Positions 1 through 64,000 of a DNA stretch of 64,000 nt are shown here, piece by piece. Below the pieces are notes generated by a model. The model worked only from the letters and a program-made list of their open reading frames with translations. It made no database searches and was not told where the DNA came from. Every line of letters starts with the position of its first letter. The first letter of the stretch is position 1. Source of the stretch: an uncultured Pirellula sp. (GTDB lineage Bacteria > Planctomycetota > Planctomycetia > Pirellulales > Pirellulaceae); contig CAIOHR010000235.1 in NCBI GenBank assembly GCA_903858115.1, positions 1 to 64,000 on the forward strand. The letters are read 5' to 3'. Made by a program: the position numbers and the translations under genes.

Positions 1-134
1 CACTTCAAAGAGCCTTTGAACACCGGCGCTATGCCTCAAAAAATCCAAACATCACCTACCCAAGACACCAAACCAGAAAGGAATTCAAAATATTTTTGAA
101 TCAGCAATTGCCAAGGATTAAGACCGTCGCTGTC

Positions 135-175
135 CTTTTCTGTGTCCTTGTACTTTTCTGTGTCCTTGTCCTTTT
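135..175. repeat. Short tandem repeat, 18-bp units
   Basis: Two 18-bp units (135-152 and 153-170) differ only in the last base, and the first five bases of a third follow (171-175). Each unit reads CTTTTCTGTGTCCTTGT plus A or C. The array lies just downstream of the immunity-like gene. Its arms, around 107-121 and 194-207, are an imperfect inverted repeat (ATTGCCAAG / CTTGGCAAT). The complementary strand of each unit carries AAGGACA, the same string that precedes the toxin start codon at 1086. Confidence 0.8.
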
Positions 176-206
176 AATGTGCTTTTTACAAACTGATTCT
201 TGGCAA

Positions 207-644
207 TCACTTCATCACGTAGTGTCTTTCGTGCCTACGATGTGGTTCGATAGTTCCATTTCGAGTCAGTTCTTCGAGTGTTTCCTGCCAAGACTTTAGG
301 TCTTCGTTCGTTCTCTGTGTTGATTCGCAGTATTGAACCAGCCGCCAAGCATCGAAAACGTTTGGTGCATCAATGAAGCCGATATGGGCGTCCACAACGG
401 TTCTCGACTTCGGGTTTGTAAACATCACGCCAAGCCCGTGTGCCTTCGCCAACCAAGTAGTTCCATCGTCAATCGTAGTCTTTGCTGCCAAAGATTCCTC
501 AAAGTCATACTCCGACGCACCTGGACTAAGTTTGGAAACCGCCGCCGAAACCAGCTTCTCCTGTAGTGCAACATACTCGCGTATCAATTGAAGGCGTTTC
601 ATCGTTATATTGACGGATAGAGTGTTGTTAGTCGTCATAGTCAT
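207..644 (-). CDS. DUF6896-like protein, probable immunity partner
   Basis: This 145-residue soluble protein has no signal peptide or membrane segment. Its middle part (about residues 60-105) carries a pattern with KAHGLGVMF, VVDAHIGF and FDAWRLVQY, which I associate with the DUF6896 family of small proteins often found as immunity partners of polymorphic toxins; that match is from memory. It starts four bases after the stop codon of the ParB-fold gene at 649-1086, so the two must be cotranscribed. A small partner immediately downstream of a toxin tip is the usual toxin-then-immunity order. The proposed role is cytoplasmic neutralisation of the upstream protein. An alternative start two codons in is equally possible. 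The pairing is well supported; the family name is less certain. Confidence 0.6.
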   Translation of the reverse strand: MTMTTNNTLSVNITMKRLQLIREYVALQEKLVSAAVSKLSPGASEYDFEESLAAKTTIDDGTTWLAKAHGLGVMFTNPKSRTVVDAHIGFIDAPNVFDAWRLVQYCESTQRTNEDLKSWQETLEELTRNGTIEPHRRHERHYVMK

Positions 645-648
645 AGCC

Positions 649-1086
649 CTAGAATGGTAAGCCTAGTTTTTCAGCAGCTTCTGCGGCCTGCTGGAAGTAC
701 TTCCTCGCTACATCAGGTGGCAAGTCGAAAATTTCGACTGGGACGTTTTTGATTCCAGCCGACCCAGCCGCCCTCGCCCGGTGATGGCCGTCGATGATAA
801 TTTTTTTCCCGTCGATCTCGGCAATCTTTATTGGTGGGAAATCGCCGTACCCTCCCTGACCTTGCATCTCGCGTCTGAATCGCTTGATCTGGTTGCCAGT
901 AAACTCACTAGCCAACTGTCGACCCTTTAGCGTACTAACGTCAGCTATACTATTTCGGGCATGACCAATTGTATCGGCTACTTTATCGACCGCTCGAGTA
1001 GCTTTTGCAACTCTACCTGTGCTTTTTACCATACCTCCCACGAACGGTACCGAAGCAAGTAATCCAAGAGCTCCAAAAATGTGCAT
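649..1086 (-). CDS. ParB-fold toxin tip (orphan polymorphic toxin C-terminus)
   Basis: The 145-residue product has a hydrophobic, glycine-rich N-terminus (about residues 2-20, GALGLLASVPFVGGMVK) resembling the pre-toxin segment of Rhs-type polymorphic toxins. A ParB/sulfiredoxin-fold core at about 80-125 carries the motif IIIDGHHRARAA. In this fold DGHHR supports nuclease or nucleotidyl chemistry, and ParB-like domains are known as toxin tips. The delivery part (RHS repeats, secretion signal) is absent: an in-frame TAA lies two codons before the ATG and nothing upstream resembles the rest of a toxin. AAAAGGAC directly before the ATG could act as a ribosome site. It therefore looks like a detached tip kept with its partner gene at 207-644. 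It could instead be a stand-alone ParB-like regulator, which I think less likely. Confidence 0.6.
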   Translation of the reverse strand: MHIFGALGLLASVPFVGGMVKSTGRVAKATRAVDKVADTIGHARNSIADVSTLKGRQLASEFTGNQIKRFRREMQGQGGYGDFPPIKIAEIDGKKIIIDGHHRARAAGSAGIKNVPVEIFDLPPDVARKYFQQAAEAAEKLGLPF

Positions 1087-1095
1087 GTCCTTTTA
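1086..1095. repeat. Flanking direct repeat of the toxin/immunity cassette
   Basis: The ten bases TGTCCTTTTA at 1086-1095 also occur at 167-176, and both copies continue into ATGT with a one-base indel. The two copies bracket the toxin/immunity pair. A ten-base match is short and could be chance. Confidence 0.4.
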
Positions 1096-1269
1096 TGTAC
1101 GTTCTATCTGGGGCCCACATTACGCTCGAAGCTGGAAAATCCACTAAAATTGCGCAACAATCGAACGCCAACGAGACGTCGATTCGTTATGCTAATAACC
1201 TGGATATAGTACAACGCTTTGCAGGAACTCGAATATTGCATCCGAAGTTTCGGAGAATAACAAATAGCC

Positions 1270-4200
1270 ATGGGAAAATTTGAAATCGGTTTTCAGTACC
1301 CGTGGTATTTGCTGCTGCTGGTTGTGATTCCAATCACTTGGTGGTTGGGTTCCAAGTCACTTGCAGGATTGGGGCCGTGGCGTCGGTCGCTGGCCTTGAT
1401 TTTCCGCTCGTTGGTGTTGCTACTCATTGTATGCGCCATCGCGGGCGTTCAATGGATTTGGTCCAGCGAAAAGCTAACGGTCATATATTTGATCGATCAG
1501 AGCGATTCGATTCCTGTTGCCAAGCGCCAACTGATGCTCGAGTATGCGATTCAAAGCGTGAAGAGTCATCGGCGCAAAGACCGACAAGATCGTGCAGGAC
1601 TGATTGTTTTCGGACGCGAAGCATCGATTGAGATTCCACCGCTCGATGAGAATCTGCCGAACATCTCACGACCTGAGTCTTACTTTGGAAAAACGGATGC
1701 GACCAATCTCGAAAGCGCGTTGAAGCTTGCCCAAGCGAGCTTCATGGAAGACTCAGCGAAGCGTATCGTCGTATTGACCGATGGCAATCAAACATTGGGG
1801 TCAGCAGAGGCTACAGCACAACGGTTGAGCGAGAACGGCATTGGGATCGATGTTGTGCCCGTCAAACTGGATACGAGCACCGAAGTTCTCGTCGAGAAAA
1901 TCGACATTCCAGGTTACGTGCGACAAGGTCAAACGGTCGACGCGCGTGTCGTCATCAATCGCTTTAGTGCAACCGGCAAAGATGAACCGGTAGACGGACG
2001 ATTGCGTGTCCAACGGCGAATTGGAAATCAGACGGAGATTCTCGCCGATGGCCCGTACACGCTCGACAAAGATATCAACGTCGTCCCGATCCCGCACAAG
2101 ATTGAAACGAACGCAGGTTATACCTACGAGGCCGAGTTTATTCCGACGAATGAATCAAGCGACACGATAGCCCAGAACAACAAAGCCACGGCGTTCACCT
2201 ATGCGCGAGGCAAGGGCAGAGTCATGTTGATTGAAGACATCAGCCATCCCGGTGATTTCGATGCCCTGGTGCAAACCCTTCGGCGAAACGACATCGAAGT
2301 GGATGTTCGAGACACCTCAAACATGTTCTCGAGCCTTGTCGAACTCCAAAGTTATGATTCAGTGATCTTGGCGGGGACTCCTCGAACATCGGGCGAAGAA
2401 GCGACCAAAGTGGTTTCCTTCTCGAATGATCAAATCGATATGCTCGTTCAGAGTGCGCAGCAATTTGGAATGGGAATCTTGATGATCGGAGGTCCCGAAG
2501 CATTTGGTGCAGGCGGATGGACGAACTCCAAGCTTGAAGAAGCCATGCCTGTCAATTTCGCGATCAAGAATGAGAAGGTGATTGCCTCTGGGGCACTGGC
2601 GATGGTAATGCATGCCTCGGAAATGGCGGAGGGAAACCATTGGCAAAAGATGATCGGCAAAGCGGCTCTCGATGCATTGGGCCCACAAGATTATTGCGGC
2701 GTTGTTCACTACGACATGGCTGGTGACAAATGGTTGTGGGGTGATAAAACGGGAATGTCAAAAGTCGGCGAAGCCAAGTCGATCATGCGATCCAAGATCA
2801 ATCGCATGGTGCCTGGTGATATGCCAGACTTTGATTCGTCCCTGAACTTGGCATTGAAGTCTCTCAAGATCGTTCCTGCGTCGCTCAAGCACATGATTGT
2901 GATCAGCGATGGTGACCCCAGTCCGGCGACCAATGGTGTATTGAGTGGTTACAAAGCTGCTAAGGTCAAGATCTCGACCGTTGCGGTAGGGACACACGGT
3001 GCGGCTGGCCACTCCGAACTCAAACGCATTGCGACGGCCACGGGCGGTAACTATTACGTCGTGACCAATCCGAACGCACTGCCGCAGATCTTTATGCGTG
3101 AAGCGCGAAGAGTTGCCAAACCACTCGTTTTTGAGCCCGAGGGGGGCATCATCCCTTTCGTCAATCGCCCCCACGAAATCTTATCAGGGATCAGTGGGCA
3201 GTTGCCACGTATTTCCGGCTTTGTTCTGACGGAAAAAAAGGATAGCCCCCTCGTGGAAGTGCCTATTCTTTCCCCCAAACCCACCGAAGAAGACACTGCC
3301 TCAATCCTGGCAACATGGACCTATGGGCTTGGTCGTACGGCGGTTTTGACAACGGATGCCGGTCATCGTTGGGCCAAGGATTGGGCGAATGCACCCGTTT
3401 ATGATCAGTTCTTCTCGCAATTGGTACGCTGGACAATGCGTCCAACGAACGATGATGGCAAATACTCGATTGCCACCAACATCAAGGACGGCCGCGTCCA
3501 AGTGATAGTCACCGCTCTCGATGAGAACGATGGGTATGTCAACTATTTGGAGATGGGTGCGATTGCTGTTGGACCAGACCTGAAGCCGACGAACCTCACG
3601 ATGCGTCAAGTGGCACCGGGGCGTTATGTCGGAGAGCTAACACCGGACCAAGCGGGTAGTTATATGCTTAGCATCATCCCGGGTAGCAACAAGCCTCCCA
3701 TCACGACGGGTGTGACCATTCCTTTCTCGGACGAGTACCGAGTCCGGCAAGCGAATATGCGATTGCTCGAACAGCTCTCCGAGCGCAAACCGACTGGGGG
3801 TACATCGGGACTTCTCAGCGACCCGCTCGAAGCGGATTCGATGAAGGAATTGTTGGGGCAAGATTCGTATCGAACGGGATTGCCACCTGCGAAGAGTTTA
3901 CAAGACATATGGCCTATCGCGGTTTTGATAGGAGCCACTTTGTTCTTTGCTGACGTATTTGTGCGACGCGTTGCTCTGGATCTTGGATTGCCATTGCGCA
4001 TGTTGGCAGCAAAGCTTCGAGGGCGAGGCGAGTCCACATCGGATGCGGAGCGTCGCGAGCGCCTCGATCGACTGCGTTCCAGCAAATCGAATGTGGGTGA
4101 GGATCTCGATCGGCAGAAAGCCACTTTGCAGTTCGAGGAACAAATCGACAATGTTGCCGCAACGACAACCAATGCGGCTGATGCCTTTGGAGTTCAGGAA

Positions 4201-4320
4201 AAATCCAAGCTCGATCCGAGCGATTTCCAAGCCAAACCTCCGACCATGCAAGCGGACGAAGAGCAAAGCTACACTTCGCGATTGCTAGACGCGAAGCGGA
4301 AAGCCAAAAAGAACCAATGA
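1270..4320 (+). CDS. Large membrane protein with two von Willebrand A domains and a GATase-like domain
   Basis: The protein has 1016 residues. Two membrane segments (about 11-28 and 40-62) precede a first VWA domain with the metal-site motif DQSDS at 76-80. A class I glutamine-amidotransferase-like fold follows (about 315-425, with ILMIGGPEAFGAGGW), then a second VWA domain (about 440-620, with MIVISDGDPSP). A beta-rich region, one more membrane segment near 880-900 and a charged cytoplasmic tail complete it. The layout matches Bat/aerotolerance-like VWA proteins of planctomycetes, which are usually near a MoxR ATPase; none is visible here. The amidotransferase-like part has no Cys nucleophile and is probably structural. 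The likely role is cation-dependent binding of partners at the outer face of the cytoplasmic membrane. GGAG sits at 1252-1255, rather far from the ATG. Confidence 0.8.
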   Translation: MGKFEIGFQYPWYLLLLVVIPITWWLGSKSLAGLGPWRRSLALIFRSLVLLLIVCAIAGVQWIWSSEKLTVIYLIDQSDSIPVAKRQLMLEYAIQSVKSHRRKDRQDRAGLIVFGREASIEIPPLDENLPNISRPESYFGKTDATNLESALKLAQASFMEDSAKRIVVLTDGNQTLGSAEATAQRLSENGIGIDVVPVKLDTSTEVLVEKIDIPGYVRQGQTVDARVVINRFSATGKDEPVDGRLRVQRRIGNQTEILADGPYTLDKDINVVPIPHKIETNAGYTYEAEFIPTNESSDTIAQNNKATAFTYARGKGRVMLIEDISHPGDFDALVQTLRRNDIEVDVRDTSNMFSSLVELQSYDSVILAGTPRTSGEEATKVVSFSNDQIDMLVQSAQQFGMGILMIGGPEAFGAGGWTNSKLEEAMPVNFAIKNEKVIASGALAMVMHASEMAEGNHWQKMIGKAALDALGPQDYCGVVHYDMAGDKWLWGDKTGMSKVGEAKSIMRSKINRMVPGDMPDFDSSLNLALKSLKIVPASLKHMIVISDGDPSPATNGVLSGYKAAKVKISTVAVGTHGAAGHSELKRIATATGGNYYVVTNPNALPQIFMREARRVAKPLVFEPEGGIIPFVNRPHEILSGISGQLPRISGFVLTEKKDSPLVEVPILSPKPTEEDTASILATWTYGLGRTAVLTTDAGHRWAKDWANAPVYDQFFSQLVRWTMRPTNDDGKYSIATNIKDGRVQVIVTALDENDGYVNYLEMGAIAVGPDLKPTNLTMRQVAPGRYVGELTPDQAGSYMLSIIPGSNKPPITTGVTIPFSDEYRVRQANMRLLEQLSERKPTGGTSGLLSDPLEADSMKELLGQDSYRTGLPPAKSLQDIWPIAVLIGATLFFADVFVRRVALDLGLPLRMLAAKLRGRGESTSDAERRERLDRLRSSKSNVGEDLDRQKATLQFEEQIDNVAATTTNAADAFGVQEKSKLDPSDFQAKPPTMQADEEQSYTSRLLDAKRKAKKNQ

Positions 4321-4351
4321 TGCTTAACGGAGCAATGAAGGATTGCGATCT

Positions 4352-5734
4352 TTAGAACAATCGGTTGTAGCCATTCAATGCAGCGACGCGGTAAGCTTCG
4401 GCCATGGTCGGGTAATTGAACGTTGTGTTGATGAAGTACTCCAACGTGTTCAATGGCGGAGGTTGCTTCATAATGGCTTGACCGATATGCACGATCTCCG
4501 ACGCATTCGGACCGAAACAATGGACACCAAGAATCTCCAGCGTTTCGCGGTGAAACAACAGTTTGAGCATTCCAATGGCTCGGCCTGTAATCTGAGCTCT
4601 CGCTAAGCTCTTGAATTGAGACTGCCCAACTTCATAAGGGACTTTGGCTTCCGTCAGTTCGCGTTCGGTGCGCCCGATCGAACTGATTTCAGGACTGGTG
4701 TAAATCCCGGTCGGGATATCCGCCAGCTTCATGTCGCATGCGGTGCCTTCGATATGTTGTGCAGCAGCGCGGCCTTGCATGTAAGCCGCACTAGCCAAAG
4801 ATGGGTAACCGATAACATCACCGACAGCGTAGACGTTCGGACAGGTTGTAAGGAAGGACTCGTTGACTGCGATGACTCCACGCGAGTTCGCTTGCACACC
4901 GATCGAATCCAAGTGGAGCCCCTCGATGTTGCCAGAGCGACCGTTGGCCCAGAGCAAGATATCGGTTTTTACTTGTTTGCCACTTTCTAAGAACAAAACG
5001 ACTCCATCGTCACGGGGCTCGATCTTCGAGAAGTTCTCGTTGTGTCGAATAATGACACCCGACTCTCGCATTTGATAACTCAGCGCATCGATGATTTCGT
5101 CATCCAAAAACTCAAGCAATTTGGCTCGTGTGTTCACCAAGTTTACTTTGATGCCCAAGTTTCGAAACATGGATGCATATTCGCAACCGATCACCCCAGC
5201 ACCATAAATCGCAATCGACTGCGGTTTATAATTCAACTCGAGAATTGTATCGCTATCGAAGATTCGTGGGTGCGTGAAATCAACCCCTTCAGGACGAAAT
5301 GGCCTAGAGCCCGTTGCGATGACGATCGAGTCGCCACGCAAGCGTGTTTCTGTGTCGACCTCAATCGTATTGGCATCGATAAACTTCGCTTTGCCACTGT
5401 AGATGGGGACGTTGTTGCGTTCGTAGAACGTTTGCCGCATCGACACTTGTTTGGAGATAATCGATTTACTGCTTGCACGCAATTGCGCAAAGGTAGGGTT
5501 GAGGTGAACACCGAGTTCTTTCACAATGGGATTGTTCATCGCTTCCATTACGCTGTAGATGGAGAACCGAAGCGCTTTGCTCGGAATCGTGCCCCAGTGT
5601 GTGCAACCACCACCGATTTTGTCGTAGGCTTCTACGACGGCGACACGTTTACCACCCTTGGAGGCCTGCATTGCGGCCCCTTCTCCGCCGGGGCCCGTAC
5701 CAATCACGACGACATCGAATTTGTGTTCAAGCAT
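4352..5734 (-). CDS. sthA: Soluble pyridine nucleotide transhydrogenase
   Basis: The enzyme moves hydride between NADPH and NAD+ in the cytoplasm and balances the two pools. The 460-residue protein has the FAD-binding [10 protein letters not shown] near residues 12-21 and the diagnostic [14 protein letters not shown] near 42-55. In that segment the second redox cysteine of disulfide reductases is replaced, as is characteristic of SthA rather than of lipoamide dehydrogenase. An NAD(P) site ([15 protein letters not shown], about 178-192), a second FAD motif (YAVGDVIG) and the C-terminal dimerisation domain follow. Length matches the family. It is transcribed convergently with the VWA gene, with about 30 bases between them. 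A second ATG out of frame ten bases upstream opens a five-codon reading frame overlapping the start, perhaps without meaning. Confidence 0.93.
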
Positions 5735-5789
5735 TGTTGACCATTTTCTCTATAGGTTGGGATAGCAGGACTCGGAGAGAAGCACGCCC

Positions 5790-6629
5790 CTACCAAGGAC
5801 GCGAGGTAATGAGCCCTTCTTCTGGACTGCTTGCGGTTGCATATAATCGTTTTGGAATGCGCCCCGACCGATAGGCCAATCGACCTGCGATCGACGCATG
5901 CTTCATCGCAGCGGCCATTCCAACTGGGTCGCGAGCGTGGGCAATTGCCGTATTGAGCAAGACTCCATCCGCACCAAGCTCAAATGCGACAGCTACATCA
6001 CTGGCTGTTCCGACTCCCGCATCGATAATGACAGGATAATCCGGATCGTCTCCTTTGAGATACTCCAATATGATGCGTAAATTATTCGGATTCAGAATCC
6101 CCTGGCCGGAGCCAATTGGAGATCCTGCAGGCATCACACTGGTCGCTCCGGCTGCCTTTAATCGAACCGCCATGATGGGATCGTCATTGGTGTAGCAAAG
6201 AACCTGGAAACCGTCATCCACAAGTCGTTTGCAAGCCTCTAGAGTTGCGATCGGATCTGGTAACAATGTTTTCGTATCGCCAAGCACTTCAAGCTTGACC
6301 CAATCAAATCCTGGGTTTTCCAAATCCCGCAAGATCTCGCGCCCGAGTCGTGCAACACGCACGGCATCGGTTGCATTGAAGCAACCCGCAGTGTTCGGCA
6401 ATAAAGTGAACTTGGTCCAATCGATATAGTCGAGAATATTTTTCCCTTCGCGGTCATACAATTTCTCGCGACGAACGGCGACGGTGACACAATCCGAGCC
6501 GCTGGTTACTAGCGAGTCTCGCATCAAATCGTTGGTATCATACTTGCCAGTTCCTACGATCAGTCGGCTCGCCAGTGTATGCGTCCCAATCTTTAATCGC
6601 GAGTCATCCGAGGTATTTGAAGTGGCCAC
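5790..6629 (-). CDS. thiG: Thiazole synthase ThiG
   Basis: ThiG makes the thiazole phosphate moiety of thiamine from deoxyxylulose 5-phosphate, dehydroglycine and the ThiS thiocarboxylate. The 279-residue TIM barrel shows [10 protein letters not shown] near the N-terminus, the conserved LLPNTAGC, the Schiff-base lysine segment WVKLEVLGD and the phosphate-binding [12 protein letters not shown] and DAGVGTASD loops. The start is GTG at 6627-6629, immediately after the TGA of thiS (TGAGTG), so translation is coupled. ThiH or ThiO, which would supply dehydroglycine, is not in the window. The C-terminal tail after [10 protein letters not shown] is slightly longer than in many homologues. Confidence 0.95.
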
Positions 6630-6833
6630 TCAGCCTCCTCCTACCAAAGTAACAACCTCGACTTTATCGCCCGTTTGCAATAGCCGGGATGCGTAGTCGG
6701 ATTTTGGAACGATGTCTAGATTCAGTTCAACAGCGCAAAACCTGGATTCGATCTTGGCGTGAGTCAACAAATCGAGAACGGTTGCCCCATCATCGATCTC
6801 TTTCGGGGCACCGTTGAATTCAATGTGGATCAT
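6630..6833 (-). CDS. thiS: Sulfur carrier protein ThiS
   Basis: This 67-residue ubiquitin-fold protein carries sulfur as a C-terminal thiocarboxylate for thiazole formation by ThiG. It begins MIHIEFNGAPKEI, has the usual hydrophobic core (TVLDLL), and ends VEVVTLVGGG. The family normally ends in Gly-Gly, so the extra Gly only extends the reactive tail. It directly precedes thiG with no intergenic space. I looked for a TPP riboswitch in the 227 bases upstream (6834-7060) and saw neither the CTGAGA element nor the ACCTGATCTGG element on this strand. Confidence 0.92.
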   Translation of the reverse strand: MIHIEFNGAPKEIDDGATVLDLLTHAKIESRFCAVELNLDIVPKSDYASRLLQTGDKVEVVTLVGGG

Positions 6834-7060
6834 CTGGCTAAATAGTAGTAGATTTCTGACGTTCGGGAGACAGAAGTATATCCGCCGTGCTCGATTCCGT
6901 CACTCGCTGAATTGCCAAAGGAATCCGCAGCAACAAATCGGCTACCTAGGCTACGAAAACCACTTAACTTGCTGGACAGCGGCTTCGCTGGTTGGTAGTG
7001 AGTCGCTATTGGGTTACAATAGGGTTTCCCACCACCACCTTCCCACCCAGATAGCATGCA

Positions 7061-9400
7061 ATGCTTAGCCATCTACAGCTTACTTGTTGCGAAATGCAAA
7101 ACGGGCTGTCCATCAGCATTCTGCCGTTCGGTGTAACAACTCTGCATCTGCGCCGATGCTGCAGCTTGTTGATTTACGTAGTCCTGTTTATCGGTCTATC
7201 GAACACGGATGCGAAGGAACCAATGGATGCAGCGGGAGTACCGTGGCATGAAGCGATTCGACAATCTGGCAACATCGATTTCGACAATGATATCGTTCCC
7301 ATCCTCACTAAAGCGGGATGCAACATGGGCACCTGTCATGCCAAAGCTGGTGGCGGCCAAAACGGCTTTGAATTGAGTTTGCTCGGCTTTGAGCCAGATC
7401 ACGACTATCTCCAAATTGTCACTCAAGGCCGAGGGCGAAGAATCTTCCCCGCCGCCCCGGAGATGAGTTTACTACTTCGAAAAGCAACAAGCGAAACTCC
7501 TCACGGAGGTGGTGCAAGACTCAAAGTCGATTCACGTGAGTATCGATTGTTGGTGGAGTGGATTCGCTGTGGCAGTCCTAGATCTCCTCAAGCCGTTGTG
7601 GCTACATCCCCAACGTCTCCTCCCGACAAAATCAAATTACAACACGTCCAAGTGTTTCCCGACGCACAACTTTTGCAACCGAATCAGAAACAGCAACTCT
7701 CCGTCGTCGCTAGTTACACCGATGGAAGCCATCGCAACGTAACCGATATTGCTCTATTCGAGTCGAACAATACTGCTTTGGCCATGGTCAACGATCAAGG
7801 GTTGGTGACCTGCGGTAGCTTGCCAGGCAGCGCGGCGATCATGGTACGTTATCAAGGGCACGTGGCTGTCTTTCGTCCAGCAGTTCCTCTCGGTCCTTCG
7901 CTAGTCGATCTACCAGCCAGCAACAATCTCGTTGACCAACAGATCTTCACAAACCTTCAGCGTCTGGGTATTCCGCCTTCCTTGCCTTGTGATGATGCCA
8001 CCTTTTTGCGCAGAGTTACGATCGACTTAACCGGTCGATTACCGAGCAACGACGAACGAGAACGCTTTTGGCAAGCTTCGAGCGAGCATCGCCGAGCCCA
8101 GTTGGTTGACGAACTATTGTTTCATCCGGACTATGCAGACTACTTTGCTAACAAATGGACCAGTCTTCTTAAAAATCGTCGCGATGACACCAATGATATG
8201 GCCGCCAATTTCGCGTTTCACGCTTGGGTCCGTGACAACTTACAATCTGGCACGCCTTACGACCAAATGGTGAAGCAACTGTTGGCCGCGACAGGGACGA
8301 TCACAACCAATCCAGCGGTCGCGTGGTACAAACGAGTGAAAACACCCAAGGAGCAATTAGAGGATATCTCGCAGTTATTTCTGGGTGTGCGATTGCAATG
8401 TGCCCAATGCCATCATCATCCATTCGAACGTTGGAGCCAAGATGACTACTACGCGCTAGCAGCATGCTTCTCTCGCGTTGGCCGCAAGCCAACTGGCGTC
8501 CAGAATGAAGACATGATCTTTCATCAACGAGGCGTCGCTGAAGCGATCAATGTTCGCAGTGGACAACAGTTGCGTCCCAAAGCCTTAGGAACCGACCTGG
8601 GCAACATCGAACCCAGCGAGGACCCACGCTTAAAGCTCGCCAATTGGATGCGAGCCCCAGACAATCCATTCTTCGCACGAGCATTAGTGAATCGTTATTG
8701 GAAACATTTTTTTCATGTGGGCCTGATCGAACCCGAAGACGATATTCGCGACACGAATCCGCCGAGTAACCCAGAGCTCTTGGCCGCTTTGGAAAAGCAC
8801 TTTGTATCCAGCGGCTTTGATCTACGGGTGCTGACGAAGATGATTGTTCTCTCGCAGGCTTACCAGCTTAGCTCGACACCCAACGAGAAGAACATCGTCG
8901 ACTCTCAAAACTATTCAAGGTTTTATCCACGTCGGCTGACCGCCGAAGTACTACTCGATTCCATTGATAAGCTTGTGGGTGCTCAAACTAGTTTTGCGAA
9001 TCTACCAGCAGGAACACGAGCCATCGCGTTGCCCGACAATAGTTACAATCGAGCTGTACCTTTCCTGAAAGTATTTGGTCGCCCGGAGAACTCTAGCGTC
9101 TGTGAGTGCGAACGTGTTCAATCCGCCAACTTGGCACAGAGTCTCCACTTGCTCAATGCAGCGGACCTGAAAGCAAAATTAGCCACGAGCGGTGGGTTTG
9201 CGGATCGATTGGCACAAAGCACAGATGAACTTTCGACGCGTTTGGAGCTGCTTTACCAATCCGCCTACTGTCGGAAACCTAGTTCCGTAGAAATTGAAAC
9301 GGTGCGCCAATTCATTACCTCTGAAAAATCCAGCAAACAGGAATTCGAAGATGTACTTTGGGCCATTATCAATTCGAAAGAATTTCTTTTCAACCACTGA
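7061..9400 (+). CDS. DUF1549/DUF1553 protein with heme-like motifs
   Basis: This is a 779-residue secreted or anchored protein of the planctomycete cytochrome-like family. A hydrophobic export segment (about 31-51) is followed by the conserved segment with CNMGTCH at 87-93, an Ig-like (BIG2) domain near 190-280, a DUF1549 domain (about 295-500) with CAQCHHHPF, and a DUF1553 domain to the end. The CxxCH motif suggests heme attachment, although the first Cys-His site has four residues between the cysteines. It is first in an operon with the genes at 9455 and 11728, the usual DUF1549-DUF1501 pairing. The biochemical role of this family is not established. The start could be Met12 instead, which would still leave the export signal intact. 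Confidence 0.85.
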   Translation: MLSHLQLTCCEMQNGLSISILPFGVTTLHLRRCCSLLIYVVLFIGLSNTDAKEPMDAAGVPWHEAIRQSGNIDFDNDIVPILTKAGCNMGTCHAKAGGGQNGFELSLLGFEPDHDYLQIVTQGRGRRIFPAAPEMSLLLRKATSETPHGGGARLKVDSREYRLLVEWIRCGSPRSPQAVVATSPTSPPDKIKLQHVQVFPDAQLLQPNQKQQLSVVASYTDGSHRNVTDIALFESNNTALAMVNDQGLVTCGSLPGSAAIMVRYQGHVAVFRPAVPLGPSLVDLPASNNLVDQQIFTNLQRLGIPPSLPCDDATFLRRVTIDLTGRLPSNDERERFWQASSEHRRAQLVDELLFHPDYADYFANKWTSLLKNRRDDTNDMAANFAFHAWVRDNLQSGTPYDQMVKQLLAATGTITTNPAVAWYKRVKTPKEQLEDISQLFLGVRLQCAQCHHHPFERWSQDDYYALAACFSRVGRKPTGVQNEDMIFHQRGVAEAINVRSGQQLRPKALGTDLGNIEPSEDPRLKLANWMRAPDNPFFARALVNRYWKHFFHVGLIEPEDDIRDTNPPSNPELLAALEKHFVSSGFDLRVLTKMIVLSQAYQLSSTPNEKNIVDSQNYSRFYPRRLTAEVLLDSIDKLVGAQTSFANLPAGTRAIALPDNSYNRAVPFLKVFGRPENSSVCECERVQSANLAQSLHLLNAADLKAKLATSGGFADRLAQSTDELSTRLELLYQSAYCRKPSSVEIETVRQFITSEKSSKQEFEDVLWAIINSKEFLFNH

Positions 9401-9454
9401 GTTTGCATGTGGAACCAACCTCAGAGAGTGGATGCAAAGGTGAATGATAGATCT

Positions 9455-11731
9455 ATGAACACGTTACATCCTATAACTCATCCTAGAAGAATCCTGGTTC
9501 TTCTGCTAATGCTCAGCATCGCGGTGATAGCACTCGATCCCTCGATCGCCAGGTCGCAATCGGTATGTCTTCCCTCCCCGCGACTGCTTACTATCGTCCC
9601 CATGGGGGCCCAAGTTGGCACAAGTGTTGAAGTTAGCATCTCAGGAGAGAACCTCGATGAGGTGGAAGGGCTGATTTTTTCCGAATCACGCATTATCGCA
9701 AAGCCAGTTCTGGACGACAAACACGCAATTATTCCTAAGCGGTATCGAATCACAATTCCACCAGACATCGCGCCGGGAATTGTGGAAGCCTACGCTATAG
9801 CCCGTCTTGGTGTTTCTTCCAGCCGTGTGTTTTCCATCGGCACGATTCCCGAGTTCTTGCAAACGGCACCAAGTTCTTCGATAAAGGATGCGCACCCGCT
9901 AAAAATTGGGAGCACCACCAACGCGACAATGGTGGCGCGTGGAATGAACTACTATCGCTTCTCAGCCACTGCCGGTGAGAAATTTCGAATCCATTGCGCC
10001 AGCCGTGGTATCGATTCGAAACTCGACCCGGTTTTGATCTTCACCAACTCTAGTGGACGAGTGCTCGCCACCGACCGACTGGATAGCGGCATCGACTATC
10101 AAGTCGAGCACGATGGTGAGTACTTCATCCAAGTGCATGATTTAACTTTTCGAGGCGGCCCCGAATTCTTCTATCGACTAAGTCTACAGAAGGCGGCTGG
10201 CGAGACGGTCGGCCATGTAGCGGCCTCAACAAGACACGTTGGCCAGTACTCATGGCCTCCCTACGGATTCGACAGCACTCTCTCAAAATCTGAAGCAGAG
10301 CCTAACGATTCCAAACAGGCACAGAGAATTACTTTACCATGCCAATTAAGTGGCTCATTCTATCCCGCTGCCGATGTCGATTGCTATGAGTTTCAAGCGT
10401 CCAAAGGTCAGCAGTGGTGGATTGAAATCGCCTCCCATCGACTGGGAGTTGCTACTGGCCCTGCTGCTTTGGTGCAGCGAGCGGTTCAGAGCGATTCGGG
10501 AAAGAATTGGGAGGATGTTTTGGAACTGAAAGATATTGCATCACCAATGAAAGTCTCCAGTAATAGCTATGCATACGATGGTCCACCCGTCAACGGTGGC
10601 TCGACCGACTTGATCGGCAAACTGGATATTCCAACAGACGGCTTATACCGCTTGCAGTTGAACGACCTTTTCGGAGGAACACGCGACAATCCAAATAACA
10701 CGTATCAACTAATGATTCGACCTGCAACAGCCGACTTTGCACTTACAGGTTGGGTCAAACACATGGAATTGCGAAATGGCGATCGCAATGCGCTTTCGAA
10801 GCCACTAGCGCTAAGGCCTGGAACAACGATTGCAATGGAAATCGGGGCGTTTCGTCGCGATGATTTCCAGGAACCGATTCGACTCGAGGTTATCGGTTTA
10901 CCCGATGGCGTCATTGCTTCGACAATTGATATACCCGCAGGGCAGACATCGGGGACGGTACTTCTGACTGCAAAGGATCAAGCACCGAAGGGACTTGGCT
11001 TTATCAGCATCGTCGGCCATGCTTCGGTATCAGGAAGGACAGAAACGCGTAGATGCCAGATAGCCTCCATGGCTTGGCCTATCCGTGATCATTGGCAAGA
11101 GTTTCCGAGACCGAGGCTATCTCAGGTTGTTCCCGTATCGGTAACGAATAGTGAACTGAATACCATCTCGATTCGGTCGATGTCTGAACCATTGGACGAT
11201 TCTCGTTTTCGGGCGGTTGCGAAATCAACAGTGACCATCCCGCTGCAGCTAGAACGACGATGCGAATTTTCAGGCTCCGTCTTAACACTCCATACGCTCG
11301 GACATGGTTTTCAAAGTAATGCGCGTTTTGAAATACCGCTTCAGGAGAATCGGGCCGAGGCAAAGATTGATTTGGCAAAGTTGAACGTTGCGCCTGGAGT
11401 CTACACGCTCGCCTTTTACGGAGCTGCCGTGGCTAAGTATCGAGACTATCCTGGTGCACTAACTCGCGCAGAAGAAGTAAAGCAATCGATTGTCTCCAGA
11501 GTGGAACAACTCCAGCAACAAATAAAGAGTCTGAAGACTAGCGGACAGCAAACAAACGCTGCGTCGCTTGTTTCGATCGAACAAGAATTGAAAGCGGCCG
11601 AGTCGGCATTATCTGTGGCAGACAATGAGCTGAAGTTGGCCACAGCTCGCTCGCGGCCACAAGATATCGCGGATATTGTCGTTACCCGACCATTCACTCT
11701 AGAAGTATTGCCAGCCGAGGAAAAGAAATGA
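9455..11731 (+). CDS. Secreted protein with PPC (pre-peptidase C-terminal) domains
   Basis: The start chosen at 9455 gives a protein of 758 residues beginning MNTLHPITHPRR with a clear signal peptide ending near IARSQ; the frame is open 16 codons further upstream. An IPT/TIG-like beta domain (GAQVGTSVEVSISGENLDEVEGLIF) is followed by at least two PPC-type beta-sandwich domains (near 165-250 with ATDRLDSGIDYQVEHDGEYFIQVHD, and 280-430). Near the C-terminus there is a heptad-rich helical stretch (EELKAAESALSVADNELKLA-like) likely to be a coiled coil. It sits between the DUF1549 and DUF1501 genes and overlaps the latter by ATGA, so all three are probably made together. PPC domains are binding modules; no catalytic motif is seen. 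Confidence 0.8.
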   Translation: MNTLHPITHPRRILVLLLMLSIAVIALDPSIARSQSVCLPSPRLLTIVPMGAQVGTSVEVSISGENLDEVEGLIFSESRIIAKPVLDDKHAIIPKRYRITIPPDIAPGIVEAYAIARLGVSSSRVFSIGTIPEFLQTAPSSSIKDAHPLKIGSTTNATMVARGMNYYRFSATAGEKFRIHCASRGIDSKLDPVLIFTNSSGRVLATDRLDSGIDYQVEHDGEYFIQVHDLTFRGGPEFFYRLSLQKAAGETVGHVAASTRHVGQYSWPPYGFDSTLSKSEAEPNDSKQAQRITLPCQLSGSFYPAADVDCYEFQASKGQQWWIEIASHRLGVATGPAALVQRAVQSDSGKNWEDVLELKDIASPMKVSSNSYAYDGPPVNGGSTDLIGKLDIPTDGLYRLQLNDLFGGTRDNPNNTYQLMIRPATADFALTGWVKHMELRNGDRNALSKPLALRPGTTIAMEIGAFRRDDFQEPIRLEVIGLPDGVIASTIDIPAGQTSGTVLLTAKDQAPKGLGFISIVGHASVSGRTETRRCQIASMAWPIRDHWQEFPRPRLSQVVPVSVTNSELNTISIRSMSEPLDDSRFRAVAKSTVTIPLQLERRCEFSGSVLTLHTLGHGFQSNARFEIPLQENRAEAKIDLAKLNVAPGVYTLAFYGAAVAKYRDYPGALTRAEEVKQSIVSRVEQLQQQIKSLKTSGQQTNAASLVSIEQELKAAESALSVADNELKLATARSRPQDIADIVVTRPFTLEVLPAEEKK

Positions 11732-13173
11732 ACAAGAGAACTCTTCGTCATGCAACTACCCATAACGCTCCTTGTCCAGGTCCCATGATAACCTGTCCGC
11801 TGGAAAGGCGCTCGTTTCTGAAGTTTGGATTAGCGGGAGCAACGGGATTAACATTGCCTGGTCTTCTTCGATTGAGGGCGCTAGCAGGGGAGAATCTCAC
11901 GAGTCGCTCGGGCAAGTCGATCATCATGGTCTGGCAACCTGGCGGATGCTCCCACATCGATACCTACGACCCTAAACCTTTGGCAAGCAGTGAGTATCGC
12001 GGTCCATTTAACCAAATCGCAACGAAGTTGCCAGGCGTTCAATTCACTGAGTTGATTCCACGCCAAGCCGCGATCGCGGACAAATTGGTGGTGCTACGAT
12101 CCATGTATCAACACGCTCCTGGTCACCCCGCCGGTTCAATGCAGTTGCTGTCGGGCGATCCTGACACTCGTGACAAGCCTGCACCCAAATACCCTGACTG
12201 GATGTCCATTGCACATTATCTATTGAGCCAAAAACGTGGAGGCTCGCGAGCGCTACCAGGTTACATTGGTATCAATCCACCAACCGAATACAACGGCCCC
12301 GCTTACCTCGGGGATGCATATTCACCATTTAGTATTACGGGGGATCCTAGCGCACCCAATTTTGTGGTACCCAATCTCGGTTTGACGGATCAAGGTGAAG
12401 TCGGACGTATTCAGCGAAAGGTCAATTTGCGCCAAAAGCTAGACACGCTTGATCGCGCTTTTGACCGTAGCGGGGAACTCGGAGCATTGGATCAGTTCGA
12501 ATCTCAAGCGTTATCCTTGTTAACCAATCCTGAGACCAAGCGTGCATTTGACCTAACCCTCGAAGACGATGCAACTCGGGATCGATACGGTCGCAATAGT
12601 TGGGGACAGCAGCTATTGATGGCTCGCCGATTGGCAGAAGCCGGAGTGGATATCATCACCACTAGTCTCAATGGAAAACTATGTGGACGCGTCCATAATT
12701 GGGACGATCACGCCGTTAACCATAACGTCTTCGAGGCTCTTCAATTTCGAGCAGCGGCCTACGACCAAGCAGTGGCAGCGTTGATCGAAGATATCTACGA
12801 GCGTGGATTGGATGAACGAATTTTGGTCTGTGTAACTGGTGAGTTTGGTAGAACTCCAAAGATCTCTTATGAACCGAGCACCGGGGCGGGAGATGGGAGT
12901 GCACCGGCGGGGACCAAACAACCAGGCCGCGATCATTGGGTTCGCGGTTTTACTAACATCTGGTCAGGCGGTGGCATGCGAGTGGGGCAGGTGGTCGGAG
13001 CCACGGACAAGCGAGGCGAAGATTCCATCGAGCGTCGTTGTGGCCCCGGCGATTTTCTAGCGACCCTTTATCACCATCTTGGTATCGATTCCTCCAAGGT
13101 CTTAATACAAGATTTCAATGGTCGCCCCACACCTATCGTCGATCGAGGTAAACCGATACCTGAACTTATCTAA
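11728..13173 (+). CDS. DUF1501 protein, twin-arginine exported
   Basis: The 481-residue protein starts at the ATG of an ATGA overlap with the preceding gene. A twin-arginine signal (ERRSFLKFGLAG, about 26-37) leads into the DUF1501 fold, a relative of alkaline phosphatase/sulfatase domains, with WQPGGCSHIDTYDPKP near the N-terminus, PGHPAGSMQLLSGD, and TGEFGRTPKI plus GRDHW near the C-terminus. These are the conserved family blocks. DUF1501 genes almost always follow a DUF1549/DUF1553 gene in planctomycetes, as here. The function is unknown; a metal-dependent hydrolase or partner of the cytochrome-like protein is possible. Its 3' end overlaps the convergent methyltransferase gene by eight bases. 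Confidence 0.88.
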   Translation: MNKRTLRHATTHNAPCPGPMITCPLERRSFLKFGLAGATGLTLPGLLRLRALAGENLTSRSGKSIIMVWQPGGCSHIDTYDPKPLASSEYRGPFNQIATKLPGVQFTELIPRQAAIADKLVVLRSMYQHAPGHPAGSMQLLSGDPDTRDKPAPKYPDWMSIAHYLLSQKRGGSRALPGYIGINPPTEYNGPAYLGDAYSPFSITGDPSAPNFVVPNLGLTDQGEVGRIQRKVNLRQKLDTLDRAFDRSGELGALDQFESQALSLLTNPETKRAFDLTLEDDATRDRYGRNSWGQQLLMARRLAEAGVDIITTSLNGKLCGRVHNWDDHAVNHNVFEALQFRAAAYDQAVAALIEDIYERGLDERILVCVTGEFGRTPKISYEPSTGAGDGSAPAGTKQPGRDHWVRGFTNIWSGGGMRVGQVVGATDKRGEDSIERRCGPGDFLATLYHHLGIDSSKVLIQDFNGRPTPIVDRGKPIPELI

Positions 13174-13759
13174 ACCGAGGAAAGAACCGGCCGGTCACTT
13201 TCATGTAATCGATATACTCTTGCCCGAATCGATCAATAAGAGCTTGCTCCTCTTTGGGTGTTCGAATGGCTAGCATCCCAAGTACAGCAGCGCAGCAAAT
13301 GCCGATTAACCAATTCGCAGTGAGCAGTGTCACGGAAATCATCACCAAAGCAGTCGTGAAATAGAACGGGTGTCTCACCCATCGGTAAGGGCCCTGTGTG
13401 ACGAGCGTTGCATTCGCTCGTGTCACAACGGTATCTGTCAAGTTTCTTCCTAAGCTACTGAGAGTCCAGCACATCAGAAAGGAACTGAAGAGCCCCGAAA
13501 ATGCTCCAAACCACCGAATGGGGATCGGTATGGCAATCGTGGCCCATTGAACCGAGGCGGGGGAAACCAAATAGGTACCGGTGACACCAAACAGGAGGAG
13601 TCCTGTTGTTCGGAGGAGAAATGCAAACAAAAGCCCTTCATCTTTGCGAGAGATCTTTTCTCGCGATTGAGATGCCTTGAATCGATGATAGCCCGTGACC
13701 GCAATCGTTAAAACGATGACGACTCCCAATACACAGCGGAAGTAGTTCTCTGTTGCCAT
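13166..13759 (-). CDS. Isoprenylcysteine carboxyl methyltransferase-family membrane protein
   Basis: This 197-residue integral membrane protein has about five hydrophobic segments and the C-terminal signature of the ICMT/phospholipid-methyltransferase superfamily: TQGPYRWVRHPFYF near 120-133, then EEQALIDRFGQEYIDYMK near 170-188. The RHP and EE elements form the S-adenosylmethionine site. The substrate cannot be told from sequence: bacterial members methylate lipids or small thiols and often have no known target. It is convergent with, and overlaps, the DUF1501 gene, so it is a separate transcription unit. The 223 bases upstream to 13982 hold no other gene that I can recognise. Confidence 0.8.
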   Translation of the reverse strand: MATENYFRCVLGVVIVLTIAVTGYHRFKASQSREKISRKDEGLLFAFLLRTTGLLLFGVTGTYLVSPASVQWATIAIPIPIRWFGAFSGLFSSFLMCWTLSSLGRNLTDTVVTRANATLVTQGPYRWVRHPFYFTTALVMISVTLLTANWLIGICCAAVLGMLAIRTPKEEQALIDRFGQEYIDYMKVTGRFFPRFR

Positions 13760-13982
13760 AATGATTCGATAAACAAAGGACTGGTTGTATTACTGCAATG
13801 GCGAGTCTACCCAAGCCGCAATGTCGAGCCAGGAATGAAACGACAAGCATTTTGTGACTGTACTAAGTTAATATTCTCTTCCAGGGCGATACAATAGGCC
13901 AGCGCCACTTTGCTTTGGATATCATTTGCTTTGGAATCAACTTCTAGGTTATTTCATTCACCACCCTGAGAAACCGCACTCC

Positions 13983-15065
13983 ATGATGATCCCACCGACT
14001 TACACCTCACTTGTCGTCGCTACGCTGTTGCTCGCTTTCAGCACTTCGATCTCTGCAACCGAACCGACTGTGCAAATACCCAAACCCGATGGAAAAACGG
14101 CGGATATGACGAAGCCTGTTCAGGTCTTCCTCTTGCTAGGGCAGTCCAACATGGTTGGCCTTGGCAAGATTACCGGTGGCGAGGGGTCGCTCGAAAATGC
14201 GGTTAAGGCCAAGAATCTATATTCTTACCTTGTCGATGATGCGGGTGCTTGGATAGAGCGAAAGGATGTTCGCTTTGTGCGCTTCATGTCCGGCAAGGGG
14301 CCGCTCAACAATGAGTGGATGACTGTTCAGGGCGGGAAAATGGGGCCGGAATACGGGATTGGTCACCCTCTAGGAAATGCCGTCGATGCACCCGTCATCA
14401 TCCTCAAGTGCTGCATCGGAAACCGCAGTCTGGGATGGGATCTTCTGCCGCCGGGTAGTGAGCGGTATGTTTTCGACGGGAAAGTATATCCCGCCTACAA
14501 GGAACGGCCGGATTCCTGGGCGATGGACGCAACCAAAGGAAAAGCGACCGAGCCGCCACCATGGCTGGATAAAAAAGGCAAGCCCATAGAGTGGTATGCC
14601 GGCAAGCAATACGACGATGATACCGCAGATGCGAAGAAAGTCCTGGCTGACATCAGCACCTACTACCCAGGTGCAACAAAGTTCGAAGTCGCAGGCTTCT
14701 TTTTTTGGCAAGGCGAAAAGGACTGTGGCAACGCCGCGCATGCGAGCAAGTACGAAGAAAATCTCGTCCACTTCATCAAACAACTTCGCAAGGACTTCGC
14801 TTCGCCCAACGCAAAGTTCGTCCTGGCAACTTTGGGCGAGGCCACGAAGGGTAGCAGCGGCAATGGTGGGAAGGTACTCGAAGCTCAACTTGCGGTGGAC
14901 GGTACTACTGGCAAGTATCCTGAGTTCAAGGGCAATGTAGCCACGGTCTACTCCCACCCATTATCGAAAGGTGGCAGTGGAAACAGCCATTATAATGGCA
15001 ATGCGGAAACGTATATGCAGGTCGGCGAAGCCATGGGTCAAGCGATGGTGGAACTGCTCAAGTAA
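13983..15065 (+). CDS. Sialate O-acetylesterase-type carbohydrate esterase (SGNH)
   Basis: The enzyme should remove acetyl groups from carbohydrates outside the cell. From the start at 13983 (MMIPPTYTS) the product has 360 residues with a signal peptide ending near SISATE. The SGNH block I LLLGQSNMVG carries the nucleophile serine near residue 50. FFFWQGEKD near 238 is the conserved late block of the SASA/CE6 family. The middle part includes a DGKVYPAYKERPDSW insertion. The frame is open 19 codons further upstream, but those residues do not look like a signal. The nearest neighbours are unrelated genes, so it is probably monocistronic. The exact polysaccharide substrate is unknown. Confidence 0.82.
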   Translation: MMIPPTYTSLVVATLLLAFSTSISATEPTVQIPKPDGKTADMTKPVQVFLLLGQSNMVGLGKITGGEGSLENAVKAKNLYSYLVDDAGAWIERKDVRFVRFMSGKGPLNNEWMTVQGGKMGPEYGIGHPLGNAVDAPVIILKCCIGNRSLGWDLLPPGSERYVFDGKVYPAYKERPDSWAMDATKGKATEPPPWLDKKGKPIEWYAGKQYDDDTADAKKVLADISTYYPGATKFEVAGFFFWQGEKDCGNAAHASKYEENLVHFIKQLRKDFASPNAKFVLATLGEATKGSSGNGGKVLEAQLAVDGTTGKYPEFKGNVATVYSHPLSKGGSGNSHYNGNAETYMQVGEAMGQAMVELLK

Positions 15066-15291
15066 CTAGGCCGACCTACCTCAGCGTGAAAGAGTTCGAG
15101 ATCCTTCTCCCGTCATTCCGAACGATTGTTCAGTTTCTTTGTTTCCACATTCTTTTTCTATCCGATGCGTTTTGGCACTCTCCCTTTTGGACGATCTTTG
15201 AGTCTCGAGGCTTATCCTGGGTGACTGCATCGCCTATGCTTACAGGCAGGGAGTTTTTGGCGCGTCCTGCAAGCATACCGAGTGGCAAACT

Positions 15292-16512
15292 ATGAACCAT
15301 TTTTGGCAATTCGCAACGTCAAGCTCGATTCGCTTCGGCCGTGGAAGCTTGAATACCCTAGCAAGCGAAGTCGTCAACCGTAGATTGCAACGCCCTGTTA
15401 TCGTGATGGATTCGACGATCGAATCGCTGCCGCAAGTACAAAAAGCCATAACGAATGTTCGCAGCGTGGCGAAAGGGTGTTCTGTTTTCGCTGGTGGCGA
15501 GCCTGAACCTTCGCTCGAAGTAGCAGAATCTGCAATCGAAGTCGCACGCGTGAGCGATGCTGATTCCGTGATTGGTATCGGTGGTGGAAGCAATTTGGAT
15601 ATCGCAAAGATTGTTGCGGTCGTTTTGACGCACGGCGGGCGTGCTCGCGACTTCTTTGGATTTGGTAAAGTTCCAGGCCCGATAATGCCTCTCATCGCCA
15701 TTCCAACCACAGCAGGAACCGGAAGCGAAGTATCCCATTCCGCAGTGCTAACGGACACAATTGCACAAGTCAAAGTAAGTACCCTTAGTCCATTCCTTAG
15801 GCCAACATTGGCTTTGATCGACTCGAGCCTTACCGATTCTTGCCCTGCGAAAATCACCGCGCACAGTGGCATCGATGCACTCGTACATGCGATCGAAGCG
15901 TTGACCAATAGACCGAATGAGCAAATGCACATTGCTGCCGACAACGAAAACGAATCTACCGTTTACGAACCGCGAGCTTACGAAGGAAGCTATTCCTTCA
16001 CTTCGATGCTTGCTTTAGAAGCGATTCGAAATATCCAACGTTGTTTAGTACGCGCGGTAGAGACACCATCCGATCGCGATGCGAGAGACGGCATGGCATA
16101 CGCAGCCATGTTGGCAGGCATGGCTTTTTCCAATAGCGGCGTTGGCCTTGTTCATGCATTGGAGTATCCGATCGGTGCGCTTACTCACTGCAGTCACGGC
16201 GAGGGGAATGGACTGTTACTGCCATACGTCATGGAGTTCAATAAACCTATGTGCCATAGTTCGATGATCCGAATAGCCAGTATCCTCACGGGACAGCCAG
16301 AAGATGGCTGCAGTTGCGAAGATGCGATCGTGGCCATTCAGAAACTGCAAACTCAAATTGGTATTCGATCTAGATTGCGGGATTTAGGACTCAAGCGCGA
16401 GCAAATCGATCAGGTTGCGGAGAAAGCAATTCAGATTGAACGACTCATTCTGGTCACCGCGCGTCGACCAAATTTGGATGATTTGAAACAAATTCTTTCG
16501 AACGCTTGGTAA
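15292..16512 (+). CDS. Iron-containing alcohol dehydrogenase
   Basis: This is a 406-residue type III (iron-dependent) alcohol dehydrogenase that interconverts alcohols and aldehydes with NAD(P). It shows the nucleotide-binding VIGIGGGSNLDIAK (about 95-108), PTTAGTGSEVS, and metal ligands in SGIDALVHAIEAL and HALEYPIGALTHCSHGEGNG. The segment between the two metal blocks is somewhat longer than in short members, with ENESTVYEPRAYEGSYS near 220-237. ATG at 15292 follows 226 bases without a recognisable gene. No operon partner is evident; the next gene is on the other strand. The substrate is not predictable. Confidence 0.88.
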   Translation: MNHFWQFATSSSIRFGRGSLNTLASEVVNRRLQRPVIVMDSTIESLPQVQKAITNVRSVAKGCSVFAGGEPEPSLEVAESAIEVARVSDADSVIGIGGGSNLDIAKIVAVVLTHGGRARDFFGFGKVPGPIMPLIAIPTTAGTGSEVSHSAVLTDTIAQVKVSTLSPFLRPTLALIDSSLTDSCPAKITAHSGIDALVHAIEALTNRPNEQMHIAADNENESTVYEPRAYEGSYSFTSMLALEAIRNIQRCLVRAVETPSDRDARDGMAYAAMLAGMAFSNSGVGLVHALEYPIGALTHCSHGEGNGLLLPYVMEFNKPMCHSSMIRIASILTGQPEDGCSCEDAIVAIQKLQTQIGIRSRLRDLGLKREQIDQVAEKAIQIERLILVTARRPNLDDLKQILSNAW

Positions 16513-16535
16513 CAGCTCAGCCCCTGTTCAACGTG

Positions 16536-17153
16536 TCACCCCTCAAGAGTATGTAAATCGTCCAATGGAAGGGGTCCGTATGGTATCCGGTGCATGGACA
16601 AAAAGTTTGCTAACAACTGATAGCCATGCTCCGTCAATATAGACTCAGGATGAAATTGAACACCAACGACTGGGTGCTCCCCATGGACTAATGCCATGAT
16701 GGTCCCATCCGTTGTCCATGCAGTTGGATGCAAACAACCTGGAAGACTAGGACGATCCACAATCAACGAGTGATATCGACCCACCACAAAGGGATTCGGA
16801 ATTCCCTCAAAGAGTCCAGTCCCGTCATGTTCGATGCTGGATGATTTCCCGTGAATCGGCTGTGTAGCGCGGACGATCTTTCCACCATACGCTTGGCCGA
16901 TCGACTGATGACCAAGGCACACTCCTAATATGGGTGTCGAGCTACCGAGGCGACGAATCACTTCCATCGAACAGCCCGCATCGTCCGGCGACTTGGGGCC
17001 AGGGGAGATGACAATCGCTTGTGCACCTAAGCGTGAGATCGCATCTACAGTCATGGCATCGCTACGCACAACGATCGTTTGCTGCCCGAGTCTTTGTAGA
17101 TATCGATCCAGGTTGTAAACAAAACTATCGTAGTTATCGATCAACAGTATCAT
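16536..17153 (-). CDS. Anthranilate/aminodeoxychorismate synthase, glutamine amidotransferase subunit
   Basis: This 205-residue class I glutamine amidotransferase gives ammonia to chorismate in tryptophan or folate synthesis (TrpG/PabA). It starts MILLIDNYDSFVYNL, has the oxyanion region ISPGPKSP, the nucleophile Cys79 in GVCLGHQ, and the His-Glu pair in VGVQFHPES. The partner TrpE/PabB is not nearby, so the choice between the two roles is open; one protein often serves both. It follows the yjhG-type gene by 26 bases on the same strand and is probably cotranscribed with it, an unusual pairing. Another tryptophan gene, trpF, is at 28566, so the pathway is scattered. Confidence 0.9.
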   Translation of the reverse strand: MILLIDNYDSFVYNLDRYLQRLGQQTIVVRSDAMTVDAISRLGAQAIVISPGPKSPDDAGCSMEVIRRLGSSTPILGVCLGHQSIGQAYGGKIVRATQPIHGKSSSIEHDGTGLFEGIPNPFVVGRYHSLIVDRPSLPGCLHPTAWTTDGTIMALVHGEHPVVGVQFHPESILTEHGYQLLANFLSMHRIPYGPLPLDDLHTLEG

Positions 17154-17179
17154 GTTGGTATCGTGTCAGTTCTCGAAGA

Positions 17180-19165
17180 TCATGTGGATTCTCGAAGCGA
17201 CTTTTCGCCCGCTTCGAGAAGTTCAATAATGCGCTCGGTATCGTAAACGCAACCTCCCCACGTCCCGCCACTCGCGCGTTGCAATGCGGCCCACAACCGA
17301 GTGTCCGTCGGCAATCTAGGATCCGATTGAAGATCTGGATGCGGCTCCCGAAGCTCCAAGATTTTTGCACCTTCGTCCGGCAAAAACGTTCGACCGTCGC
17401 ATCCGACAAAGTTGACGCTCGCCTCCAATGTCTGCCTGTCGATTTCAAACTGAATCGTATCGCCATCTCGCAGCTTGCCGATGGGGCCACCCGCCAACGC
17501 TTCGGGCCCCGCATGACCGATACATGCACCTGTACTAACACCGGAGAACCGCGCGTCCGTAATCACAGCAACATGCTTGCCATACTCCAGATGCTTGAGC
17601 GCGCTCGTCAATTGATACGTTTCTTCCATGCCGGTTCCCATGGGTCCGCATCCAATCAATACTGCGATGTCACCTGCTTTCAAAGGATTTTCATGCTTTC
17701 CTTTGGCGGCCGCAACCGCTTCTTTTTCGCTAGTAAAAACACGTGCTGGACCTGTTTTGCGATAAACGCCGTCCTCGTCGATCACTGTCGGGTCAATGGC
17801 TGTCGATTTGATGACCGAGCCATCTGGACAGATATTGCCGATGGGGAAGCAAACGGTGCTCGTCAAACCCATCGCCTTGGCTTTGCTTGGTGGCAAGATC
17901 ACGTCGTCTGGATCGATTCCATCTTGGCGTATCAGCGATTCGCGGATGGCGGCACGACGATCGGATCCATGCCATTGATCCAAAATATCATGCCATGTCC
18001 GTCCGGTCACCGTCTTGGCATCGCATTTGGCGATTCCTAATTCTCGCAAATGCCACATCACTTCAGGCACACCACCCGCCATGAACAATCGAACCGTCGG
18101 ATGGTACTTGGGGCCGTTGGGCAATACATCGACAAAGCGACTTACTTTGCGATTGATCTCTTTCCAAAGTTCAATGCTGGGTCTTGGCAATCCAGCCGCA
18201 AACGCAACGGCAGGAACGTGCAATAGCAGATTGGTGGAACCTCCGCATGCAGCATGAACGGCGATGGCATTGTAGAACGAATCTTCGGTCAAGATATCTT
18301 TCAAACAAGCCTTGCGTTCGTGTTGATCCCACAACGCAGCGGCAGAGTGTTTTGCAATCTCGTACCATATCGGCTGACCGCTCGGTGCCAAAGCTGCGTG
18401 AGGAATCGTCATTCCCAATGCTTCGGCGACAACTTGGCTCGTGGCTGCTGTTCCTAAAAACTGACAGCCACCTCCGGGAGATCCGCAAGCTCGACATCCG
18501 GCTGTGGCCGCTTCTTCGAGTGACATCACGCCATGACTGTAACGCGCACCGATGGTTTGAACTTTCCCGAGATCCTCCGCATCCCTCGCTGGTAACGTCA
18601 CTCCGCCAGGAACTATGACACTCGGCAATTGAGACGCGCCTGCCAACGCGAGCATCATCGCGGGCAGACCTTTATCGCATGTCGCAACTCCCATGACACC
18701 GCGACGCGTAGGAAGCGATCGAATGAGACGACGAAAAACAATAGCGGCATCGTTTCGATACGGCAGGGAATCAAACATCCCTACCGTTCCTTGTGTTCTA
18801 CCATCGCAGGGGTCGCTGACAAAGCCTGCGAATGGAACTCCCCCTTTCGCGCTGATCCATTCTGCAGCGGCTCGCATTAATAAGCCGACTTCCCAATGGC
18901 CCGTGTGATATCCCAAGGCGATGGGGCTGCCATCCTCTGCCCGAATACCACCTTGCGTACTCAAGATAAGGAACTGTGGCCCCAACATCTTTTGGATATC
19001 CCAGCCCATCCCTGCGTTTTGAGTCCAACCAAACAAATCGCCGCTGGACCACTCGGTCAGCATTTCATGTGTGAGTGGCAGGGATCCTTTGGGGCCTTCG
19101 CCTTGTGTCTGAGTCGTGGATGAGCTGATGCCGAACCAATTGGATAAAGAAAAGGCGGATGCCAT
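17180..19165 (-). CDS. yjhG: YjhG/YagF-type sugar-acid dehydratase
   Basis: This is a 661-residue member of the IlvD/Edd dehydratase superfamily, long subtype, which removes water from aldonic acids such as D-xylonate to give 2-keto-3-deoxy acids. It follows E. coli YjhG almost block by block as I remember that protein: [15 protein letters not shown] (about 41-55), [70 protein letters not shown] and [15 protein letters not shown]. The conserved cysteines in DPCDG, TCDKG and the GGGC block are the expected iron-sulfur cluster ligands. Length equals the subtype. The partner aldolase or sugar dehydrogenase is not adjacent. The gene heads a two-gene unit with pabA/trpG. It is preceded by the terminator of the BBP7 gene, so its promoter should lie at about 19166-19190 or read through. 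Confidence 0.9.
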
Positions 19166-19190
19166 GTTTCAATCTCGTGATAGTAAATAG

Positions 19191-19225
19191 AAAAAACGAA
19201 GGCAGCTTGTTCGGCTGCCTTCGTT
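19191..19225 (-). terminator. Intrinsic terminator after the BBP7 gene
   Basis: A perfect 12-bp stem (AACGAAGGCAGC at 19195-19206 with its complement at 19214-19225) has a seven-base loop. Read on the minus strand it is followed by a run of six T (19191-19196, partly in the stem). It lies 50 bases beyond the stop codon of the gene at 19275 and immediately before the yjhG start. Confidence 0.85.
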
Positions 19226-19274
19226 CGATGACTTTTTGATTCTAGTCTCGTCGTACCGACGGATCTACACTGGT

Positions 19275-20375
19275 TTATCGGTTGAGTGTCAGGCCGAAGG
19301 TGAATCCAGGCATGATCAAGTGCTGATCGTTCGAGAATTGGTTGCCTCCGCCAAGGTTTGTCGCGCCTCTCCATACTCCTCGACCGAAGTACAACATTTC
19401 AAAGCCACCTCGCAAATCGACGTGTTTGGTGGCCTTGTAGGCACCTTCGACCCGAATGTCGAATCCAACCGTATTCTCGTTATTTTTCCGTCCAAAGTAT
19501 GTTGCTGAGGATTGAGTCTGAACAATGGCTGCACCTGCAGCTGCAGTCGCGGCGTAGTATGTGTTTCTAGTTTCCGTCGAGTTGTTCTGGTTTTGGTAGA
19601 CGTGCCCTGCAAATACTTTCGCGTCGTTGGAGAAGGTCCAGCGGCGGACGAACTTGGTGTAGCGGAAGCCGAATTGCCCCAACAGCATGTGGTTGTTGGT
19701 TAACGCGATCTGCCTGGTGATTGTCTCTTGACTAGCGGTCGTAGCAAAGGGTGGAAATATGACTGCAGGGAAAAACTGATATTGGTCGTTTTGAGCGACG
19801 TCTTCAAACCGTACGTACCTCATCCCGATCATGGGTTCCAGAATTCCACCATATCGATAGGGTTCCAGCCGCCAAGTTTTGTTGGCATCGAAACTAAAGA
19901 ACGAACCGACGTTGACGCTATCCCTAATCGTATCCAATCGTTCGTCCACGCCAACTCCTGGCACGATAGGAATAATTGGAGCGTTTGCCAATCTTTGTTC
20001 GTACTGGTTGTAGATGTTGGGTCCCGACATGTGCATGGTCGAGAACGTCCAGCCTTTGTCGTTGTCCTTCATCCAACCCGCATCGAATCGATTGCCCCAC
20101 GTAAAGTCCAAAGCGTTCGAGGATGTCTCGGTGTCAGGTCGAGTGACTCCGAGATACATGCGATCGTAGGTGAAGAAGAAACCTTTATTGGCTCGCTGAC
20201 GAGCGGTGAGGTCCTCCATGTCTTGCAATTGCACTGGAGCAAAGAACTGCCAATCTGGATCAAAATGCACAGGCTCGGCATTTGGATGGTAACCATTCTG
20301 TGAGAATGCGACCGGACCTGCGACTGCCATCGCAGCCAAAACAAACATGCGTATCGTTCGTTGTAAAACGGACAT
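19275..20375 (-). CDS. BBP7-family outer-membrane beta-barrel protein
   Basis: The start at 20375 gives 366 residues with a signal peptide (MSVLQRTIRMFVLAAMAVAG, cleaved near AFSQ). The remainder is rich in alternating aromatic and polar residues with antiparallel repeats ending in a GFTFGLTLNR terminus, typical of barrel strands. It resembles the planctomycete BBP7 family, thought to be outer-membrane porin-like proteins. Conserved-looking parts include GFFFTYDRMYLGV near 65-77 and RLEPYRYGGILEPMIGMRYVRFED mid-protein. The reading frame is open upstream to a TTG at 20405, but the ATG fits the signal better. It ends in a strong terminator and stands alone. Confidence 0.78.
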   Translation of the reverse strand: MSVLQRTIRMFVLAAMAVAGPVAFSQNGYHPNAEPVHFDPDWQFFAPVQLQDMEDLTARQRANKGFFFTYDRMYLGVTRPDTETSSNALDFTWGNRFDAGWMKDNDKGWTFSTMHMSGPNIYNQYEQRLANAPIIPIVPGVGVDERLDTIRDSVNVGSFFSFDANKTWRLEPYRYGGILEPMIGMRYVRFEDVAQNDQYQFFPAVIFPPFATTASQETITRQIALTNNHMLLGQFGFRYTKFVRRWTFSNDAKVFAGHVYQNQNNSTETRNTYYAATAAAGAAIVQTQSSATYFGRKNNENTVGFDIRVEGAYKATKHVDLRGGFEMLYFGRGVWRGATNLGGGNQFSNDQHLIMPGFTFGLTLNR

Positions 20376-20688
20376 AATAACGTTCCCACCGTTCCTAAGC
20401 CCCAACGCAAAACTCTCAGTCTGTCCGAGAGATTGCAGAAAATCGGATTGTGCTTCTAGTATCGGAACTGCAGGCGCTTGAAATTGAATCGGTTTAGGTA
20501 AACCCTAGCGAAAATTCTGTTTGCAACTTTGATAGCGTTTGTTGCAATTAAGATAGTGCGGCCGCGTTTGAGCTCTATTTCCCTGGAATTTCGCGGGACT
20601 TCAAAACAAAGAGCGGACGATCATGCAGGACGGACCTCAGATGAAAATCCTGCGTATCGATCTAAAGATGATGATTCTCGTATTGCAC

Positions 20689-21681
20689 TCATGCTCGCCA
20701 TAAACAACCAGCCCACGACCAACCCACTCCGAAACCTACTAGCACGTTTGTCGAGCCCGCCGCGAGCCGGCCTTCTTTTCGAAGATCATCGATGAGGATA
20801 GGCAGGGTACACGATACAGTGTTCCCTCGGTTCTCCAGGCGAATAGGCAGATGATACTCGTCGGTGCCGAATGCGGTTTGAAGATGTTCCAACATCTTGC
20901 GAGTCGCTTGATGCATGAGAAAACAATCGACATCCGCTAGAGAAAGTCCCTCTCGGGCTAGCATCTCTCTCACCATTTGTGGAATGGCACCCACGGTGAA
21001 GCTCATCAGACTCGGACCGTCCATATAGAGTCTGCTATTCCAGCGTTTTCGATTTCGAGGTTTGATCGCACAGGAAGGTGTTCTTGCCCCTCCATCTGCC
21101 ACGATCAAGGTGTCCGCCCCGCTGCCATCTGTTCCGAATTGAAATCCGCGAAGAGCCGTGCCTTCTTGAGACTCAATAAGCGTTGCCGCACCTGCATCAC
21201 TAAAGATTGGGCGAATGGAACGGTCATTGTCGAGTATGTATTTCGAGTAGGTTTCGCCCGTAACAAGCAAAATGCGTTTGCATTGGCCACTTGCGATCAG
21301 CCCTTCGGCCATGGAAAGGCCGTAGACATATCCCGAGCAACCCAGGTTAAAATCGAGTGCTCCGCAGGTCGTCCGCAAATCGAGTCGATGTTGGATCAGA
21401 CACGCGGTTGTTGGAAGGGGATAGTCTGGAGTCTGCGTGCAGAAAAGCACATAGTCAATCGACTTCGGATCAACATTGTTTTCTTCAAACAGCTTGAGGC
21501 AGGCTTTGACGGCTAAATCGGAAGCCGTTTCGTCTGGAGCTGCGATGGTTCTGCTGTAAATACCAGTCTTTGCGGCGATCAGTGGCAAATCCCAGTCAGG
21601 GTTGAGCAACTGGAGTTCGTCGTTGGTTTCGATTCGTTCAGGAAAATGAACGGCGATAGGACCGATCTGCGAATGAAGCAC
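20689..21681 (-). CDS. 3-oxoacyl-ACP synthase III (KASIII/FabH family)
   Basis: This 330-residue thiolase-fold enzyme would condense an acyl-CoA with malonyl-ACP. The nucleophile Cys115 lies in DFNLGCSGYVYGL, the catalytic His in CFLMHQATRKML (about 255) and the Asn in LENRGNTVSCTLP (about 286). The C-terminus VLVGFGVGWSWAGCLW matches the family. The start codon is GTG (21679-21681) and no ATG lies nearby in frame. Neither acpP, fabD, fabG nor plsX is adjacent, so it may be an auxiliary or secondary-metabolism KASIII rather than the housekeeping FabH. The PKS cluster is 40 kb away, so I do not link them. Confidence 0.88.
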   Translation of the reverse strand: MLHSQIGPIAVHFPERIETNDELQLLNPDWDLPLIAAKTGIYSRTIAAPDETASDLAVKACLKLFEENNVDPKSIDYVLFCTQTPDYPLPTTACLIQHRLDLRTTCGALDFNLGCSGYVYGLSMAEGLIASGQCKRILLVTGETYSKYILDNDRSIRPIFSDAGAATLIESQEGTALRGFQFGTDGSGADTLIVADGGARTPSCAIKPRNRKRWNSRLYMDGPSLMSFTVGAIPQMVREMLAREGLSLADVDCFLMHQATRKMLEHLQTAFGTDEYHLPIRLENRGNTVSCTLPILIDDLRKEGRLAAGSTNVLVGFGVGWSWAGCLWRA

Positions 21682-21881
21682 TTTGTTGGATACAGAAAAG
21701 GGGATGCCGACTAAACTCGAAGCAACATCATAACGGCGGTTAAGGTAGCATGGTAGCTAAGGCTTGCATTCGAATAACCAATTTTAGGTGGTTGTTATGC
21801 TATTCCGCTACGGGCCTTGAGTGCGGGCTTTTATGCACGGGCCTACATGTACGAACTTATGTTCGGGGTTCATGCGAACCC

Positions 21882-22367
21882 TTAGGGGCTGAGTGGAACG
21901 ATAGGCAAATTGTTCACTGCCGGTGGAGGAGGTGGTACCGCTACCCCTTGGCCCGCTTGAAGACGCAATTGTTCGCCGCTTGCAATGAGAGCATCGTTCG
22001 ACACCGATGGAGTCGGGGTCAGCTGGACGTCGATGATCCGTTCGTCTCGTTTTTCAAACGGCCAAAGGGACTCGCTGACAAAATCCAACGGTGGAATCGC
22101 ATACCAGGGCGGGTTGAATCGCCTCAAGAATCGTTCGGTTCGATAGCCATCTCGAACAATCTCAAAATTTCTCGTCCCATAGTAGACGTAGTTAGTCGAC
22201 GCAGGACTCAACCCGATGGGCTTCCTGTCGACGTATACCATCGCACCGGGCGGGTTGGTTCGAACCGTCATCCGCTTCCGCACACAGCCTGCCATCGGGC
22301 AAGACGTCAACCATGCCAGGGCCAGCATGGCGATTCGAGAACGTTGTTTTTTGAGTACGTCGAACAT
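21882..22367 (-). CDS. PEGA-domain lipoprotein
   Basis: The 161-residue protein has a signal sequence with a lipobox-like CPMAGC ending at about Cys28, so it should be lipid-anchored. The PEGA-type segment follows at about 33-75: MTVRTNPPGAMVYVDRKPIG and then YGTRNFEIVRDGYRTER. PEGA domains are small beta modules of surface proteins. The C-terminus is low in complexity with a run of prolines (VAVPPPPPAVN). It is downstream of the HAAS/PadR genes on the same strand, 135 bases away, and could be read from the same promoter. The role is unknown; similar lipoproteins are common in planctomycetes. Confidence 0.78.
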   Translation of the reverse strand: MFDVLKKQRSRIAMLALAWLTSCPMAGCVRKRMTVRTNPPGAMVYVDRKPIGLSPASTNYVYYGTRNFEIVRDGYRTERFLRRFNPPWYAIPPLDFVSESLWPFEKRDERIIDVQLTPTPSVSNDALIASGEQLRLQAGQGVAVPPPPPAVNNLPIVPLSP

Positions 22368-22502
22368 CGTATGTCGGCAACGGAGAATTCTTGAGCAATT
22401 GAGAAGCGAACAATACAGGCTTCAGCTTTTTGACCGCAAGTGCACCGTGGTAAGCTGCGTGATTTGGGTTGATCCCGAAACCAGAGCGACAGACGGGCAC
22501 GC

Positions 22503-23471
22503 TTACATCGCTGGCACGGACTCGCCGCCGCCAAGTGTTACCGGTGGTTCCACGACAACGACCTCCGGTCGATGCGTCATTCGTTGACAGGCCTGCCAAC
22601 TCCAAACGCGTTGGATCACGCGATAATTCAAATAGACGACTGCTGCTGCCAATAATGGGATCCAAAGCGGTGTCTCAATCACTAACAGAATAGCGATCGC
22701 ATTCAGGAGCAGGACAGGCAAGACCATCGCGCCGGCAAAAGCCCATCTGCCACCCCACAGCTTCCCATCGGCTCGCTTGATACGATACACCGAGAACCAA
22801 CCTGCTGCACATCCGACGATAAGTAGGAATGCTACCAAAGCCGTCAATCCCTCGTTTCTTCTACCCGCAATTGCCATCAAGAATGCCATCAAACTGCTGA
22901 TGCAACTGACGATGGCGAATTCATCCAACCGCGGTCGATTCATGTACGAAAGTGTCTTCGCTCGAACAGCGTGGGCTCTCGATCGCACATCCGGCATGGT
23001 AAACCAGGGAAGTTTAACGTTCGACGGCTCCATGTTTGGCGATTCAGAGGCGGATGGTCTTTCAACATTCGAAGCATCCGCCTTCGACGCTTCATCACGT
23101 TCGACAGATGTGGATTTTTCAGATGCTTTGCCAAAGTGTGCATGACTCTCAAGCGGCACTTGGCTGTCAAGCGGTTCTGCGATGCTTTCCTTGCTCAGTG
23201 AATCGCTCATCGGTTCTGCCCGGCGATAGGAGTCTGGCGCATCGAGAGTATCGAGAACGCTCAAAACGGTTGACAAACTGCCAGATGCACCGGAGTCCGA
23301 TTTCGCAGCGATCATGGAGTGAATTTGTGATTCAAGTTCGCCCAGGATGAGTGTCCTTTCAGATCGTGAGACTTTCTGCTCCAAGAGAACTTGCTCTACA
23401 GCGTCGAGATAGTTGTTGATGGATTTGTGAGATTCTTCCGCTAATTCCACGGGGGTATGATGATGTTCCAT
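22503..23471 (-). CDS. HAAS-domain membrane protein, partner of PadR regulator
   Basis: The start at 23471 (MEHHHTPVELAEES) is chosen because the frame further upstream overlaps padR in a shadow frame, and AAGGACAGGA precedes it. The 322-residue product has an N-terminal helical domain (about 16-55, YLDAVEQVLLEQKVSRSERTLILGELESQIH in outline) like the HAAS domain that accompanies PadR regulators. A long acidic, serine-rich linker (about 60-170) and four or five membrane segments (about 180-300) follow. The C-terminus is cytoplasmic or periplasmic and Val/Pro-rich. The gene is 74 bases downstream of padR. By analogy with known PadR-HAAS pairs it may sense a membrane signal or be the regulated target. 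Which of the two is not decidable here. Confidence 0.72.
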   Translation of the reverse strand: MEHHHTPVELAEESHKSINNYLDAVEQVLLEQKVSRSERTLILGELESQIHSMIAAKSDSGASGSLSTVLSVLDTLDAPDSYRRAEPMSDSLSKESIAEPLDSQVPLESHAHFGKASEKSTSVERDEASKADASNVERPSASESPNMEPSNVKLPWFTMPDVRSRAHAVRAKTLSYMNRPRLDEFAIVSCISSLMAFLMAIAGRRNEGLTALVAFLLIVGCAAGWFSVYRIKRADGKLWGGRWAFAGAMVLPVLLLNAIAILLVIETPLWIPLLAAAVVYLNYRVIQRVWSWQACQRMTHRPEVVVVEPPVTLGGGESVPAM

Positions 23472-23545
23472 GAATGGTCCTGTCCTTATGGTTTGATTTG
23501 AACGGTTTTTCTTGAGACGAAAATGAAATGCGATGCGTTCGCCAC

Positions 23546-23890
23546 TCAAGTGGCTAACACTGTTTGGGGAGCTAACAATTGGGAAACGCTTCCTACGATG
23601 GTGGCCCATGTATTCGACAATTCTCGCAACCTCTTCTTTCCATTCGACGAGAGACTGTAGTAACGTCGAGGAGGACCAGATGTGCTCTTCTCGATCCGCA
23701 GCTTCAACAGACCGTCTTTCGAAAGTCGAGCCAAAAGAGGATAGATAGTGCTTTCCGTGACTTCCATGCCGGGAGTTTTGCCCATCTGCTCCACCACGGC
23801 GTAACCGTACGTCTCTTCGCGATCCACGATTGCCAGTACGCAAAGTTCGAGAACTCCTTTGCGCATTTGCGATAACCAAGTTGAGTCCAT
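23546..23890 (-). CDS. PadR-family transcriptional regulator
   Basis: The start at 23890 gives 114 residues, MDSTWLSQMRKGVLELCVL onward, the usual PadR N-terminus. The winged-helix DNA-binding core shows REETYGYAVVEQM, the recognition region VTESTIYPLLARLSKDGLL and the wing GPPRRYYSLSSNGKKRL. The short C-terminal helix suggests subfamily 2 (no long effector domain). PadR proteins are repressors released by ligands, and they commonly regulate their own operon. The gene just downstream encodes the HAAS membrane protein, supporting a regulator-sensor pair. The longer frame to 23950 has no support. Confidence 0.9.
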   Translation of the reverse strand: MDSTWLSQMRKGVLELCVLAIVDREETYGYAVVEQMGKTPGMEVTESTIYPLLARLSKDGLLKLRIEKSTSGPPRRYYSLSSNGKKRLRELSNTWATIVGSVSQLLAPQTVLAT

Positions 23891-24166
23891 AAGGCATCCT
23901 TTTGAATCAGAAATCAATGAACCAAGGAGATGGAACCACGCCAAAGCCACATCGCCTTACTACTGTGTTTCGCACAGTACCGGCGATTCTTGGGAAATAC
24001 AAGAATGAAATTTGCTGAAACAACGAAGGGTGTCTCCAAACAGGAGAGCCGTGCAGATGGCTGCCACGGGCTTAGGATTCAGGATACAATGGCAATTGCT
24101 TGAGTCGCTTGGCGACCGTAATCCATCCGAATTACACCTTTTGTCCTCACCCACCTGGAGTAACTA

Positions 24167-24904
24167 ATGACCCGCCAACTGTTTCTTATTGCCGTTTGCT
24201 TATTTCCGTCGGTTCTGTTCGCTCAAGACGTCAACACCGCTCCGAAAGAATCCAGTGACCTGAAGAGCATTTTCAACGGAAAGGATTTAAGCGGCTGGGA
24301 CGGTGATCCTACCATGTGGTCCGTCAAGGATGGTGTCATCCATGGCGAAACGACTGCAGAGAATCCCGCCAAGGGCAATACGTTCTTGATTTGGAAGGGT
24401 GGATCGACCAAGGACTTTGAACTACGTCTTTCTTTCCGATGCAATGCGACGAACAACTCTGGCATTCAGTATCGCTCGAAACATTTCACCGACGCGTCTG
24501 CAAAAAACAAATGGGTGGTAAAGGGTTACCAGCATGAACTACGCAACGAAGCAAAGTTTCCCAACATCTCGGGTTTTATTTACGACGAAGGTGGAAAGCG
24601 TGGGCGCATTTGTCTCGTAGGTGAAAAAGCGAGCTGGGAAAAAGATGGGAAGCAAGTTCACGGTACATTGATCGACCAAGCCGGATTTGAAAAACTTTTC
24701 AAACTCGACGACTGGAACGACGTCGTCATCATCGGTAAGGGGAATCAGATCAAACACTACCTTAACAATCGATTGATTCTCGACTTTACGGACAATGAGC
24801 CGAGCCTCGCTTTGCTCGAAGGCGTTCTAGCGTTGCAGCTTCATGCGGGCAAGCCAATGTGGGCTGAGTTCAAAAACATTCGTATTCGAGAATTGAAAGA
24901 GTAG
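24167..24904 (+). CDS. DUF1080 (3-keto-glycoside hydrolase-like) secreted protein
   Basis: The 245-residue protein has a signal peptide (MTRQLFLIAVCLFPSVLFAQ) and a single DUF1080 concanavalin-like beta-sandwich: SIFNGKDLSGWDG near 35-47, WSVKDGVIHGE, NNSGIQYRS near 102-110, and a C-terminal AEFKNIRIREL. Members of this family act on 3-keto-disaccharides or glycosides formed by Gfo/Idh-type oxidoreductases; many planctomycete members are uncharacterised. A ribosome site GGAG is at 24154-24157. A Gfo/Idh enzyme (30366) and an isomerase (35532) lie in the same window, though not in one operon. Hairpins follow the stop codon. Confidence 0.82.
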   Translation: MTRQLFLIAVCLFPSVLFAQDVNTAPKESSDLKSIFNGKDLSGWDGDPTMWSVKDGVIHGETTAENPAKGNTFLIWKGGSTKDFELRLSFRCNATNNSGIQYRSKHFTDASAKNKWVVKGYQHELRNEAKFPNISGFIYDEGGKRGRICLVGEKASWEKDGKQVHGTLIDQAGFEKLFKLDDWNDVVIIGKGNQIKHYLNNRLILDFTDNEPSLALLEGVLALQLHAGKPMWAEFKNIRIRELKE

Positions 24905-24962
24905 TCTTTCGACTACCGTCGGATTCAACATAAACGAATCACTCGATTCCTAGAGTGATTCG
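24901..24962 (+). terminator. Tandem hairpins at the end of the DUF1080 gene
   Basis: A six-base stem (24901-24906 with 24911-24916, loop TTTC) overlaps the TAG stop codon. A perfect ten-base stem follows (CGAATCACTC at 24935-24944 with 24953-24962, loop of eight). There is no strong T run, so this may act as an RNA 3' end stabiliser or a weak terminator. Confidence 0.45.
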
Positions 24963-25032
24963 GCGATGGACCAACATAGATGCGAATCGCGCTTCTGAGA
25001 CGCTATCAAAGCCAATTTAGACGGAACAGAAA

Positions 25033-26673
25033 ATGACACGGACGACATTTGCTCTTACAAAACTCAGTTCCTGGGTTGCTCTTGAGAAGCATGCCGATGC
25101 CATTCGAACCGTTCACCTTTGCACGCTCTTTTCTCAAGATCCCAAACGAGGTGAGCGGTTCTGTATAGAAGTCGCAGGTCTGTTCCTGGACTATTCGAAG
25201 AATCGAATCACAGACGAAACTATTCAGCTTCTGGTTCGATTAGCAGAGGAGTGCGGTCTTCGAGAACGAATCGAGTCGATGTTCTCCGGAGAGAAAATCA
25301 ACATCACAGAGAATCGCGCAGTATTGCATATTGCTTTGCGTGCTCCAGTGAATTCGAACGTTTCTACCGACGGCAAGAATGTCGTTCCTGAAGTACATGC
25401 GGTTCTCCAAAAAATGTCGGGCTTCGTCAATCGAGTTCGCAGTGGCGAATGGAAAGGGCAGACTGGCTCGCGAATCAAAAATGTCGTGAACATCGGTATT
25501 GGCGGTTCCGATCTTGGCCCCGTGATGGCGTACGAAGCGCTTCGGCATTACAGCGATCGATCGATGACTTTTCGTTTCGTTTCGAATGTCGATGGAATCG
25601 ATTTTGTCGAAGCAACTCGAGATCTGGATCCCGCAGAGACTTTGTTTATCGTTTCCTCCAAGACCTTCACCACGATGGAGACGATGACCAACGCTGAGAG
25701 CGCGCGCGATTGGTTGTTGCGCAAACTTGGATCGCGTGAGGCTGTCGCTAAGCACTTTGTTGCCGTTTCGACAAATGCAGAAAAAGTCGCCGCTTTCGGT
25801 ATCGATACTGCCAACATGTTTGGGTTCTGGGATTGGGTGGGAGGTCGTTACTCGATGGATTCAGCGATCGGGTTATCCACCATGCTGGCCGTTGGACCCG
25901 AACATTTTTTCGCGATGTTGGAAGGGTTTTATGAGATGGACGAGCATTATCGCACAGCTCCCTTCGACCAAAACCTACCCGCGTTGATGGGATTGCTCAG
26001 CGTTTGGTATACCAACTTTTTCGATGCACATACCGTTGCCGTCTTGCCGTACGAAAATTATCTCAAACGTTTTCCTGCCTACCTGCAACAACTGACGATG
26101 GAAAGCAATGGAAAGAGCGTCACGCTCGATGGTACCAAAGTGACTTACGATACAGGCCCGATTTATTGGGGGGAGCCGGGTACGAATGGTCAACATTCTT
26201 TCTACCAATTGATCCATCAAGGGAGCCGGCTTATACCGTGCGACTTTATCGCATTCGTTCACGCACTCACTCCCATTGGACGCCACCATGACATCTTATT
26301 GGCAAACGTTTTGGCTCAATCAGAAGCGTTAGCGTTCGGCAAAACGCACGAACAAGTGAAATCGGAAGGGACCGCCGATTGGCTCGTGGCTCACCGAGTT
26401 TTTGAAGGAAATCGTCCATCGAACACGATTATGGCGGATCGCCTGACTCCGAAAGTTCTCGGCAGCTTGATCGCACTTTACGAACATATCGTTTTCACTC
26501 AAGGTGCGATATGGAACGTCAATCCATTTGATCAATGGGGCGTGGAGTTGGGTAAAGCACTTGCTCAAGCGATCATTCCAGAACTAGAAGACACTGAGTC
26601 TCCGGAACTAAAACATGATAGTTCGACGAATAACCTGATCTCGCGATACCGTCACAAGAAGGGAATGAAGTAG
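25033..26673 (+). CDS. pgi: Glucose-6-phosphate isomerase
   Basis: This cytoplasmic enzyme interconverts glucose 6-phosphate and fructose 6-phosphate. The 546-residue protein has the family signatures [18 protein letters not shown] (about 156-173), the signature segment [13 protein letters not shown] (about 267-279), [22 protein letters not shown] with the general-base glutamate region, [15 protein letters not shown] with the catalytic His, and [15 protein letters not shown] with the C-terminal active-site lysine. Length is normal for the long bacterial form. The gene stands alone, converging on the PQQ propeller gene with 18 bases between their stops. The first 25 codons are somewhat divergent, but the ATG has GGAAC upstream. 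Confidence 0.96.
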
Positions 26674-26682
26674 TCCGGTGAG

Positions 26683-26703
26683 AGCAGGCACTTATCGCTT
26701 GCT
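26683..26703. terminator. Weak hairpin between convergent genes
   Basis: AGCAGGC (26683-26689) pairs with GCTTGCT (26697-26703) through seven pairs including one G-U. It covers the short gap between pgi and the convergent PQQ gene. There is no T run, so the terminator call is tentative. Confidence 0.25.
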
Positions 26704-28041
26704 AATACAGTAGAGACCGTCGATTCCGCGAAGGTAGATCGAGTCGTTGGCGATGGCGGGTGTTGCCCAAAAAGTATCTTCAATCTTACCTTGGCCAACG
26801 ATCGGAAACTCGGAACTTGCTTCGAGCAAAACGGAGTTTCCTTCTTCGTCGAGAATCAGAACCTTGTCGTCCACAATCAACGGACTTGCCGCGACCATCT
26901 TGAGCATGCCCAAGCGTCGCTCTTGGACCTTTTTCCCAGTGTCCGCTTCGTAGGCTCGCAATATATTGTTATCCATGACCACGACAAACTTGCCCGAGGA
27001 AACAGGTGAGGCCATTCCTGGCCCCGCTTTATTTTCCAACCAGTCGCAGTTGCGAAATGATTGGTTCTTCTTTTCTGGTGTCAGATCCCCTGAGGCACCA
27101 GAGTGCATCGCGAATAACGGCCCCTTGGACATCGGATCCGAACCACCAAAGTAGATTCGATTGGAATCGCTGGCGATCGAACAAGCCGTCGGTGCTTTGA
27201 CTTTGTCGATGGTCCATAGTTTGCTTCCATTTGCAGGATCGTAGCTTGTGAGTCGTTCGCCCCCCGAGGAAATCAGTTCCGTACGAACCCCATTTTTCCA
27301 CACGATCGGCGAACTCCACGAGCTTCCAAATTTATCTCGATTGTCCGACCAGACCACATCGCCTGATTGGGCGTTGACGCACGTGAGCGATGCGCTCTTT
27401 TCGGTGAAGTGCTGTGCGAATACTCGTCCGTCATGGATTGCCAGCGAGCTTCCGGTGCCAAAGCCATTATTGGTCGGAAAGGCCCCCAGTTCCTTCTTCC
27501 ATAAGGAAGATCCATCATGAGATAGTCCCGCCATCGTGCCTGTGGCTCCAAAGAACACATAGACGCCTTTCTCATCGACGACAGGTGATTCTGTAGCATA
27601 CGTATTCGACGGATGGATGGGATGCTCTGGACGTCCTTCCACGACAGTCTGTTTCCAAATCAATTGACCATTCGTTGTGTTGTAGCAATGTACCTGCCAC
27701 TGGATTTGAACCTTGGGGGCTGCCGACAATCCGCCCATACCCATACTTTGCGGCATGCGCACCCCGCCTGCAAAATCTTTAGGTCGCATTTCTTTGTCAG
27801 AAACCGCAGTCGTTACAAACAACAACTGTTTCCAAATGACAGGTTGCGACCAACCCGCACCGGGTACGACCACCTTCCATGCCAGGTTTTTTTCTGCGGA
27901 CCATTCCATCGGAATGTTCTGATTTCGGATGACTCCGCTGCCACCACCCCGAAACTGCGAAAAATCTGCGGACGTCGGCGGAACAAGGACTCCAAAGAAC
28001 ATGCTAGCCAATGTGATTTTTGGAAGAAGCCTAGGAAACAT
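26692..28041 (-). CDS. Secreted PQQ-like beta-propeller protein
   Basis: The 449-residue product from the ATG at 28041 has a signal peptide ending near PTSADF and then repeats of the PQQ-binding-like propeller: WSAEKNLAWKVVVPGAGWSQP, DEKGVYVFFGATGTMAGLSHDGSSLWKKEL, VNAQSGDVVWSDN, YDPANGSKLWTID and AYEADTGKKVQERRLG. Such repeats build a seven- or eight-bladed wheel as in BamB. Planctomycetes encode many copies of this family, with unknown roles in the periplasm. AGGTG six bases upstream supports the ATG over the GTG at 28050, which falls inside that ribosome site. A second member is at 42065. No PQQ-dehydrogenase active-site pattern is visible. Confidence 0.82.
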   Translation of the reverse strand: MFPRLLPKITLASMFFGVLVPPTSADFSQFRGGGSGVIRNQNIPMEWSAEKNLAWKVVVPGAGWSQPVIWKQLLFVTTAVSDKEMRPKDFAGGVRMPQSMGMGGLSAAPKVQIQWQVHCYNTTNGQLIWKQTVVEGRPEHPIHPSNTYATESPVVDEKGVYVFFGATGTMAGLSHDGSSLWKKELGAFPTNNGFGTGSSLAIHDGRVFAQHFTEKSASLTCVNAQSGDVVWSDNRDKFGSSWSSPIVWKNGVRTELISSGGERLTSYDPANGSKLWTIDKVKAPTACSIASDSNRIYFGGSDPMSKGPLFAMHSGASGDLTPEKKNQSFRNCDWLENKAGPGMASPVSSGKFVVVMDNNILRAYEADTGKKVQERRLGMLKMVAASPLIVDDKVLILDEEGNSVLLEASSEFPIVGQGKIEDTFWATPAIANDSIYLRGIDGLYCISKR

Positions 28042-28425
28042 TGGGATCACCTGAATGTTAAGGAGTTAGAGAGAGGAAAGTTCTGCCGCAAAGGCTGGGT
28101 ATACGACTAAGTTAGTATCGCAAGCTGTCAATTGCGTGGAAGCTCCTTTCGCCCTCAATCATTCGTCGCTATTTCAGCAGCCGATGCACCGGAACGAAAA
28201 GTCGAGTGTTTTCGTCTTTAGCCAAAGTGCAGGACATTTTTCTGTCGGGCAGAACTGTGACCTTGACGGCTAGGAAAGAGAAACCGCGGCACCGGAATTT
28301 TCTAAAATTCCGAAAACAGAATGCCGATGCTGCAGATTCGCAGGAAGGCGAAAAGTCCGCTACCGTTGTGGACTGATTTCTATGGATGGGCGGTTTCTCA
28401 CTATTTGCACGAGAGGTCCGACCTT
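28042..28425. other. Intergenic region before trpF
   Basis: About 380 bases between the PQQ gene and the small frame at 28426 hold no credible gene. The only marked feature is the 20-base palindrome at 28293-28312. The divergent promoters for the PQQ gene and for trpF should lie here, but I could not identify convincing -35 and -10 boxes. Confidence 0.6.
28293..28312. promoter_or_regulatory. 20-bp palindrome, candidate operator
   Basis: CGGAATTTT, two central bases, then AAAATTCCG: a perfect inverted repeat of nine-base arms. The two-base centre is too short for a stable hairpin loop, so protein binding is more likely than termination. It lies in the divergent region upstream of trpF and of the PQQ gene. 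Confidence 0.35.
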
Positions 28426-28518
28426 ATGTCTATCGAATTTCTAAATACCGCGATGGTATCACTCTTTGTGGGAGTATGGCTACTTGTCGGCCATATCATT
28501 TCGGTGGATCATTTTTAG
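28426..28518 (+). CDS. Possible 30-residue membrane peptide
   Basis: This short frame is preceded by GAGAGG (28411-28416) nine bases before the ATG, a good ribosome site. The product begins MSIEFLNTAMVSLFVGVWLL and contains one hydrophobic stretch of about 20 residues, long enough for a single membrane span, then a short polar end. It ends 47 bases before trpF on the same strand. I do not recognise a family. Short hydrophobic frames arise by chance, so this rests on the ribosome site and the membrane pattern only. Confidence 0.3.
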   Translation: MSIEFLNTAMVSLFVGVWLLVGHIISVDHF

Positions 28519-28565
28519 TTCCCAAGTCCGGTCGTAACGGCCAAACACAAAATGATTCAAGTTTG

Positions 28566-29249
28566 ATGGAAGTCCGAAAAACCAATTGCCCGAAGTTGAA
28601 GTTCTGTGGCTTTACACGCCACGAGGATGTTCGGATCGCTATCGACTGTGGAGCAGATGCGCTGGGTTTCAATTTCTATCCAGCAAGCCCGAGGTACGTT
28701 TCCACCGCGCGAGCGGCAGAGTTTTCTGCCCTCGCGGATGGCAAAGCGTTGCGTGTCGGTGTCTTTGTCAATGAAACACCGCAGCGCGTGGCCGAGATCG
28801 TTCGAATGTGTCCATTGGATGCCATTCAACTTCACGGTGACGAATCGATGCGTTGGGCAATCGAGGCTTCGACTTTTCCGGAATTGCGAATGATTCCGAT
28901 TTGGAAAGCTATTGCATGGCGAGGAACGCACCATCCCGAAGATGCAGCCATCGCGACGCAATGGACTTCGCATGTCACCACATTCTTGGTGGATGCACAC
29001 GACCCAGTGCAACGTGGCGGAACGGGCAAAACCGCGCGCTGGGATTTGCTATCGCCTCGTCCAGCGGAGTTTCAGTCCGTACCCTATTTGCTCGCGGGGG
29101 GCCTCAAGCCGTCGAATCTAGCCGAGGCTATTGAGATAGCATCTCCGGACGGTGTCGATCTGGCATCCGGGATCGAAAGTAGCCCAGGGATCAAAGACCC
29201 AGCCCTCATGAAACAGATGGCAGATCTGGCCAAGCGATTGCTAGGTTAA
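28566..29249 (+). CDS. trpF: Phosphoribosylanthranilate isomerase
   Basis: The enzyme performs the third step of tryptophan synthesis. The chosen ATG at 28566 gives 227 residues of TIM barrel: LKFCGFTRHEDV (catalytic Cys, about 10-21), ADALGFNFYPASPRYV, VFVNE, IQLHGDE, a catalytic Asp in FLVDAH followed by GGTGKTARWDLL, LLAGGLKPSNL, and DLASGIESSPGIKDP. The frame is open to 28386, but that extension contains no family sequence. No ribosome site is obvious at 28566. It is not next to other trp genes; pabA/trpG is 12 kb away. Confidence 0.93.
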   Translation: MEVRKTNCPKLKFCGFTRHEDVRIAIDCGADALGFNFYPASPRYVSTARAAEFSALADGKALRVGVFVNETPQRVAEIVRMCPLDAIQLHGDESMRWAIEASTFPELRMIPIWKAIAWRGTHHPEDAAIATQWTSHVTTFLVDAHDPVQRGGTGKTARWDLLSPRPAEFQSVPYLLAGGLKPSNLAEAIEIASPDGVDLASGIESSPGIKDPALMKQMADLAKRLLG

Positions 29250-29490
29250 GACTTTATCACCGAAGGAATATAAATGTTGCAATCACCCTGGGTACAGATG
29301 TATGACCCGTGTGGAAACGAGTTTCTTTCGGCGTTGGTAGCTGCGCAATTTTCATGACCCTTGGTTAGTGGACGTGATTAGTCTAGATGGCGAGTCGATA
29401 GGGCCCAGGTAGTGCAACGCGGACGAAAAAAAGACAATAAAGAACATGCGCAGCGTGGAGAGGTAACATTCCATCGCCATACTCAGACCT

Positions 29491-29802
29491 CCTCATCCCC
29501 CGACCCCTTCTCCTCCTCGGGAGGAGAAGGGGAGCAAGAATTGCTTATGCAAAAACCAACTCGCCATTGTCGTCGCCTCTCAGGAAGGAGAGTAAGAATG
29601 AACAATTCTATCTCCCCTTCTCAATGCTTCGGGGAAAGCGAAGGGCAAAACACAACAACCTATCTCCACGTCTCTCTTCCTCGAGGAGCATGGAAAACAT
29701 AACAACCTCTCTCACCATCTCTTCGCCGCAAGGAGCAGGACAACACACAACCACCAATCTCCCCTTCTCCTCGCAGCGAGGAGAAGGGGTCGGGGGATGA
29801 GG
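29491..29802. repeat. Degenerate hairpin repeat array closed by inverted repeats
   Basis: The outer ends are a perfect 24-base inverted repeat (29491-29514 with 29779-29802). Each end itself contains a perfect 13-bp stem with a three-base loop: 29504-29532 (loop TCG) and 29761-29789 (loop CAG). Between them, four related units begin with TCTCCCC or TCTCAC near 29611, 29663, 29710 and 29758, spaced 47-52 bases. Each holds an imperfect version of the same hairpin. No coding function is seen. Confidence 0.75.
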
Positions 29803-29805
29803 AGC

Positions 29806-29955
29806 TTCGTCATCGTCCTCGTCATCACGGTCGCCATCATCGTCTTCACTGAGCGTCGCCATTTCGAGCCATTGTTCAAACGAATCGGCCAGTCGATCGA
29901 CATCATCACCGTCGTGGTGCCAGACCCAGACCGAGTGGGATGGGAGGCGTGGGCG
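29806..29955 (-). pseudogene. Remnant resembling the C-terminus of an SMI1/KNR4-like protein
   Basis: On the minus strand a 50-codon segment after a TGA (29956-29958) reads SVWVWHHDGDDVDRLADSF followed by EQWLEM and then an acidic tail. An aromatic-His-Asp stretch followed by LADSFEQWL is the pattern I associate with the end of SMI1/KNR4 (SUKH) immunity-type proteins. No start codon or N-terminal domain precedes it, and the frame runs on into the repeat array, so it looks like a broken gene end. The match is short and is my reading, not a search result. Confidence 0.35.
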
Positions 29956-29984
29956 TCATGGCTTCTAGCTGCCAAACTGATTCA

Positions 29985-30004
29985 CCCACGAGTAAACTCG
30001 TGGG
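29985..30004. repeat. 8-bp hairpin
   Basis: CCCACGAG (29985-29992) pairs perfectly with CTCGTGGG (29997-30004) around TAAA. It lies beside the gene remnant and may be a dispersed hairpin element; no T run follows. Confidence 0.5.
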
Positions 30005-30365
30005 GGTCTTAAGAACTAGTTGTTGCAACTTCGTATTGTTTTGCCATAGTGCTCCAGAGTTCCTTTCTATCAAGCCAATAATCGTCCATCATGTTACCTG
30101 TCGATCCCCTTCCGGGCTGAAAGCTCTTTATTCCTTGCGTACATGGGGTTTGCACGTTTGCACCCCAGGCTATTTCCTAACAGGCCTCCGGCGTTCCGAA
30201 TCGCACTCCGGGCCAGCAGATGATCCCCATCTTGCCAAATTGATCGCCACTTTGGGGGGCCAGATCGTGCAAGACGCATGCGGTTATGTTACACTTTTAA
30301 AGGTCATCGAAGCCGCTTTCGAAATGTGTTAACGGAATTCTTGCAACCATGCGAGTGAATAGATA

Positions 30366-31652
30366 ATGAAAAAGAAGATTGATACCGTCAAGCGTAGGTC
30401 CTTTCTCAAGTCAGCGTTGGCCTCGGCAGGTGCTGCGGCTGTCGCTCCCACGATCATTCCTAGCTCCGCGATCGGTCGCGATGGAGCCGTACCTCCGAGC
30501 GAACGAGTGGTGCTCGGCGGAATCGGGATTGGGAACCGTGGAAACTATGACTTGGGTTGTTTCCTCGAACAAAAAGATGTTCAGTTCATCGCTGTCTGCG
30601 ATGTCAAGGAAGCGCGAAGACTGGCCGTCAAAAAGATCGCTGATACCAAATACGGCAATGAAAACTGCAGCATGCACCAAGACTTTCGCGAAGTGTTGGA
30701 TCGCAAAGACATCGATGCTGTGTTGATCGCGACAGGGCCGAATTGGCATGCGACCATGAGCATGTATGCCGCTCGCGCAGGCAAAGATATCTATTGCGAG
30801 AAGCCATGCACCAAGAACATTGAACAAAGCTTGATTCTTCGAGATACGATGCGTCGAACGGGCCGAATCTTTCAGGCCGGGACACAGCGCAGAAATTTAC
30901 CTCACTTCGCGTTCGCATGTTATCTCGCTCGAACCGGCAAACTCGGCAAGCTATCAAAGATCTATGCTCACCCAGCAGGCATGCAAGCCATGATGAGTGG
31001 TTGGTTACCTGCGGAAGCACCACCTGAGAAGGGCAAAGTGGATTGGGATATGTATCTCGGCCCAGCGGCTTGGCGACCATTCAATCCAAAGCTGTTAGAT
31101 GGTTTCAATTTTGAAAAAGGAGGTGGACTTGTTGGAGGTGGAGTTCTCGAATGGGGCTCGCACTGTGTGGATCTTTGCCAGTGGGCGGTCGACGATTGTC
31201 CTCCACCTGTCGAGTACAACGCTCCTGCGAACGGCGAGTTGATGGCGCGCTACGAGAACGGCACGCAACTCATCTTCCGCGAAAAGGGTTGGATCCCACT
31301 AGGCTCTTGCCCAGTTCGATTTGAAGGGGACAAAGGCTGGGTCGAGGCAGGTGACAGCGGCAAAATGGTTTTGAGCTCGCCTGAATTGATGGCAGGCCGA
31401 GTCGTGGAAGAGATCGGTGGTTATCCAGCGACGTTCCATGTGCGCGATTTCTTGGACGCGGTTAAGACTCGAAGTCAACCCAAGGGGAACGCGGAAGCGG
31501 CGTGCAATGCGCACATCGTATGTCACTCCGCCAACATCGCATTGTTCTTGAATCGACAGGTCAAACTGGATCTCAAGAATTACGAGTTCATCAACGACGA
31601 GCCCGCCAACCGATTGCGGTCCGAAGCGCTTCGAGAACCATGGCGTATCTAG
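30366..31652 (+). CDS. Gfo/Idh/MocA-family oxidoreductase, twin-arginine exported
   Basis: The 428-residue protein begins with a twin-arginine signal (KRRSFLKSALASAG, about 9-22), so it should be folded with its cofactor before export. The NAD(P) domain shows VVLGGIGIGNRGNYD and the dehydrogenase motif AGKDIYCEKPCTKN near residues 137-150, where the EKP lysine is catalytic. The C-terminal domain contains WGSHCVDLCQWA with the conserved His. Members oxidise sugars, often at C3 to give 3-keto glycosides, or are hydrolases using transient oxidation. It is first in a plus-strand run with the genes at 31765, 33777 and 35532, although a hairpin separates it from the next gene. Confidence 0.88.
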   Translation: MKKKIDTVKRRSFLKSALASAGAAAVAPTIIPSSAIGRDGAVPPSERVVLGGIGIGNRGNYDLGCFLEQKDVQFIAVCDVKEARRLAVKKIADTKYGNENCSMHQDFREVLDRKDIDAVLIATGPNWHATMSMYAARAGKDIYCEKPCTKNIEQSLILRDTMRRTGRIFQAGTQRRNLPHFAFACYLARTGKLGKLSKIYAHPAGMQAMMSGWLPAEAPPEKGKVDWDMYLGPAAWRPFNPKLLDGFNFEKGGGLVGGGVLEWGSHCVDLCQWAVDDCPPPVEYNAPANGELMARYENGTQLIFREKGWIPLGSCPVRFEGDKGWVEAGDSGKMVLSSPELMAGRVVEEIGGYPATFHVRDFLDAVKTRSQPKGNAEAACNAHIVCHSANIALFLNRQVKLDLKNYEFINDEPANRLRSEALREPWRI

Positions 31653-31674
31653 GAATGACTGTTGTCGTTCCTAG
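31649..31674 (+). terminator. Hairpin overlapping the stop codon
   Basis: CTAGGAATGAC (31649-31659) pairs with GTCGTTCCTAG (31664-31674), eleven pairs with one G-U and loop TGTT. The stop TAG lies within the left arm. No T run follows, so it may be a weak terminator or an mRNA 3' end structure. Confidence 0.5.
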
Positions 31675-31764
31675 TTGATCCTGAAAAAGCTAGATCATCG
31701 AGCAAGAAAATTTACTCGATCCACTCACCTAAACATTGAACCAATTTCCGATTCGGAACTCACC

Positions 31765-33642
31765 ATGCGAACTTATTTTCGTGCCTTATTACTCTCAACC
31801 TGCCTCACCGTTTCAACCGCTTGTTCTGCGTCCCTCTTTGCCCAAGTGCAAACGATGGAGAAAGAAGCCGACTTGATCGGCGTCCTTCAAAACGGAGCGC
31901 CTGCCGACAAAGCGATCGCTTGCAAGCGATTGGCAATTTACGGAACCGGCGAATCGGTCCCTGAACTTGCGAAGCTATTGCCAGACGATTCCCTTTCGTC
32001 TTGGACTAGAATCGCGTTAGAAGCCATCCCGGGCTCGAAACCAGACGAAGCTCTCAGAAATGCAGCCAAGTCACTTTCGGGGAACAAATTGATTGGAGTA
32101 TTGAACTCCATCGGCGTTCGAGGTGATGTTGCAGCCGTGGATTTACTCAAGAGCAAACTGCAGGATAGCGATGTTCAAGTTGCTTCGGCAGCAGCAATCG
32201 CATTGGGTCAGATCGGAAACGAAGCGGCGAGGCAATCGTTGACGCAATCGTTGGCCACCGCGCCAGTCGGTGCTCGATCTGCGATCGCAGAAGCGTGTGT
32301 CCTATGCGCAGAGAAAGCCATGAACGATGGCAAGGCGGACATTGCCATCGCCGTTTATGATCAAGTTCGAAAGGCAAATGTTCCCAGCCAGAGAGTGATC
32401 GAAGCGACGCGTGGTGCGATTCTGGCCAGGAAGGAACAAGGAGTGCCGTTGTTAGTCGAGAATCTTCGCTCTCCCGATCGAGGATTGTTTCGAATTGCAC
32501 TCGCAACAGCCAGAGAGATGACGAAGGGGGATGTCGACGGGGCGTTGTCGACAGAGATTGGTGCAGCGTCGCCCGATCGAGCTGCATTGGTGATCCAAGC
32601 GTTAGCGGATCGCAACAGACCGGGCGCGTTGCCAGCGATCGTCAAAGCGGCTGCGAGCGGTCCGAAAGAAGTTCGCCTCTCCGCATTGAACGCACTGGCC
32701 AGAGTCGGAGATGCATCAAGTGTATCCACTCTGGTGCAGGTCGCTGGCGAAGCTGATGCTGATCTTACCAAGGGAGCACTGCAAGCACTTGCTGAGTTGC
32801 CCGATCAAAATGCGACCAAAGAGATTCTCGACCGTTTGAGCAAAGCAGACGATAAGCTGCTTCCTGTGTTATTGGCGGTCGTGGGTGTGCGACGTATCGA
32901 AGCGACCGATCTGCTTACGAAGGCTCTTGCGAAGAAAGACAAAGCGACACGCGAAGCCGCGCTGAAGGCGTTGGGGGCGACCGTTCCTCCCGATCGCATG
33001 GACGTTTTAGTTACTCAAGTGTTGAAGCCTTCGTTTGCGGAAGATGTTGAAACGGCACGACTGGCCTTGAAGACGGCAGCTGTTCGAATGCCAGACCGCG
33101 AAGCGTGTGCCAAACAGATTGCAGCCTCTATCGAAACATCTTCCCTCGAAACGCAGACCGCTTTGCTGGACATTTTGGCTGCCGTGGGTGGGACGAATGC
33201 ACTTCAAGCGGTGAAGAATGCTGCGTTGAGCTCGAGCGATTCGCTAAAAGATGTTTCCAGTAAGTTGCTAGGTGATTGGATGACCATCGATGCTGCACCC
33301 GTCTTGTTGAACTTGGCAACCAGCGGCCCAGCGGACAAGTATCAGGGGCGGGCGCTGCGAGGTTACATTCGCATCGCACGGCAGTTTGCCATGGGTGAAC
33401 CGGAGCGAGTCGCGATGATTCAGAGTGCTCTGATGGCTAGCAAACAACCAGCCGACCAGAAACTAATCCTTCCGATTCTAGAAAAATTCTCTAGCATCGA
33501 GATGCTCAAGATTGCAATCAAAATGGCAGGCGCTAATGACTTAAAAGAAGACGCGATCAAAACGGTTTTGGCGATCGCAAAAAAACTCGACGGGAAACCT
33601 GAAGTCGCAAAATTGCTTGCGGAAGCTGGTATCCAGCCCTAG
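31765..33642 (+). CDS. Secreted HEAT-repeat protein
   Basis: The ATG at 31765 gives 625 residues with a signal peptide (MRTYFRALLLSTCLTVSTAC, cleaved near FAQ). Nearly all the rest is paired helices of HEAT type at intervals of about 30-40 residues, for example VASAAAIALGQIGNEAAR, VRLSALNALARVGDAS and TREAALKALGATVPPD. Such solenoids bind other proteins or polymers; no catalytic site is visible. The frame is open to a TTG at 31675, but that part has no signal features. It follows the Gfo/Idh gene and precedes the propeller-like gene on the same strand, so a shared periplasmic task is plausible. Confidence 0.82.
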   Translation: MRTYFRALLLSTCLTVSTACSASLFAQVQTMEKEADLIGVLQNGAPADKAIACKRLAIYGTGESVPELAKLLPDDSLSSWTRIALEAIPGSKPDEALRNAAKSLSGNKLIGVLNSIGVRGDVAAVDLLKSKLQDSDVQVASAAAIALGQIGNEAARQSLTQSLATAPVGARSAIAEACVLCAEKAMNDGKADIAIAVYDQVRKANVPSQRVIEATRGAILARKEQGVPLLVENLRSPDRGLFRIALATAREMTKGDVDGALSTEIGAASPDRAALVIQALADRNRPGALPAIVKAAASGPKEVRLSALNALARVGDASSVSTLVQVAGEADADLTKGALQALAELPDQNATKEILDRLSKADDKLLPVLLAVVGVRRIEATDLLTKALAKKDKATREAALKALGATVPPDRMDVLVTQVLKPSFAEDVETARLALKTAAVRMPDREACAKQIAASIETSSLETQTALLDILAAVGGTNALQAVKNAALSSSDSLKDVSSKLLGDWMTIDAAPVLLNLATSGPADKYQGRALRGYIRIARQFAMGEPERVAMIQSALMASKQPADQKLILPILEKFSSIEMLKIAIKMAGANDLKEDAIKTVLAIAKKLDGKPEVAKLLAEAGIQP

Positions 33643-33654
33643 GCGAAGCTTAGG
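33638..33654 (+). terminator. Short hairpin at stop codon
   Basis: CCTAGGC (33638-33644) pairs with GCTTAGG (33648-33654), seven pairs with one G-U, loop GAA. The TAG stop lies in the left arm. It is short and there is no clear T run. Confidence 0.3.
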
Positions 33655-33776
33655 ATTTATTGTTCGTCGACCGCAAATAAACTTCTTGCATGCGGAATGT
33701 AGATTCTCTACCATGAGTGACGCTCATCTTAGATCGTCCGAGGTGGCAGCATTGTTCCAAATTGTGGAGTAGAAAG

Positions 33777-35519
33777 ATGCGTTGGTCATTTCCGCTGGTG
33801 AAGTTTGGTTTGATCGGTATCGCCAGCTTCGTTTCATTCAGCTCCCTATTGGAGGCTGTAGGAAGTGAAGCGACGCATAAGCAGGCGCGTAGTATTGCAC
33901 CCGCTGTCGATGGCAGGCCGGTGAAGTTAGAGACTTTCTGCGTGGGACCTGACAACAATTTGTGGATGGCATGTGCAGGGTCGGCTAACTACCCTGGCGC
34001 GATCATGATCTACACGGGCGAAGGGACACTTGTAAAGTCGATTCCTCTTTCGTTTCTACCTCAAGCGATTAATTTCTCGCCCGAGGGTAGTTTGTTTGTT
34101 GCTGGTTCAGGGAAGATCGCTAGGCTGTCTGAGGAAGGCAAGGTCGAGATCGAGATCGATGCTCCAAACATTGGTGACAAAGACGAACTTGTTCGATCGA
34201 TGAAGGAACAAGCCGAGAATCGGCGCAAGCAGATGGAAGCCGCGATGGCTTCACAGACCAAGAAGCTTCAGGAGCAAATTGAGAAGTTCCAGGAAGTTCC
34301 AGACGACGAGACAGAAACAGCCAAAGCACGTCGTGAACGTCGCCTCAAACTATTGAAGGTAACGATCGAGCAATTCAAGGAAAACGCGGAGCAAACCGAA
34401 GCTAGTATGGTGGTTGACGATTCGATTCTCTCGCGTCTTGCATCGAGCACAGGCATTACTGCCACAGACGACGACGTTTTTGTTGCTTGCCCAAAGACTC
34501 AGGGCTATGGATATGGTATTTGGCGGATGAGTCACGAATTGAAGGAACCAAAGTTGGTTGTTTCGGATGTTAGCGGTTGCTGCGGTCAATTGGATATCCA
34601 AACCGATGGAGAGCATCTTATCATTGCAGAGAACACGAAATTCGAAGTAGGCTACTACGATCGAGATGGCAAGCGTCTGCATGGATGGGGTAAGAGAGTC
34701 GGAAAAGACGAGGATGGTTGGGGCTCCTGCTGCAATCCAATGAATGTTCGTTGTTGTGCAAACGGAGAAGTCCTGACTGCCGAGTCTAGTATTGGAAATA
34801 TCAAGCGATACAGTCCTACGGGAGAATACTTGGGGCTCGTTGGCAAGGCAAAAGTTGCTGGTGGATGCAAGCATGTAGCCATCGGCTTTGATTCCGACCG
34901 CGATTGGCACTACATGATGAACGAAGATCGTTCTCACGTTGCGGTCTTGGTTCCAAAGGACCAAGCTCCAGCGGAAACGGAAGACGAACGGATATCTCGA
35001 GAAGCAATGTCCTCCATGGGCAAGTTTTTGTTTGGTACTTGGGAGATTCAAAGTACCAAATCGGAAACCAAGCTGATGGAAGGGATGGAGTCCATGTCCG
35101 CATATATCTTGAATGGCTTCGGACATATGGAGTTTTCTCCCGATGGACATCTCGTCAAAGGTGCCAAGAGAGTAGCCACAAAGGGAGTGAAGGAAACAGA
35201 GGCTCCAGCCTCCAAGAGTTTGTTTGGAGCTTTGCTATCCGCAGTTACAGGGAGCTCCGAGCAAGCAGAACAAATGCTGATCGGCGGCCAATCCAAATGG
35301 CAAGCGATTCAGGCCAAGGGTGGAAAATTTGATATCATAACTTCAGACGACAATGTCCCCGGCTTCGGTGCTTCGGTGGAGTTTACAGGGAATGACGAAG
35401 CGAAGTTCTCGTTCTTCTATGGCGATCCTACCGCACCGTCCTATGGTACTTTTGTTTACAAACGAACATCTCTCGAAGCGTGTGGAAAGGATTGTGCTTC
35501 TTCGTGCGAGAAGAAGTAG
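33777..35519 (+). CDS. Secreted NHL/propeller-like protein with coiled-coil insert
   Basis: The ATG at 33777 has GGAG seven bases upstream and yields 580 residues with an export segment (about 6-25). Propeller-type strands follow (FCVGPDNNLWMACAG, INFSPEGSLFVAGSGKIARLSEEGKV), interrupted by a charged helical stretch of about 75 residues (about 135-210, rich in Glu, Lys and Gln) likely to form a coiled coil. The propeller then resumes with paired cysteines: DVSGCCGQLDIQ and GWGSCCNPMNVRCCANGEV. The last part (about 425-570) is a separate beta domain, and the extreme end has CGKDCASSCEKK. The clustered cysteines could form disulfides or bind a metal. I know no characterised relative. Confidence 0.7.
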   Translation: MRWSFPLVKFGLIGIASFVSFSSLLEAVGSEATHKQARSIAPAVDGRPVKLETFCVGPDNNLWMACAGSANYPGAIMIYTGEGTLVKSIPLSFLPQAINFSPEGSLFVAGSGKIARLSEEGKVEIEIDAPNIGDKDELVRSMKEQAENRRKQMEAAMASQTKKLQEQIEKFQEVPDDETETAKARRERRLKLLKVTIEQFKENAEQTEASMVVDDSILSRLASSTGITATDDDVFVACPKTQGYGYGIWRMSHELKEPKLVVSDVSGCCGQLDIQTDGEHLIIAENTKFEVGYYDRDGKRLHGWGKRVGKDEDGWGSCCNPMNVRCCANGEVLTAESSIGNIKRYSPTGEYLGLVGKAKVAGGCKHVAIGFDSDRDWHYMMNEDRSHVAVLVPKDQAPAETEDERISREAMSSMGKFLFGTWEIQSTKSETKLMEGMESMSAYILNGFGHMEFSPDGHLVKGAKRVATKGVKETEAPASKSLFGALLSAVTGSSEQAEQMLIGGQSKWQAIQAKGGKFDIITSDDNVPGFGASVEFTGNDEAKFSFFYGDPTAPSYGTFVYKRTSLEACGKDCASSCEKK

Positions 35520-35531
35520 ATTGAACTGAGT

Positions 35532-36350
35532 ATGAAGTTTGCGATATGCAATGAGACGTTCGGCGATTGGCCTATCGAACGTGGATTCGAACAGGCGATA
35601 GCGGCGGGTTACACTGGGTTGGAAGTAGCCCCCTTTACCTTGGGGCTATACGCCAATCAGATATCAGCGGAAAGTCGCAAACACTATCGACGCACTGCCG
35701 AGTCGTTTGGTTTAGAGATCATTGGCCTCCATTGGTTGTTAGCGAAGACTAACGGCTTTCATCTGACAACCGATGACCCAGAAATTCGTTCGCTCACCGC
35801 AGCGTACTTCAAAGAGCTTGTCGAATTGTGCGCAGACTTAGGTGGGAAGGTAATGGTCCTCGGGTCACCGCTTCAACGAAACTTTCCCCCAGAGATGGGC
35901 CATGAAAGAGCCGCCGCCAATGCTGCCCAAGTTCTGACGGAGGTAGTACCCACGTTAGAAAAACATGGCATCCGTATCGCGGTGGAACCCCTCGGTCCAC
36001 AGGAAGGAAACTTCTTGAACTTTGCTAGCCAGGCAAGAGACTTGATCGATGCGATCGGGAGCGATTCGATTCGATTGCATCTCGATGTCAAGGCAATGAG
36101 CAGTGAAGGAACACCGATCGACCAGATCATCCGAGACAATGCGGACTGGATGATTCATTTCCATGCCAACGATCCAAACCGGTTGGGGCCAGGCATGGGA
36201 GATGTCGATCAGAGGCCTATCTTCAAGGCTCTTCGAGATATCGACTATAAGGGATGGGTCAGTGTCGAAGTGTTCGACTACTCACCGGGTGTGGAAACGA
36301 TTTTATCCACGAGCATGCAGAACATGAAACACGCGATCCTGTCGGCTTAA
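35532..36350 (+). CDS. Sugar phosphate isomerase/epimerase-like TIM barrel
   Basis: This 272-residue protein of the xylose-isomerase-like (AP-endonuclease 2) superfamily is probably cytoplasmic, having no signal. Candidate metal ligands follow the family pattern: Glu in RIAVEPLGP (about 155), Asp in LHLDVKAMS (about 185), His in MIHFHANDPN (about 212) and Glu in WVSVEVFDYSPG (about 250). GDVDQRPIF near 225 is a typical family block. Members isomerise or epimerise sugars and keto-sugars. It begins 12 bases after the propeller gene, so the two are cotranscribed. Its stop overlaps the end of the convergent protease gene by four bases. Confidence 0.82.
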   Translation: MKFAICNETFGDWPIERGFEQAIAAGYTGLEVAPFTLGLYANQISAESRKHYRRTAESFGLEIIGLHWLLAKTNGFHLTTDDPEIRSLTAAYFKELVELCADLGGKVMVLGSPLQRNFPPEMGHERAAANAAQVLTEVVPTLEKHGIRIAVEPLGPQEGNFLNFASQARDLIDAIGSDSIRLHLDVKAMSSEGTPIDQIIRDNADWMIHFHANDPNRLGPGMGDVDQRPIFKALRDIDYKGWVSVEVFDYSPGVETILSTSMQNMKHAILSA

Positions 36351-38038
36351 CGAGCCATCATGATTTTCTTGCGAGCCATCTCGATGCCCCGCTCTTTGGT
36401 CACATCAACCTTGCTTTGAGTTGCGACAGGCAATCCATTTTCCAGCGATGGCCTTAGAGCGATTCTATCGATCGCCATTTTATCCAAGGTTGGAGCAACC
36501 GGCGGGCTGGATTCGATTTGAACCGGAACATTGGGATGGATGCCGTTCGCACTGATCGGAGTTCCGTTTGGCGAGTAGAATTTGGAAACGGTTAGCCTTA
36601 AGCCGCCGTTGCCTCGTTCATTGTGGAAAACTCCTTGAACGCTTCCTTTACCGTACGATGTTTGTCCAACGATGGTAGCGCGAGAGTGATCGTGCATCGC
36701 ACCTGCGAAAATCTCACTGGCACTCGCACTATCCTCATCGATCAGGACAACCAATGGTATGTCCCAAGTCCCTTGCGTCTTGGCAGTGAAGTTGTGATTC
36801 TCCAGGCCGTTCCTACCTTGCGTAGAAACAATGGTGCCATCATGCAAGAACTGATCGGCTAAATCGACTGCAGCATCCAATAGACCACCTGGATTCTTAC
36901 GCAGATCGATGATCAAGGACTTCATCCCTTTTCCACTCAAGTCGTACAAAGCCTTTGACACTTCCGACGGAGTTGTTTTCTGAAAATTAGTGATTTTGAC
37001 GTAGCCAATACCTGGCTCCGCGATCTCTGCAGCCGAAACGCTTGGCACATCCACTCGTTTTCGTTCCACCCGAACGTCGATGACTCGATCACCGATCCCT
37101 TGAAGTTGCAACCGAACTTGCGATCCTTCGGGACCACGCAACATATCAGCCGCCCTCTTCGCACCAATTTCGCTCACCGAGAGCCCATCGACGCTCAGAA
37201 TATGTTGGTTGGGAACAAGACCTGCGAAGTAGGCTGGACCGTTGCGGAACACATCGACAATTCGCAGATCAGAACCCTCAGCCCATAGTTCGACGCCCAA
37301 GCCAATCAAGTTTCCTTCGATTTGAGACATCACTTCTCGATACTCTCCCGGCGTCAAGAGAGCACTGTAAGGATCGAGTAGCCCAACGGAGCCCGCGATG
37401 TACTCATAGATGACTGCAGTAATCGAAATCCCCAACTGGTCGCTCGCTTGTTTAGCAATATACGATGCCGATGCCTTAAGATCTTCTGCATTTGTCACAC
37501 GTTTGCCAAAAACGGACTTGTGGATGTTCTTTCGAAAAGCCTCGACAGTTTCACGATCCGCATTACGAAGGTGTTTGTTCAAGAAATCTGGTTCTGTCAG
37601 TGCTACTTCTAAAAAGGCTGTTCCATGGAGTGCCAGTTTGTAATAATCGATTCTCTCCACATAGTAAACTTCTAGCTTTGCAATGACTTCGCTGAAGACT
37701 TGTAGAGCATCGGTTGGTGTGGAAGTGTCGATGGTCTGAAGATAGGATCGATCCGAATACCGTCGCGTGACATCATGGTGAACTCGGCATACTTGCAGCC
37801 GTTCTGCAACGGTTCGAAGAGTATTGTTCTTCTTCACATGCTTTTCGTATAGCAGGATCGCTTCGTGCCATCGGCGTTCTTGTTCTAGCTTGCGACCGTG
37901 GTCAAGAATATCAGCTTCATTGGATGACGGCAGAGTGGGTGCAACCGGAAAATCCGCTACTATCTTTGTAGGTGCAATGCAAAACGCCACCCACAGACCG
38001 GTTACACAGAGAGTGATTCTCAATAGCGAAAATGGCAT
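36347..38038 (-). CDS. S41-family C-terminal processing protease
   Basis: The start at 38038 gives 563 residues with a membrane or signal segment (MPFSLLRITLCVTGLWVAFC); ATGs at 38089 and 38101 and a GTG at 38113 are alternatives and none has a good ribosome site. A helical N-terminal region precedes a PDZ domain (GLGVELWAEGSDLRIVDV to about RVIDVRVERK). The S41 core has VKITNFQKTT, the oxyanion segment LIIDLRKNPGGLLDAAVDLAD, the nucleophile Ser in DEDSASASEIFAGA and the general-base Lys in SYGKGSVQ. It should trim or degrade periplasmic proteins at their C-termini. The long N-terminal helical region is larger than in minimal CtpA. It is a single-gene unit. Confidence 0.88.
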   Translation of the reverse strand: MPFSLLRITLCVTGLWVAFCIAPTKIVADFPVAPTLPSSNEADILDHGRKLEQERRWHEAILLYEKHVKKNNTLRTVAERLQVCRVHHDVTRRYSDRSYLQTIDTSTPTDALQVFSEVIAKLEVYYVERIDYYKLALHGTAFLEVALTEPDFLNKHLRNADRETVEAFRKNIHKSVFGKRVTNAEDLKASASYIAKQASDQLGISITAVIYEYIAGSVGLLDPYSALLTPGEYREVMSQIEGNLIGLGVELWAEGSDLRIVDVFRNGPAYFAGLVPNQHILSVDGLSVSEIGAKRAADMLRGPEGSQVRLQLQGIGDRVIDVRVERKRVDVPSVSAAEIAEPGIGYVKITNFQKTTPSEVSKALYDLSGKGMKSLIIDLRKNPGGLLDAAVDLADQFLHDGTIVSTQGRNGLENHNFTAKTQGTWDIPLVVLIDEDSASASEIFAGAMHDHSRATIVGQTSYGKGSVQGVFHNERGNGGLRLTVSKFYSPNGTPISANGIHPNVPVQIESSPPVAPTLDKMAIDRIALRPSLENGLPVATQSKVDVTKERGIEMARKKIMMAR

Positions 38039-38525
38039 ACGAGCGCAATCGAGTAGAGACATGAAGCAACACCACACCGTTAGGAGCATAGGAGTATGCA
38101 TTCCCGTTTGCACCGGTCAAAAAAACGATCTATAGTTTTGTTGCTACTGTTCTCGTGACCCGTAAAGTCTTCCAACGAGAATCCCGATGTAACGCGAAAT
38201 GGGAAAGTAAGGGCACCAGCCTCGGTCCCTCGAGATGCTCCAGACGATTTCGTCTAGGCAAAATATTCCGAATGCGGAAAGCGTACTTCTTGCACTGGAC
38301 CAACTTTACGCACTATCGCCTCATCGGGCAAGTGTCGAAATACGCAGGAATGTCGACAGACCTCTGCTACAATTTTCCTGCGCTTTGATTCCTTTGCTTG
38401 GAAGCAATCCTTTGGACGCTTGTTTTTCTATGGTAAGGCGACTTTCCTCAGGTTACGCTACAGTCTAGTAACAGCTCTGGCTCACCGAAAAACGATACCG
38501 GACCGCAGCATAGACACCACCAGCC
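38039..38525. other. Intergenic region between divergent genes
   Basis: Up to 490 bases separate the protease start at 38038 from the gene at 38526; part may be coding if the protease starts further upstream. Two promoters are expected here. I saw no hairpin, riboswitch or credible small gene. Confidence 0.5.
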
Positions 38526-39770
38526 ATGTTTGAGAATGAGGGTAGATTGAATAGCAATTTTTTCGATCGATTGACGGAAACGGTCCAACAGTCGGGTCCG
38601 GTTGAGGCCGCAAAATTCTTGGTGGATTCCATGCGCAGTCAGCAAAGGTACACGGAGCTCTTTGAAGCTCTGAAGATGTACCATCGCATGGAGCTTGGGC
38701 TGCCAGCCGTTCAAACAGATCTCGCGGGAGCAAATTCAAAGATCGGTGGTATTAGCGAAGCGCTTCAGGATAAGCTTGATAAGCGATTGATCGATTCGTG
38801 CCGCGAAGTCGGGACAGCATTGCTTCGCAAAGGGATGCTTCAGGAGGGTTGGATGTACATGCGCGCGGTAGGAGATCGCGTCGCTGCCGCCGAAGCGATG
38901 AAGGATGTCGCAGTAAATCAAGACAATCTGGATACGGTATTGGGGCTTCTCGTGCATGAAGCGGTCGATGTAAAACGCGGAACGCAGCTTTCCCTCGAGA
39001 TGCGGGGTACATGCAATACGATTACGATGCTAGATAGTGTCGTGTCGATGCGAGGTCGAGACGATCAACAATTGGCAGTCGGTGTGTTGGTAGAACACGT
39101 TCACCAAGAGTTGCTAAACAGTCTTCGATCGGATCTAGCAAGACGCGAGAATTGGGCTGAAGCGCATCTGGAAAGTAACGAACAGAGCGTGGAAAAACTT
39201 CTTGGATCGCGTCCCGGATTGCTGAAGGATGGTACGTATCATCTCGATACAACTCACTTGGCCTCCACGGTCCGATTTGCCAGGATTCTTGACGACAAGA
39301 AGCAGTTAAGGTTAGCGTTGGATTTGGCTCAGTATGGGCGTCAATTGCATCCGCAATATCAGTACCCTAGCGAAGAACCGTTTGCAGACCTTTATCCCAT
39401 GTCGATTGCATGGTTTCGTGCGATCTTAGGAGAGCATGTAGATGCCGCAACCAAACTATTTCTTCAAAAGGCCGAATCCATCGATCCACAAGAGCATGGG
39501 ACGATCGCGATTGAGACCTACGCAGATTTGTTAACGAGAGTTGGCAAACCGGAAGAGGCTATGCGATTCTTAATCAAACGCATGCCCAAAGGAATGCGTC
39601 CGTTTGGAATTGCTCCGTCACTCATCGAGCTTGCGGAAGCCTCGGGATGTTACGAACTGATGCTGGAGCATGCGAAAGAAAAGCTGGATGATATCGGCTT
39701 CGCCGCTGCTTTGTTGCAGCGAGCTTCTGTCCACAACGATATAGGGCACAAAAAAACGAGCGATTTCTAA
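38526..39770 (+). CDS. Conserved-looking helical repeat protein, function unknown
   Basis: The 414-residue protein has no signal or membrane segment and is predicted mostly helical, with repeated patterns such as AAKFLVDSMRSQQRYTELFEALKMYHRMELG near the N-terminus and EAMRFLIKRMPKGMRPFG near the C-terminus. These resemble TPR-like helical hairpins. A stretch around 95-120 (ALLRKGMLQEGWMYMRAV) and the core DGTYHLDTTHLASTVRFARIL are the least repeat-like and could be the specific part. I recognise no named family. It is a lone gene, nearly 100 bases upstream of the ZIP transporter on the same strand. A cytoplasmic scaffold role is only a guess. Confidence 0.6.
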   Translation: MFENEGRLNSNFFDRLTETVQQSGPVEAAKFLVDSMRSQQRYTELFEALKMYHRMELGLPAVQTDLAGANSKIGGISEALQDKLDKRLIDSCREVGTALLRKGMLQEGWMYMRAVGDRVAAAEAMKDVAVNQDNLDTVLGLLVHEAVDVKRGTQLSLEMRGTCNTITMLDSVVSMRGRDDQQLAVGVLVEHVHQELLNSLRSDLARRENWAEAHLESNEQSVEKLLGSRPGLLKDGTYHLDTTHLASTVRFARILDDKKQLRLALDLAQYGRQLHPQYQYPSEEPFADLYPMSIAWFRAILGEHVDAATKLFLQKAESIDPQEHGTIAIETYADLLTRVGKPEEAMRFLIKRMPKGMRPFGIAPSLIELAEASGCYELMLEHAKEKLDDIGFAAALLQRASVHNDIGHKKTSDF

Positions 39771-39867
39771 GAGAGTCACTCTTCGTTGGTATGTGCGCCA
39801 GGATTTGACGAGCTTAGGATGATTGTTTTCTATCGTCTGAACGTCCTCTAGAAAGCTGCCTCTCCCG

Positions 39868-40821
39868 ATGTCTCCGACAGTTTTATTGATCGGCTACTGC
39901 ATCTTGATCGTCGCTGCTTCGTTAGCGGGTGGGAAACTTTCGTCGCTACTACGAATGACACACCTGCGAACGCAGTTGTTGATGAGCGGTGTCGGAGGAC
40001 TGATGCTGGGTATTGCATTGTTGCATTTACTGCCACACGCTGGCGAGGTTTTGCAGTCCCATTCGCAAGCGGGTGTCGGGACCCTGATTGGGTTGACCGT
40101 TATGTTTCTGCTCATCCGATTGTTTCATACCCACGATCACAGTGTTCCTGTGATTGAAAACGAATCGGGGGCAGAATCGGCGAGCGATCATGAGCATTGT
40201 GAACATGTCGACTCACACCAACATGGACACACGCATCACGGACACTCGCATCATGCGCATGCCGACGCAAAGGGGATCAGCTGGGCTGGTCTCTTCTTTG
40301 GATTGCTATTGCATACATTGGTGGATGGAGTCGCGTTGGCCAGTAGCGTGATGGCAGATGCATCGCATGGTGCATGGTTAGGTTTAGCCGGGTTAGGGAC
40401 TTTTTTGGCAGTGCTATTGCATAAACCGCTCGATGCCTTTGCCATCACCTCGGTGATGAAGAAACAGAACTGGCCACAGTCAGCGCAGAACGGAGTCAAC
40501 TTCGCCTTCTCACTCGCTTGTCCTGCTGGAGCGTTGGCCTTTTATTTTGGTGCGACAACTTTCGCGCCCGGTTCGAGTGCTTTAGGCTGGGGATTGGCGA
40601 TCTCCGCTGGTTTCTTTATCGGTATCGCATTGGCTGACTTGCTACCTGAAGTCGCCTTTCATGATCACGATCGAGGTAAACTAACCACAGTATTTTTGCT
40701 GGGTATTGCTATCGCTGTGGGCATCGAAAATCTACCCGGACATAGTCACAACCATGAAGAAAGTTCAGGCTTAGAATCGGAGAAGCATGATCATGATCAT
40801 TCGCATGGGCACGCTCATTAA
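39868..40821 (+). CDS. ZIP-family metal transporter
   Basis: This 317-residue inner-membrane protein has about eight hydrophobic segments and two histidine-rich loops: a long one after the third segment (about 108-132, with repeated H-x-H such as HQHGHTHHGHSHH) and one at the C-terminus. Transport-site motifs are HTLVDGVALAS (segment IV) and LLHKPLDAFAITSVM (segment V), where the family usually has HN or HE. The loops bind zinc or similar ions. ZIP proteins bring divalent metals into the cytoplasm. The prepilin peptidase-like gene begins about 18 bases after its stop and may be cotranscribed. No metal-responsive operator was recognised. Confidence 0.88.
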   Translation: MSPTVLLIGYCILIVAASLAGGKLSSLLRMTHLRTQLLMSGVGGLMLGIALLHLLPHAGEVLQSHSQAGVGTLIGLTVMFLLIRLFHTHDHSVPVIENESGAESASDHEHCEHVDSHQHGHTHHGHSHHAHADAKGISWAGLFFGLLLHTLVDGVALASSVMADASHGAWLGLAGLGTFLAVLLHKPLDAFAITSVMKKQNWPQSAQNGVNFAFSLACPAGALAFYFGATTFAPGSSALGWGLAISAGFFIGIALADLLPEVAFHDHDRGKLTTVFLLGIAIAVGIENLPGHSHNHEESSGLESEKHDHDHSHGHAH

Positions 40822-40839
40822 GTTCCAGGGGTGCGGAGC

Positions 40840-42042
40840 ATGAGAGCGCCGGACGCTAAAGCATGGGTACGAATCGCGTTAGCTTTGTTTGCCTTTGCAT
40901 TTATCAGCTATATGATTTTGCTTCCGGCGGCTGATGCTATCTTCGATGCTTATCGCGAAAAGCCAAAGAAGATATCTCAAGTGCAGACCGATATGACGTA
41001 TGCAGAGCAAGTTCGCTTGCGGACGATCGAAGGGATGACTGCTTTCTTGTTTTTTGGATTAGGAGCTGCCGTCGGTAGCTTTCTAAACGTTGTCGTCTAT
41101 CGTATGCCTCTCGGGATTTCATTAGTCTTTCAACGATCGCGATGCCCGGGCTGCGGGACGCAGATTGCAGGTCGTGACAATATGCCAATTCTCGGTTGGC
41201 TGATGCTCGGAGGGCGTTGCCGAGCGTGTCAAACAGCAATCTCCTTGCGTTACCCTACGATTGAAATGATCGTGGGTACATTCTTTCTTTTGTTTTACTT
41301 TGTCGAGCTCGTTTCAGGCGGTATCAATCTACCGAACCGAGTTCCCAACATGTATGCCGGAGTCGTCTGGATCGTCTTCTATACGAAGTGGGACCTGATA
41401 ACTATTTATCTCTTCCATTGTGTAATGCTTTGCTTGCTGCTCGCGCTGGCTCTCGTGGATTTCGATCGGAAACGATTGCCGATCAAAGCCATTGTGCAAT
41501 TCCTATTGCTGCTTGCTATACCAGCGATCTTTTTCCATCACTTGCTATTGGTTAAGATTCCACAGACGATCTTCGGCGTTACTATACCCGTTTGGTCGCA
41601 AGGGTTGGTGACGGTGGCGGCAGGAGCGAGTCTTGGGCTGCTAGCAGCACAAGCGGTTTCGTATGTCTGCCGTCGTTGGACCGCATTGGACAAATCTGAC
41701 GAATACCACTTCGCTGCTGGACTCGTTTTGGTGGGTGTTGCCTTAGGTTGGCAAGCGGTATTGACGACACTACTCTTTGCTTGTGTTTTGAAATTGGTTT
41801 GGTCGCTCCTTCCTATCCGCGCGCAACGTAAAGAACCATTGGCAACCGAAAACATGACGATTCCAAACGAAGAGATGAGCGAGGCGATCGAATCGCAAGA
41901 TGGCCGCCAAGAGCAGTCAGCGATACAGCGGTCAGCGATTCTGAGCAAACCCGTCAATCTCTCGCTCTCAATGTTCCTATTCGTTGCGGTCCTGATCCAT
42001 CATTTGGGGTGGCGATGGATCTACGGTTGGCTTCCATTTTAA
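40840..42042 (+). CDS. Divergent prepilin peptidase-like membrane protein
   Basis: The ATG at 40840 has AGGGG at 40826-40830; a GTG at 40831 is the alternative. The 400-residue protein matches type IV prepilin leader peptidases (A24) in its N-terminal part: GAAVGSFLNVVVYRMPLG, then a zinc-type pair of cysteine motifs CPGCGTQI and CRACQTAI, then LRYPTIEMIVG. The first catalytic aspartate is in LALVDFDRKRLP. The second, normally in a GxGDxK motif, is replaced here by SDEYHFAAGL, so activity is uncertain. It has a longer N-terminus and a hydrophobic C-terminal end beyond the family length. A pseudopilin substrate (DUF1559) is encoded at 43446. It could be an active variant with Asp in SDEYH. Confidence 0.75.
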   Translation: MRAPDAKAWVRIALALFAFAFISYMILLPAADAIFDAYREKPKKISQVQTDMTYAEQVRLRTIEGMTAFLFFGLGAAVGSFLNVVVYRMPLGISLVFQRSRCPGCGTQIAGRDNMPILGWLMLGGRCRACQTAISLRYPTIEMIVGTFFLLFYFVELVSGGINLPNRVPNMYAGVVWIVFYTKWDLITIYLFHCVMLCLLLALALVDFDRKRLPIKAIVQFLLLLAIPAIFFHHLLLVKIPQTIFGVTIPVWSQGLVTVAAGASLGLLAAQAVSYVCRRWTALDKSDEYHFAAGLVLVGVALGWQAVLTTLLFACVLKLVWSLLPIRAQRKEPLATENMTIPNEEMSEAIESQDGRQEQSAIQRSAILSKPVNLSLSMFLFVAVLIHHLGWRWIYGWLPF

Positions 42043-42064
42043 AACACGAGCGTTGATTAGCGCT

Positions 42065-43405
42065 CTATCGTTTGTCTAGCCGATAGAGCATATCGCCGCG
42101 CCGGAAAAGGAAACCACCCGCCTCGATGGGAATGGCTGCGTAGAACGTTGGGCCGGACATTCGCGAGCGAGGTGATTCATCGCTCGATACCGCGTCGCGA
42201 TCCCAAGCGCGATTTCCTTTGGACATTTCTTCAAACTCTTTGCCTATTTTGATCACGCTCGTTTCCCCTTCTTTGCCAAATAGATAGAGTCGGTCTCCGA
42301 CAGCAAAGGGGGTGGCCCAACACGCGCCGCAGGCAGGACGTTTGGCAAAGTACTCCTCGCCCGTTTTCGAGTCCAAGCAGAATAGAACCCCTTGCGGGTT
42401 GAGCCAATAGCTGAAACCATTGTGTTCCACCGGCGAACAGAACGATCCGCGCGCGTCCTTGGCAATCCACTCCGATGTCAAAACATATTCGCCGTTCTTC
42501 CGGCTGATCCTGGCGGATAGATTAGAAATCAAAGCGTTTTCCGAAGGTCCATCAGCGGGTCGAATCAATGAACCTACTAAGAAGCGACCATCGCCTAGGT
42601 CATATGGAGTTGCAACGCTATTGCCACCCACTTTGGTATAGGAGCAAAGCAGTTTACCGTTGTGCGGGCTGTAAGCATCGATGCTACCCGCGGAAGAGCA
42701 TACGACGAGCGGTTCACCGTCGACACGAACCATTCCCGGTGAACTCCAACTGTTGGAACGTTTACCACGAGCTGCGTTCCACTCGCTGTTCCCAGTCTGC
42801 TTGTCGATGCATACGAGGCTCGATTCTCCGGCGTGGTCCAACAAGACAAACAGACTTTTGGCGGTCTGCGCAGGAGTTGAAGAAAGCCCAAATTTGTTTT
42901 CGAACTTCTCCATATCCTTTTGTAGGGACCTTTGCCACTTCAGCGTTCCTGTGAGGTCGTAAGCTACGAGATCACCGCTCTCAAAAAATACAAAGATCCC
43001 ATTCTTATCACCGACAGGTGTTGGGGCAGCGCGACTGACCATCGGCGTACTCTCAACTGGGAAGCTCGAATCGAATTTGCGTTCCCAAAGGAGAGTGCCG
43101 AACTGAAGATCGAGGCAAGCAACTTTGCAGCTTTCTTTATTCGGACCGACCACCGACGTTACGAATACTTGATTACCTAGAATAAGTGGACAGGATTGAC
43201 CGTATCCTTCGAGATTTGCTTTCCATGTTACTTTGTCCGGATCCCATTGAAGAGGATAACGTGAAGCCGCATCTACTTTGGCATCTTCCGGTGCGGTGAA
43301 GCTTGGGAATACCCTCAGCTTTTCGGGAATGCTCGATTGAGTCCAGCCTGTATTCGGAGCGAGAACCAATACCAACAAGGTAAACGATGGTAGAACTTTC
43401 TTCAT
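42065..43405 (-). CDS. Secreted PQQ-like beta-propeller protein
   Basis: The ATG at 43405 gives 446 residues with a signal peptide (MKKVLPSFTLLVLVLAPNTG). Propeller repeats with the typical endings are clear: ACLDLQFGTLLWERKF, VAYDLTGTLKWQRSL, VCIDKQTGNSEWNAARG, DAYSPHNGKLLCSY and FCLDSKTGEEYFAKRP. It belongs to the same broad family as the gene at 26692 but is not a close copy. The role is unknown, probably periplasmic binding. It is transcribed toward the prepilin peptidase-like gene, with about 20 bases between stops, and starts about 40 bases beyond the end of the pseudopilin gene, which is transcribed in the same direction. Confidence 0.82.
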   Translation of the reverse strand: MKKVLPSFTLLVLVLAPNTGWTQSSIPEKLRVFPSFTAPEDAKVDAASRYPLQWDPDKVTWKANLEGYGQSCPLILGNQVFVTSVVGPNKESCKVACLDLQFGTLLWERKFDSSFPVESTPMVSRAAPTPVGDKNGIFVFFESGDLVAYDLTGTLKWQRSLQKDMEKFENKFGLSSTPAQTAKSLFVLLDHAGESSLVCIDKQTGNSEWNAARGKRSNSWSSPGMVRVDGEPLVVCSSAGSIDAYSPHNGKLLCSYTKVGGNSVATPYDLGDGRFLVGSLIRPADGPSENALISNLSARISRKNGEYVLTSEWIAKDARGSFCSPVEHNGFSYWLNPQGVLFCLDSKTGEEYFAKRPACGACWATPFAVGDRLYLFGKEGETSVIKIGKEFEEMSKGNRAWDRDAVSSDESPRSRMSGPTFYAAIPIEAGGFLFRRGDMLYRLDKR

Positions 43406-43445
43406 GCTGCTATATCTTTCTCTTGCTGGCATGCGATGGATTAGG

Positions 43446-44390
43446 CTACTCGATCTCTAACAATGGCAAACCGTCCTGGGCGGAGACGATGCGATGCATG
43501 GCTTCCATCGAGAGAGTCTCGGATAGAGACCGTACAGATCCGTCCCCCAGTGCAATTTGGGCCAAGCCGGTGTGGAACGAGAACATATTCAAGCCTGCGA
43601 AGTTCGTGCAGTTGATCAAGCAATTACCGCCGTATTGCGTGGTACCATCGTTGCTCATTCGCAACGCTAACAATCGATTCCAGCCAGCAAAGTGACCGAA
43701 TGGACTGGATTGGTCAACGGTTGCTATCCTGCGATTGTATCGAGTGGGACCACCCGAGATTTCGCATAGCATCACTGTATTCGATAGACCATCGGTCACA
43801 CTGCCGATGGTTGTCTGGCCTTTGGTATGTATCTTGAGGAAGCCATCTTCCCGAGCGGTCGTCGCCAACATCGGAGGAGGAGCGATCGAGAGCGGAGCTC
43901 CGTATTCATTTACCATCGCATTGAATCGTTGGGCGTTCGTAGCGGTTCGATCGGGTGCGAACGAGGCTGAAACCGGGCCAAAGGATGCAATCATTGGAAC
44001 AGGAGACGATGGACACTTGTACATCGGCAGTGTCGAGGTCAGAAGCTCGCGATTGGTGGCTTCGGCGAATCCTAGCGATGGATTCCAACGGCTATGAACA
44101 GCCGTCTGCTCCATGTAAGGAAGAAGACCGACATCCCATGTTGCTTGAAGAATTGTTTGGCCAGGACTTCGCACTGTGCTCGGATTATTGAATGGAAATT
44201 TCTTGAAAGCGGATTCATAATTGTGCATCGCCAATCCCATCTGCTTCAGATTGTTGGAGCATTGCATTCGCCTCGCAGCTTCCCGAGCCGCTTGGACAGC
44301 GGGTAGCAATAGTCCTACGAGAATTCCGATGATGGCGATAACGACTAATAGTTCAACGAGTGTGAACCCGCTTCTGGTATACTTGTTCAT
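43446..44390 (-). CDS. DUF1559 pseudopilin-like protein
   Basis: The 314-residue protein starts with a type IV pilin leader: short charged head MNKYTRS, cleavage before F in [19 protein letters not shown], then [21 protein letters not shown]. The cleaved prepilin-like N-terminus would be processed by a prepilin peptidase and methylated. The rest is the DUF1559 domain, with the conserved [13 protein letters not shown] near the C-terminus. Planctomycetes carry many paralogues, which probably form surface or secretion filaments. It lies upstream of the PQQ gene and downstream of a lipoprotein gene on the same strand; lipoprotein plus DUF1559 is a recurrent pair. Confidence 0.93.
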
Positions 44391-44463
44391 GCGACCTGTA
44401 ATTGTTTATTCTAAAAAATTGTGAATTGAAGTTAACGGGACGGATGCCACACAAAGCAGACGA

Positions 44464-44901
44464 CTACTTTCGTGTGCTCCCTGGTGAAGGGTTTTCTAAA
44501 TCGAACACGAGTGGCTTGGAGACATCCTCGGGTACGCGGACACGATGTTTGGATTTGGCCGTGTCGCTTAGCTTCCCTTTGAACTTGTCGAACGCTTCGA
44601 GCTCCGGGCCGGACATCCACGAGAACGTCACGGCATATTCTCCAGCCGCGGCACCTTCGATCTCAGAGCCTTTCCCGAGGGTGAACAGACCGCTCGCATC
44701 GGTCAGTGCCGATGGATATTTGTCATTGCCTTTTACGTCGCCGGTTCCTTCGTAAGTGAACTGAACCAGAACGCGTTCGGCTACCTTGCCATCCACGTTC
44801 ACGGTGCCAGTAACCGGGTACTTTTTCAGCCCCGTGGGACCACAGCCCCACGCGAAAAGTAGAGCGTTGCAAGCAATAAGCCTGATCGAGAGCGAATTCA
44901 T
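44464..44901 (-). CDS. Lipoprotein with carboxypeptidase-regulatory-like domain
   Basis: The 145-residue product has a signal sequence ending in a lipobox-like FAWGCG (Cys near 20), so it is probably lipid-anchored. The mature part is a single beta-sandwich of the carboxypeptidase-regulatory type: YPVTGTVNVDGKV, VLVQFTYEG, TDASGLFTLG, AAAGEYAVTFSW. This small lipoprotein commonly lies directly upstream of a DUF1559 pseudopilin in planctomycetes, as here (73 bases). It may act as an accessory at the filament base, which is inference. Confidence 0.8.
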   Translation of the reverse strand: MNSLSIRLIACNALLFAWGCGPTGLKKYPVTGTVNVDGKVAERVLVQFTYEGTGDVKGNDKYPSALTDASGLFTLGKGSEIEGAAAGEYAVTFSWMSGPELEAFDKFKGKLSDTAKSKHRVRVPEDVSKPLVFDLENPSPGSTRK

Positions 44902-44976
44902 GCGTCGTATCTAGTGATCCGCGGGGGTGAAAAATCTATTTCGTCATAGTACACAAACGCACACGATGTGCAATAG

Positions 44977-45477
44977 CTGTACTGTGCATCTGCGTTGCAT
45001 GTACAGAACCTTGAATCGACGCCTGGGAAGGCGCGTCGTCCGTTTCATCCGGAGCGTTTTGCAACCGCGTTGAATTTCGACGATGGCATTTTGGCAGGCG
45101 TGATGCGTTCCAAGGGGTACTGTTGGATTGCGACGCATCATGACGAAGCATTTCGTTGGTCGCAGGCAGGAGTATCGATCAAAATGGATCAAGATGGTCC
45201 ATGGATGTGTACGATTGACGAATCGGAATGGCCGGAGGATGAAGCAACCCGCGATTGGATCCGAGGGACGATGGAGAAACCTTGGGGGGATCGCCGACAA
45301 GAATTGGTTTTCATTGGCTCGGAGATGGAGGAGGTCGTATTGCGATCACGTCTCGAGGAATGCTTGCTCACCGACGACGAACTGCGGCTCACGCCCGCGC
45401 ATTGGTCGTTGTGGGATTGTCCTTTGCCTATCCCGTCGATGGAAGAAATCATGGCGGAGCCATCGGACGCAGAGTGA
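44977..45477 (+). pseudogene. Headless CobW C-terminal domain (ZigA-type GTPase remnant)
   Basis: The frame opens after a TAG at 44974-44976, with a possible TTG start at 44995 and no ATG before residue 37 of that frame. It encodes only the C-terminal domain of CobW/ZigA-type metal-chaperone GTPases: ARRPFHPERFATAL, GVMRSKGYCWIATHHDE, FRWSQAGV, PWGDRRQELVFIG and LEECLLTDDEL. In intact proteins a GTPase domain of about 200-plus residues with Walker A precedes it; nothing of the kind lies upstream. It could be a free-standing domain protein, but the missing start codon argues for a truncated gene. The ends match family length, so the 3' part is intact. Confidence 0.75.
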
Positions 45478-45650
45478 GACCTGAAGGAGATAACGGCTTC
45501 GTTGGCTAACGCCCATTGGTCTAAATTCCCTCCATGGATTCTCTAGGAACCGGCCAATGGGATCACGGATAGCCTCAAGGGAACGGCTGACCGCTGGCTC
45601 GTTGATCTTGATATACTTGGATGATTCGTTCAGGAAAAGAAAGAACCAAA

Positions 45651-47048
45651 ATGAGCCGGACTGTATTTCTTCTAATCGCGTGCGCTCTCATCGTTCCGAA
45701 TCAGACGGACGCAGCAGAACGGCCAAACATCGTATTGATCCTCGCTGATGATCTCGGCTGGGCTGACCTTGGTTGCTATGGCAATACGTTCAATGAGACC
45801 CCAAACATCGATCGGTTGGCGCGCGAAGGCATGCGGTTTACGCAATTCTATGCTGGGCCTGTCTGTTCCCCCACGCGTGCCAATCTGCAATCCGGGCAGG
45901 ATCAAGCGAGGTTTGGAATCACGCAACATATCCCAGGTCATCGGCGTCCCTTTGCCAAGCTTTTGGATCCCATCGTACCATTGCAATTGCCCCTCGAAGT
46001 AGAAACATTTGCCGAACGCTTGAAGACTGCTGGTTACGCGACAGGGTATTTCGGCAAATGGCACCTCGGTGGCAACGGCTATGCGCCGAACCAGCAAGGT
46101 TGGCAAACAGTTCTGGAAACAAAGGGAAACACGATCTCCACGGACGTAAACGGGCAGCAACAGACAATACAAACTGCAGCGCACCTGACGGATAAAGCCA
46201 TCGATTTTATTCGCTTGCACCAAGGCAAGCCGTTTGTGTTGCAAGTGTCGCATCATGCAGTACATATTCCACTGACAACCAGGCCCGAACTGGTGTCAAA
46301 GTATGCAGCAAAGGAAGCCATGGCGGGCTACCCAAGTCGTCCAGAGTACGCAGGCTTGTTGGAAGAATTGGATCAAAGCGTTGGGCGAATCATGGCTGCT
46401 ATCGATACAGCCGGAATCGCCAAGAACACCATGATCGTATTCTTGTCGGACAACGGTGGTCTCGAACATGAACAAAGTGGACGAATCGTCACTTCGAACA
46501 AACCTTTGCGAGGCGAAAAGGGAACGCTCTACGAAGGAGGTATTCGCATTCCAGCCATCGCGCGCTGGTCGGAGTATATCTCTGCTGGTAGCACGTGCGA
46601 TGCTCCAGCGATCACCATGGATGTTTACCCGACACTACTCGATTTGGCTTCGCAGGTACCCGCGGACGATCAGCCTTGCGATGGTATCAACCTCGCTCCA
46701 TGGTTGCGTGATTCCAAGCTCAAACCGAACCGCGATAAATTGTTTTGGCATTTGCCCCATTATCATCACAGTACTCCAGCCAGTGCAATGCGGCAAAACG
46801 ACTGGAAGTTGATCGAGTTCTTCGAGACTGGCGAGAGCGAACTGTATGACCTTAGAAACGACCCGTCAGAGCAACGTAATCTTGCATCCGCACATCCTGA
46901 TCGCGTGGCAGCGATGAGTGCATCGCTTAACGAGTGGCGAAAAGAAGTCGGAGCCCGAATGCCGGAACCTAATCCAAACTACGATCCCCAACGCGCGATG
47001 GAACTTGGGAAAGCAGACAATTCGAAACGTAAAGGAAGAAACCCATGA
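45651..47048 (+). CDS. Cys-type sulfatase, first of three
   Basis: From the ATG at 45651 the 465-residue protein has a signal peptide ending near QTDAAE. The alkaline-phosphatase-fold core shows IVLILADDLGWADLG with metal-binding aspartates, and Cys72 in VCSPTRANLQSG is the residue converted to formylglycine. GYFGKWHLGG and the late MIVFLSDNGG supply further metal and substrate residues. It should hydrolyse sulfate esters of polysaccharides outside the cytoplasm. The last four bases overlap the next sulfatase gene (ATGA), so the two are translationally coupled. The frame is open to 45621 but without signal-like residues. Confidence 0.9.
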   Translation: MSRTVFLLIACALIVPNQTDAAERPNIVLILADDLGWADLGCYGNTFNETPNIDRLAREGMRFTQFYAGPVCSPTRANLQSGQDQARFGITQHIPGHRRPFAKLLDPIVPLQLPLEVETFAERLKTAGYATGYFGKWHLGGNGYAPNQQGWQTVLETKGNTISTDVNGQQQTIQTAAHLTDKAIDFIRLHQGKPFVLQVSHHAVHIPLTTRPELVSKYAAKEAMAGYPSRPEYAGLLEELDQSVGRIMAAIDTAGIAKNTMIVFLSDNGGLEHEQSGRIVTSNKPLRGEKGTLYEGGIRIPAIARWSEYISAGSTCDAPAITMDVYPTLLDLASQVPADDQPCDGINLAPWLRDSKLKPNRDKLFWHLPHYHHSTPASAMRQNDWKLIEFFETGESELYDLRNDPSEQRNLASAHPDRVAAMSASLNEWRKEVGARMPEPNPNYDPQRAMELGKADNSKRKGRNP

Positions 47049-48586
47049 ACGCATTCAGGTCCCTTATGCGTGTCCCGGTGACGATGCTTGTAATTACGCT
47101 AGGCATTGTGCTTAGCAGTCGATGTGCCTGTAACGAATCACGACCAAACATCGTCTTGATGATGGGTGATGATCACGGTTGGGAAGAGACAGGATACAAT
47201 GGACATCCGCATGTGAAGACACCAGTCCTCGATGAGATGGCCGCGACAGGATTGCGATTGAATCGATTTTATGCAGCCCATCCAAGTTGTTCGCCAACGC
47301 GAGCCAGCTTTCTCACAGGGCGTCATCCGAATCGGATGGGGACATTCGCGCCGGGTTGGTCATTTCGGCCTGAAGAAGTTACGATCGCGCATATCCTCAG
47401 TAACGCAGGCTATCAGTGCGGGCACTTTGGCAAATGGCATGTTGGAGCGGTCAAGCAAGGGTCGCCGGTCAATCCTGGTGCGATGGGGTTTCATGAGTGG
47501 GTATCGCATGACAATTTCTTCGAGATGAATCCCTCGTTGTCTCGCAATGGAGCTCCACCGCAGGTCTTCCAGGGAGAGAGCTCCGATGTTGTAGTCGAGG
47601 AAGCGATTCGATTCATCCACTCTACACAACAAGCGAACAAACCATTCTTTACCGTCCTATGGTTTGGCTCGCCCCATGAACCCTATAGTGGTTTGCCCGA
47701 AGATCTCGGTCTATACGATGACCTGCCCGCCAAGTACTCGAAGCGAGTCAATCTAACCTCCAACGAGACAGGCGGTAAGGCGAATCGCCCGCAAGGTGAA
47801 GTCCTACGCGAACGTTATGCGGAGATCACCGCCATGGACCGTGCGATCGGTAAATTGAGAAGGCATCTTGCCAAAGAGAAACTGCGTGACAACACGTTGC
47901 TCTTTTACTGTGGTGATAATGGAACATCGCCTGACGCAGCGCTGGGTGCGCCGCATCGTGGTGTCAAGGCTCAAATGTACGAAGGAGGAATTCTGGTCCC
48001 CGGCCTTGTGGAATGGCCAGCGCGCATCGCGAAACCACAAGTCTCGGATGTTCGCGCATTCACCAGCGATCTGCTTCCGACGATCTGTTCGCTCGTCAAC
48101 CAGCCATTGCCTAACCGTCCACTCGATGGCATTGATTTGACCGCGGCTCTCGATAATAAGATGACAGAACGGCCTAGTCCACTTTGCTTTTGGGAGTATA
48201 ACACCTCGCGTCTGAAAATGGCTGCGCTCAAACCTTACATAGACCCATCGCTCCAGTCGGGGACGACCCCGCTCGTGAAACGCATGGGAGGCAAAGCCAC
48301 TCGCGACTTCACGAACTATCACCAGCCATCGATCACCGAAGCCGACTATGTTGGTCCGCGAGCCATCATTGATCATCGTCACAAACTGGTCGTACATGAA
48401 CGAAACAATGGCAATGTGGAACGAGAACTCTTTGACCTCGTTTCGGATCCTGCAGAGAAGATCAACATCCTAGATCAACAATCCGCACTGGCAGAAAGAC
48501 TTTCGCAGAAACTCTACGATTGGCAACGATCGGTTCTTCATAGTCTTACCGGCGCAGACTATCCTGTCGTGCAGACTAAAGAATAG
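47045..48586 (+). CDS. Cys-type sulfatase, second of three
   Basis: The 513-residue protein starts at the ATGA overlap with the previous sulfatase. A signal peptide ends near SRCACNE. IVLMMGDDHGWEETG carries metal ligands, and Cys82 in SCSPTRASFLTGR is the formylglycine site. Later blocks are CGHFGKWHVG, LLFYCGDNGTS and LVHERNN-DLVSDPAE-like ends. It differs clearly from the first and third sulfatases, so each may take a different sulfated sugar. The N-terminus could have a lipid-type cysteine within RCACNE, but no proper lipobox is seen. Confidence 0.9.
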   Translation: MNAFRSLMRVPVTMLVITLGIVLSSRCACNESRPNIVLMMGDDHGWEETGYNGHPHVKTPVLDEMAATGLRLNRFYAAHPSCSPTRASFLTGRHPNRMGTFAPGWSFRPEEVTIAHILSNAGYQCGHFGKWHVGAVKQGSPVNPGAMGFHEWVSHDNFFEMNPSLSRNGAPPQVFQGESSDVVVEEAIRFIHSTQQANKPFFTVLWFGSPHEPYSGLPEDLGLYDDLPAKYSKRVNLTSNETGGKANRPQGEVLRERYAEITAMDRAIGKLRRHLAKEKLRDNTLLFYCGDNGTSPDAALGAPHRGVKAQMYEGGILVPGLVEWPARIAKPQVSDVRAFTSDLLPTICSLVNQPLPNRPLDGIDLTAALDNKMTERPSPLCFWEYNTSRLKMAALKPYIDPSLQSGTTPLVKRMGGKATRDFTNYHQPSITEADYVGPRAIIDHRHKLVVHERNNGNVERELFDLVSDPAEKINILDQQSALAERLSQKLYDWQRSVLHSLTGADYPVVQTKE

Positions 48587-48659
48587 TCAATGCAGCATCA
48601 GTAGCGAACGCATTGTTACAACAACCCCACAGCACACCTATCTGAGTATACGGAGACGG

Positions 48660-50210
48660 ATGATCATGAAGTACGCGTTCTTTTGGTGGATGCTCATGTT
48701 GATTGGCATTAGCCACTCGTCAGCTACCGAGACCAAGCGTCCGAACTTTCTCTTTATCCTCGTCGATGACCAATCGCCGTTTGACTTGAAGTGCTACAAT
48801 CCAGAGTCCTCTTTGGAAACGCCAAGCATTGAATCTTTAGCGCGCGACGGGATGGTCTTCGACGGTGCGTATCACATGGGTTCCTACGTGGGTGCTGTGT
48901 GCTCGCCTTCTCGACATATGATCATGAGCGGGCGAACTGTTTGGCATTTGCCAACGGCTCCACTCGCCATGCAAAAGAGTTTATGCCCGCCAAATCTAGA
49001 ACAGCAGACGATCCCTGCTGTCTTCAACCGTGCAGGCTACGCAACCATGCGAACATGCAAGCAGGGGAACAGCTACGAAGCTGCAAACAAACTCTTCACC
49101 GTACGCCACGATGCCACCAAACGCGGTGGTACTCCGGAGACAGGGAGTCCTTGGCACGGCGATCGCGTTATGGAGTATCTAGCAGAGCGAGAGTCTTCAA
49201 AAGATGTAAAACCATTCTTGATCTATTTCGGTTTCTCGCATCCTCATGACGAACGCGATGGAACTCCAGAGCTCTTGGCCAAGTATGGAGCAACCAATCA
49301 TACAGATAAGACGAATCCTCCACCTGCCAACCCGAAGCAGCCCCTGTTGCCATCGAACTATCTACCGGCGCATCCTTTCCCACACGGTCACCCTGACTTG
49401 CGCGACGAAGTTGCGGTGAGTGGTGTTTGGGAACGGCGTGACGAACGGACCATTCGAAACGAAGTTGGTCGTCAATTCGCATGTAGCGAGAACATCGATA
49501 TCCAAATCGGTCGTGTGCTGAAGAAGCTCGAGGCGATGGGAGAGTTGGACAACACGTATGTCGTCTATACCGCCGATCATGGGATGGCGATCGGACGGCA
49601 TGGTTTGCAGGGGAAGCAAAATCTCTATCAACATACCTGGCGCGTCCCGTTCATCGTCAAAGGCCCCGGCATCCAACCTGGTTCGCGTGTCGAAGGGAAT
49701 GTCTATTTACTCGATGTCCTCGCCACATTGTGCGATTTGGCTGGCATTGCTCCACCGGAAACGAATGAGGGCACGAGTTTCAAGCCGATCCTCACTGGGC
49801 AAAAGCAAACCGTGCGTGACGTGCTCTACGGGGTTTACAGTGGTGGCACAAAGCCTGGCATGAGATCGGTGAAGAAGGGGGATTGGAAACTGATCAAGGT
49901 CGATGCGATGAACGGGGCGGTGCGCGAGACACAGCTTTTCCATCTTAAAGACAACCCAGACGAATTCGTGAGAGAACATCACGACGAGCAAGTCTATTCG
50001 CTTACAGGCGCGAAGCCCGCATCGCATCAAGTGAATCTGGCAGCGGATCCGAAGTACGCAGACAAATTAGCAGAGATGGAAGCGTTTTTGCTTGCTGAGA
50101 TGCGACGCTTAAACGATCCGTGGCGATTATGGAATCAACCCACCGACGGTCTCACCCCACCTCCCGAAGGGCCTCTCTCCGGCCAGGGTAAAGGGAAGAA
50201 GAAAAAGTAA
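48660..50210 (+). CDS. Cys-type sulfatase, third of three
   Basis: The 516-residue protein has a signal peptide (MIMKYAFFWWMLMLIGISHS). FLFILVDDQSPFDLKCY carries metal ligands and Cys81 in AVCSPSRHMIMSGRT is the modified residue; CSPSR rather than CSPTR is still a valid formylglycine motif. VVYTADHGMAIGRHGLQGK and a Lys-rich C-terminal tail (GQGKGKKKK) follow. It lies 73 bases after the second sulfatase, with GGAGACGG just before the start. The shape of the late TADHGMAIGRHG block resembles iduronate-type sulfatases. Confidence 0.9.
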   Translation: MIMKYAFFWWMLMLIGISHSSATETKRPNFLFILVDDQSPFDLKCYNPESSLETPSIESLARDGMVFDGAYHMGSYVGAVCSPSRHMIMSGRTVWHLPTAPLAMQKSLCPPNLEQQTIPAVFNRAGYATMRTCKQGNSYEAANKLFTVRHDATKRGGTPETGSPWHGDRVMEYLAERESSKDVKPFLIYFGFSHPHDERDGTPELLAKYGATNHTDKTNPPPANPKQPLLPSNYLPAHPFPHGHPDLRDEVAVSGVWERRDERTIRNEVGRQFACSENIDIQIGRVLKKLEAMGELDNTYVVYTADHGMAIGRHGLQGKQNLYQHTWRVPFIVKGPGIQPGSRVEGNVYLLDVLATLCDLAGIAPPETNEGTSFKPILTGQKQTVRDVLYGVYSGGTKPGMRSVKKGDWKLIKVDAMNGAVRETQLFHLKDNPDEFVREHHDEQVYSLTGAKPASHQVNLAADPKYADKLAEMEAFLLAEMRRLNDPWRLWNQPTDGLTPPPEGPLSGQGKGKKKK

Positions 50211-50360
50211 GCTCGCCATTTCTCACTGCTCGCCAACTCCGAGAGAGGGAATACAAGCAGCGATGGCACACTTCCTCAAACGAGTACAAACCAAGCAGAT
50301 ATGCACTCATATTCGCAAGAATTCGGAACTTCTTCAGGATCTGGCATTCGTCAACTTCCC

Positions 50361-53300
50361 TTAGTCTACAAAAGCGACCGCAACACGAAACACGAACTGG
50401 TCCTTTTCCAATGGCCTGGAATATACCGGTGGTTGATCATTACCACGTACTTGAGTCTTTTGCCAAATGAAATTGACTGAAGATTCAAGTCTAGCGACTT
50501 CTGAGTTGCTTGATTTGGATGGAATAACTGTCGATGTCCATTCAGGTTGGTTCGCTGACTCGGTACGAAAGTAATATGGCCCCATGGCATTGGCAACATG
50601 AATGGAATTTGCATATTCAGCATTGAGTTCGCCAAATGCACAGCGAGTGAAGGTCCCCGCTCTTGCAAAGCATTCCCATTCCCAAACTGTTGGCGGGCGG
50701 TAACCTTTTTCGACGAAATTCAACTCATACTTCTTCTCATCCAGCCACTTGACCGAATCTCCCGTCGCAATCCCTTCTTGCGATGAAAGCCAATCGCAGT
50801 AGGAGACGGAGTCGAAAAAATTGATTCCTACCACGGGTTGGTCCTTCGGATTTGGAAATCGATCGGGGCGGAATCGAGCATACTGCACTTCTCCCACTAC
50901 CTGATCCGAATAGGCAAACGAATAGTCGATTCGCTTCATCGATCCAGGCGCCCTCGTCGTCGGACTGTTCCCAAACCAGAATTCTACGGGACCTCGGACA
51001 ATGTTCATTTGCATGCCTTGGGAATTCATATACCAATTGCGATTATCGGCGCGATTGCGAAATTCAGGATCAGCATCGACTTCGCTCACATACTTGTCGT
51101 GTCCCCATTTTTGGAGCATCAAACATATACCGGTATGTGCACCCGCAGACGGATGCTCGCGGTACCATATTCGAAATCGTTCTGTCCAGGAATCAAGCGT
51201 TGCGGGTTCGATATCAGTTTTCGGAACCAGACTCACCGTCGCGACAACGCCAGTGGATCGCCAGTCATCGTTGTATTGGCCCATTCGAGCCAACAGAGGC
51301 TCCAGCGATCGTCCAGATTGGCTTAACCAATAAATAAAATAATTACGAGCCTGAGGCGATTGCGAGAAACCAAGTATATCATCAACGATATTCATTTCGC
51401 CAAGACCGTAGGCGACCAGCGCACACTTCGCTTTCCAGCGTCCCACACTATCGAGCTGAGCAGTTGTTTGGTGAGAGTTCATCTTGGCTTCGCCGAATTC
51501 CTCGCGGATTTTCGATTGCCATTCGGCGAAATGGCTTGCCGTTTCAGTCATCGCGGAAACTACATACGGCAACTCAGCAGTTTCGCTCAATCGCAACAAC
51601 TCCATCAACTGCCCCCCGTCACCATCCGACTGCAATCGTCGAGAAAGCCCGCGGTACAGGTACTGCCGTTTGGTATCTTCAATCCCTTTCTTGGGAAGAG
51701 ACTGAATCGAGCCAACCATCCAGCTCGGCGCTTCGCTGAGAAACTTTCCCAGCGAATCGACTTGCGGCAATTCGAGATCTTTTACGAAGCTCAACAACAC
51801 ATCTTGGCTCTCTGTCTCGCTCGGACTCTGGTCAGCAATGCAAACACGCGAGAATTCCAATCGCCTGGCTTCGGCCTTGCCTAACTCACCACCAAGTTTC
51901 AAATCATCAAAGTCCAAAAAAATGAGACCTTTCGTTGTCTCTTTTGTTCGCACCAGCCAATTCGCTAGTTCTGCAAGGTTACCTTGTCGTACCCAACTCG
52001 ATAACGGATTTGCGGTCGATACAGGAGCCGTGTTCGTAACGAATGGAGCATTGCTGGCAAGCTGATTTTGGCGGTTACGAGATGATGGTAGAAGCTGCAA
52101 AGCGGCAAAACTAAATGCAATCAAAACACAAACAGCAACCGTCCATTGAAGTCCTGTTACCAATCTTCGTTGCTCGTCAATCGCGATCGATCGAGGCTTG
52201 CGACCATCGATCCATGCTTCGAGGTCACTGGCAAGCTCCTTTGCATCTTTGTATCGATTTGCCGGATCGATCTCGAGACATCGGCTCACAATCGAATCAA
52301 GTGCCAAGGGTATGTCCGACCGAATCGAACGGACGCGAGGAGGCTTGATTGTCCGGATCGAATTGATGATAACGCTTTCAGGTCCGTAAAACGGTAACGT
52401 CCCTGTTAGCAGTTCAAAGAGTATGACCCCCATCGAATAAACATCTGAACGACCATCGAGCGAGTCCGCTCGGCCAGCCGCCTGTTCGGGACTCATGTAA
52501 TGTGGGGTGCCTAGGATATCCCCAGACATGGTAATTTTGGTTTCTTTGCCATCGAGTTTGGCGATTCCAAAATCGAGTATACGAACTCGATGGCTCTCGA
52601 ATAACGGATCCGGAACGATGGTATCGCTCTGCGTGCGATCCGCGACCTCGATCATAATGTTCGATGGCTTCAAGTCGCGATGGATTACTCCTTCGGCGTG
52701 AGCGACAGACATCGCGTTGGCAATCTCCGAAACGACTCGAGCGCACCCTAACAGATTGAGACTAGCCGATTCACGGAATTCCCCGAGCGGCTTGCCATCA
52801 ATCAACTCCGAAACGAGATAATCAAGTCCTCGCCACGTCCCAACTTCATAGATTCGTACGATACTTGGATGCCCGACCTTGTTCGCGTTTTCGGCTTCTT
52901 TCGCAAATGTTCGAGATGTCTTATTCGGATTGGTTGCAACCTTCACTGCGACGCGCCTATGAATACTGATATCCTCTGCTTCGTAGACATCACCGTAGCT
53001 GCCTCGACCGATGAACCGTAGGATGGCAAAACGATCTATGTACAGCGGCAACAGATTCAGCTTCGATCCCGTGCGCACGGTATCGCTGGAGATATTCTCG
53101 ATAGTACCGGAGGAGGCGAGCTTTGAATCGAACAACAAAAATTCGTTAGGCGCCTCGACCTGGATTGGAGGATGAAACTCACGGCATTCCTTCTCGACCA
53201 GCATAAGTTCATGAAGAACGTATTGTTGATAAGCAGGATCCACCCAACTGATGCACTCTCGCATGTTGAGCTGAGTTCCGTTCTTCCAGCACACTTCGAA

Positions 53301-53387
53301 AGCCGAGCAGACGATGTCCATTTGCTCAGTGCTGTCGTAGCTGCGCAGCTCTTCAATGGAGCAGGAGAGAACACGGTCGGGAGTCAT
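50361..53387 (-). CDS. Ser/Thr protein kinase fused to an FGE-like domain
   Basis: The protein has 1008 residues. An N-terminal segment (1-115) is followed by a kinase domain (about 118-395) with the glycine loop IGRGSYGDVYEA, catalytic VAVKVA lysine, HRDLKPSNIMI and DFGIAKLDG, then an activation segment GTPHYMSPEQAAGR. One membrane span lies near 410-430 (WTVAVCVLIAFSFAALQLL), a helical extracytoplasmic region runs to about 740, and a C-terminal formylglycine-generating-enzyme-like fold (about 765-1008) holds FFDSVSYCDWL and RPPTVWEWECFARAGT. The conserved pair of catalytic cysteines found near the end of true FGE is absent: the final 95 residues contain no Cys. The FGE-like part is therefore probably a binding or sensing module. 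It faces the sulfatase genes, ending about 150 bases from the last one. Confidence 0.88.
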   Translation of the reverse strand: MTPDRVLSCSIEELRSYDSTEQMDIVCSAFEVCWKNGTQLNMRECISWVDPAYQQYVLHELMLVEKECREFHPPIQVEAPNEFLLFDSKLASSGTIENISSDTVRTGSKLNLLPLYIDRFAILRFIGRGSYGDVYEAEDISIHRRVAVKVATNPNKTSRTFAKEAENANKVGHPSIVRIYEVGTWRGLDYLVSELIDGKPLGEFRESASLNLLGCARVVSEIANAMSVAHAEGVIHRDLKPSNIMIEVADRTQSDTIVPDPLFESHRVRILDFGIAKLDGKETKITMSGDILGTPHYMSPEQAAGRADSLDGRSDVYSMGVILFELLTGTLPFYGPESVIINSIRTIKPPRVRSIRSDIPLALDSIVSRCLEIDPANRYKDAKELASDLEAWIDGRKPRSIAIDEQRRLVTGLQWTVAVCVLIAFSFAALQLLPSSRNRQNQLASNAPFVTNTAPVSTANPLSSWVRQGNLAELANWLVRTKETTKGLIFLDFDDLKLGGELGKAEARRLEFSRVCIADQSPSETESQDVLLSFVKDLELPQVDSLGKFLSEAPSWMVGSIQSLPKKGIEDTKRQYLYRGLSRRLQSDGDGGQLMELLRLSETAELPYVVSAMTETASHFAEWQSKIREEFGEAKMNSHQTTAQLDSVGRWKAKCALVAYGLGEMNIVDDILGFSQSPQARNYFIYWLSQSGRSLEPLLARMGQYNDDWRSTGVVATVSLVPKTDIEPATLDSWTERFRIWYREHPSAGAHTGICLMLQKWGHDKYVSEVDADPEFRNRADNRNWYMNSQGMQMNIVRGPVEFWFGNSPTTRAPGSMKRIDYSFAYSDQVVGEVQYARFRPDRFPNPKDQPVVGINFFDSVSYCDWLSSQEGIATGDSVKWLDEKKYELNFVEKGYRPPTVWEWECFARAGTFTRCAFGELNAEYANSIHVANAMGPYYFRTESANQPEWTSTVIPSKSSNSEVARLESSVNFIWQKTQVRGNDQPPVYSRPLEKDQFVFRVAVAFVD

Positions 53388-53489
53388 CGGGCTGTGAATA
53401 GATTTGGATGAGCGAGATCGTAAACAGTCACCACTATTTTAGCCTCCTTTCTCGCCTGCCTAGAGCTCCAAAACCTCGATCACTGGAAT

Positions 53490-53594
53490 TTATTTTTCGG
53501 GAAAAAATCTTTCCATTGTTGTTTCGCACGCCTCGGCTCGGGCTTTTCGAATCTCCGACTCAGTCGCAATGACGGCCAGGTCTACGATCCTCAT
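53490..53594 (-). CDS. Possible 34-residue protein coupled to panE
   Basis: A short frame whose ATG (53592-53594) overlaps the TGA of panE as ATGA. It encodes MRIVDLAVIATESEIRKARA and then EACETTMERFFPEK: a mixed, charged helical peptide with no signal. The overlap and reasonable composition argue for a real translated product. Its short length and lack of a known family argue against it. No separate promoter would be needed if it is translationally coupled. Confidence 0.3.
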   Translation of the reverse strand: MRIVDLAVIATESEIRKARAEACETTMERFFPEK

Positions 53595-54646
53595 GGCGTT
53601 GTTTCTCTGTGCAACCGTCGAATGATTTCTTCGTGGGCAATAAACTTGGGATTCGGCTTTCCTTCGAGTTCATGGGTCAAGGAAACGATAGTGTCATTGA
53701 TGGGTGCTTCACAGCCAATCCTCTTTGCGAGTTTTACGAATTGCCCGTTGATGGAGTCGACTTCCGTTTTCTTCCCGCGTCGAAGATCTTGAAGCAATGA
53801 GAAGACAATTGGGTTTCTTTCAAAACGAGAATGAATGGCCATTCGAATGATTTGCCCCAAAAGGGGAATTTCCATTAGGTGCATCAGCTTTTCTAGTCGA
53901 CTGAGATCGGAGCGACCTGGTATGCGTTCGATTTGGATGCTCGCTTGCTTGAGCACCGATCTGCATTCGCGAACGATTGGCAGGCCGATATCTCTGCGCC
54001 AATGCTTCGCCCCGATCGCCTCGTTTATAAAATTGGAGTTCGACAAACAAGAAGCATAGCCCAGGGCATTGATCGCGAGCTTATTGTATCGAATCCCAAG
54101 AATGTTCTCGTGCAATGCAAAGTGAAGCCCGGGAACACGGATCCCCTGGAATAGCGTGGCGACACGACGAGAAGCCTGGTTCGCTTGGTTTCCGTTAGGC
54201 CCCCCAAACATTGTCACGCCGTTCAGTTGCATGCTGACCTGTCCAGGCTTCGTCACGGCCATGTTCGTCGAGGTCATACCCATCACGAGCCTATCGTGAG
54301 GAACAAAATCTGCATAGGCCGTATCGTTGATTCCATTCTGAATCGAGATTACCGTTGCGTTGCCTAGATAGGAAGCAGCGTCTTCCAGCATCGATTGGGT
54401 ATCTTGCGATTTGACTGTCACAAAGACGAAATCGCTTCCAGCAATATCGTTGCAGTTCGACGAACAACCCATCGATACCTTCTTTTGCCCCCAAGGCCCA
54501 ACGATTTCTACGCACTGATTTCGCATCAGTTCGTCTCCAAAGACTCCGCGCACAACCAGTCGAACTTGCAAATCGGATCGAGACTCACGAAGCAAAGCGC
54601 CAAACATTGCCCCGATGGCACCTGCCCCTAAAAAACTAACTTTCAT
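53591..54646 (-). CDS. panE: 2-dehydropantoate 2-reductase
   Basis: The enzyme reduces ketopantoate to pantoate with NADPH in pantothenate and CoA synthesis. The start at 54646 gives 351 residues beginning MKVSFLGAGAIGAMFGALL, the Rossmann motif; the seven extra upstream codons are not needed. Other family blocks are FVTVKSQDT, ISIQNGIND and the catalytic Lys/Asn region RYNKLAINALGYASCLSNSNF (about 192). The C-terminal domain has GKKTEVDSINGQFVKLAKRIGCEAPIND, where the family's conserved Glu/Asn bind substrate. It is somewhat longer than E. coli PanE but within the family range. The call is for the family; relatives acting on other 2-keto acids cannot be excluded. Confidence 0.82.
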   Translation of the reverse strand: MKVSFLGAGAIGAMFGALLRESRSDLQVRLVVRGVFGDELMRNQCVEIVGPWGQKKVSMGCSSNCNDIAGSDFVFVTVKSQDTQSMLEDAASYLGNATVISIQNGINDTAYADFVPHDRLVMGMTSTNMAVTKPGQVSMQLNGVTMFGGPNGNQANQASRRVATLFQGIRVPGLHFALHENILGIRYNKLAINALGYASCLSNSNFINEAIGAKHWRRDIGLPIVRECRSVLKQASIQIERIPGRSDLSRLEKLMHLMEIPLLGQIIRMAIHSRFERNPIVFSLLQDLRRGKKTEVDSINGQFVKLAKRIGCEAPINDTIVSLTHELEGKPNPKFIAHEEIIRRLHRETTP

Positions 54647-54871
54647 GTGCGATTCCGACTTTGGCAAATCTCATGGTGTACGACCTGGTCGCTATCAAAA
54701 TTAATCCAGTTGAAGTCCCATGGACTCACAAACGACATCAATTCTGGTCAGGCTAGATTTGCGACAAGGAAGAAAAACCCAGTTATCATGATCCCAGGCT
54801 TACCCGTTGTCTAGTAGACTCAACTGCGGTAACCTCGGGCCAGAAGACGGAAACGCTTCGATGATCAAGAT

Positions 54872-54900
54872 TTGACTCGAGCAGTGTAGCACAGTACCAT
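54872..54900 (+). promoter_or_regulatory. Candidate sigma-70 promoter
   Basis: TTGACT (54872-54877) and TACCAT (54895-54900) are separated by 17 bases. The downstream gene starts at 54944, leaving a leader of about 40 bases. The -35 box is good and the -10 box fair. Confidence 0.4.
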
Positions 54901-54943
54901 CGAACCTTCGTCGAAATCCAGATATCCCCATGAGCTACACTCC

Positions 54944-56203
54944 ATGACTTTTGTTGCAATAGTGCTTTGCGTTGTGGTCGTTTGTTTGGGATGGATGCAA
55001 CTTTTGCCTGGGTTGATTTTTGCTCGCCTTTTGTTTCAACCTAAACCAGTAGTTTTGGAGGACGCCCAATGTCCTAAGGCTGCGGTGCTGCTTTCCGTTC
55101 GTGGGAACGATCCTTTCCTGGGGGATTGCGTCGCATCGTTGTTACGTCAAGACTATCCGACGTTCGACATTCGCATCGTCGTCGACCACGAAACGGATCC
55201 CTCTTGGAGGGTGATCCAGGATATCGTCACTCGGATGAATCCCTCAAACGTGACTATCTCCGTACTGGGGGAGAAATTTGGAACTTGCACGCTGAAACCT
55301 AACAGTCTCCTCCAGGCCCTTTCACAATTGGACGACTCGTACGAGGTCATTGCCATACTGGATTCTGATGCGGTAACCCATCCGACGTGGCTGAAGGAAT
55401 TGGTTGCACCTCTCCAGGACGAGACGATCGGAGTAGCATCAGGAAATCGTTGGTATATGCCACAACGGGCAACGATAGGTTCCCTCGTGCGATACACATG
55501 GAACGCAGCGGCGGTAGTGCAGATGTACTTCGGTCACTTTACCTGGGGTGGTAGTGTAGCGATTCGTGGAAGCGTGGTTCGCAATTCGAAACTGCAGGAT
55601 CGCTGGAGGCACTCGATTGCAGAAGATACCGCAATCTACGGTGAAGTGCGTGCATCTGGAATGAAGGCAGCCTTTGTACCTTCGCTGATGATTGTGAATC
55701 GAGAGTCATGTGGTCTCCTCGAGTTCTTCGCTTGGATGAAGAGGCAACTCTTGGTCGGGCGATTGCAACATGCGGGGTGGCACATGGTATTTTGGCACGC
55801 GGCTATTACGTCGCTCCTGCTAACAGCGTCCGTTGTCCTCCTCGTCGCTGCTGTGGCAACGGCGAATAGGCCAGCAGTTATTTGGATGGGAGCTGGGCTC
55901 GTTGCCTATACCGTATTGCAGACATCTTTGTTGTTCGTGCTGGAAGCCGGGGTTCGCAAGACGGCACGTGACCGAAATCAGCCTACAAACTGGATGACGC
56001 TTGCGACGCTTGGCAAGCTAGCAATCGCATTGCCATTAACACAGATTTTGTATAGTGCTGCAATCCCAACGATTCGATTTATGCGGGATGTATCTTGGCG
56101 CGGAGTCAAGTATCGTATCGAGGGGCCTTGGAATATTCGCCTGATTTCCTATAAGCCCTTCGAAGCATCAAAACACAAGGAAGAGTCGCAAGCGTCGTTA
56201 TAA
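54944..56203 (+). CDS. Membrane glycosyltransferase, GT2/GT21-like (ceramide glucosyltransferase type)
   Basis: The 419-residue protein begins with a hydrophobic segment (about 2-26), then a GT-A catalytic domain: KAAVLLSVRGND, the metal-binding DSDA near 143, GGSVAIRGSVV near 204, the general-base EDTAIYGEVR near 227 and a KRQLLVGRLQH block in the place of the processive QxxRW-type motif. Three or four membrane segments close the protein (about 285-400), ending WRGVKYRIEGPW. This is the arrangement of ceramide glucosyltransferases and of the hopanoid HpnI relatives, which transfer a sugar to a lipid. The exact lipid is unknown. It is divergent from panE, with a candidate promoter upstream. 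Confidence 0.78.
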   Translation: MTFVAIVLCVVVVCLGWMQLLPGLIFARLLFQPKPVVLEDAQCPKAAVLLSVRGNDPFLGDCVASLLRQDYPTFDIRIVVDHETDPSWRVIQDIVTRMNPSNVTISVLGEKFGTCTLKPNSLLQALSQLDDSYEVIAILDSDAVTHPTWLKELVAPLQDETIGVASGNRWYMPQRATIGSLVRYTWNAAAVVQMYFGHFTWGGSVAIRGSVVRNSKLQDRWRHSIAEDTAIYGEVRASGMKAAFVPSLMIVNRESCGLLEFFAWMKRQLLVGRLQHAGWHMVFWHAAITSLLLTASVVLLVAAVATANRPAVIWMGAGLVAYTVLQTSLLFVLEAGVRKTARDRNQPTNWMTLATLGKLAIALPLTQILYSAAIPTIRFMRDVSWRGVKYRIEGPWNIRLISYKPFEASKHKEESQASL

Positions 56204-56245
56204 ACATGGCTTGGTCGCAAAACAAGCGTCTTCCAAGATGGAAAT

Positions 56246-57487
56246 CTAGCGATTTGTATCGGCTTGCTTCATTTGCCGAATAGCTGTGGCACCCTCGGGT
56301 GTGAGAGAATAGTTTTCGACGGTCTTTTGAACGAGCCAACCTGCTGCTCGCGGATTCCAAAGTAACAAACACGTTACCCCAAGGAACGGAAAAATACTCA
56401 ACCAATCGCTTGACCACCGAGTGATTTCATCGCGGCTATTTTCGTATTCATCCTCGGATCGCAACAATCGTAGCAACTCGCGCAGGAGTTGAAGCCTGGT
56501 AGCACCATGGAGCGCCATCGAAGTTAACGTCAAAAAACCTAGATGTGACTTCACTCCGGCATTCCCCATGGATTCGTCTCGTTTCCCCTTTCCAAAAGAG
56601 ATATCGATCCATGCCTGGCATAAATTGACGCCACTTTCGTATGCGAGGACCGTTTCCCCAATTCGTGGATTGCATTCGAAAATCGAGCGAAGGTTCGCGC
56701 CATCATCATAAACATATTCAAGGCACATGGCACCATGCCAATGCAACTGGGAGCCAAAACGGGTTATCAATTCCTTCATCTCGGGGTCATGCACCGTAAT
56801 CTTCGCATTCGCCGATCCCCCCACTCCGATGCTGCGACTTTGGTAAACATGAAACGCCATTAATTCTCCGTTTTGAAAGACCCCCGTTGCGCCTCGCTTC
56901 AATCCACTCGCATGTTGTTGTACGACAACCTGACGTATGCCATCGAACCATTCACGTCCTTCTAATTCCTTGCCGATCGACTCCATCTCTCTGCGAGAGG
57001 GAGCATATCGAACTCCTTGCCCTGCGGTGCTAAAGTCGAGTTTAATCCAACAAGGAAATTGATCGCAACTCATCAGCTCCTCCTTCGTTTGAACGATACG
57101 ATAGGCTGGTTGCGGCATACCTGTTTCGTCAAGCAATTGGGAAAACCGAGCTTTGTTCATTGTTCTGTCAAGCACTTCGAATTGCGGTACTGCCATCGCA
57201 ATGCGTGACTCGAATATTTGCTGAAAGCGAGAGAGCAAGTAGATTTGTTCATGCGTCGGAAAGAGTACGTCGTAGGCCCCCGTTTCGATACGTTCCATGA
57301 GGAATTGCAAATAATCGCTAGGTTTGCTCGAAAAGGGTGGGCAACGATGCCATCGCTTCACCCATCGCGAAAAACGGCATTGGCAAAGAGACGACGGATC
57401 GAGAATATCAATCGTGTGCTGTGGACCTAAACATGTAATCGATTGACGCGCAGACGTACTGGAGCCATCCGTCATCAAAATCTTCAT
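56246..57487 (-). CDS. ATP-grasp enzyme, cluster-associated
   Basis: The start at 57487 gives 413 residues, MKILMTDGSSTSARQSI onward; the frame is open to 57607 but without a better start. It has an N-terminal domain (about 1-95), a TLDRTMNKARF-like hinge with LDRTMNKARFSQLL, and an ATP-grasp core with PCWIKLDFSTAGQGVRYAPS (about 155-174), VVVQQHASG, and the metal-binding SIFECNPRIGETVLAYESG near 290. A C-terminal part of about 100 residues carries a hydrophobic patch (WLSIFPFLGVTCLLLW). ATP-grasp enzymes join a carboxylate to an amine, thiol or similar group. It lies 263 bases downstream of the alpha/beta hydrolase on the same strand. Carbamoyl-phosphate-type ligases are the nearest in shape; substrate unknown. 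Confidence 0.72.
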   Translation of the reverse strand: MKILMTDGSSTSARQSITCLGPQHTIDILDPSSLCQCRFSRWVKRWHRCPPFSSKPSDYLQFLMERIETGAYDVLFPTHEQIYLLSRFQQIFESRIAMAVPQFEVLDRTMNKARFSQLLDETGMPQPAYRIVQTKEELMSCDQFPCWIKLDFSTAGQGVRYAPSRREMESIGKELEGREWFDGIRQVVVQQHASGLKRGATGVFQNGELMAFHVYQSRSIGVGGSANAKITVHDPEMKELITRFGSQLHWHGAMCLEYVYDDGANLRSIFECNPRIGETVLAYESGVNLCQAWIDISFGKGKRDESMGNAGVKSHLGFLTLTSMALHGATRLQLLRELLRLLRSEDEYENSRDEITRWSSDWLSIFPFLGVTCLLLWNPRAAGWLVQKTVENYSLTPEGATAIRQMKQADTNR

Positions 57488-57750
57488 GTAGCGTTTCGCG
57501 GATTTGGGATGAAAGAGTCGTTCGCTGAAACAGACAGCTCTGCTTCTCAAATAAAAATTGAATTCGCGGAAATGGTTCGGATCGGGGTGTGAAGCTTTGC
57601 AGCACACTTGTTAGCCTACCACTCCACCACACTATACCTTAACCAATATAACCTGTGATGCCGCTTTGGTTCAAGCAATTACCATTGGCTGAACCCAAGC
57701 TAGAGTTTCCGGAGCCTCCGCTCTGTCAATTGTTGAACAGGGATCACGTG

Positions 57751-58605
57751 TCAGGTGTGAATCAAGTGCATGATATGGGTATGTAAATCGTGCAGGTATT
57801 TTCTCGGGTCTGGCTCGAACTCGAGCGTATGAGCTGCATCCGGATATTCGACGATGGCCTTTTGAGGGGAGGCAACTCGGTCCCAGTACATGCGAGTACG
57901 ATCGTTGTCAACAATTCGTTCTTGTCCTGCCAGCATCAGAAACATAGGAATCTGGATTTGCTCCGCACAGGCTCGTACCAAACGATTCAGTTCTAGATCG
58001 GCTACCGCAAAGCGAACCGTGATCTTCCTCAACGTGAAAGGATCATCTCGGATATAAGTCTTGTAAAACGAGCTCTGGGTAAACAACGCAGGATCACGCA
58101 ATGGGATCGGAACTCGTTGATTTCCTAATCCCCCCCAGGTTGCCATTCGCACCATCCATTGCTTCGTCAACGAAACTTGTTGATATGCGTAGATACCAGG
58201 ACAAATAAGTCCAACTCCTGCGAGTGCACTCTTGTTGCGGCGTCGATTTATCGATTGGCGCGCCGCAAGTAGCGCCGCTAGTTTCCCCCCCCAGCTTACT
58301 CCCAATACGACGGTTGGAAGCTGACAACTCAACCCATCTAGGTAGTCATCGAAATCCTGAATCCATTGATCGACATGGGGCGAATCACCGCGATCTCGAA
58401 AACTCAGCCCCGATCCCCGGCGATCGAGAGCATGAACTTCTATCGCGTTATCTGCTAAGTGTTGACAACTACGCAAGTACCAGCCGCTATGACTGACAAT
58501 TCCGTGAATCAGAATAACACGAACCGAAGCATTCGTCGGTCTCCAAACTCGTGCTGCCATCGGATAGCCATCGCGAGCTGGTTGATAGTTTATTTCTGGT
58601 GCCAT
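57751..58605 (-). CDS. Alpha/beta hydrolase, last of the tightly packed operon
   Basis: The 284-residue serine hydrolase has VILIHGIVSHSGWY (oxyanion region, about 30-43), the nucleophile Ser in VVLGVSWGGKLAALLAA (about 105), a catalytic Asp in AGQERIVDNDRT and His in YPDAAHTLEFE. The VHALDRRGSGLS segment is typical of monoacylglycerol-lipase-like members. No signal peptide is present, so it is cytoplasmic. It starts ten bases after the enolase-superfamily gene stop, so it is clearly cotranscribed. In a biosynthetic operon it could release, transfer or edit an acyl group; the substrate is unknown. Confidence 0.8.
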   Translation of the reverse strand: MAPEINYQPARDGYPMAARVWRPTNASVRVILIHGIVSHSGWYLRSCQHLADNAIEVHALDRRGSGLSFRDRGDSPHVDQWIQDFDDYLDGLSCQLPTVVLGVSWGGKLAALLAARQSINRRRNKSALAGVGLICPGIYAYQQVSLTKQWMVRMATWGGLGNQRVPIPLRDPALFTQSSFYKTYIRDDPFTLRKITVRFAVADLELNRLVRACAEQIQIPMFLMLAGQERIVDNDRTRMYWDRVASPQKAIVEYPDAAHTLEFEPDPRKYLHDLHTHIMHLIHT

Positions 58606-58615
58606 CCGTTCGTTG

Positions 58616-59797
58616 CTACCCCCACACCCATCGATTCTCAGCGATTTTCATTCGCTGGAGAACTCGCTTATCGAGCGTGACACCTATTCCAGGCCGATGC
58701 AAGGCCGGAGCGCGTCCACCATAGCCAAATGTAATATCTTCATTCGTCGGAAGTTCTTGCAAAAGATGGCGGTCGTACGAACCTTCGAGATAACGGATTC
58801 CTCGAATGTGCGTTGCCCAATGCCTGCCGGCTGCTGATAGAATTCCTGTCTCACCCGGATGGCACCCCAATTGAATCCCAATATCATTCAGGTGCGCATA
58901 TTCAGCAATTCGAATGCTGTTCACGAATCCGCCGCATTTGGAAAGTCGAATGTTGAACAAATCGCACGCACCCAACTTCGTAGCCAGCTTTGCATCCTCG
59001 AGACTGGTCAGGGATTCGTCCAGCATAACTGGAACCTTCCAGTGCGCTTTGAACAGAGGGATCGAATTAAGCTCTTCATGAGGGCAAGGCTGTTCTAGAC
59101 AACTGATTCGCATGGGCAGGAGTGGCTCGATCTTCTCCGAGACTTTGTCAACAGACCATGCTTCATTGGCATCGAGTCGGATGTCCATCTTTGAGCCGAG
59201 CCAGAACCGCAATCGCTTGACTCGTTCGGGATCGTTGGCTCCATTGACACCTACTTTCACTTTACATTGCTGAAATCCATAGAGTCGCATCTTGATGGCA
59301 CTCCTACGTTCTTTGGCTACATCGTCTGCGGTGATCGTCGTCGAATAGCGGATGAATTTTCTCGCTTCCGCGATCGTGCATTGGGGCTGCAGATGTTTTA
59401 TTGCTGCGCTAATGGGCTCACCGAACAAACGTCCGAACGCATCAAGGATACTCAATTCCACTGCACAACGAAGTGCGTTCGATCTGTGATTACGAGGGTC
59501 CGGCGCCTGTTGATTAGGGTGAAAACGTTCACAGAGCGCGATCACGTTGGGCCAATCATGGCACTCCAGATCTAATTGCTGAGCAAGCGGCGTTTCTTTC
59601 AACTGCTGCATCGCGCCCTGGGCCGATTCCCCTGTGACATAATCACGCGGGACACCTTCCCCCCAACCGGTCGTTCCATCCGCGAGTCGACAACATACCA
59701 AAACGTTTTGACTATCCGTTCGCGATGCAGAAGCGTGTTGGATTTTGCGACGAAGTGGCAATTGAATGACGTAAGCCTGTAACTCGACGATGCGCAT
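58616..59797 (-). CDS. Enolase-superfamily racemase/epimerase-like enzyme
   Basis: This is a 393-residue protein of the muconate-lactonizing subgroup. The N-terminal capping domain starts MRIVELQAYVIQLPLRR, with TGWGEGVPRDYVTGE. The barrel shows the first lysine motif CKVKVG near 178, metal ligands in IRLDANEAW, CLEQPC and MLDESLTS, and the second catalytic lysine in IRLSKCGG near 297. All the residues needed for proton abstraction are present. Relatives are dipeptide epimerases, N-succinylamino acid racemases, OSBS and muconate cycloisomerase; sequence alone does not decide. It lies between the reductase and the hydrolase, ten bases from each, so it probably acts on an intermediate of the PKS pathway. 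Confidence 0.82.
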   Translation of the reverse strand: MRIVELQAYVIQLPLRRKIQHASASRTDSQNVLVCCRLADGTTGWGEGVPRDYVTGESAQGAMQQLKETPLAQQLDLECHDWPNVIALCERFHPNQQAPDPRNHRSNALRCAVELSILDAFGRLFGEPISAAIKHLQPQCTIAEARKFIRYSTTITADDVAKERRSAIKMRLYGFQQCKVKVGVNGANDPERVKRLRFWLGSKMDIRLDANEAWSVDKVSEKIEPLLPMRISCLEQPCPHEELNSIPLFKAHWKVPVMLDESLTSLEDAKLATKLGACDLFNIRLSKCGGFVNSIRIAEYAHLNDIGIQLGCHPGETGILSAAGRHWATHIRGIRYLEGSYDRHLLQELPTNEDITFGYGGRAPALHRPGIGVTLDKRVLQRMKIAENRWVWG

Positions 59798-59807
59798 GCG
59801 ATCGGCC

Positions 59808-60827
59808 TTAGCCTTTCACCAACCGCGGGACCTTCATTTTCCCAGTTGCCCACTCGAGTGCATCCGGCATCCCTTGTTGAAAGTCTACTGCTGGCGCATA
59901 CCCAAGGATGGATGTCGCCTTGTCGATCGAGAAGTCCAGATTCATTGCCATAAACTTGATGGTAGCTCGCGTCAAAACCGGCGATTCCTTGCTGCCGATC
60001 AGGCTTGCCCATCCCTCCACAAAGGGCACCAGAAACTTAACTATCCCCAAGGGTACGTGACGTGGTATGGGTTTGCCCAAATAGCTTGCCACCGTCGTCA
60101 AGTACTCGACGCGCGTGACCAGCCGTTGATCGCGAATATTAAACGTTTGTCCTACGGCTTTTTCATTGTCGATCGCCAACAAAACAGCATCAACGAAGTT
60201 GCCAACATAGGTATTGTTCAGCACCTTCATTCCGTTTCCTAAAAATTTGACAATCCCCTGGTCGAATCGCTTGAGCAATCTAGGAATCACGGCTCGCTCT
60301 CCTGGTCCATAGGTAAAGCCAGGCCGAAGGATTGTTGCAGGGAATTTGTACTCATCCATATAGCGTTTGAGTACGATCTCAGCCTCCGCCTTGGTTCGCG
60401 TGTATCCGTCGAGGCCTGTCAGGCTTGGCGGAGTCTCTTCGTCCGTCCCGAAGTGATCGCGAGCAGGATAAACACCGAGCGAACTCACTTGAACCCAACG
60501 TCGCAACTGGCCTTTTTGCATGGCACATGTAAGCAAATGTTCAAGCCCGACGACATTGATTTGCCGATAGATCTCTGCGGGGCCCCAGTCACCGATATGA
60601 GCGGCTGCATGAACCACAACATCTACTCCTTCGAGAGCCATTGGCAAGCTAGCCTGGTCCGCAAGGTCTCCGATTGCGTACTCAACATCCAGCCCTTGGA
60701 GCAATGTGCGATCAGAGTTCTTTCTCGCTAAGACACGAACATTGTAACCCTCCTCTACTGCTCGTCGAGCTACAAAGCTGCCGATCATACCGGTAGCTCC
60801 GGTAACCAAAATGCGTTCGTTTTTCAT
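59808..60827 (-). CDS. NAD(P)-dependent 3beta-HSD-like reductase (extended SDR)
   Basis: The start at 60827 gives 339 residues beginning MKNERILVTGATGMIGSFVARRA with the nucleotide-binding TGATGMIG motif. VVVHAAAHIGDWGP resembles OleD-type and 3beta-hydroxysteroid dehydrogenase relatives. The catalytic Ser-Tyr-Lys set is in VQVSSLGVY and GYTRTKAEAE, followed by ILRPGFTYGPGER. Its ATG overlaps the GH3 stop (ATGA), so it is coupled. The 46 codons upstream of this start lie in the GH3 gene and are a shadow. It may reduce a keto group of the polyketide product. Other extended SDR substrates (sugars, flavonoid-like compounds) are possible. Confidence 0.83.
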   Translation of the reverse strand: MKNERILVTGATGMIGSFVARRAVEEGYNVRVLARKNSDRTLLQGLDVEYAIGDLADQASLPMALEGVDVVVHAAAHIGDWGPAEIYRQINVVGLEHLLTCAMQKGQLRRWVQVSSLGVYPARDHFGTDEETPPSLTGLDGYTRTKAEAEIVLKRYMDEYKFPATILRPGFTYGPGERAVIPRLLKRFDQGIVKFLGNGMKVLNNTYVGNFVDAVLLAIDNEKAVGQTFNIRDQRLVTRVEYLTTVASYLGKPIPRHVPLGIVKFLVPFVEGWASLIGSKESPVLTRATIKFMAMNLDFSIDKATSILGYAPAVDFQQGMPDALEWATGKMKVPRLVKG

Positions 60828-62509
60828 ACCTTGCCGGTACTCGGATTCGCTTGTGAAGTTGAAGTGATTCGTTCGATAAAGCCGAGTTCGGCAACCAAAC
60901 AACGATGTTTGTACTCTTCGAAATTTCCGCGGGCCGCGGATTTCCTCTGCCGAAGCGCTATCCAAGTTCCCGGCTGTACTCGCCGCATAGTGAGTGGCAA
61001 GATACGCCCGGATAGACGCTTATCAGCATACTCGAAATTTAGCCTGCCCAGCTCTTCATCCACACATCGCGCCAGGGTTTGTTGATCGCTAGGGTTCAAA
61101 GAGATTTCCGTAAGGAGCACATACGCTGGGCGATCCCGCATCTCGGGTGCAATGCAGAATTCGCCGATGTCGATCTGGGTTTGTTGCTGGGCTTGCGTAA
61201 CAGCAGTTACGATCTGGAACTCGCTAAGTTTTTCGCCAGTGATGCTTGAGAAGTGGGCTCCTTTGTTCAAAAAGACCAATCGCGGAGCTTTCCCCAGAAA
61301 GCCTGTGCAGCGGACTACATCATGAATATCGTAGCGATATAGGCCTGCAGATGTTGTTAGCAAGATATAGTAATCCTGTCCTTCTTCCAGTTCATGCGAT
61401 TGCAAGACTATCGGCTTGTCGCTGTCGATTTCAGCCACAGGAACAAACTCGTAAAAGTGATGATTGAATTCAATCACACCTTCGCTCGTGCCATCTTGGA
61501 GAGGAATGGTCATTCGCCCTTCACTCGCATTCAATCCATGATCGCGCAGGGCTGGTTTACCGTAGTACTCTTCCAGTTTTGGGATGTAAACGGAAACCGA
61601 TCCGCCTTGCCATACGGCCAATACAGATAAATGAGGCCAAACATCGCGAGGGTAGAGTGTCCCTTTCTCGGAAACGATCTTCGCCAGTTCCTTTGCTCGC
61701 ACTCGCGAATGTGACTTGAAATACGATTGGAATGCCGATCGTGGAGCATCTGGAAGCGACGACGCGCCAAAGAATGTACCGTCGTGAATGTCTCGAATAA
61801 AGTTTTCGGATTGATCGTTCATGAGGCGAGCGAACTCGATCAGCGTGCTCGGGTTCGCAGTTCCGATCATTCCAACGTGGGGATTGATCATAGCAATTCG
61901 AAGAGCGACACAGTGTTTCCAATGGGACTCATTGATCTTGTACACATCGCTCGGCAGTACAAATCGACTGCGTGCAATCCATGGTGCTGTCTCTGCAACT
62001 AAGCCACTGATAGCCCCGCACGGTGTCCCACCCTCGGTAAAGAATTGCTGCCAATTGCTTCCCAGCTTTAGAGTCTTCTTATTGACCAGATCGGGATGAT
62101 CACGGTAGGTTCCAACCCCCCACAAGTTCCAACCGTGGCGGTACTCCTCGAACGACTCTTGCGTGACAGGTATGAACTTGGACTTATCCGTCGTTCCAGA
62201 CGTCATGGCAAACATGATCAGCTTCGTACCTGGCCCGAACATCGCAGAGATTTGCCCCTGCTTGACTTGCTCAATGTACGGTCGATAGTATTCGTAATTA
62301 GCAATCGGAACGCGGCGGCGGAAATCCTCTAGGGAACGAATTTCCGAAAACCCGTGATCGACACCGAAGCGGCTATTGGCATGACGACGAAGCTTCGCAA
62401 ACAGTACTTGGTGTTGGATTTCTGGTGAGCGCTTGGCATTCTCTGAGAATCGCTTGAGTTCAAGCGTCCGCAACCATAAATATGCGCGTTTCACAGTTCT
62501 ATCCAGCAT
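60824..62509 (-). CDS. GH3-family acyl-adenylate (amido) synthetase
   Basis: This 561-residue member of the ANL adenylate-forming superfamily is related to plant auxin-conjugating GH3 proteins. Motifs run in the family order: SRFGVDHGFSEI and FRRRVPIANYEYYRPYI near the N-terminus, the phosphate loop FAMTSGTTDKSKFIPVT (about 101-117), GASEGRMT-like NASEGRMTIPL near 327, and YRYDIHDVVRCTG near 390. The C-terminal domain includes RPAYVLLTEIS. Such enzymes activate a carboxylic acid with ATP and transfer it to an amino acid or amine. It starts 18 bases after the polyketide synthase stop and overlaps the reductase gene. In this context it may load or modify the released polyketide acid. Bacterial members are poorly studied, so the role is inference. 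Confidence 0.85.
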   Translation of the reverse strand: MLDRTVKRAYLWLRTLELKRFSENAKRSPEIQHQVLFAKLRRHANSRFGVDHGFSEIRSLEDFRRRVPIANYEYYRPYIEQVKQGQISAMFGPGTKLIMFAMTSGTTDKSKFIPVTQESFEEYRHGWNLWGVGTYRDHPDLVNKKTLKLGSNWQQFFTEGGTPCGAISGLVAETAPWIARSRFVLPSDVYKINESHWKHCVALRIAMINPHVGMIGTANPSTLIEFARLMNDQSENFIRDIHDGTFFGASSLPDAPRSAFQSYFKSHSRVRAKELAKIVSEKGTLYPRDVWPHLSVLAVWQGGSVSVYIPKLEEYYGKPALRDHGLNASEGRMTIPLQDGTSEGVIEFNHHFYEFVPVAEIDSDKPIVLQSHELEEGQDYYILLTTSAGLYRYDIHDVVRCTGFLGKAPRLVFLNKGAHFSSITGEKLSEFQIVTAVTQAQQQTQIDIGEFCIAPEMRDRPAYVLLTEISLNPSDQQTLARCVDEELGRLNFEYADKRLSGRILPLTMRRVQPGTWIALRQRKSAARGNFEEYKHRCLVAELGFIERITSTSQANPSTGKV

Positions 62510-62527
62510 TGCGATTCTTCCATGGCT

Positions 62528-64000
62528 TCATTCCGAGACCGTCGCCTCGATTCGTGTCACGATGTTTGCTAAGGCTGATGCGTTTTCACCTTCCATCATG
62601 GTGAAGTGATCGCCCGGGGACTCAAACAATTGGAGACGGTCCTCGAGCACTGCTTTCCATCCCAGATCGTGATCGAGCTTCTGTCCAGTCATCTGACTAA
62701 GGACGTCAGGCTTCATGGGTCGAACCAAAAGGACATTCACATCGATAGGTTTTAGATCATAACCACTGATCATCGTTGCGTGTGCCTTCGCGGCTTGGAC
62801 CACTTTTCGGAAGTAGCTAATCGGAACTCCTTGCGGCAAGGCCCCTGCGGATTGTGCCAAATCGGAAGCAAACTGCCATCGCGAATCTTCATCCATGGCT
62901 CCCAGTTTTTCTAACATGCCACCGTCGACTTCGATGTTGGTCCCCTTGAACCAGTTGGCAAATCGCCCCAAATCAAGCATGAATCGAACGTCGTCGTCTA
63001 GCGGCACATCCGCATAAATAGATGGCAACGGCGTATCTAATAACGTAAGCGTTCCGACCTCCTCTCCGTTTTCGGTCAAGATACGTGCCAATTCGTATGC
63101 GAAGATACCGCCAGCGGACCAGCCCACGAGATGATACGGGCCGCTGGCTTGTACCGTGCGTATCGCATTCAGATAATCATCCATCATTTCCTCCATCGAT
63201 AGATGGGGATCGTATTGGCCTTCGCCGCCACGACCTTTCACGGCAACAATCGGACGACCGGAGGAGTACCGAGCTAGGTCGGCATAACACTGAATTGTGC
63301 CACCAAGCGGGTGAATGCAAAAGAGAGGGTCGATGCCGGTAATCGGATGAAGCTGTTCGAGGGGCGACCAGCCTTCTTGCTCAGCGGAATGGCGATTTTC
63401 TTTCGTCGATCCTCCCTCGTCCATGGAGTCGATTTCACCCCCAGACCCTTCACGGTTCTCAACATGCGTTAAGACCACTTTGGCTAACTGCAAAAGCGTT
63501 GGACCGCTCAGTATCTCATTCATGGGCATCGAAATGGCCGCTTCTTTCTCAACACGGTTCTTCAGTTCAATCGCCATCAGAGAATCAAGCCCCATTTGAT
63601 TCAATGGTGTTTCATGTTCAACGTTTTCTACAGCAATACCGAAGACACCAGCAATTTGTTGTGCGATAAAGGCCTTGGTAAGCTCCAGTCTCTGGTCTGC
63701 ACTCGCGGACCGGAGGCGCGAAGCGAAGGAACCACTTGCACCCGACTCCTTTTTGGTACGAACGAGCTGTTCAAAGAATGAGAGTTCTTTGAGCAATGGA
63801 GCGAAGCTGGCGGCGAGATTCCAATCCACCGTGGCAATCGAAACTTGAGGTGTATCAAACTCGACCGCTTGATGAAACGCACGTACCGCTTCCTTCATGG
63901 GTATCGGAAGCAACCCGGTCTTCTCTAAGTACTCTGCCGTTTTCTGATTCCGCTCGACAAACCCAGCGCCACGAAGCGCGCCCCAATCGATCGTTAACGA
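62528..64000 (-). CDS. Type I polyketide synthase, C-terminal part (KR end, ACP, thioesterase)
   Basis: The frame is open to the window edge on the minus strand, so only the last 490 residues are seen. The edge encodes LTIDWGALRGAGFV, then VDWNLAASFAP, the end of a ketoreductase or a PKS linker. An acyl carrier protein follows (about 125-200 of the visible part) with the phosphopantetheine serine in GLDSLMAIEL. A thioesterase closes the protein, with PLFCIHPLGG, the nucleophile Ser in LVGWSAGGIFAYEL and the His in GDHFTMME. The ACP-TE end means the chain is released here. A TTG at 63911-63913 is not a real start. The upstream modules and the start lie outside the window. The gene leads the operon down to the hydrolase at 57751. 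Confidence 0.9.
   Translation of the reverse strand, partial: SLTIDWGALRGAGFVERNQKTAEYLEKTGLLPIPMKEAVRAFHQAVEFDTPQVSIATVDWNLAASFAPLLKELSFFEQLVRTKKESGASGSFASRLRSASADQRLELTKAFIAQQIAGVFGIAVENVEHETPLNQMGLDSLMAIELKNRVEKEAAISMPMNEILSGPTLLQLAKVVLTHVENREGSGGEIDSMDEGGSTKENRHSAEQEGWSPLEQLHPITGIDPLFCIHPLGGTIQCYADLARYSSGRPIVAVKGRGGEGQYDPHLSMEEMMDDYLNAIRTVQASGPYHLVGWSAGGIFAYELARILTENGEEVGTLTLLDTPLPSIYADVPLDDDVRFMLDLGRFANWFKGTNIEVDGGMLEKLGAMDEDSRWQFASDLAQSAGALPQGVPISYFRKVVQAAKAHATMISGYDLKPIDVNVLLVRPMKPDVLSQMTGQKLDHDLGWKAVLEDRLQLFESPGDHFTMMEGENASALANIVTRIEATVSE

Follow-up and report, generated by a model that had tools for sequence, protein, structure and literature searches.

A recurring GH3 and enolase-superfamily gene core in Planctomycetota and a putative route to N-acyl amino acid lipids

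Here, we report a gene cluster of an uncultured Pirellula sp. in which a polyketide synthase (PKS), a GH3-type enzyme, an enolase-superfamily enzyme and tailoring enzymes are encoded together. From its gene content, its intact active sites and its recurrence in related genomes, all observed directly, we infer the chemistry of a pathway to an N-acyl amino acid lipid (acid supply, GH3 amide, alpha-carbon inversion, tailoring) and give this reading a probability of about 0.5. A single-module highly reducing PKS (HR-PKS) would make a probably C-methylated acid, whether by iteration or by elongation of a fatty starter, and the free acid would be released by the thioesterase (TE) of the PKS. The GH3 enzyme would adenylate this acid and couple it to an amino acid through the amino group; the enolase-superfamily enzyme would deprotonate the resulting N-acyl amino acid at the alpha carbon and invert this centre; and an ATP-grasp enzyme would attach a further amine or amino acid at the free carboxylate. 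Two reductases and an alpha/beta-hydrolase may then tailor or O-acylate the lipid, and an MMPL pump may export it in some relatives. The heart of the proposed pathway would be the GH3 amide and the enolase-superfamily inversion, with the acid source interchangeable.

The window, the whole stretch of 64,000 nucleotides that we analysed, lies on a contig of 89,152 bases (C235), and the PKS gene extends past its end (Table 1). The initial annotation had described five minus-strand genes with gaps of 18, -4, 10 and 10 bases, assigned to a type I PKS ending in KR, ACP and TE, a GH3 enzyme, a 3beta-HSD-like reductase, an enolase-superfamily enzyme and a hydrolase. ORF calls and Pfam bear out both the packing and the families, with gaps of 10 bases for hydrolase/enolase-superfamily, 10 for enolase-superfamily/SDR, -4 for SDR/GH3 and 18 for GH3/PKS; for the SDR we chose as start the ATG with a 4-base overlap with the GH3 stop, whereas the longest ORF begins at 60965. 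The ATP-grasp ORF follows downstream of the hydrolase gene after 143 bases. Because they occur near GH3 in 7 and 11 of 18 related genomes, respectively, the ATP-grasp gene and the KPR gene are likely two further downstream members, absent from the earlier five-gene set. The glycosyltransferase gene is nearby in none of the 18, so it probably lies outside the recurring system, and a role in it was rejected. The contig looks native, since three flanking genes have counterparts of 93, 78 and 79% identity in the nearest congener, G023, where they sit on three separate contigs, and GC is uniform (0.49-0.52 for the cluster genes, 0.51 for the contig); contamination of the bin, estimated at 5.48%, was rejected on the same grounds. 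GH3 was found in 0 of 26 congeners searched.

Table 1. Genes of the cluster and its downstream flank (window coordinates unless marked C235)
Feature	Position	Strand	Basis
Ketopantoate-reductase-like (ApbA/PanE) reductase, KPR	53591..54667	-	Pfam, NCBIfam
Family 2 glycosyltransferase between KPR and ATP-grasp	54944..56203	+	Pfam
ATP-grasp ligase, probable start Met41 of 453-aa ORF (56246-57607)	56246..57487	-	Fold nearest L-amino acid ligases
Alpha/beta-hydrolase, Hydrolase_4, monoglyceride-lipase-like	57751..58605	-	Pfam
Enolase-superfamily enzyme, MLE subgroup, N-acylamino-acid-racemase-like, 393 aa	58616..59797	-	PF13378, PDB match
Extended SDR, 3beta-HSD/OleD/HpnA-like reductase	59808..60827	-	ORF, Pfam, NCBIfam
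GH3-type acyl-acid amido synthetase, 561 aa	60824..62509	-	PF03321, GH3_M, GH3_C
Type I HR-PKS, 3' part in window: end of KR, ACP, thioesterase	62528..64000	-	ORF, domain search
Full PKS gene, 2845 aa, KS-AT-DH-MT-ER-KR-ACP-TE	C235:62528-71065	-	Contig ORF, domain search

The five genes had been proposed as a set to look for in related genomes, and they adjoin one another in 5 of the 18 examined from the window's order. An enolase-superfamily gene lies near GH3 in 16 of the 18 (the exceptions being G041 and G229), and the two counts together place the grouping beyond chance. An SDR gene is near GH3 in 12, four (G033, G079, G090 and G142) have a KPR gene placed between those for PKS and GH3, and MMPL and FAAL-like genes adjoin the cluster in some. 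Near distant GH3s of the same order, the enolase-superfamily gene was found at 0 of 5 loci. What recurs most steadily is the pair of GH3 and the enolase-superfamily gene, often joined by the hydrolase, whereas the place of the PKS can be filled by other suppliers or left vacant. The term 'polyketide operon' used in the initial annotation therefore does not really describe the unit.

The N, M and C domains of the GH3 enzyme score 228.3, 81.9 and 68.1 bits against a Pfam cut-off of 23.6 each. It carries the nucleotide motifs SGT..K, SE and GLYRY..D and the lysine of a C-terminal GEK, which we take to be a GH3 feature, and the core positions are conserved across 41 aligned rows. Its best PDB match is the plant GH3 JAR1 (4epl), with which it shares the GH3 domains and ATP motifs, although the window enzyme is bacterial and clustered with PKS and enolase-superfamily genes. 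By domains and motifs it is a member of the acyl-acid amido synthetase family, with amide formation predicted; to our knowledge, characterised GH3 enzymes form amides. The motif names follow the accessible text of PMC12493201, which reports over 7500 BLAST matches for bacterial GH3 homologues and one characterised bacterial GH3, the planctomycete OlsH, described in 2025. OlsH makes N-acyl-ornithine from a free fatty acid without CoA or ACP, and needs ATP and Mg (PMC12493201, accessible text). Reactivation of a released acid by the window GH3 would therefore have its closest experimental precedent in this related, free-fatty-acid-using enzyme.

The OlsH/OlsI system of Singulisphaera acidiphila resembles the window cluster in pairing a planctomycete GH3-family enzyme with an alpha/beta-hydrolase (PMC12493201, accessible text), whereas the window cluster differs in its racemase-like partner and dedicated acid supplier. 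The two GH3s are 24.6% identical over 569 alignment columns. Identity of the window GH3 with OlsH was rejected: it scores 133.4 bits on the OlsH model NF052613 (cut-off 620 bits; true OlsH, 990.7), and S. acidiphila encodes a GH3 of each kind, at 2.01 and 7.80 Mb. The model matches 39 of 40 scanned GH3s at E<=0.001, the best E equalling the 8.5e-39 of the window GH3. In the window hydrolase, the GxSxG serine is present in 18 of 19 aligned rows and H259 is invariant. Its orthology to OlsI is unsupported, with 25.6% identity over 117 columns (E 0.003) to the S. acidiphila ORF assigned as OlsI by position, and on this comparison the cluster was not recognised as an OlsH/OlsI operon.

In the enolase-superfamily enzyme, K179, D209, E235, D260 and K287 are present in all 36 aligned rows and K181 in all but one. 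We take KxK, three metal-ligand acids and a second lysine to be the marks of the MLE subgroup, to which these conserved residues assign the enzyme. Its best PDB match by sequence (24% identity) and by fold (TM 0.86/0.92) is 2p88, an N-succinyl Arg/Lys racemase of Bacillus cereus, which has the same catalytic lysines and metal ligands and a similar GEGV..VTGES loop; the window enzyme differs in being coupled to GH3. The dipeptide epimerase 3q45 ranks second in both comparisons. In such epimerases, a DxD motif presumably holds the free amine; a family-conserved YLEGSY aligns opposite the YYDFDT of 3q45, and this candidate was rejected in the absence of DxD. An identity of 24% to 2p88 leaves the reaction unfixed, as the superfamily also carries out cycloisomerisation and dehydration. 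It is conceivable, although rather unlikely, that GH3 makes an N-acyl amino acid and that the enolase-superfamily enzyme catalyses a different reaction with this compound or one of its precursors, such as elimination, cycloisomerisation or epimerisation of an alpha-methyl acid. The model for the muconate cycloisomerase subfamily ranks first in NCBIfam, at 107.7 bits for a cut-off of 334.95, the conserved YLEGSY and GETG/GESG stretches differ from the aligned racemase and epimerase, and the window PKS contains a C-methyltransferase domain. However, sequence and fold both agree best with the N-succinyl amino acid racemase, and among 11 HR-PKSs compared the methyltransferase domain is found only in that of the window, whereas an enolase-superfamily gene lies near all 11.

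The window PKS is a single KS-AT-DH-ER-KR-ACP module with intact active-site motifs; it scores 1251.5 bits on the Pks2 model (cut-off 2400) and by domain content is a highly reducing type I PKS, predicted to be iterative. An HR-PKS lies near GH3 in 12 of the 18 relatives and a FAAL-like-ACP in 7; no PKS was found near GH3 in 6, in three of which (G174, G229 and G159) the contig ends <=6.4 kb upstream. Elsewhere the supplier beside GH3 is a PfaA-like PKS, none was found, or, in S. acidiphila, there is a type II KS pair with an ACP and two FabA-like dehydratases. These gaps and substitutions would suit a PKS that is a passenger in a region shared by two or more independent functions, where only GH3 and the enolase-superfamily enzyme cooperate. 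We regard this as improbable given the 18-base gap in the window and the frequency of PKS genes near GH3; moreover, a TE is present in all 11 compared HR-PKSs and goes with the downstream genes even where the PKS front differs. The front end of the window PKS looks like a replacement.

Among 392 planctomycete genomes sampled across the phylum, 41 have the enolase-superfamily gene at E 1e-30, and 39 of these have GH3 (5.9 expected, with kinship between genomes uncorrected), a count that takes in the query genome and scores at most four enolase-superfamily candidates per genome. The two genes lie on the same contig within 4 kb in 13 of the 39, and in eight distant genomes the gap is 65-120 bases; a further adjoining pair was seen in G445 at a lower threshold. 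An enolase-superfamily gene was not detected in 17 of 56 GH3 genomes (16 counting G445), and the pair is linked in only 10 of 31 phylum-level GH3 genomes. It is never linked in a distant GH3 clade of 17 genomes, seven of which have an unlinked enolase-superfamily match, and of the 20 genomes with both genes in one family of the same class (f21), one has them linked. In a GH3 tree with all 31 phylum-level genomes (two on short loci), the linkage label needs at least nine changes; a tree of 9 of the 31, picked for linkage, had suggested the linked pair in all basal GH3 lines, but with all 31 included a single early origin of the linkage is only one possibility. We put forward only tentatively, as a broader and on balance doubtful proposal, that Planctomycetota share a phylum-wide, as yet undescribed amino-lipid pathway in which GH3 amide formation and then racemase inversion, acting on the completed N-acyl amino acid, would yield N-acyl-D-amino acids, with HR-PKS, type II KS pair and PfaA-like PKS interchangeable, and that the window lineage exchanged its PKS front for one that methylates but retained the TE and downstream genes.

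For the ATP-grasp protein, whose relatives begin near Met41, Pfam and PDB sequence searches gave 0 matches each. Foldseek ranks 1, 3 and 4 for its structure model (pLDDT 79.9) are L-amino acid ligases, including 4wd3 and 3vot, with CPS and PurK close behind; the modelled fold appears nearest to the L-amino acid ligases, but it is widely shared. The SDR has two OleD models as its top NCBIfam matches (145.2 and 144.3 bits), which would accord with an Ole-like route in which it makes a beta-hydroxy acid, GH3 converts this to a beta-lactone and the hydrolase opens or decarboxylates the product. Such a route is very unlikely: both scores fall far below the 580-bit cut-off, with HpnA at 137.9, the hydrolase is monoglyceride-lipase-like, in 6 of the 18 relatives no SDR gene was found in the vicinity of GH3, no OleA-like thiolase was noticed in passing among the neighbours, and we take GH3 to lie outside the OleC family. 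Hardly credible is a menaquinone-like trio, in which hydrolase, enolase-superfamily and adenylating enzymes would correspond to MenH, MenC and the ligase MenE and for which the like gene content and scores of 33-76 bits on five o-succinylbenzoate synthase models speak, since every MenC cut-off is missed (TIGR01928, 72.9 against 200.65 bits, whereby MenC (OSBS) identity was rejected), the window's own genome has 0 matches over the TIGR01928 cut-off, only the 41 of 392 genomes reach E 1e-30, and the characterised GH3 enzymes we know of form amides.

Mycobacterial methyl-branched lipid loci combine a Pks2-like PKS with FAAL and MmpL and release their products via acyltransferases. They resemble the proposed pathway in the single-module reducing PKS and in the FAAL-like and MMPL genes beside relatives, but the window cluster would release via TE and GH3. 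The stieleriacines, planctomycete N-acyl tyrosines, are attributed to NAS enzymes, and the accessible main text of PMC12479983 contains none of the words 'GH3', 'enolase' and 'polyketide'. The swf clusters of sponge symbionts also have a single reducing KS-AT-DH-ER-KR-ACP module, but its partners are the reductase/sulphotransferase SwfB and the radical SAM enzyme SwfC, and 'GH3' occurs 0 times in the accessible text of PMC3908369. The earlier statement that no cluster with the five-gene set had been described agrees with the literature searched (mostly without subscription journals and bioRxiv), in which none was found.

If the proposed pathway is right, its product would belong to a class of bacterial amino lipids not yet described. 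The cluster links a second group of planctomycete GH3 enzymes with one particular partner enzyme and with interchangeable sources of polyketide or fatty acid, which allows a direct search for the product of this group. Singulisphaera acidiphila DSM 18658, which is genetically tractable and for which a knock-out method is available (PMC12493201, accessible text), has a version of the pathway genes. If the racemase step holds true, it would represent a new way to D-amino lipids.

The five minus-strand genes that the initial annotation read as an operon lie where it placed them, with gaps of 10, 10, -4 and 18 bases in the ORF calls, and Pfam agrees with the families it named: Hydrolase_4 for the alpha/beta-hydrolase, MR_MLE_C for the enolase-superfamily gene, Epimerase/3Beta_HSD for the SDR, GH3, along with the models for its middle and C-terminal parts, for the adenylating enzyme, and both PP-binding and Thioesterase for the end of the type I PKS within the window. 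The contig is 89,152 bases long (assembly 7.89 Mb, 445 contigs), and the PKS continues past the window to contig position 71065 as one 2845-residue module (KS-AT-DH-MT-ER-KR-ACP-TE). Downstream on the same strand come an ATP-grasp gene, separated by 143 bases from that of the hydrolase, and, beyond a glycosyltransferase gene, a ketopantoate-reductase-like gene (KPR; 2-dehydropantoate 2-reductase family). Searches of an open-access library found no published account of the cluster.

Features near the cluster and elsewhere in the same genome
Feature	Position	Strand	Remarks
Family 2 glycosyltransferase	window 54944-56203	+ (opposite)	between KPR and ATP-grasp genes; HpnI model 78 of 310 bits
Protein kinase, 1008 aa	window 50361-53387		sulfatase-modifying-factor-like domain at C-terminus (Pfam)
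Sulfatase gene	window 48660-50210		adjoins the protein kinase gene
Own-genome FAAL-like protein	G000:C433:10110-11816		in 1192-aa frame

GH3 was absent from all 26 congeners searched and was found at E<=1e-20 in 27 of 346 genomes of an order-wide Pirellulales sample. Neighbourhoods were compared in 18 other genomes with a GH3 45-66% identical to that of the window (17 from this sample plus G033), a gene being scored near GH3 by tblastn at >100 bits; two of these relatives themselves supplied the queries for FAAL, MMPL and desaturase. The enolase-superfamily gene lies near GH3 in 16 of the 18, the SDR and the PKS in 12 each, the hydrolase and KPR in 11 each, the ATP-grasp and a FAAL-like-ACP in seven each, an MMPL pump in four and a desaturase in three, with a glycosyltransferase in 0/18. 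The proposed five-gene neighbourhood recurs complete in five relatives (G033, G343, G248, G147 and G089), that of G343 counted across two contigs, and the order PKS-GH3-SDR-enolase-hydrolase is found in G248 and G147. Some misses are on short contigs: that of G174 starts 245 bases before GH3, that of G229 has 8,655 bases and that of G159 ends ~6.3 kb upstream. Around distant GH3s (~25% identical), taken as a control from five of the nine other GH3 genomes of the order sample, an enolase-superfamily gene was nearby in 0/5.

The window PKS has an unusual front end. Among the ten other PKSs that occupy this slot, KS identity is 57-91%, versus 46-49% to the window PKS, and all ten lack its methyltransferase domain. 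Its thioesterase is nearest those of G343 (54%), which also holds the GH3 nearest that of the window (66%), and G033 (49%); the others compared reach 34-41%. This combination would be explained by a replacement of the front end in which the thioesterase was kept.

The putative acid supplier beside GH3 is exchangeable between lineages. In Singulisphaera acidiphila DSM 18658, two FabA-like dehydratases, an ACP, two ketosynthases and a hydrolase precede GH3, and an enolase-superfamily gene and a hydrolase lie farther along past it. At three loci of family f21 (L091 in G645, L093 and L100), a large PKS and an SDR precede GH3, with no linked enolase-superfamily gene; the G645 PKS, the only one scanned, is nearest PfaA (534.5 of 1010.1 bits), and a phosphopantetheinyl transferase comes after it. 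This PKS also has an internal C45-type acyltransferase domain, at 131.9 bits against a cut-off of 85, and at the same locus GH3 precedes a gene of the dihydrodipicolinate synthase family. G042, G135 and G159 have a desaturase, with no PKS seen in the fetched stretch. An AMP-binding-PP-binding protein, likely a FAAL-ACP serving as loader, occurs in 7/18 relatives. On other contigs, the genome of the window encodes MMPL proteins (33-34%) and, at 44% over residues 202-640, a FAAL-like protein that might load the window PKS.

The GH3/enolase-superfamily pair is more widespread than the five-gene operon. Among 392 genomes sampled across the phylum, 56 have GH3 (E<=1e-60), 41 have the enolase-superfamily gene (E<=1e-30) and 39 have both, versus 5.9 expected; the hypergeometric P is 8e-38 by genome and 2e-13 by family (114 families taken as a minimum, f64 counted via two different genomes), both values ignoring kinship and including the query genome. 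Two genomes, G419 (73% complete) and G423 (27% match), have the enolase-superfamily gene without GH3, and 17 have the reverse. The pair shares a contig at <4 kb in 13 of the 39 two-gene genomes, with a between-match gap of 65-120 bases in eight of the 39; in f21, of the same class, it is linked in only one of 20 genomes that have both genes (G620). Among phylum-level GH3 genomes, 10 of 31 are linked, including G445, whose pair the phylum-wide scoring missed; linkage in G439 and G457 was judged from ~3-4 kb loci. The 21 unlinked genomes include a never-linked clade of 17, seven with an enolase-superfamily match on another contig. In a tree of 82 GH3 sequences, built by a quick method with SH-aLRT support only and several long branches, linked rows fall on both sides of deep forks and the linkage label needs at least nine changes on starred branches. 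Linkage may be either old, with repeated loss, or repeatedly gained. Among 76 named-record GH3 loci, many on short contigs and several from genomes already counted in the other samples, 26 contain the enolase-superfamily gene and 22 the hydrolase.

Several loci have further neighbours. Pairs lie beside a patatin-like protein in L137 (G550), L133, L135, L136 and L138, and beside a MinD/ParA-like ATPase in all of these except L136 (neighbours identified by Pfam in L137, by clustering only in the others). MGL-like hydrolases occur in G550, G523 and G462. In L152 (G517) the enolase-superfamily gene adjoins an SDR and a hydrolase, both from the families present in the window, with no GH3 within the 20-kb stretch. 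One cluster of Rhodopirellula sallentina SM41 (G366, L086) has two different GH3 genes, one adjoining a PKS fragment and the other between MMPL and ATP-grasp.

The window GH3 retains its nucleotide motifs in alignment, and its best solved relative is JAR1. It is not OlsH, the characterised GH3-family lyso-ornithine lipid synthetase of S. acidiphila: the OlsH model gives it 133.4 of 620 bits, and gives 990.7 bits to true OlsH and 53 and 33, in two pieces, to the second GH3 of that organism. OlsH is reported to use a free fatty acid, with no ACP or CoA, and its deletion to have abolished the sole ornithine lipid detected (PMC12493201); the second GH3 is therefore no substitute for it under those conditions. 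The window hydrolase resembles monoglyceride lipase, and sequence comparison with the ORF at the position of OlsI, the hydrolase partner of OlsH, gave no support for orthology. For the SDR, the nearest curated models, OleD and HpnA, are both far below cut-off. The enolase-superfamily catalytic set is intact in 36 aligned rows, with K181 in all but one (model pLDDT 94.6). By sequence and Foldseek alike, the first PDB match is N-succinyl Arg/Lys racemase (2p88) and the second a dipeptide epimerase; the dipeptide epimerase motif, DxD, is missing from the window enzyme in alignment to the latter. Its best NCBIfam model, the muconate cycloisomerase subfamily, is far below cut-off. L-amino acid ligases rank 1, 3 and 4 among fold matches to the ATP-grasp model (pLDDT 79.9), with other ATP-grasp folds close behind.

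The genes are linked and their active sites intact, and we give about an even chance that the product is an N-acyl amino acid lipid. In the chemistry that we infer throughout, the thioesterase would release an acid that GH3 would join in an amide; the alpha carbon would then be inverted, and the carboxyl group extended before tailoring.
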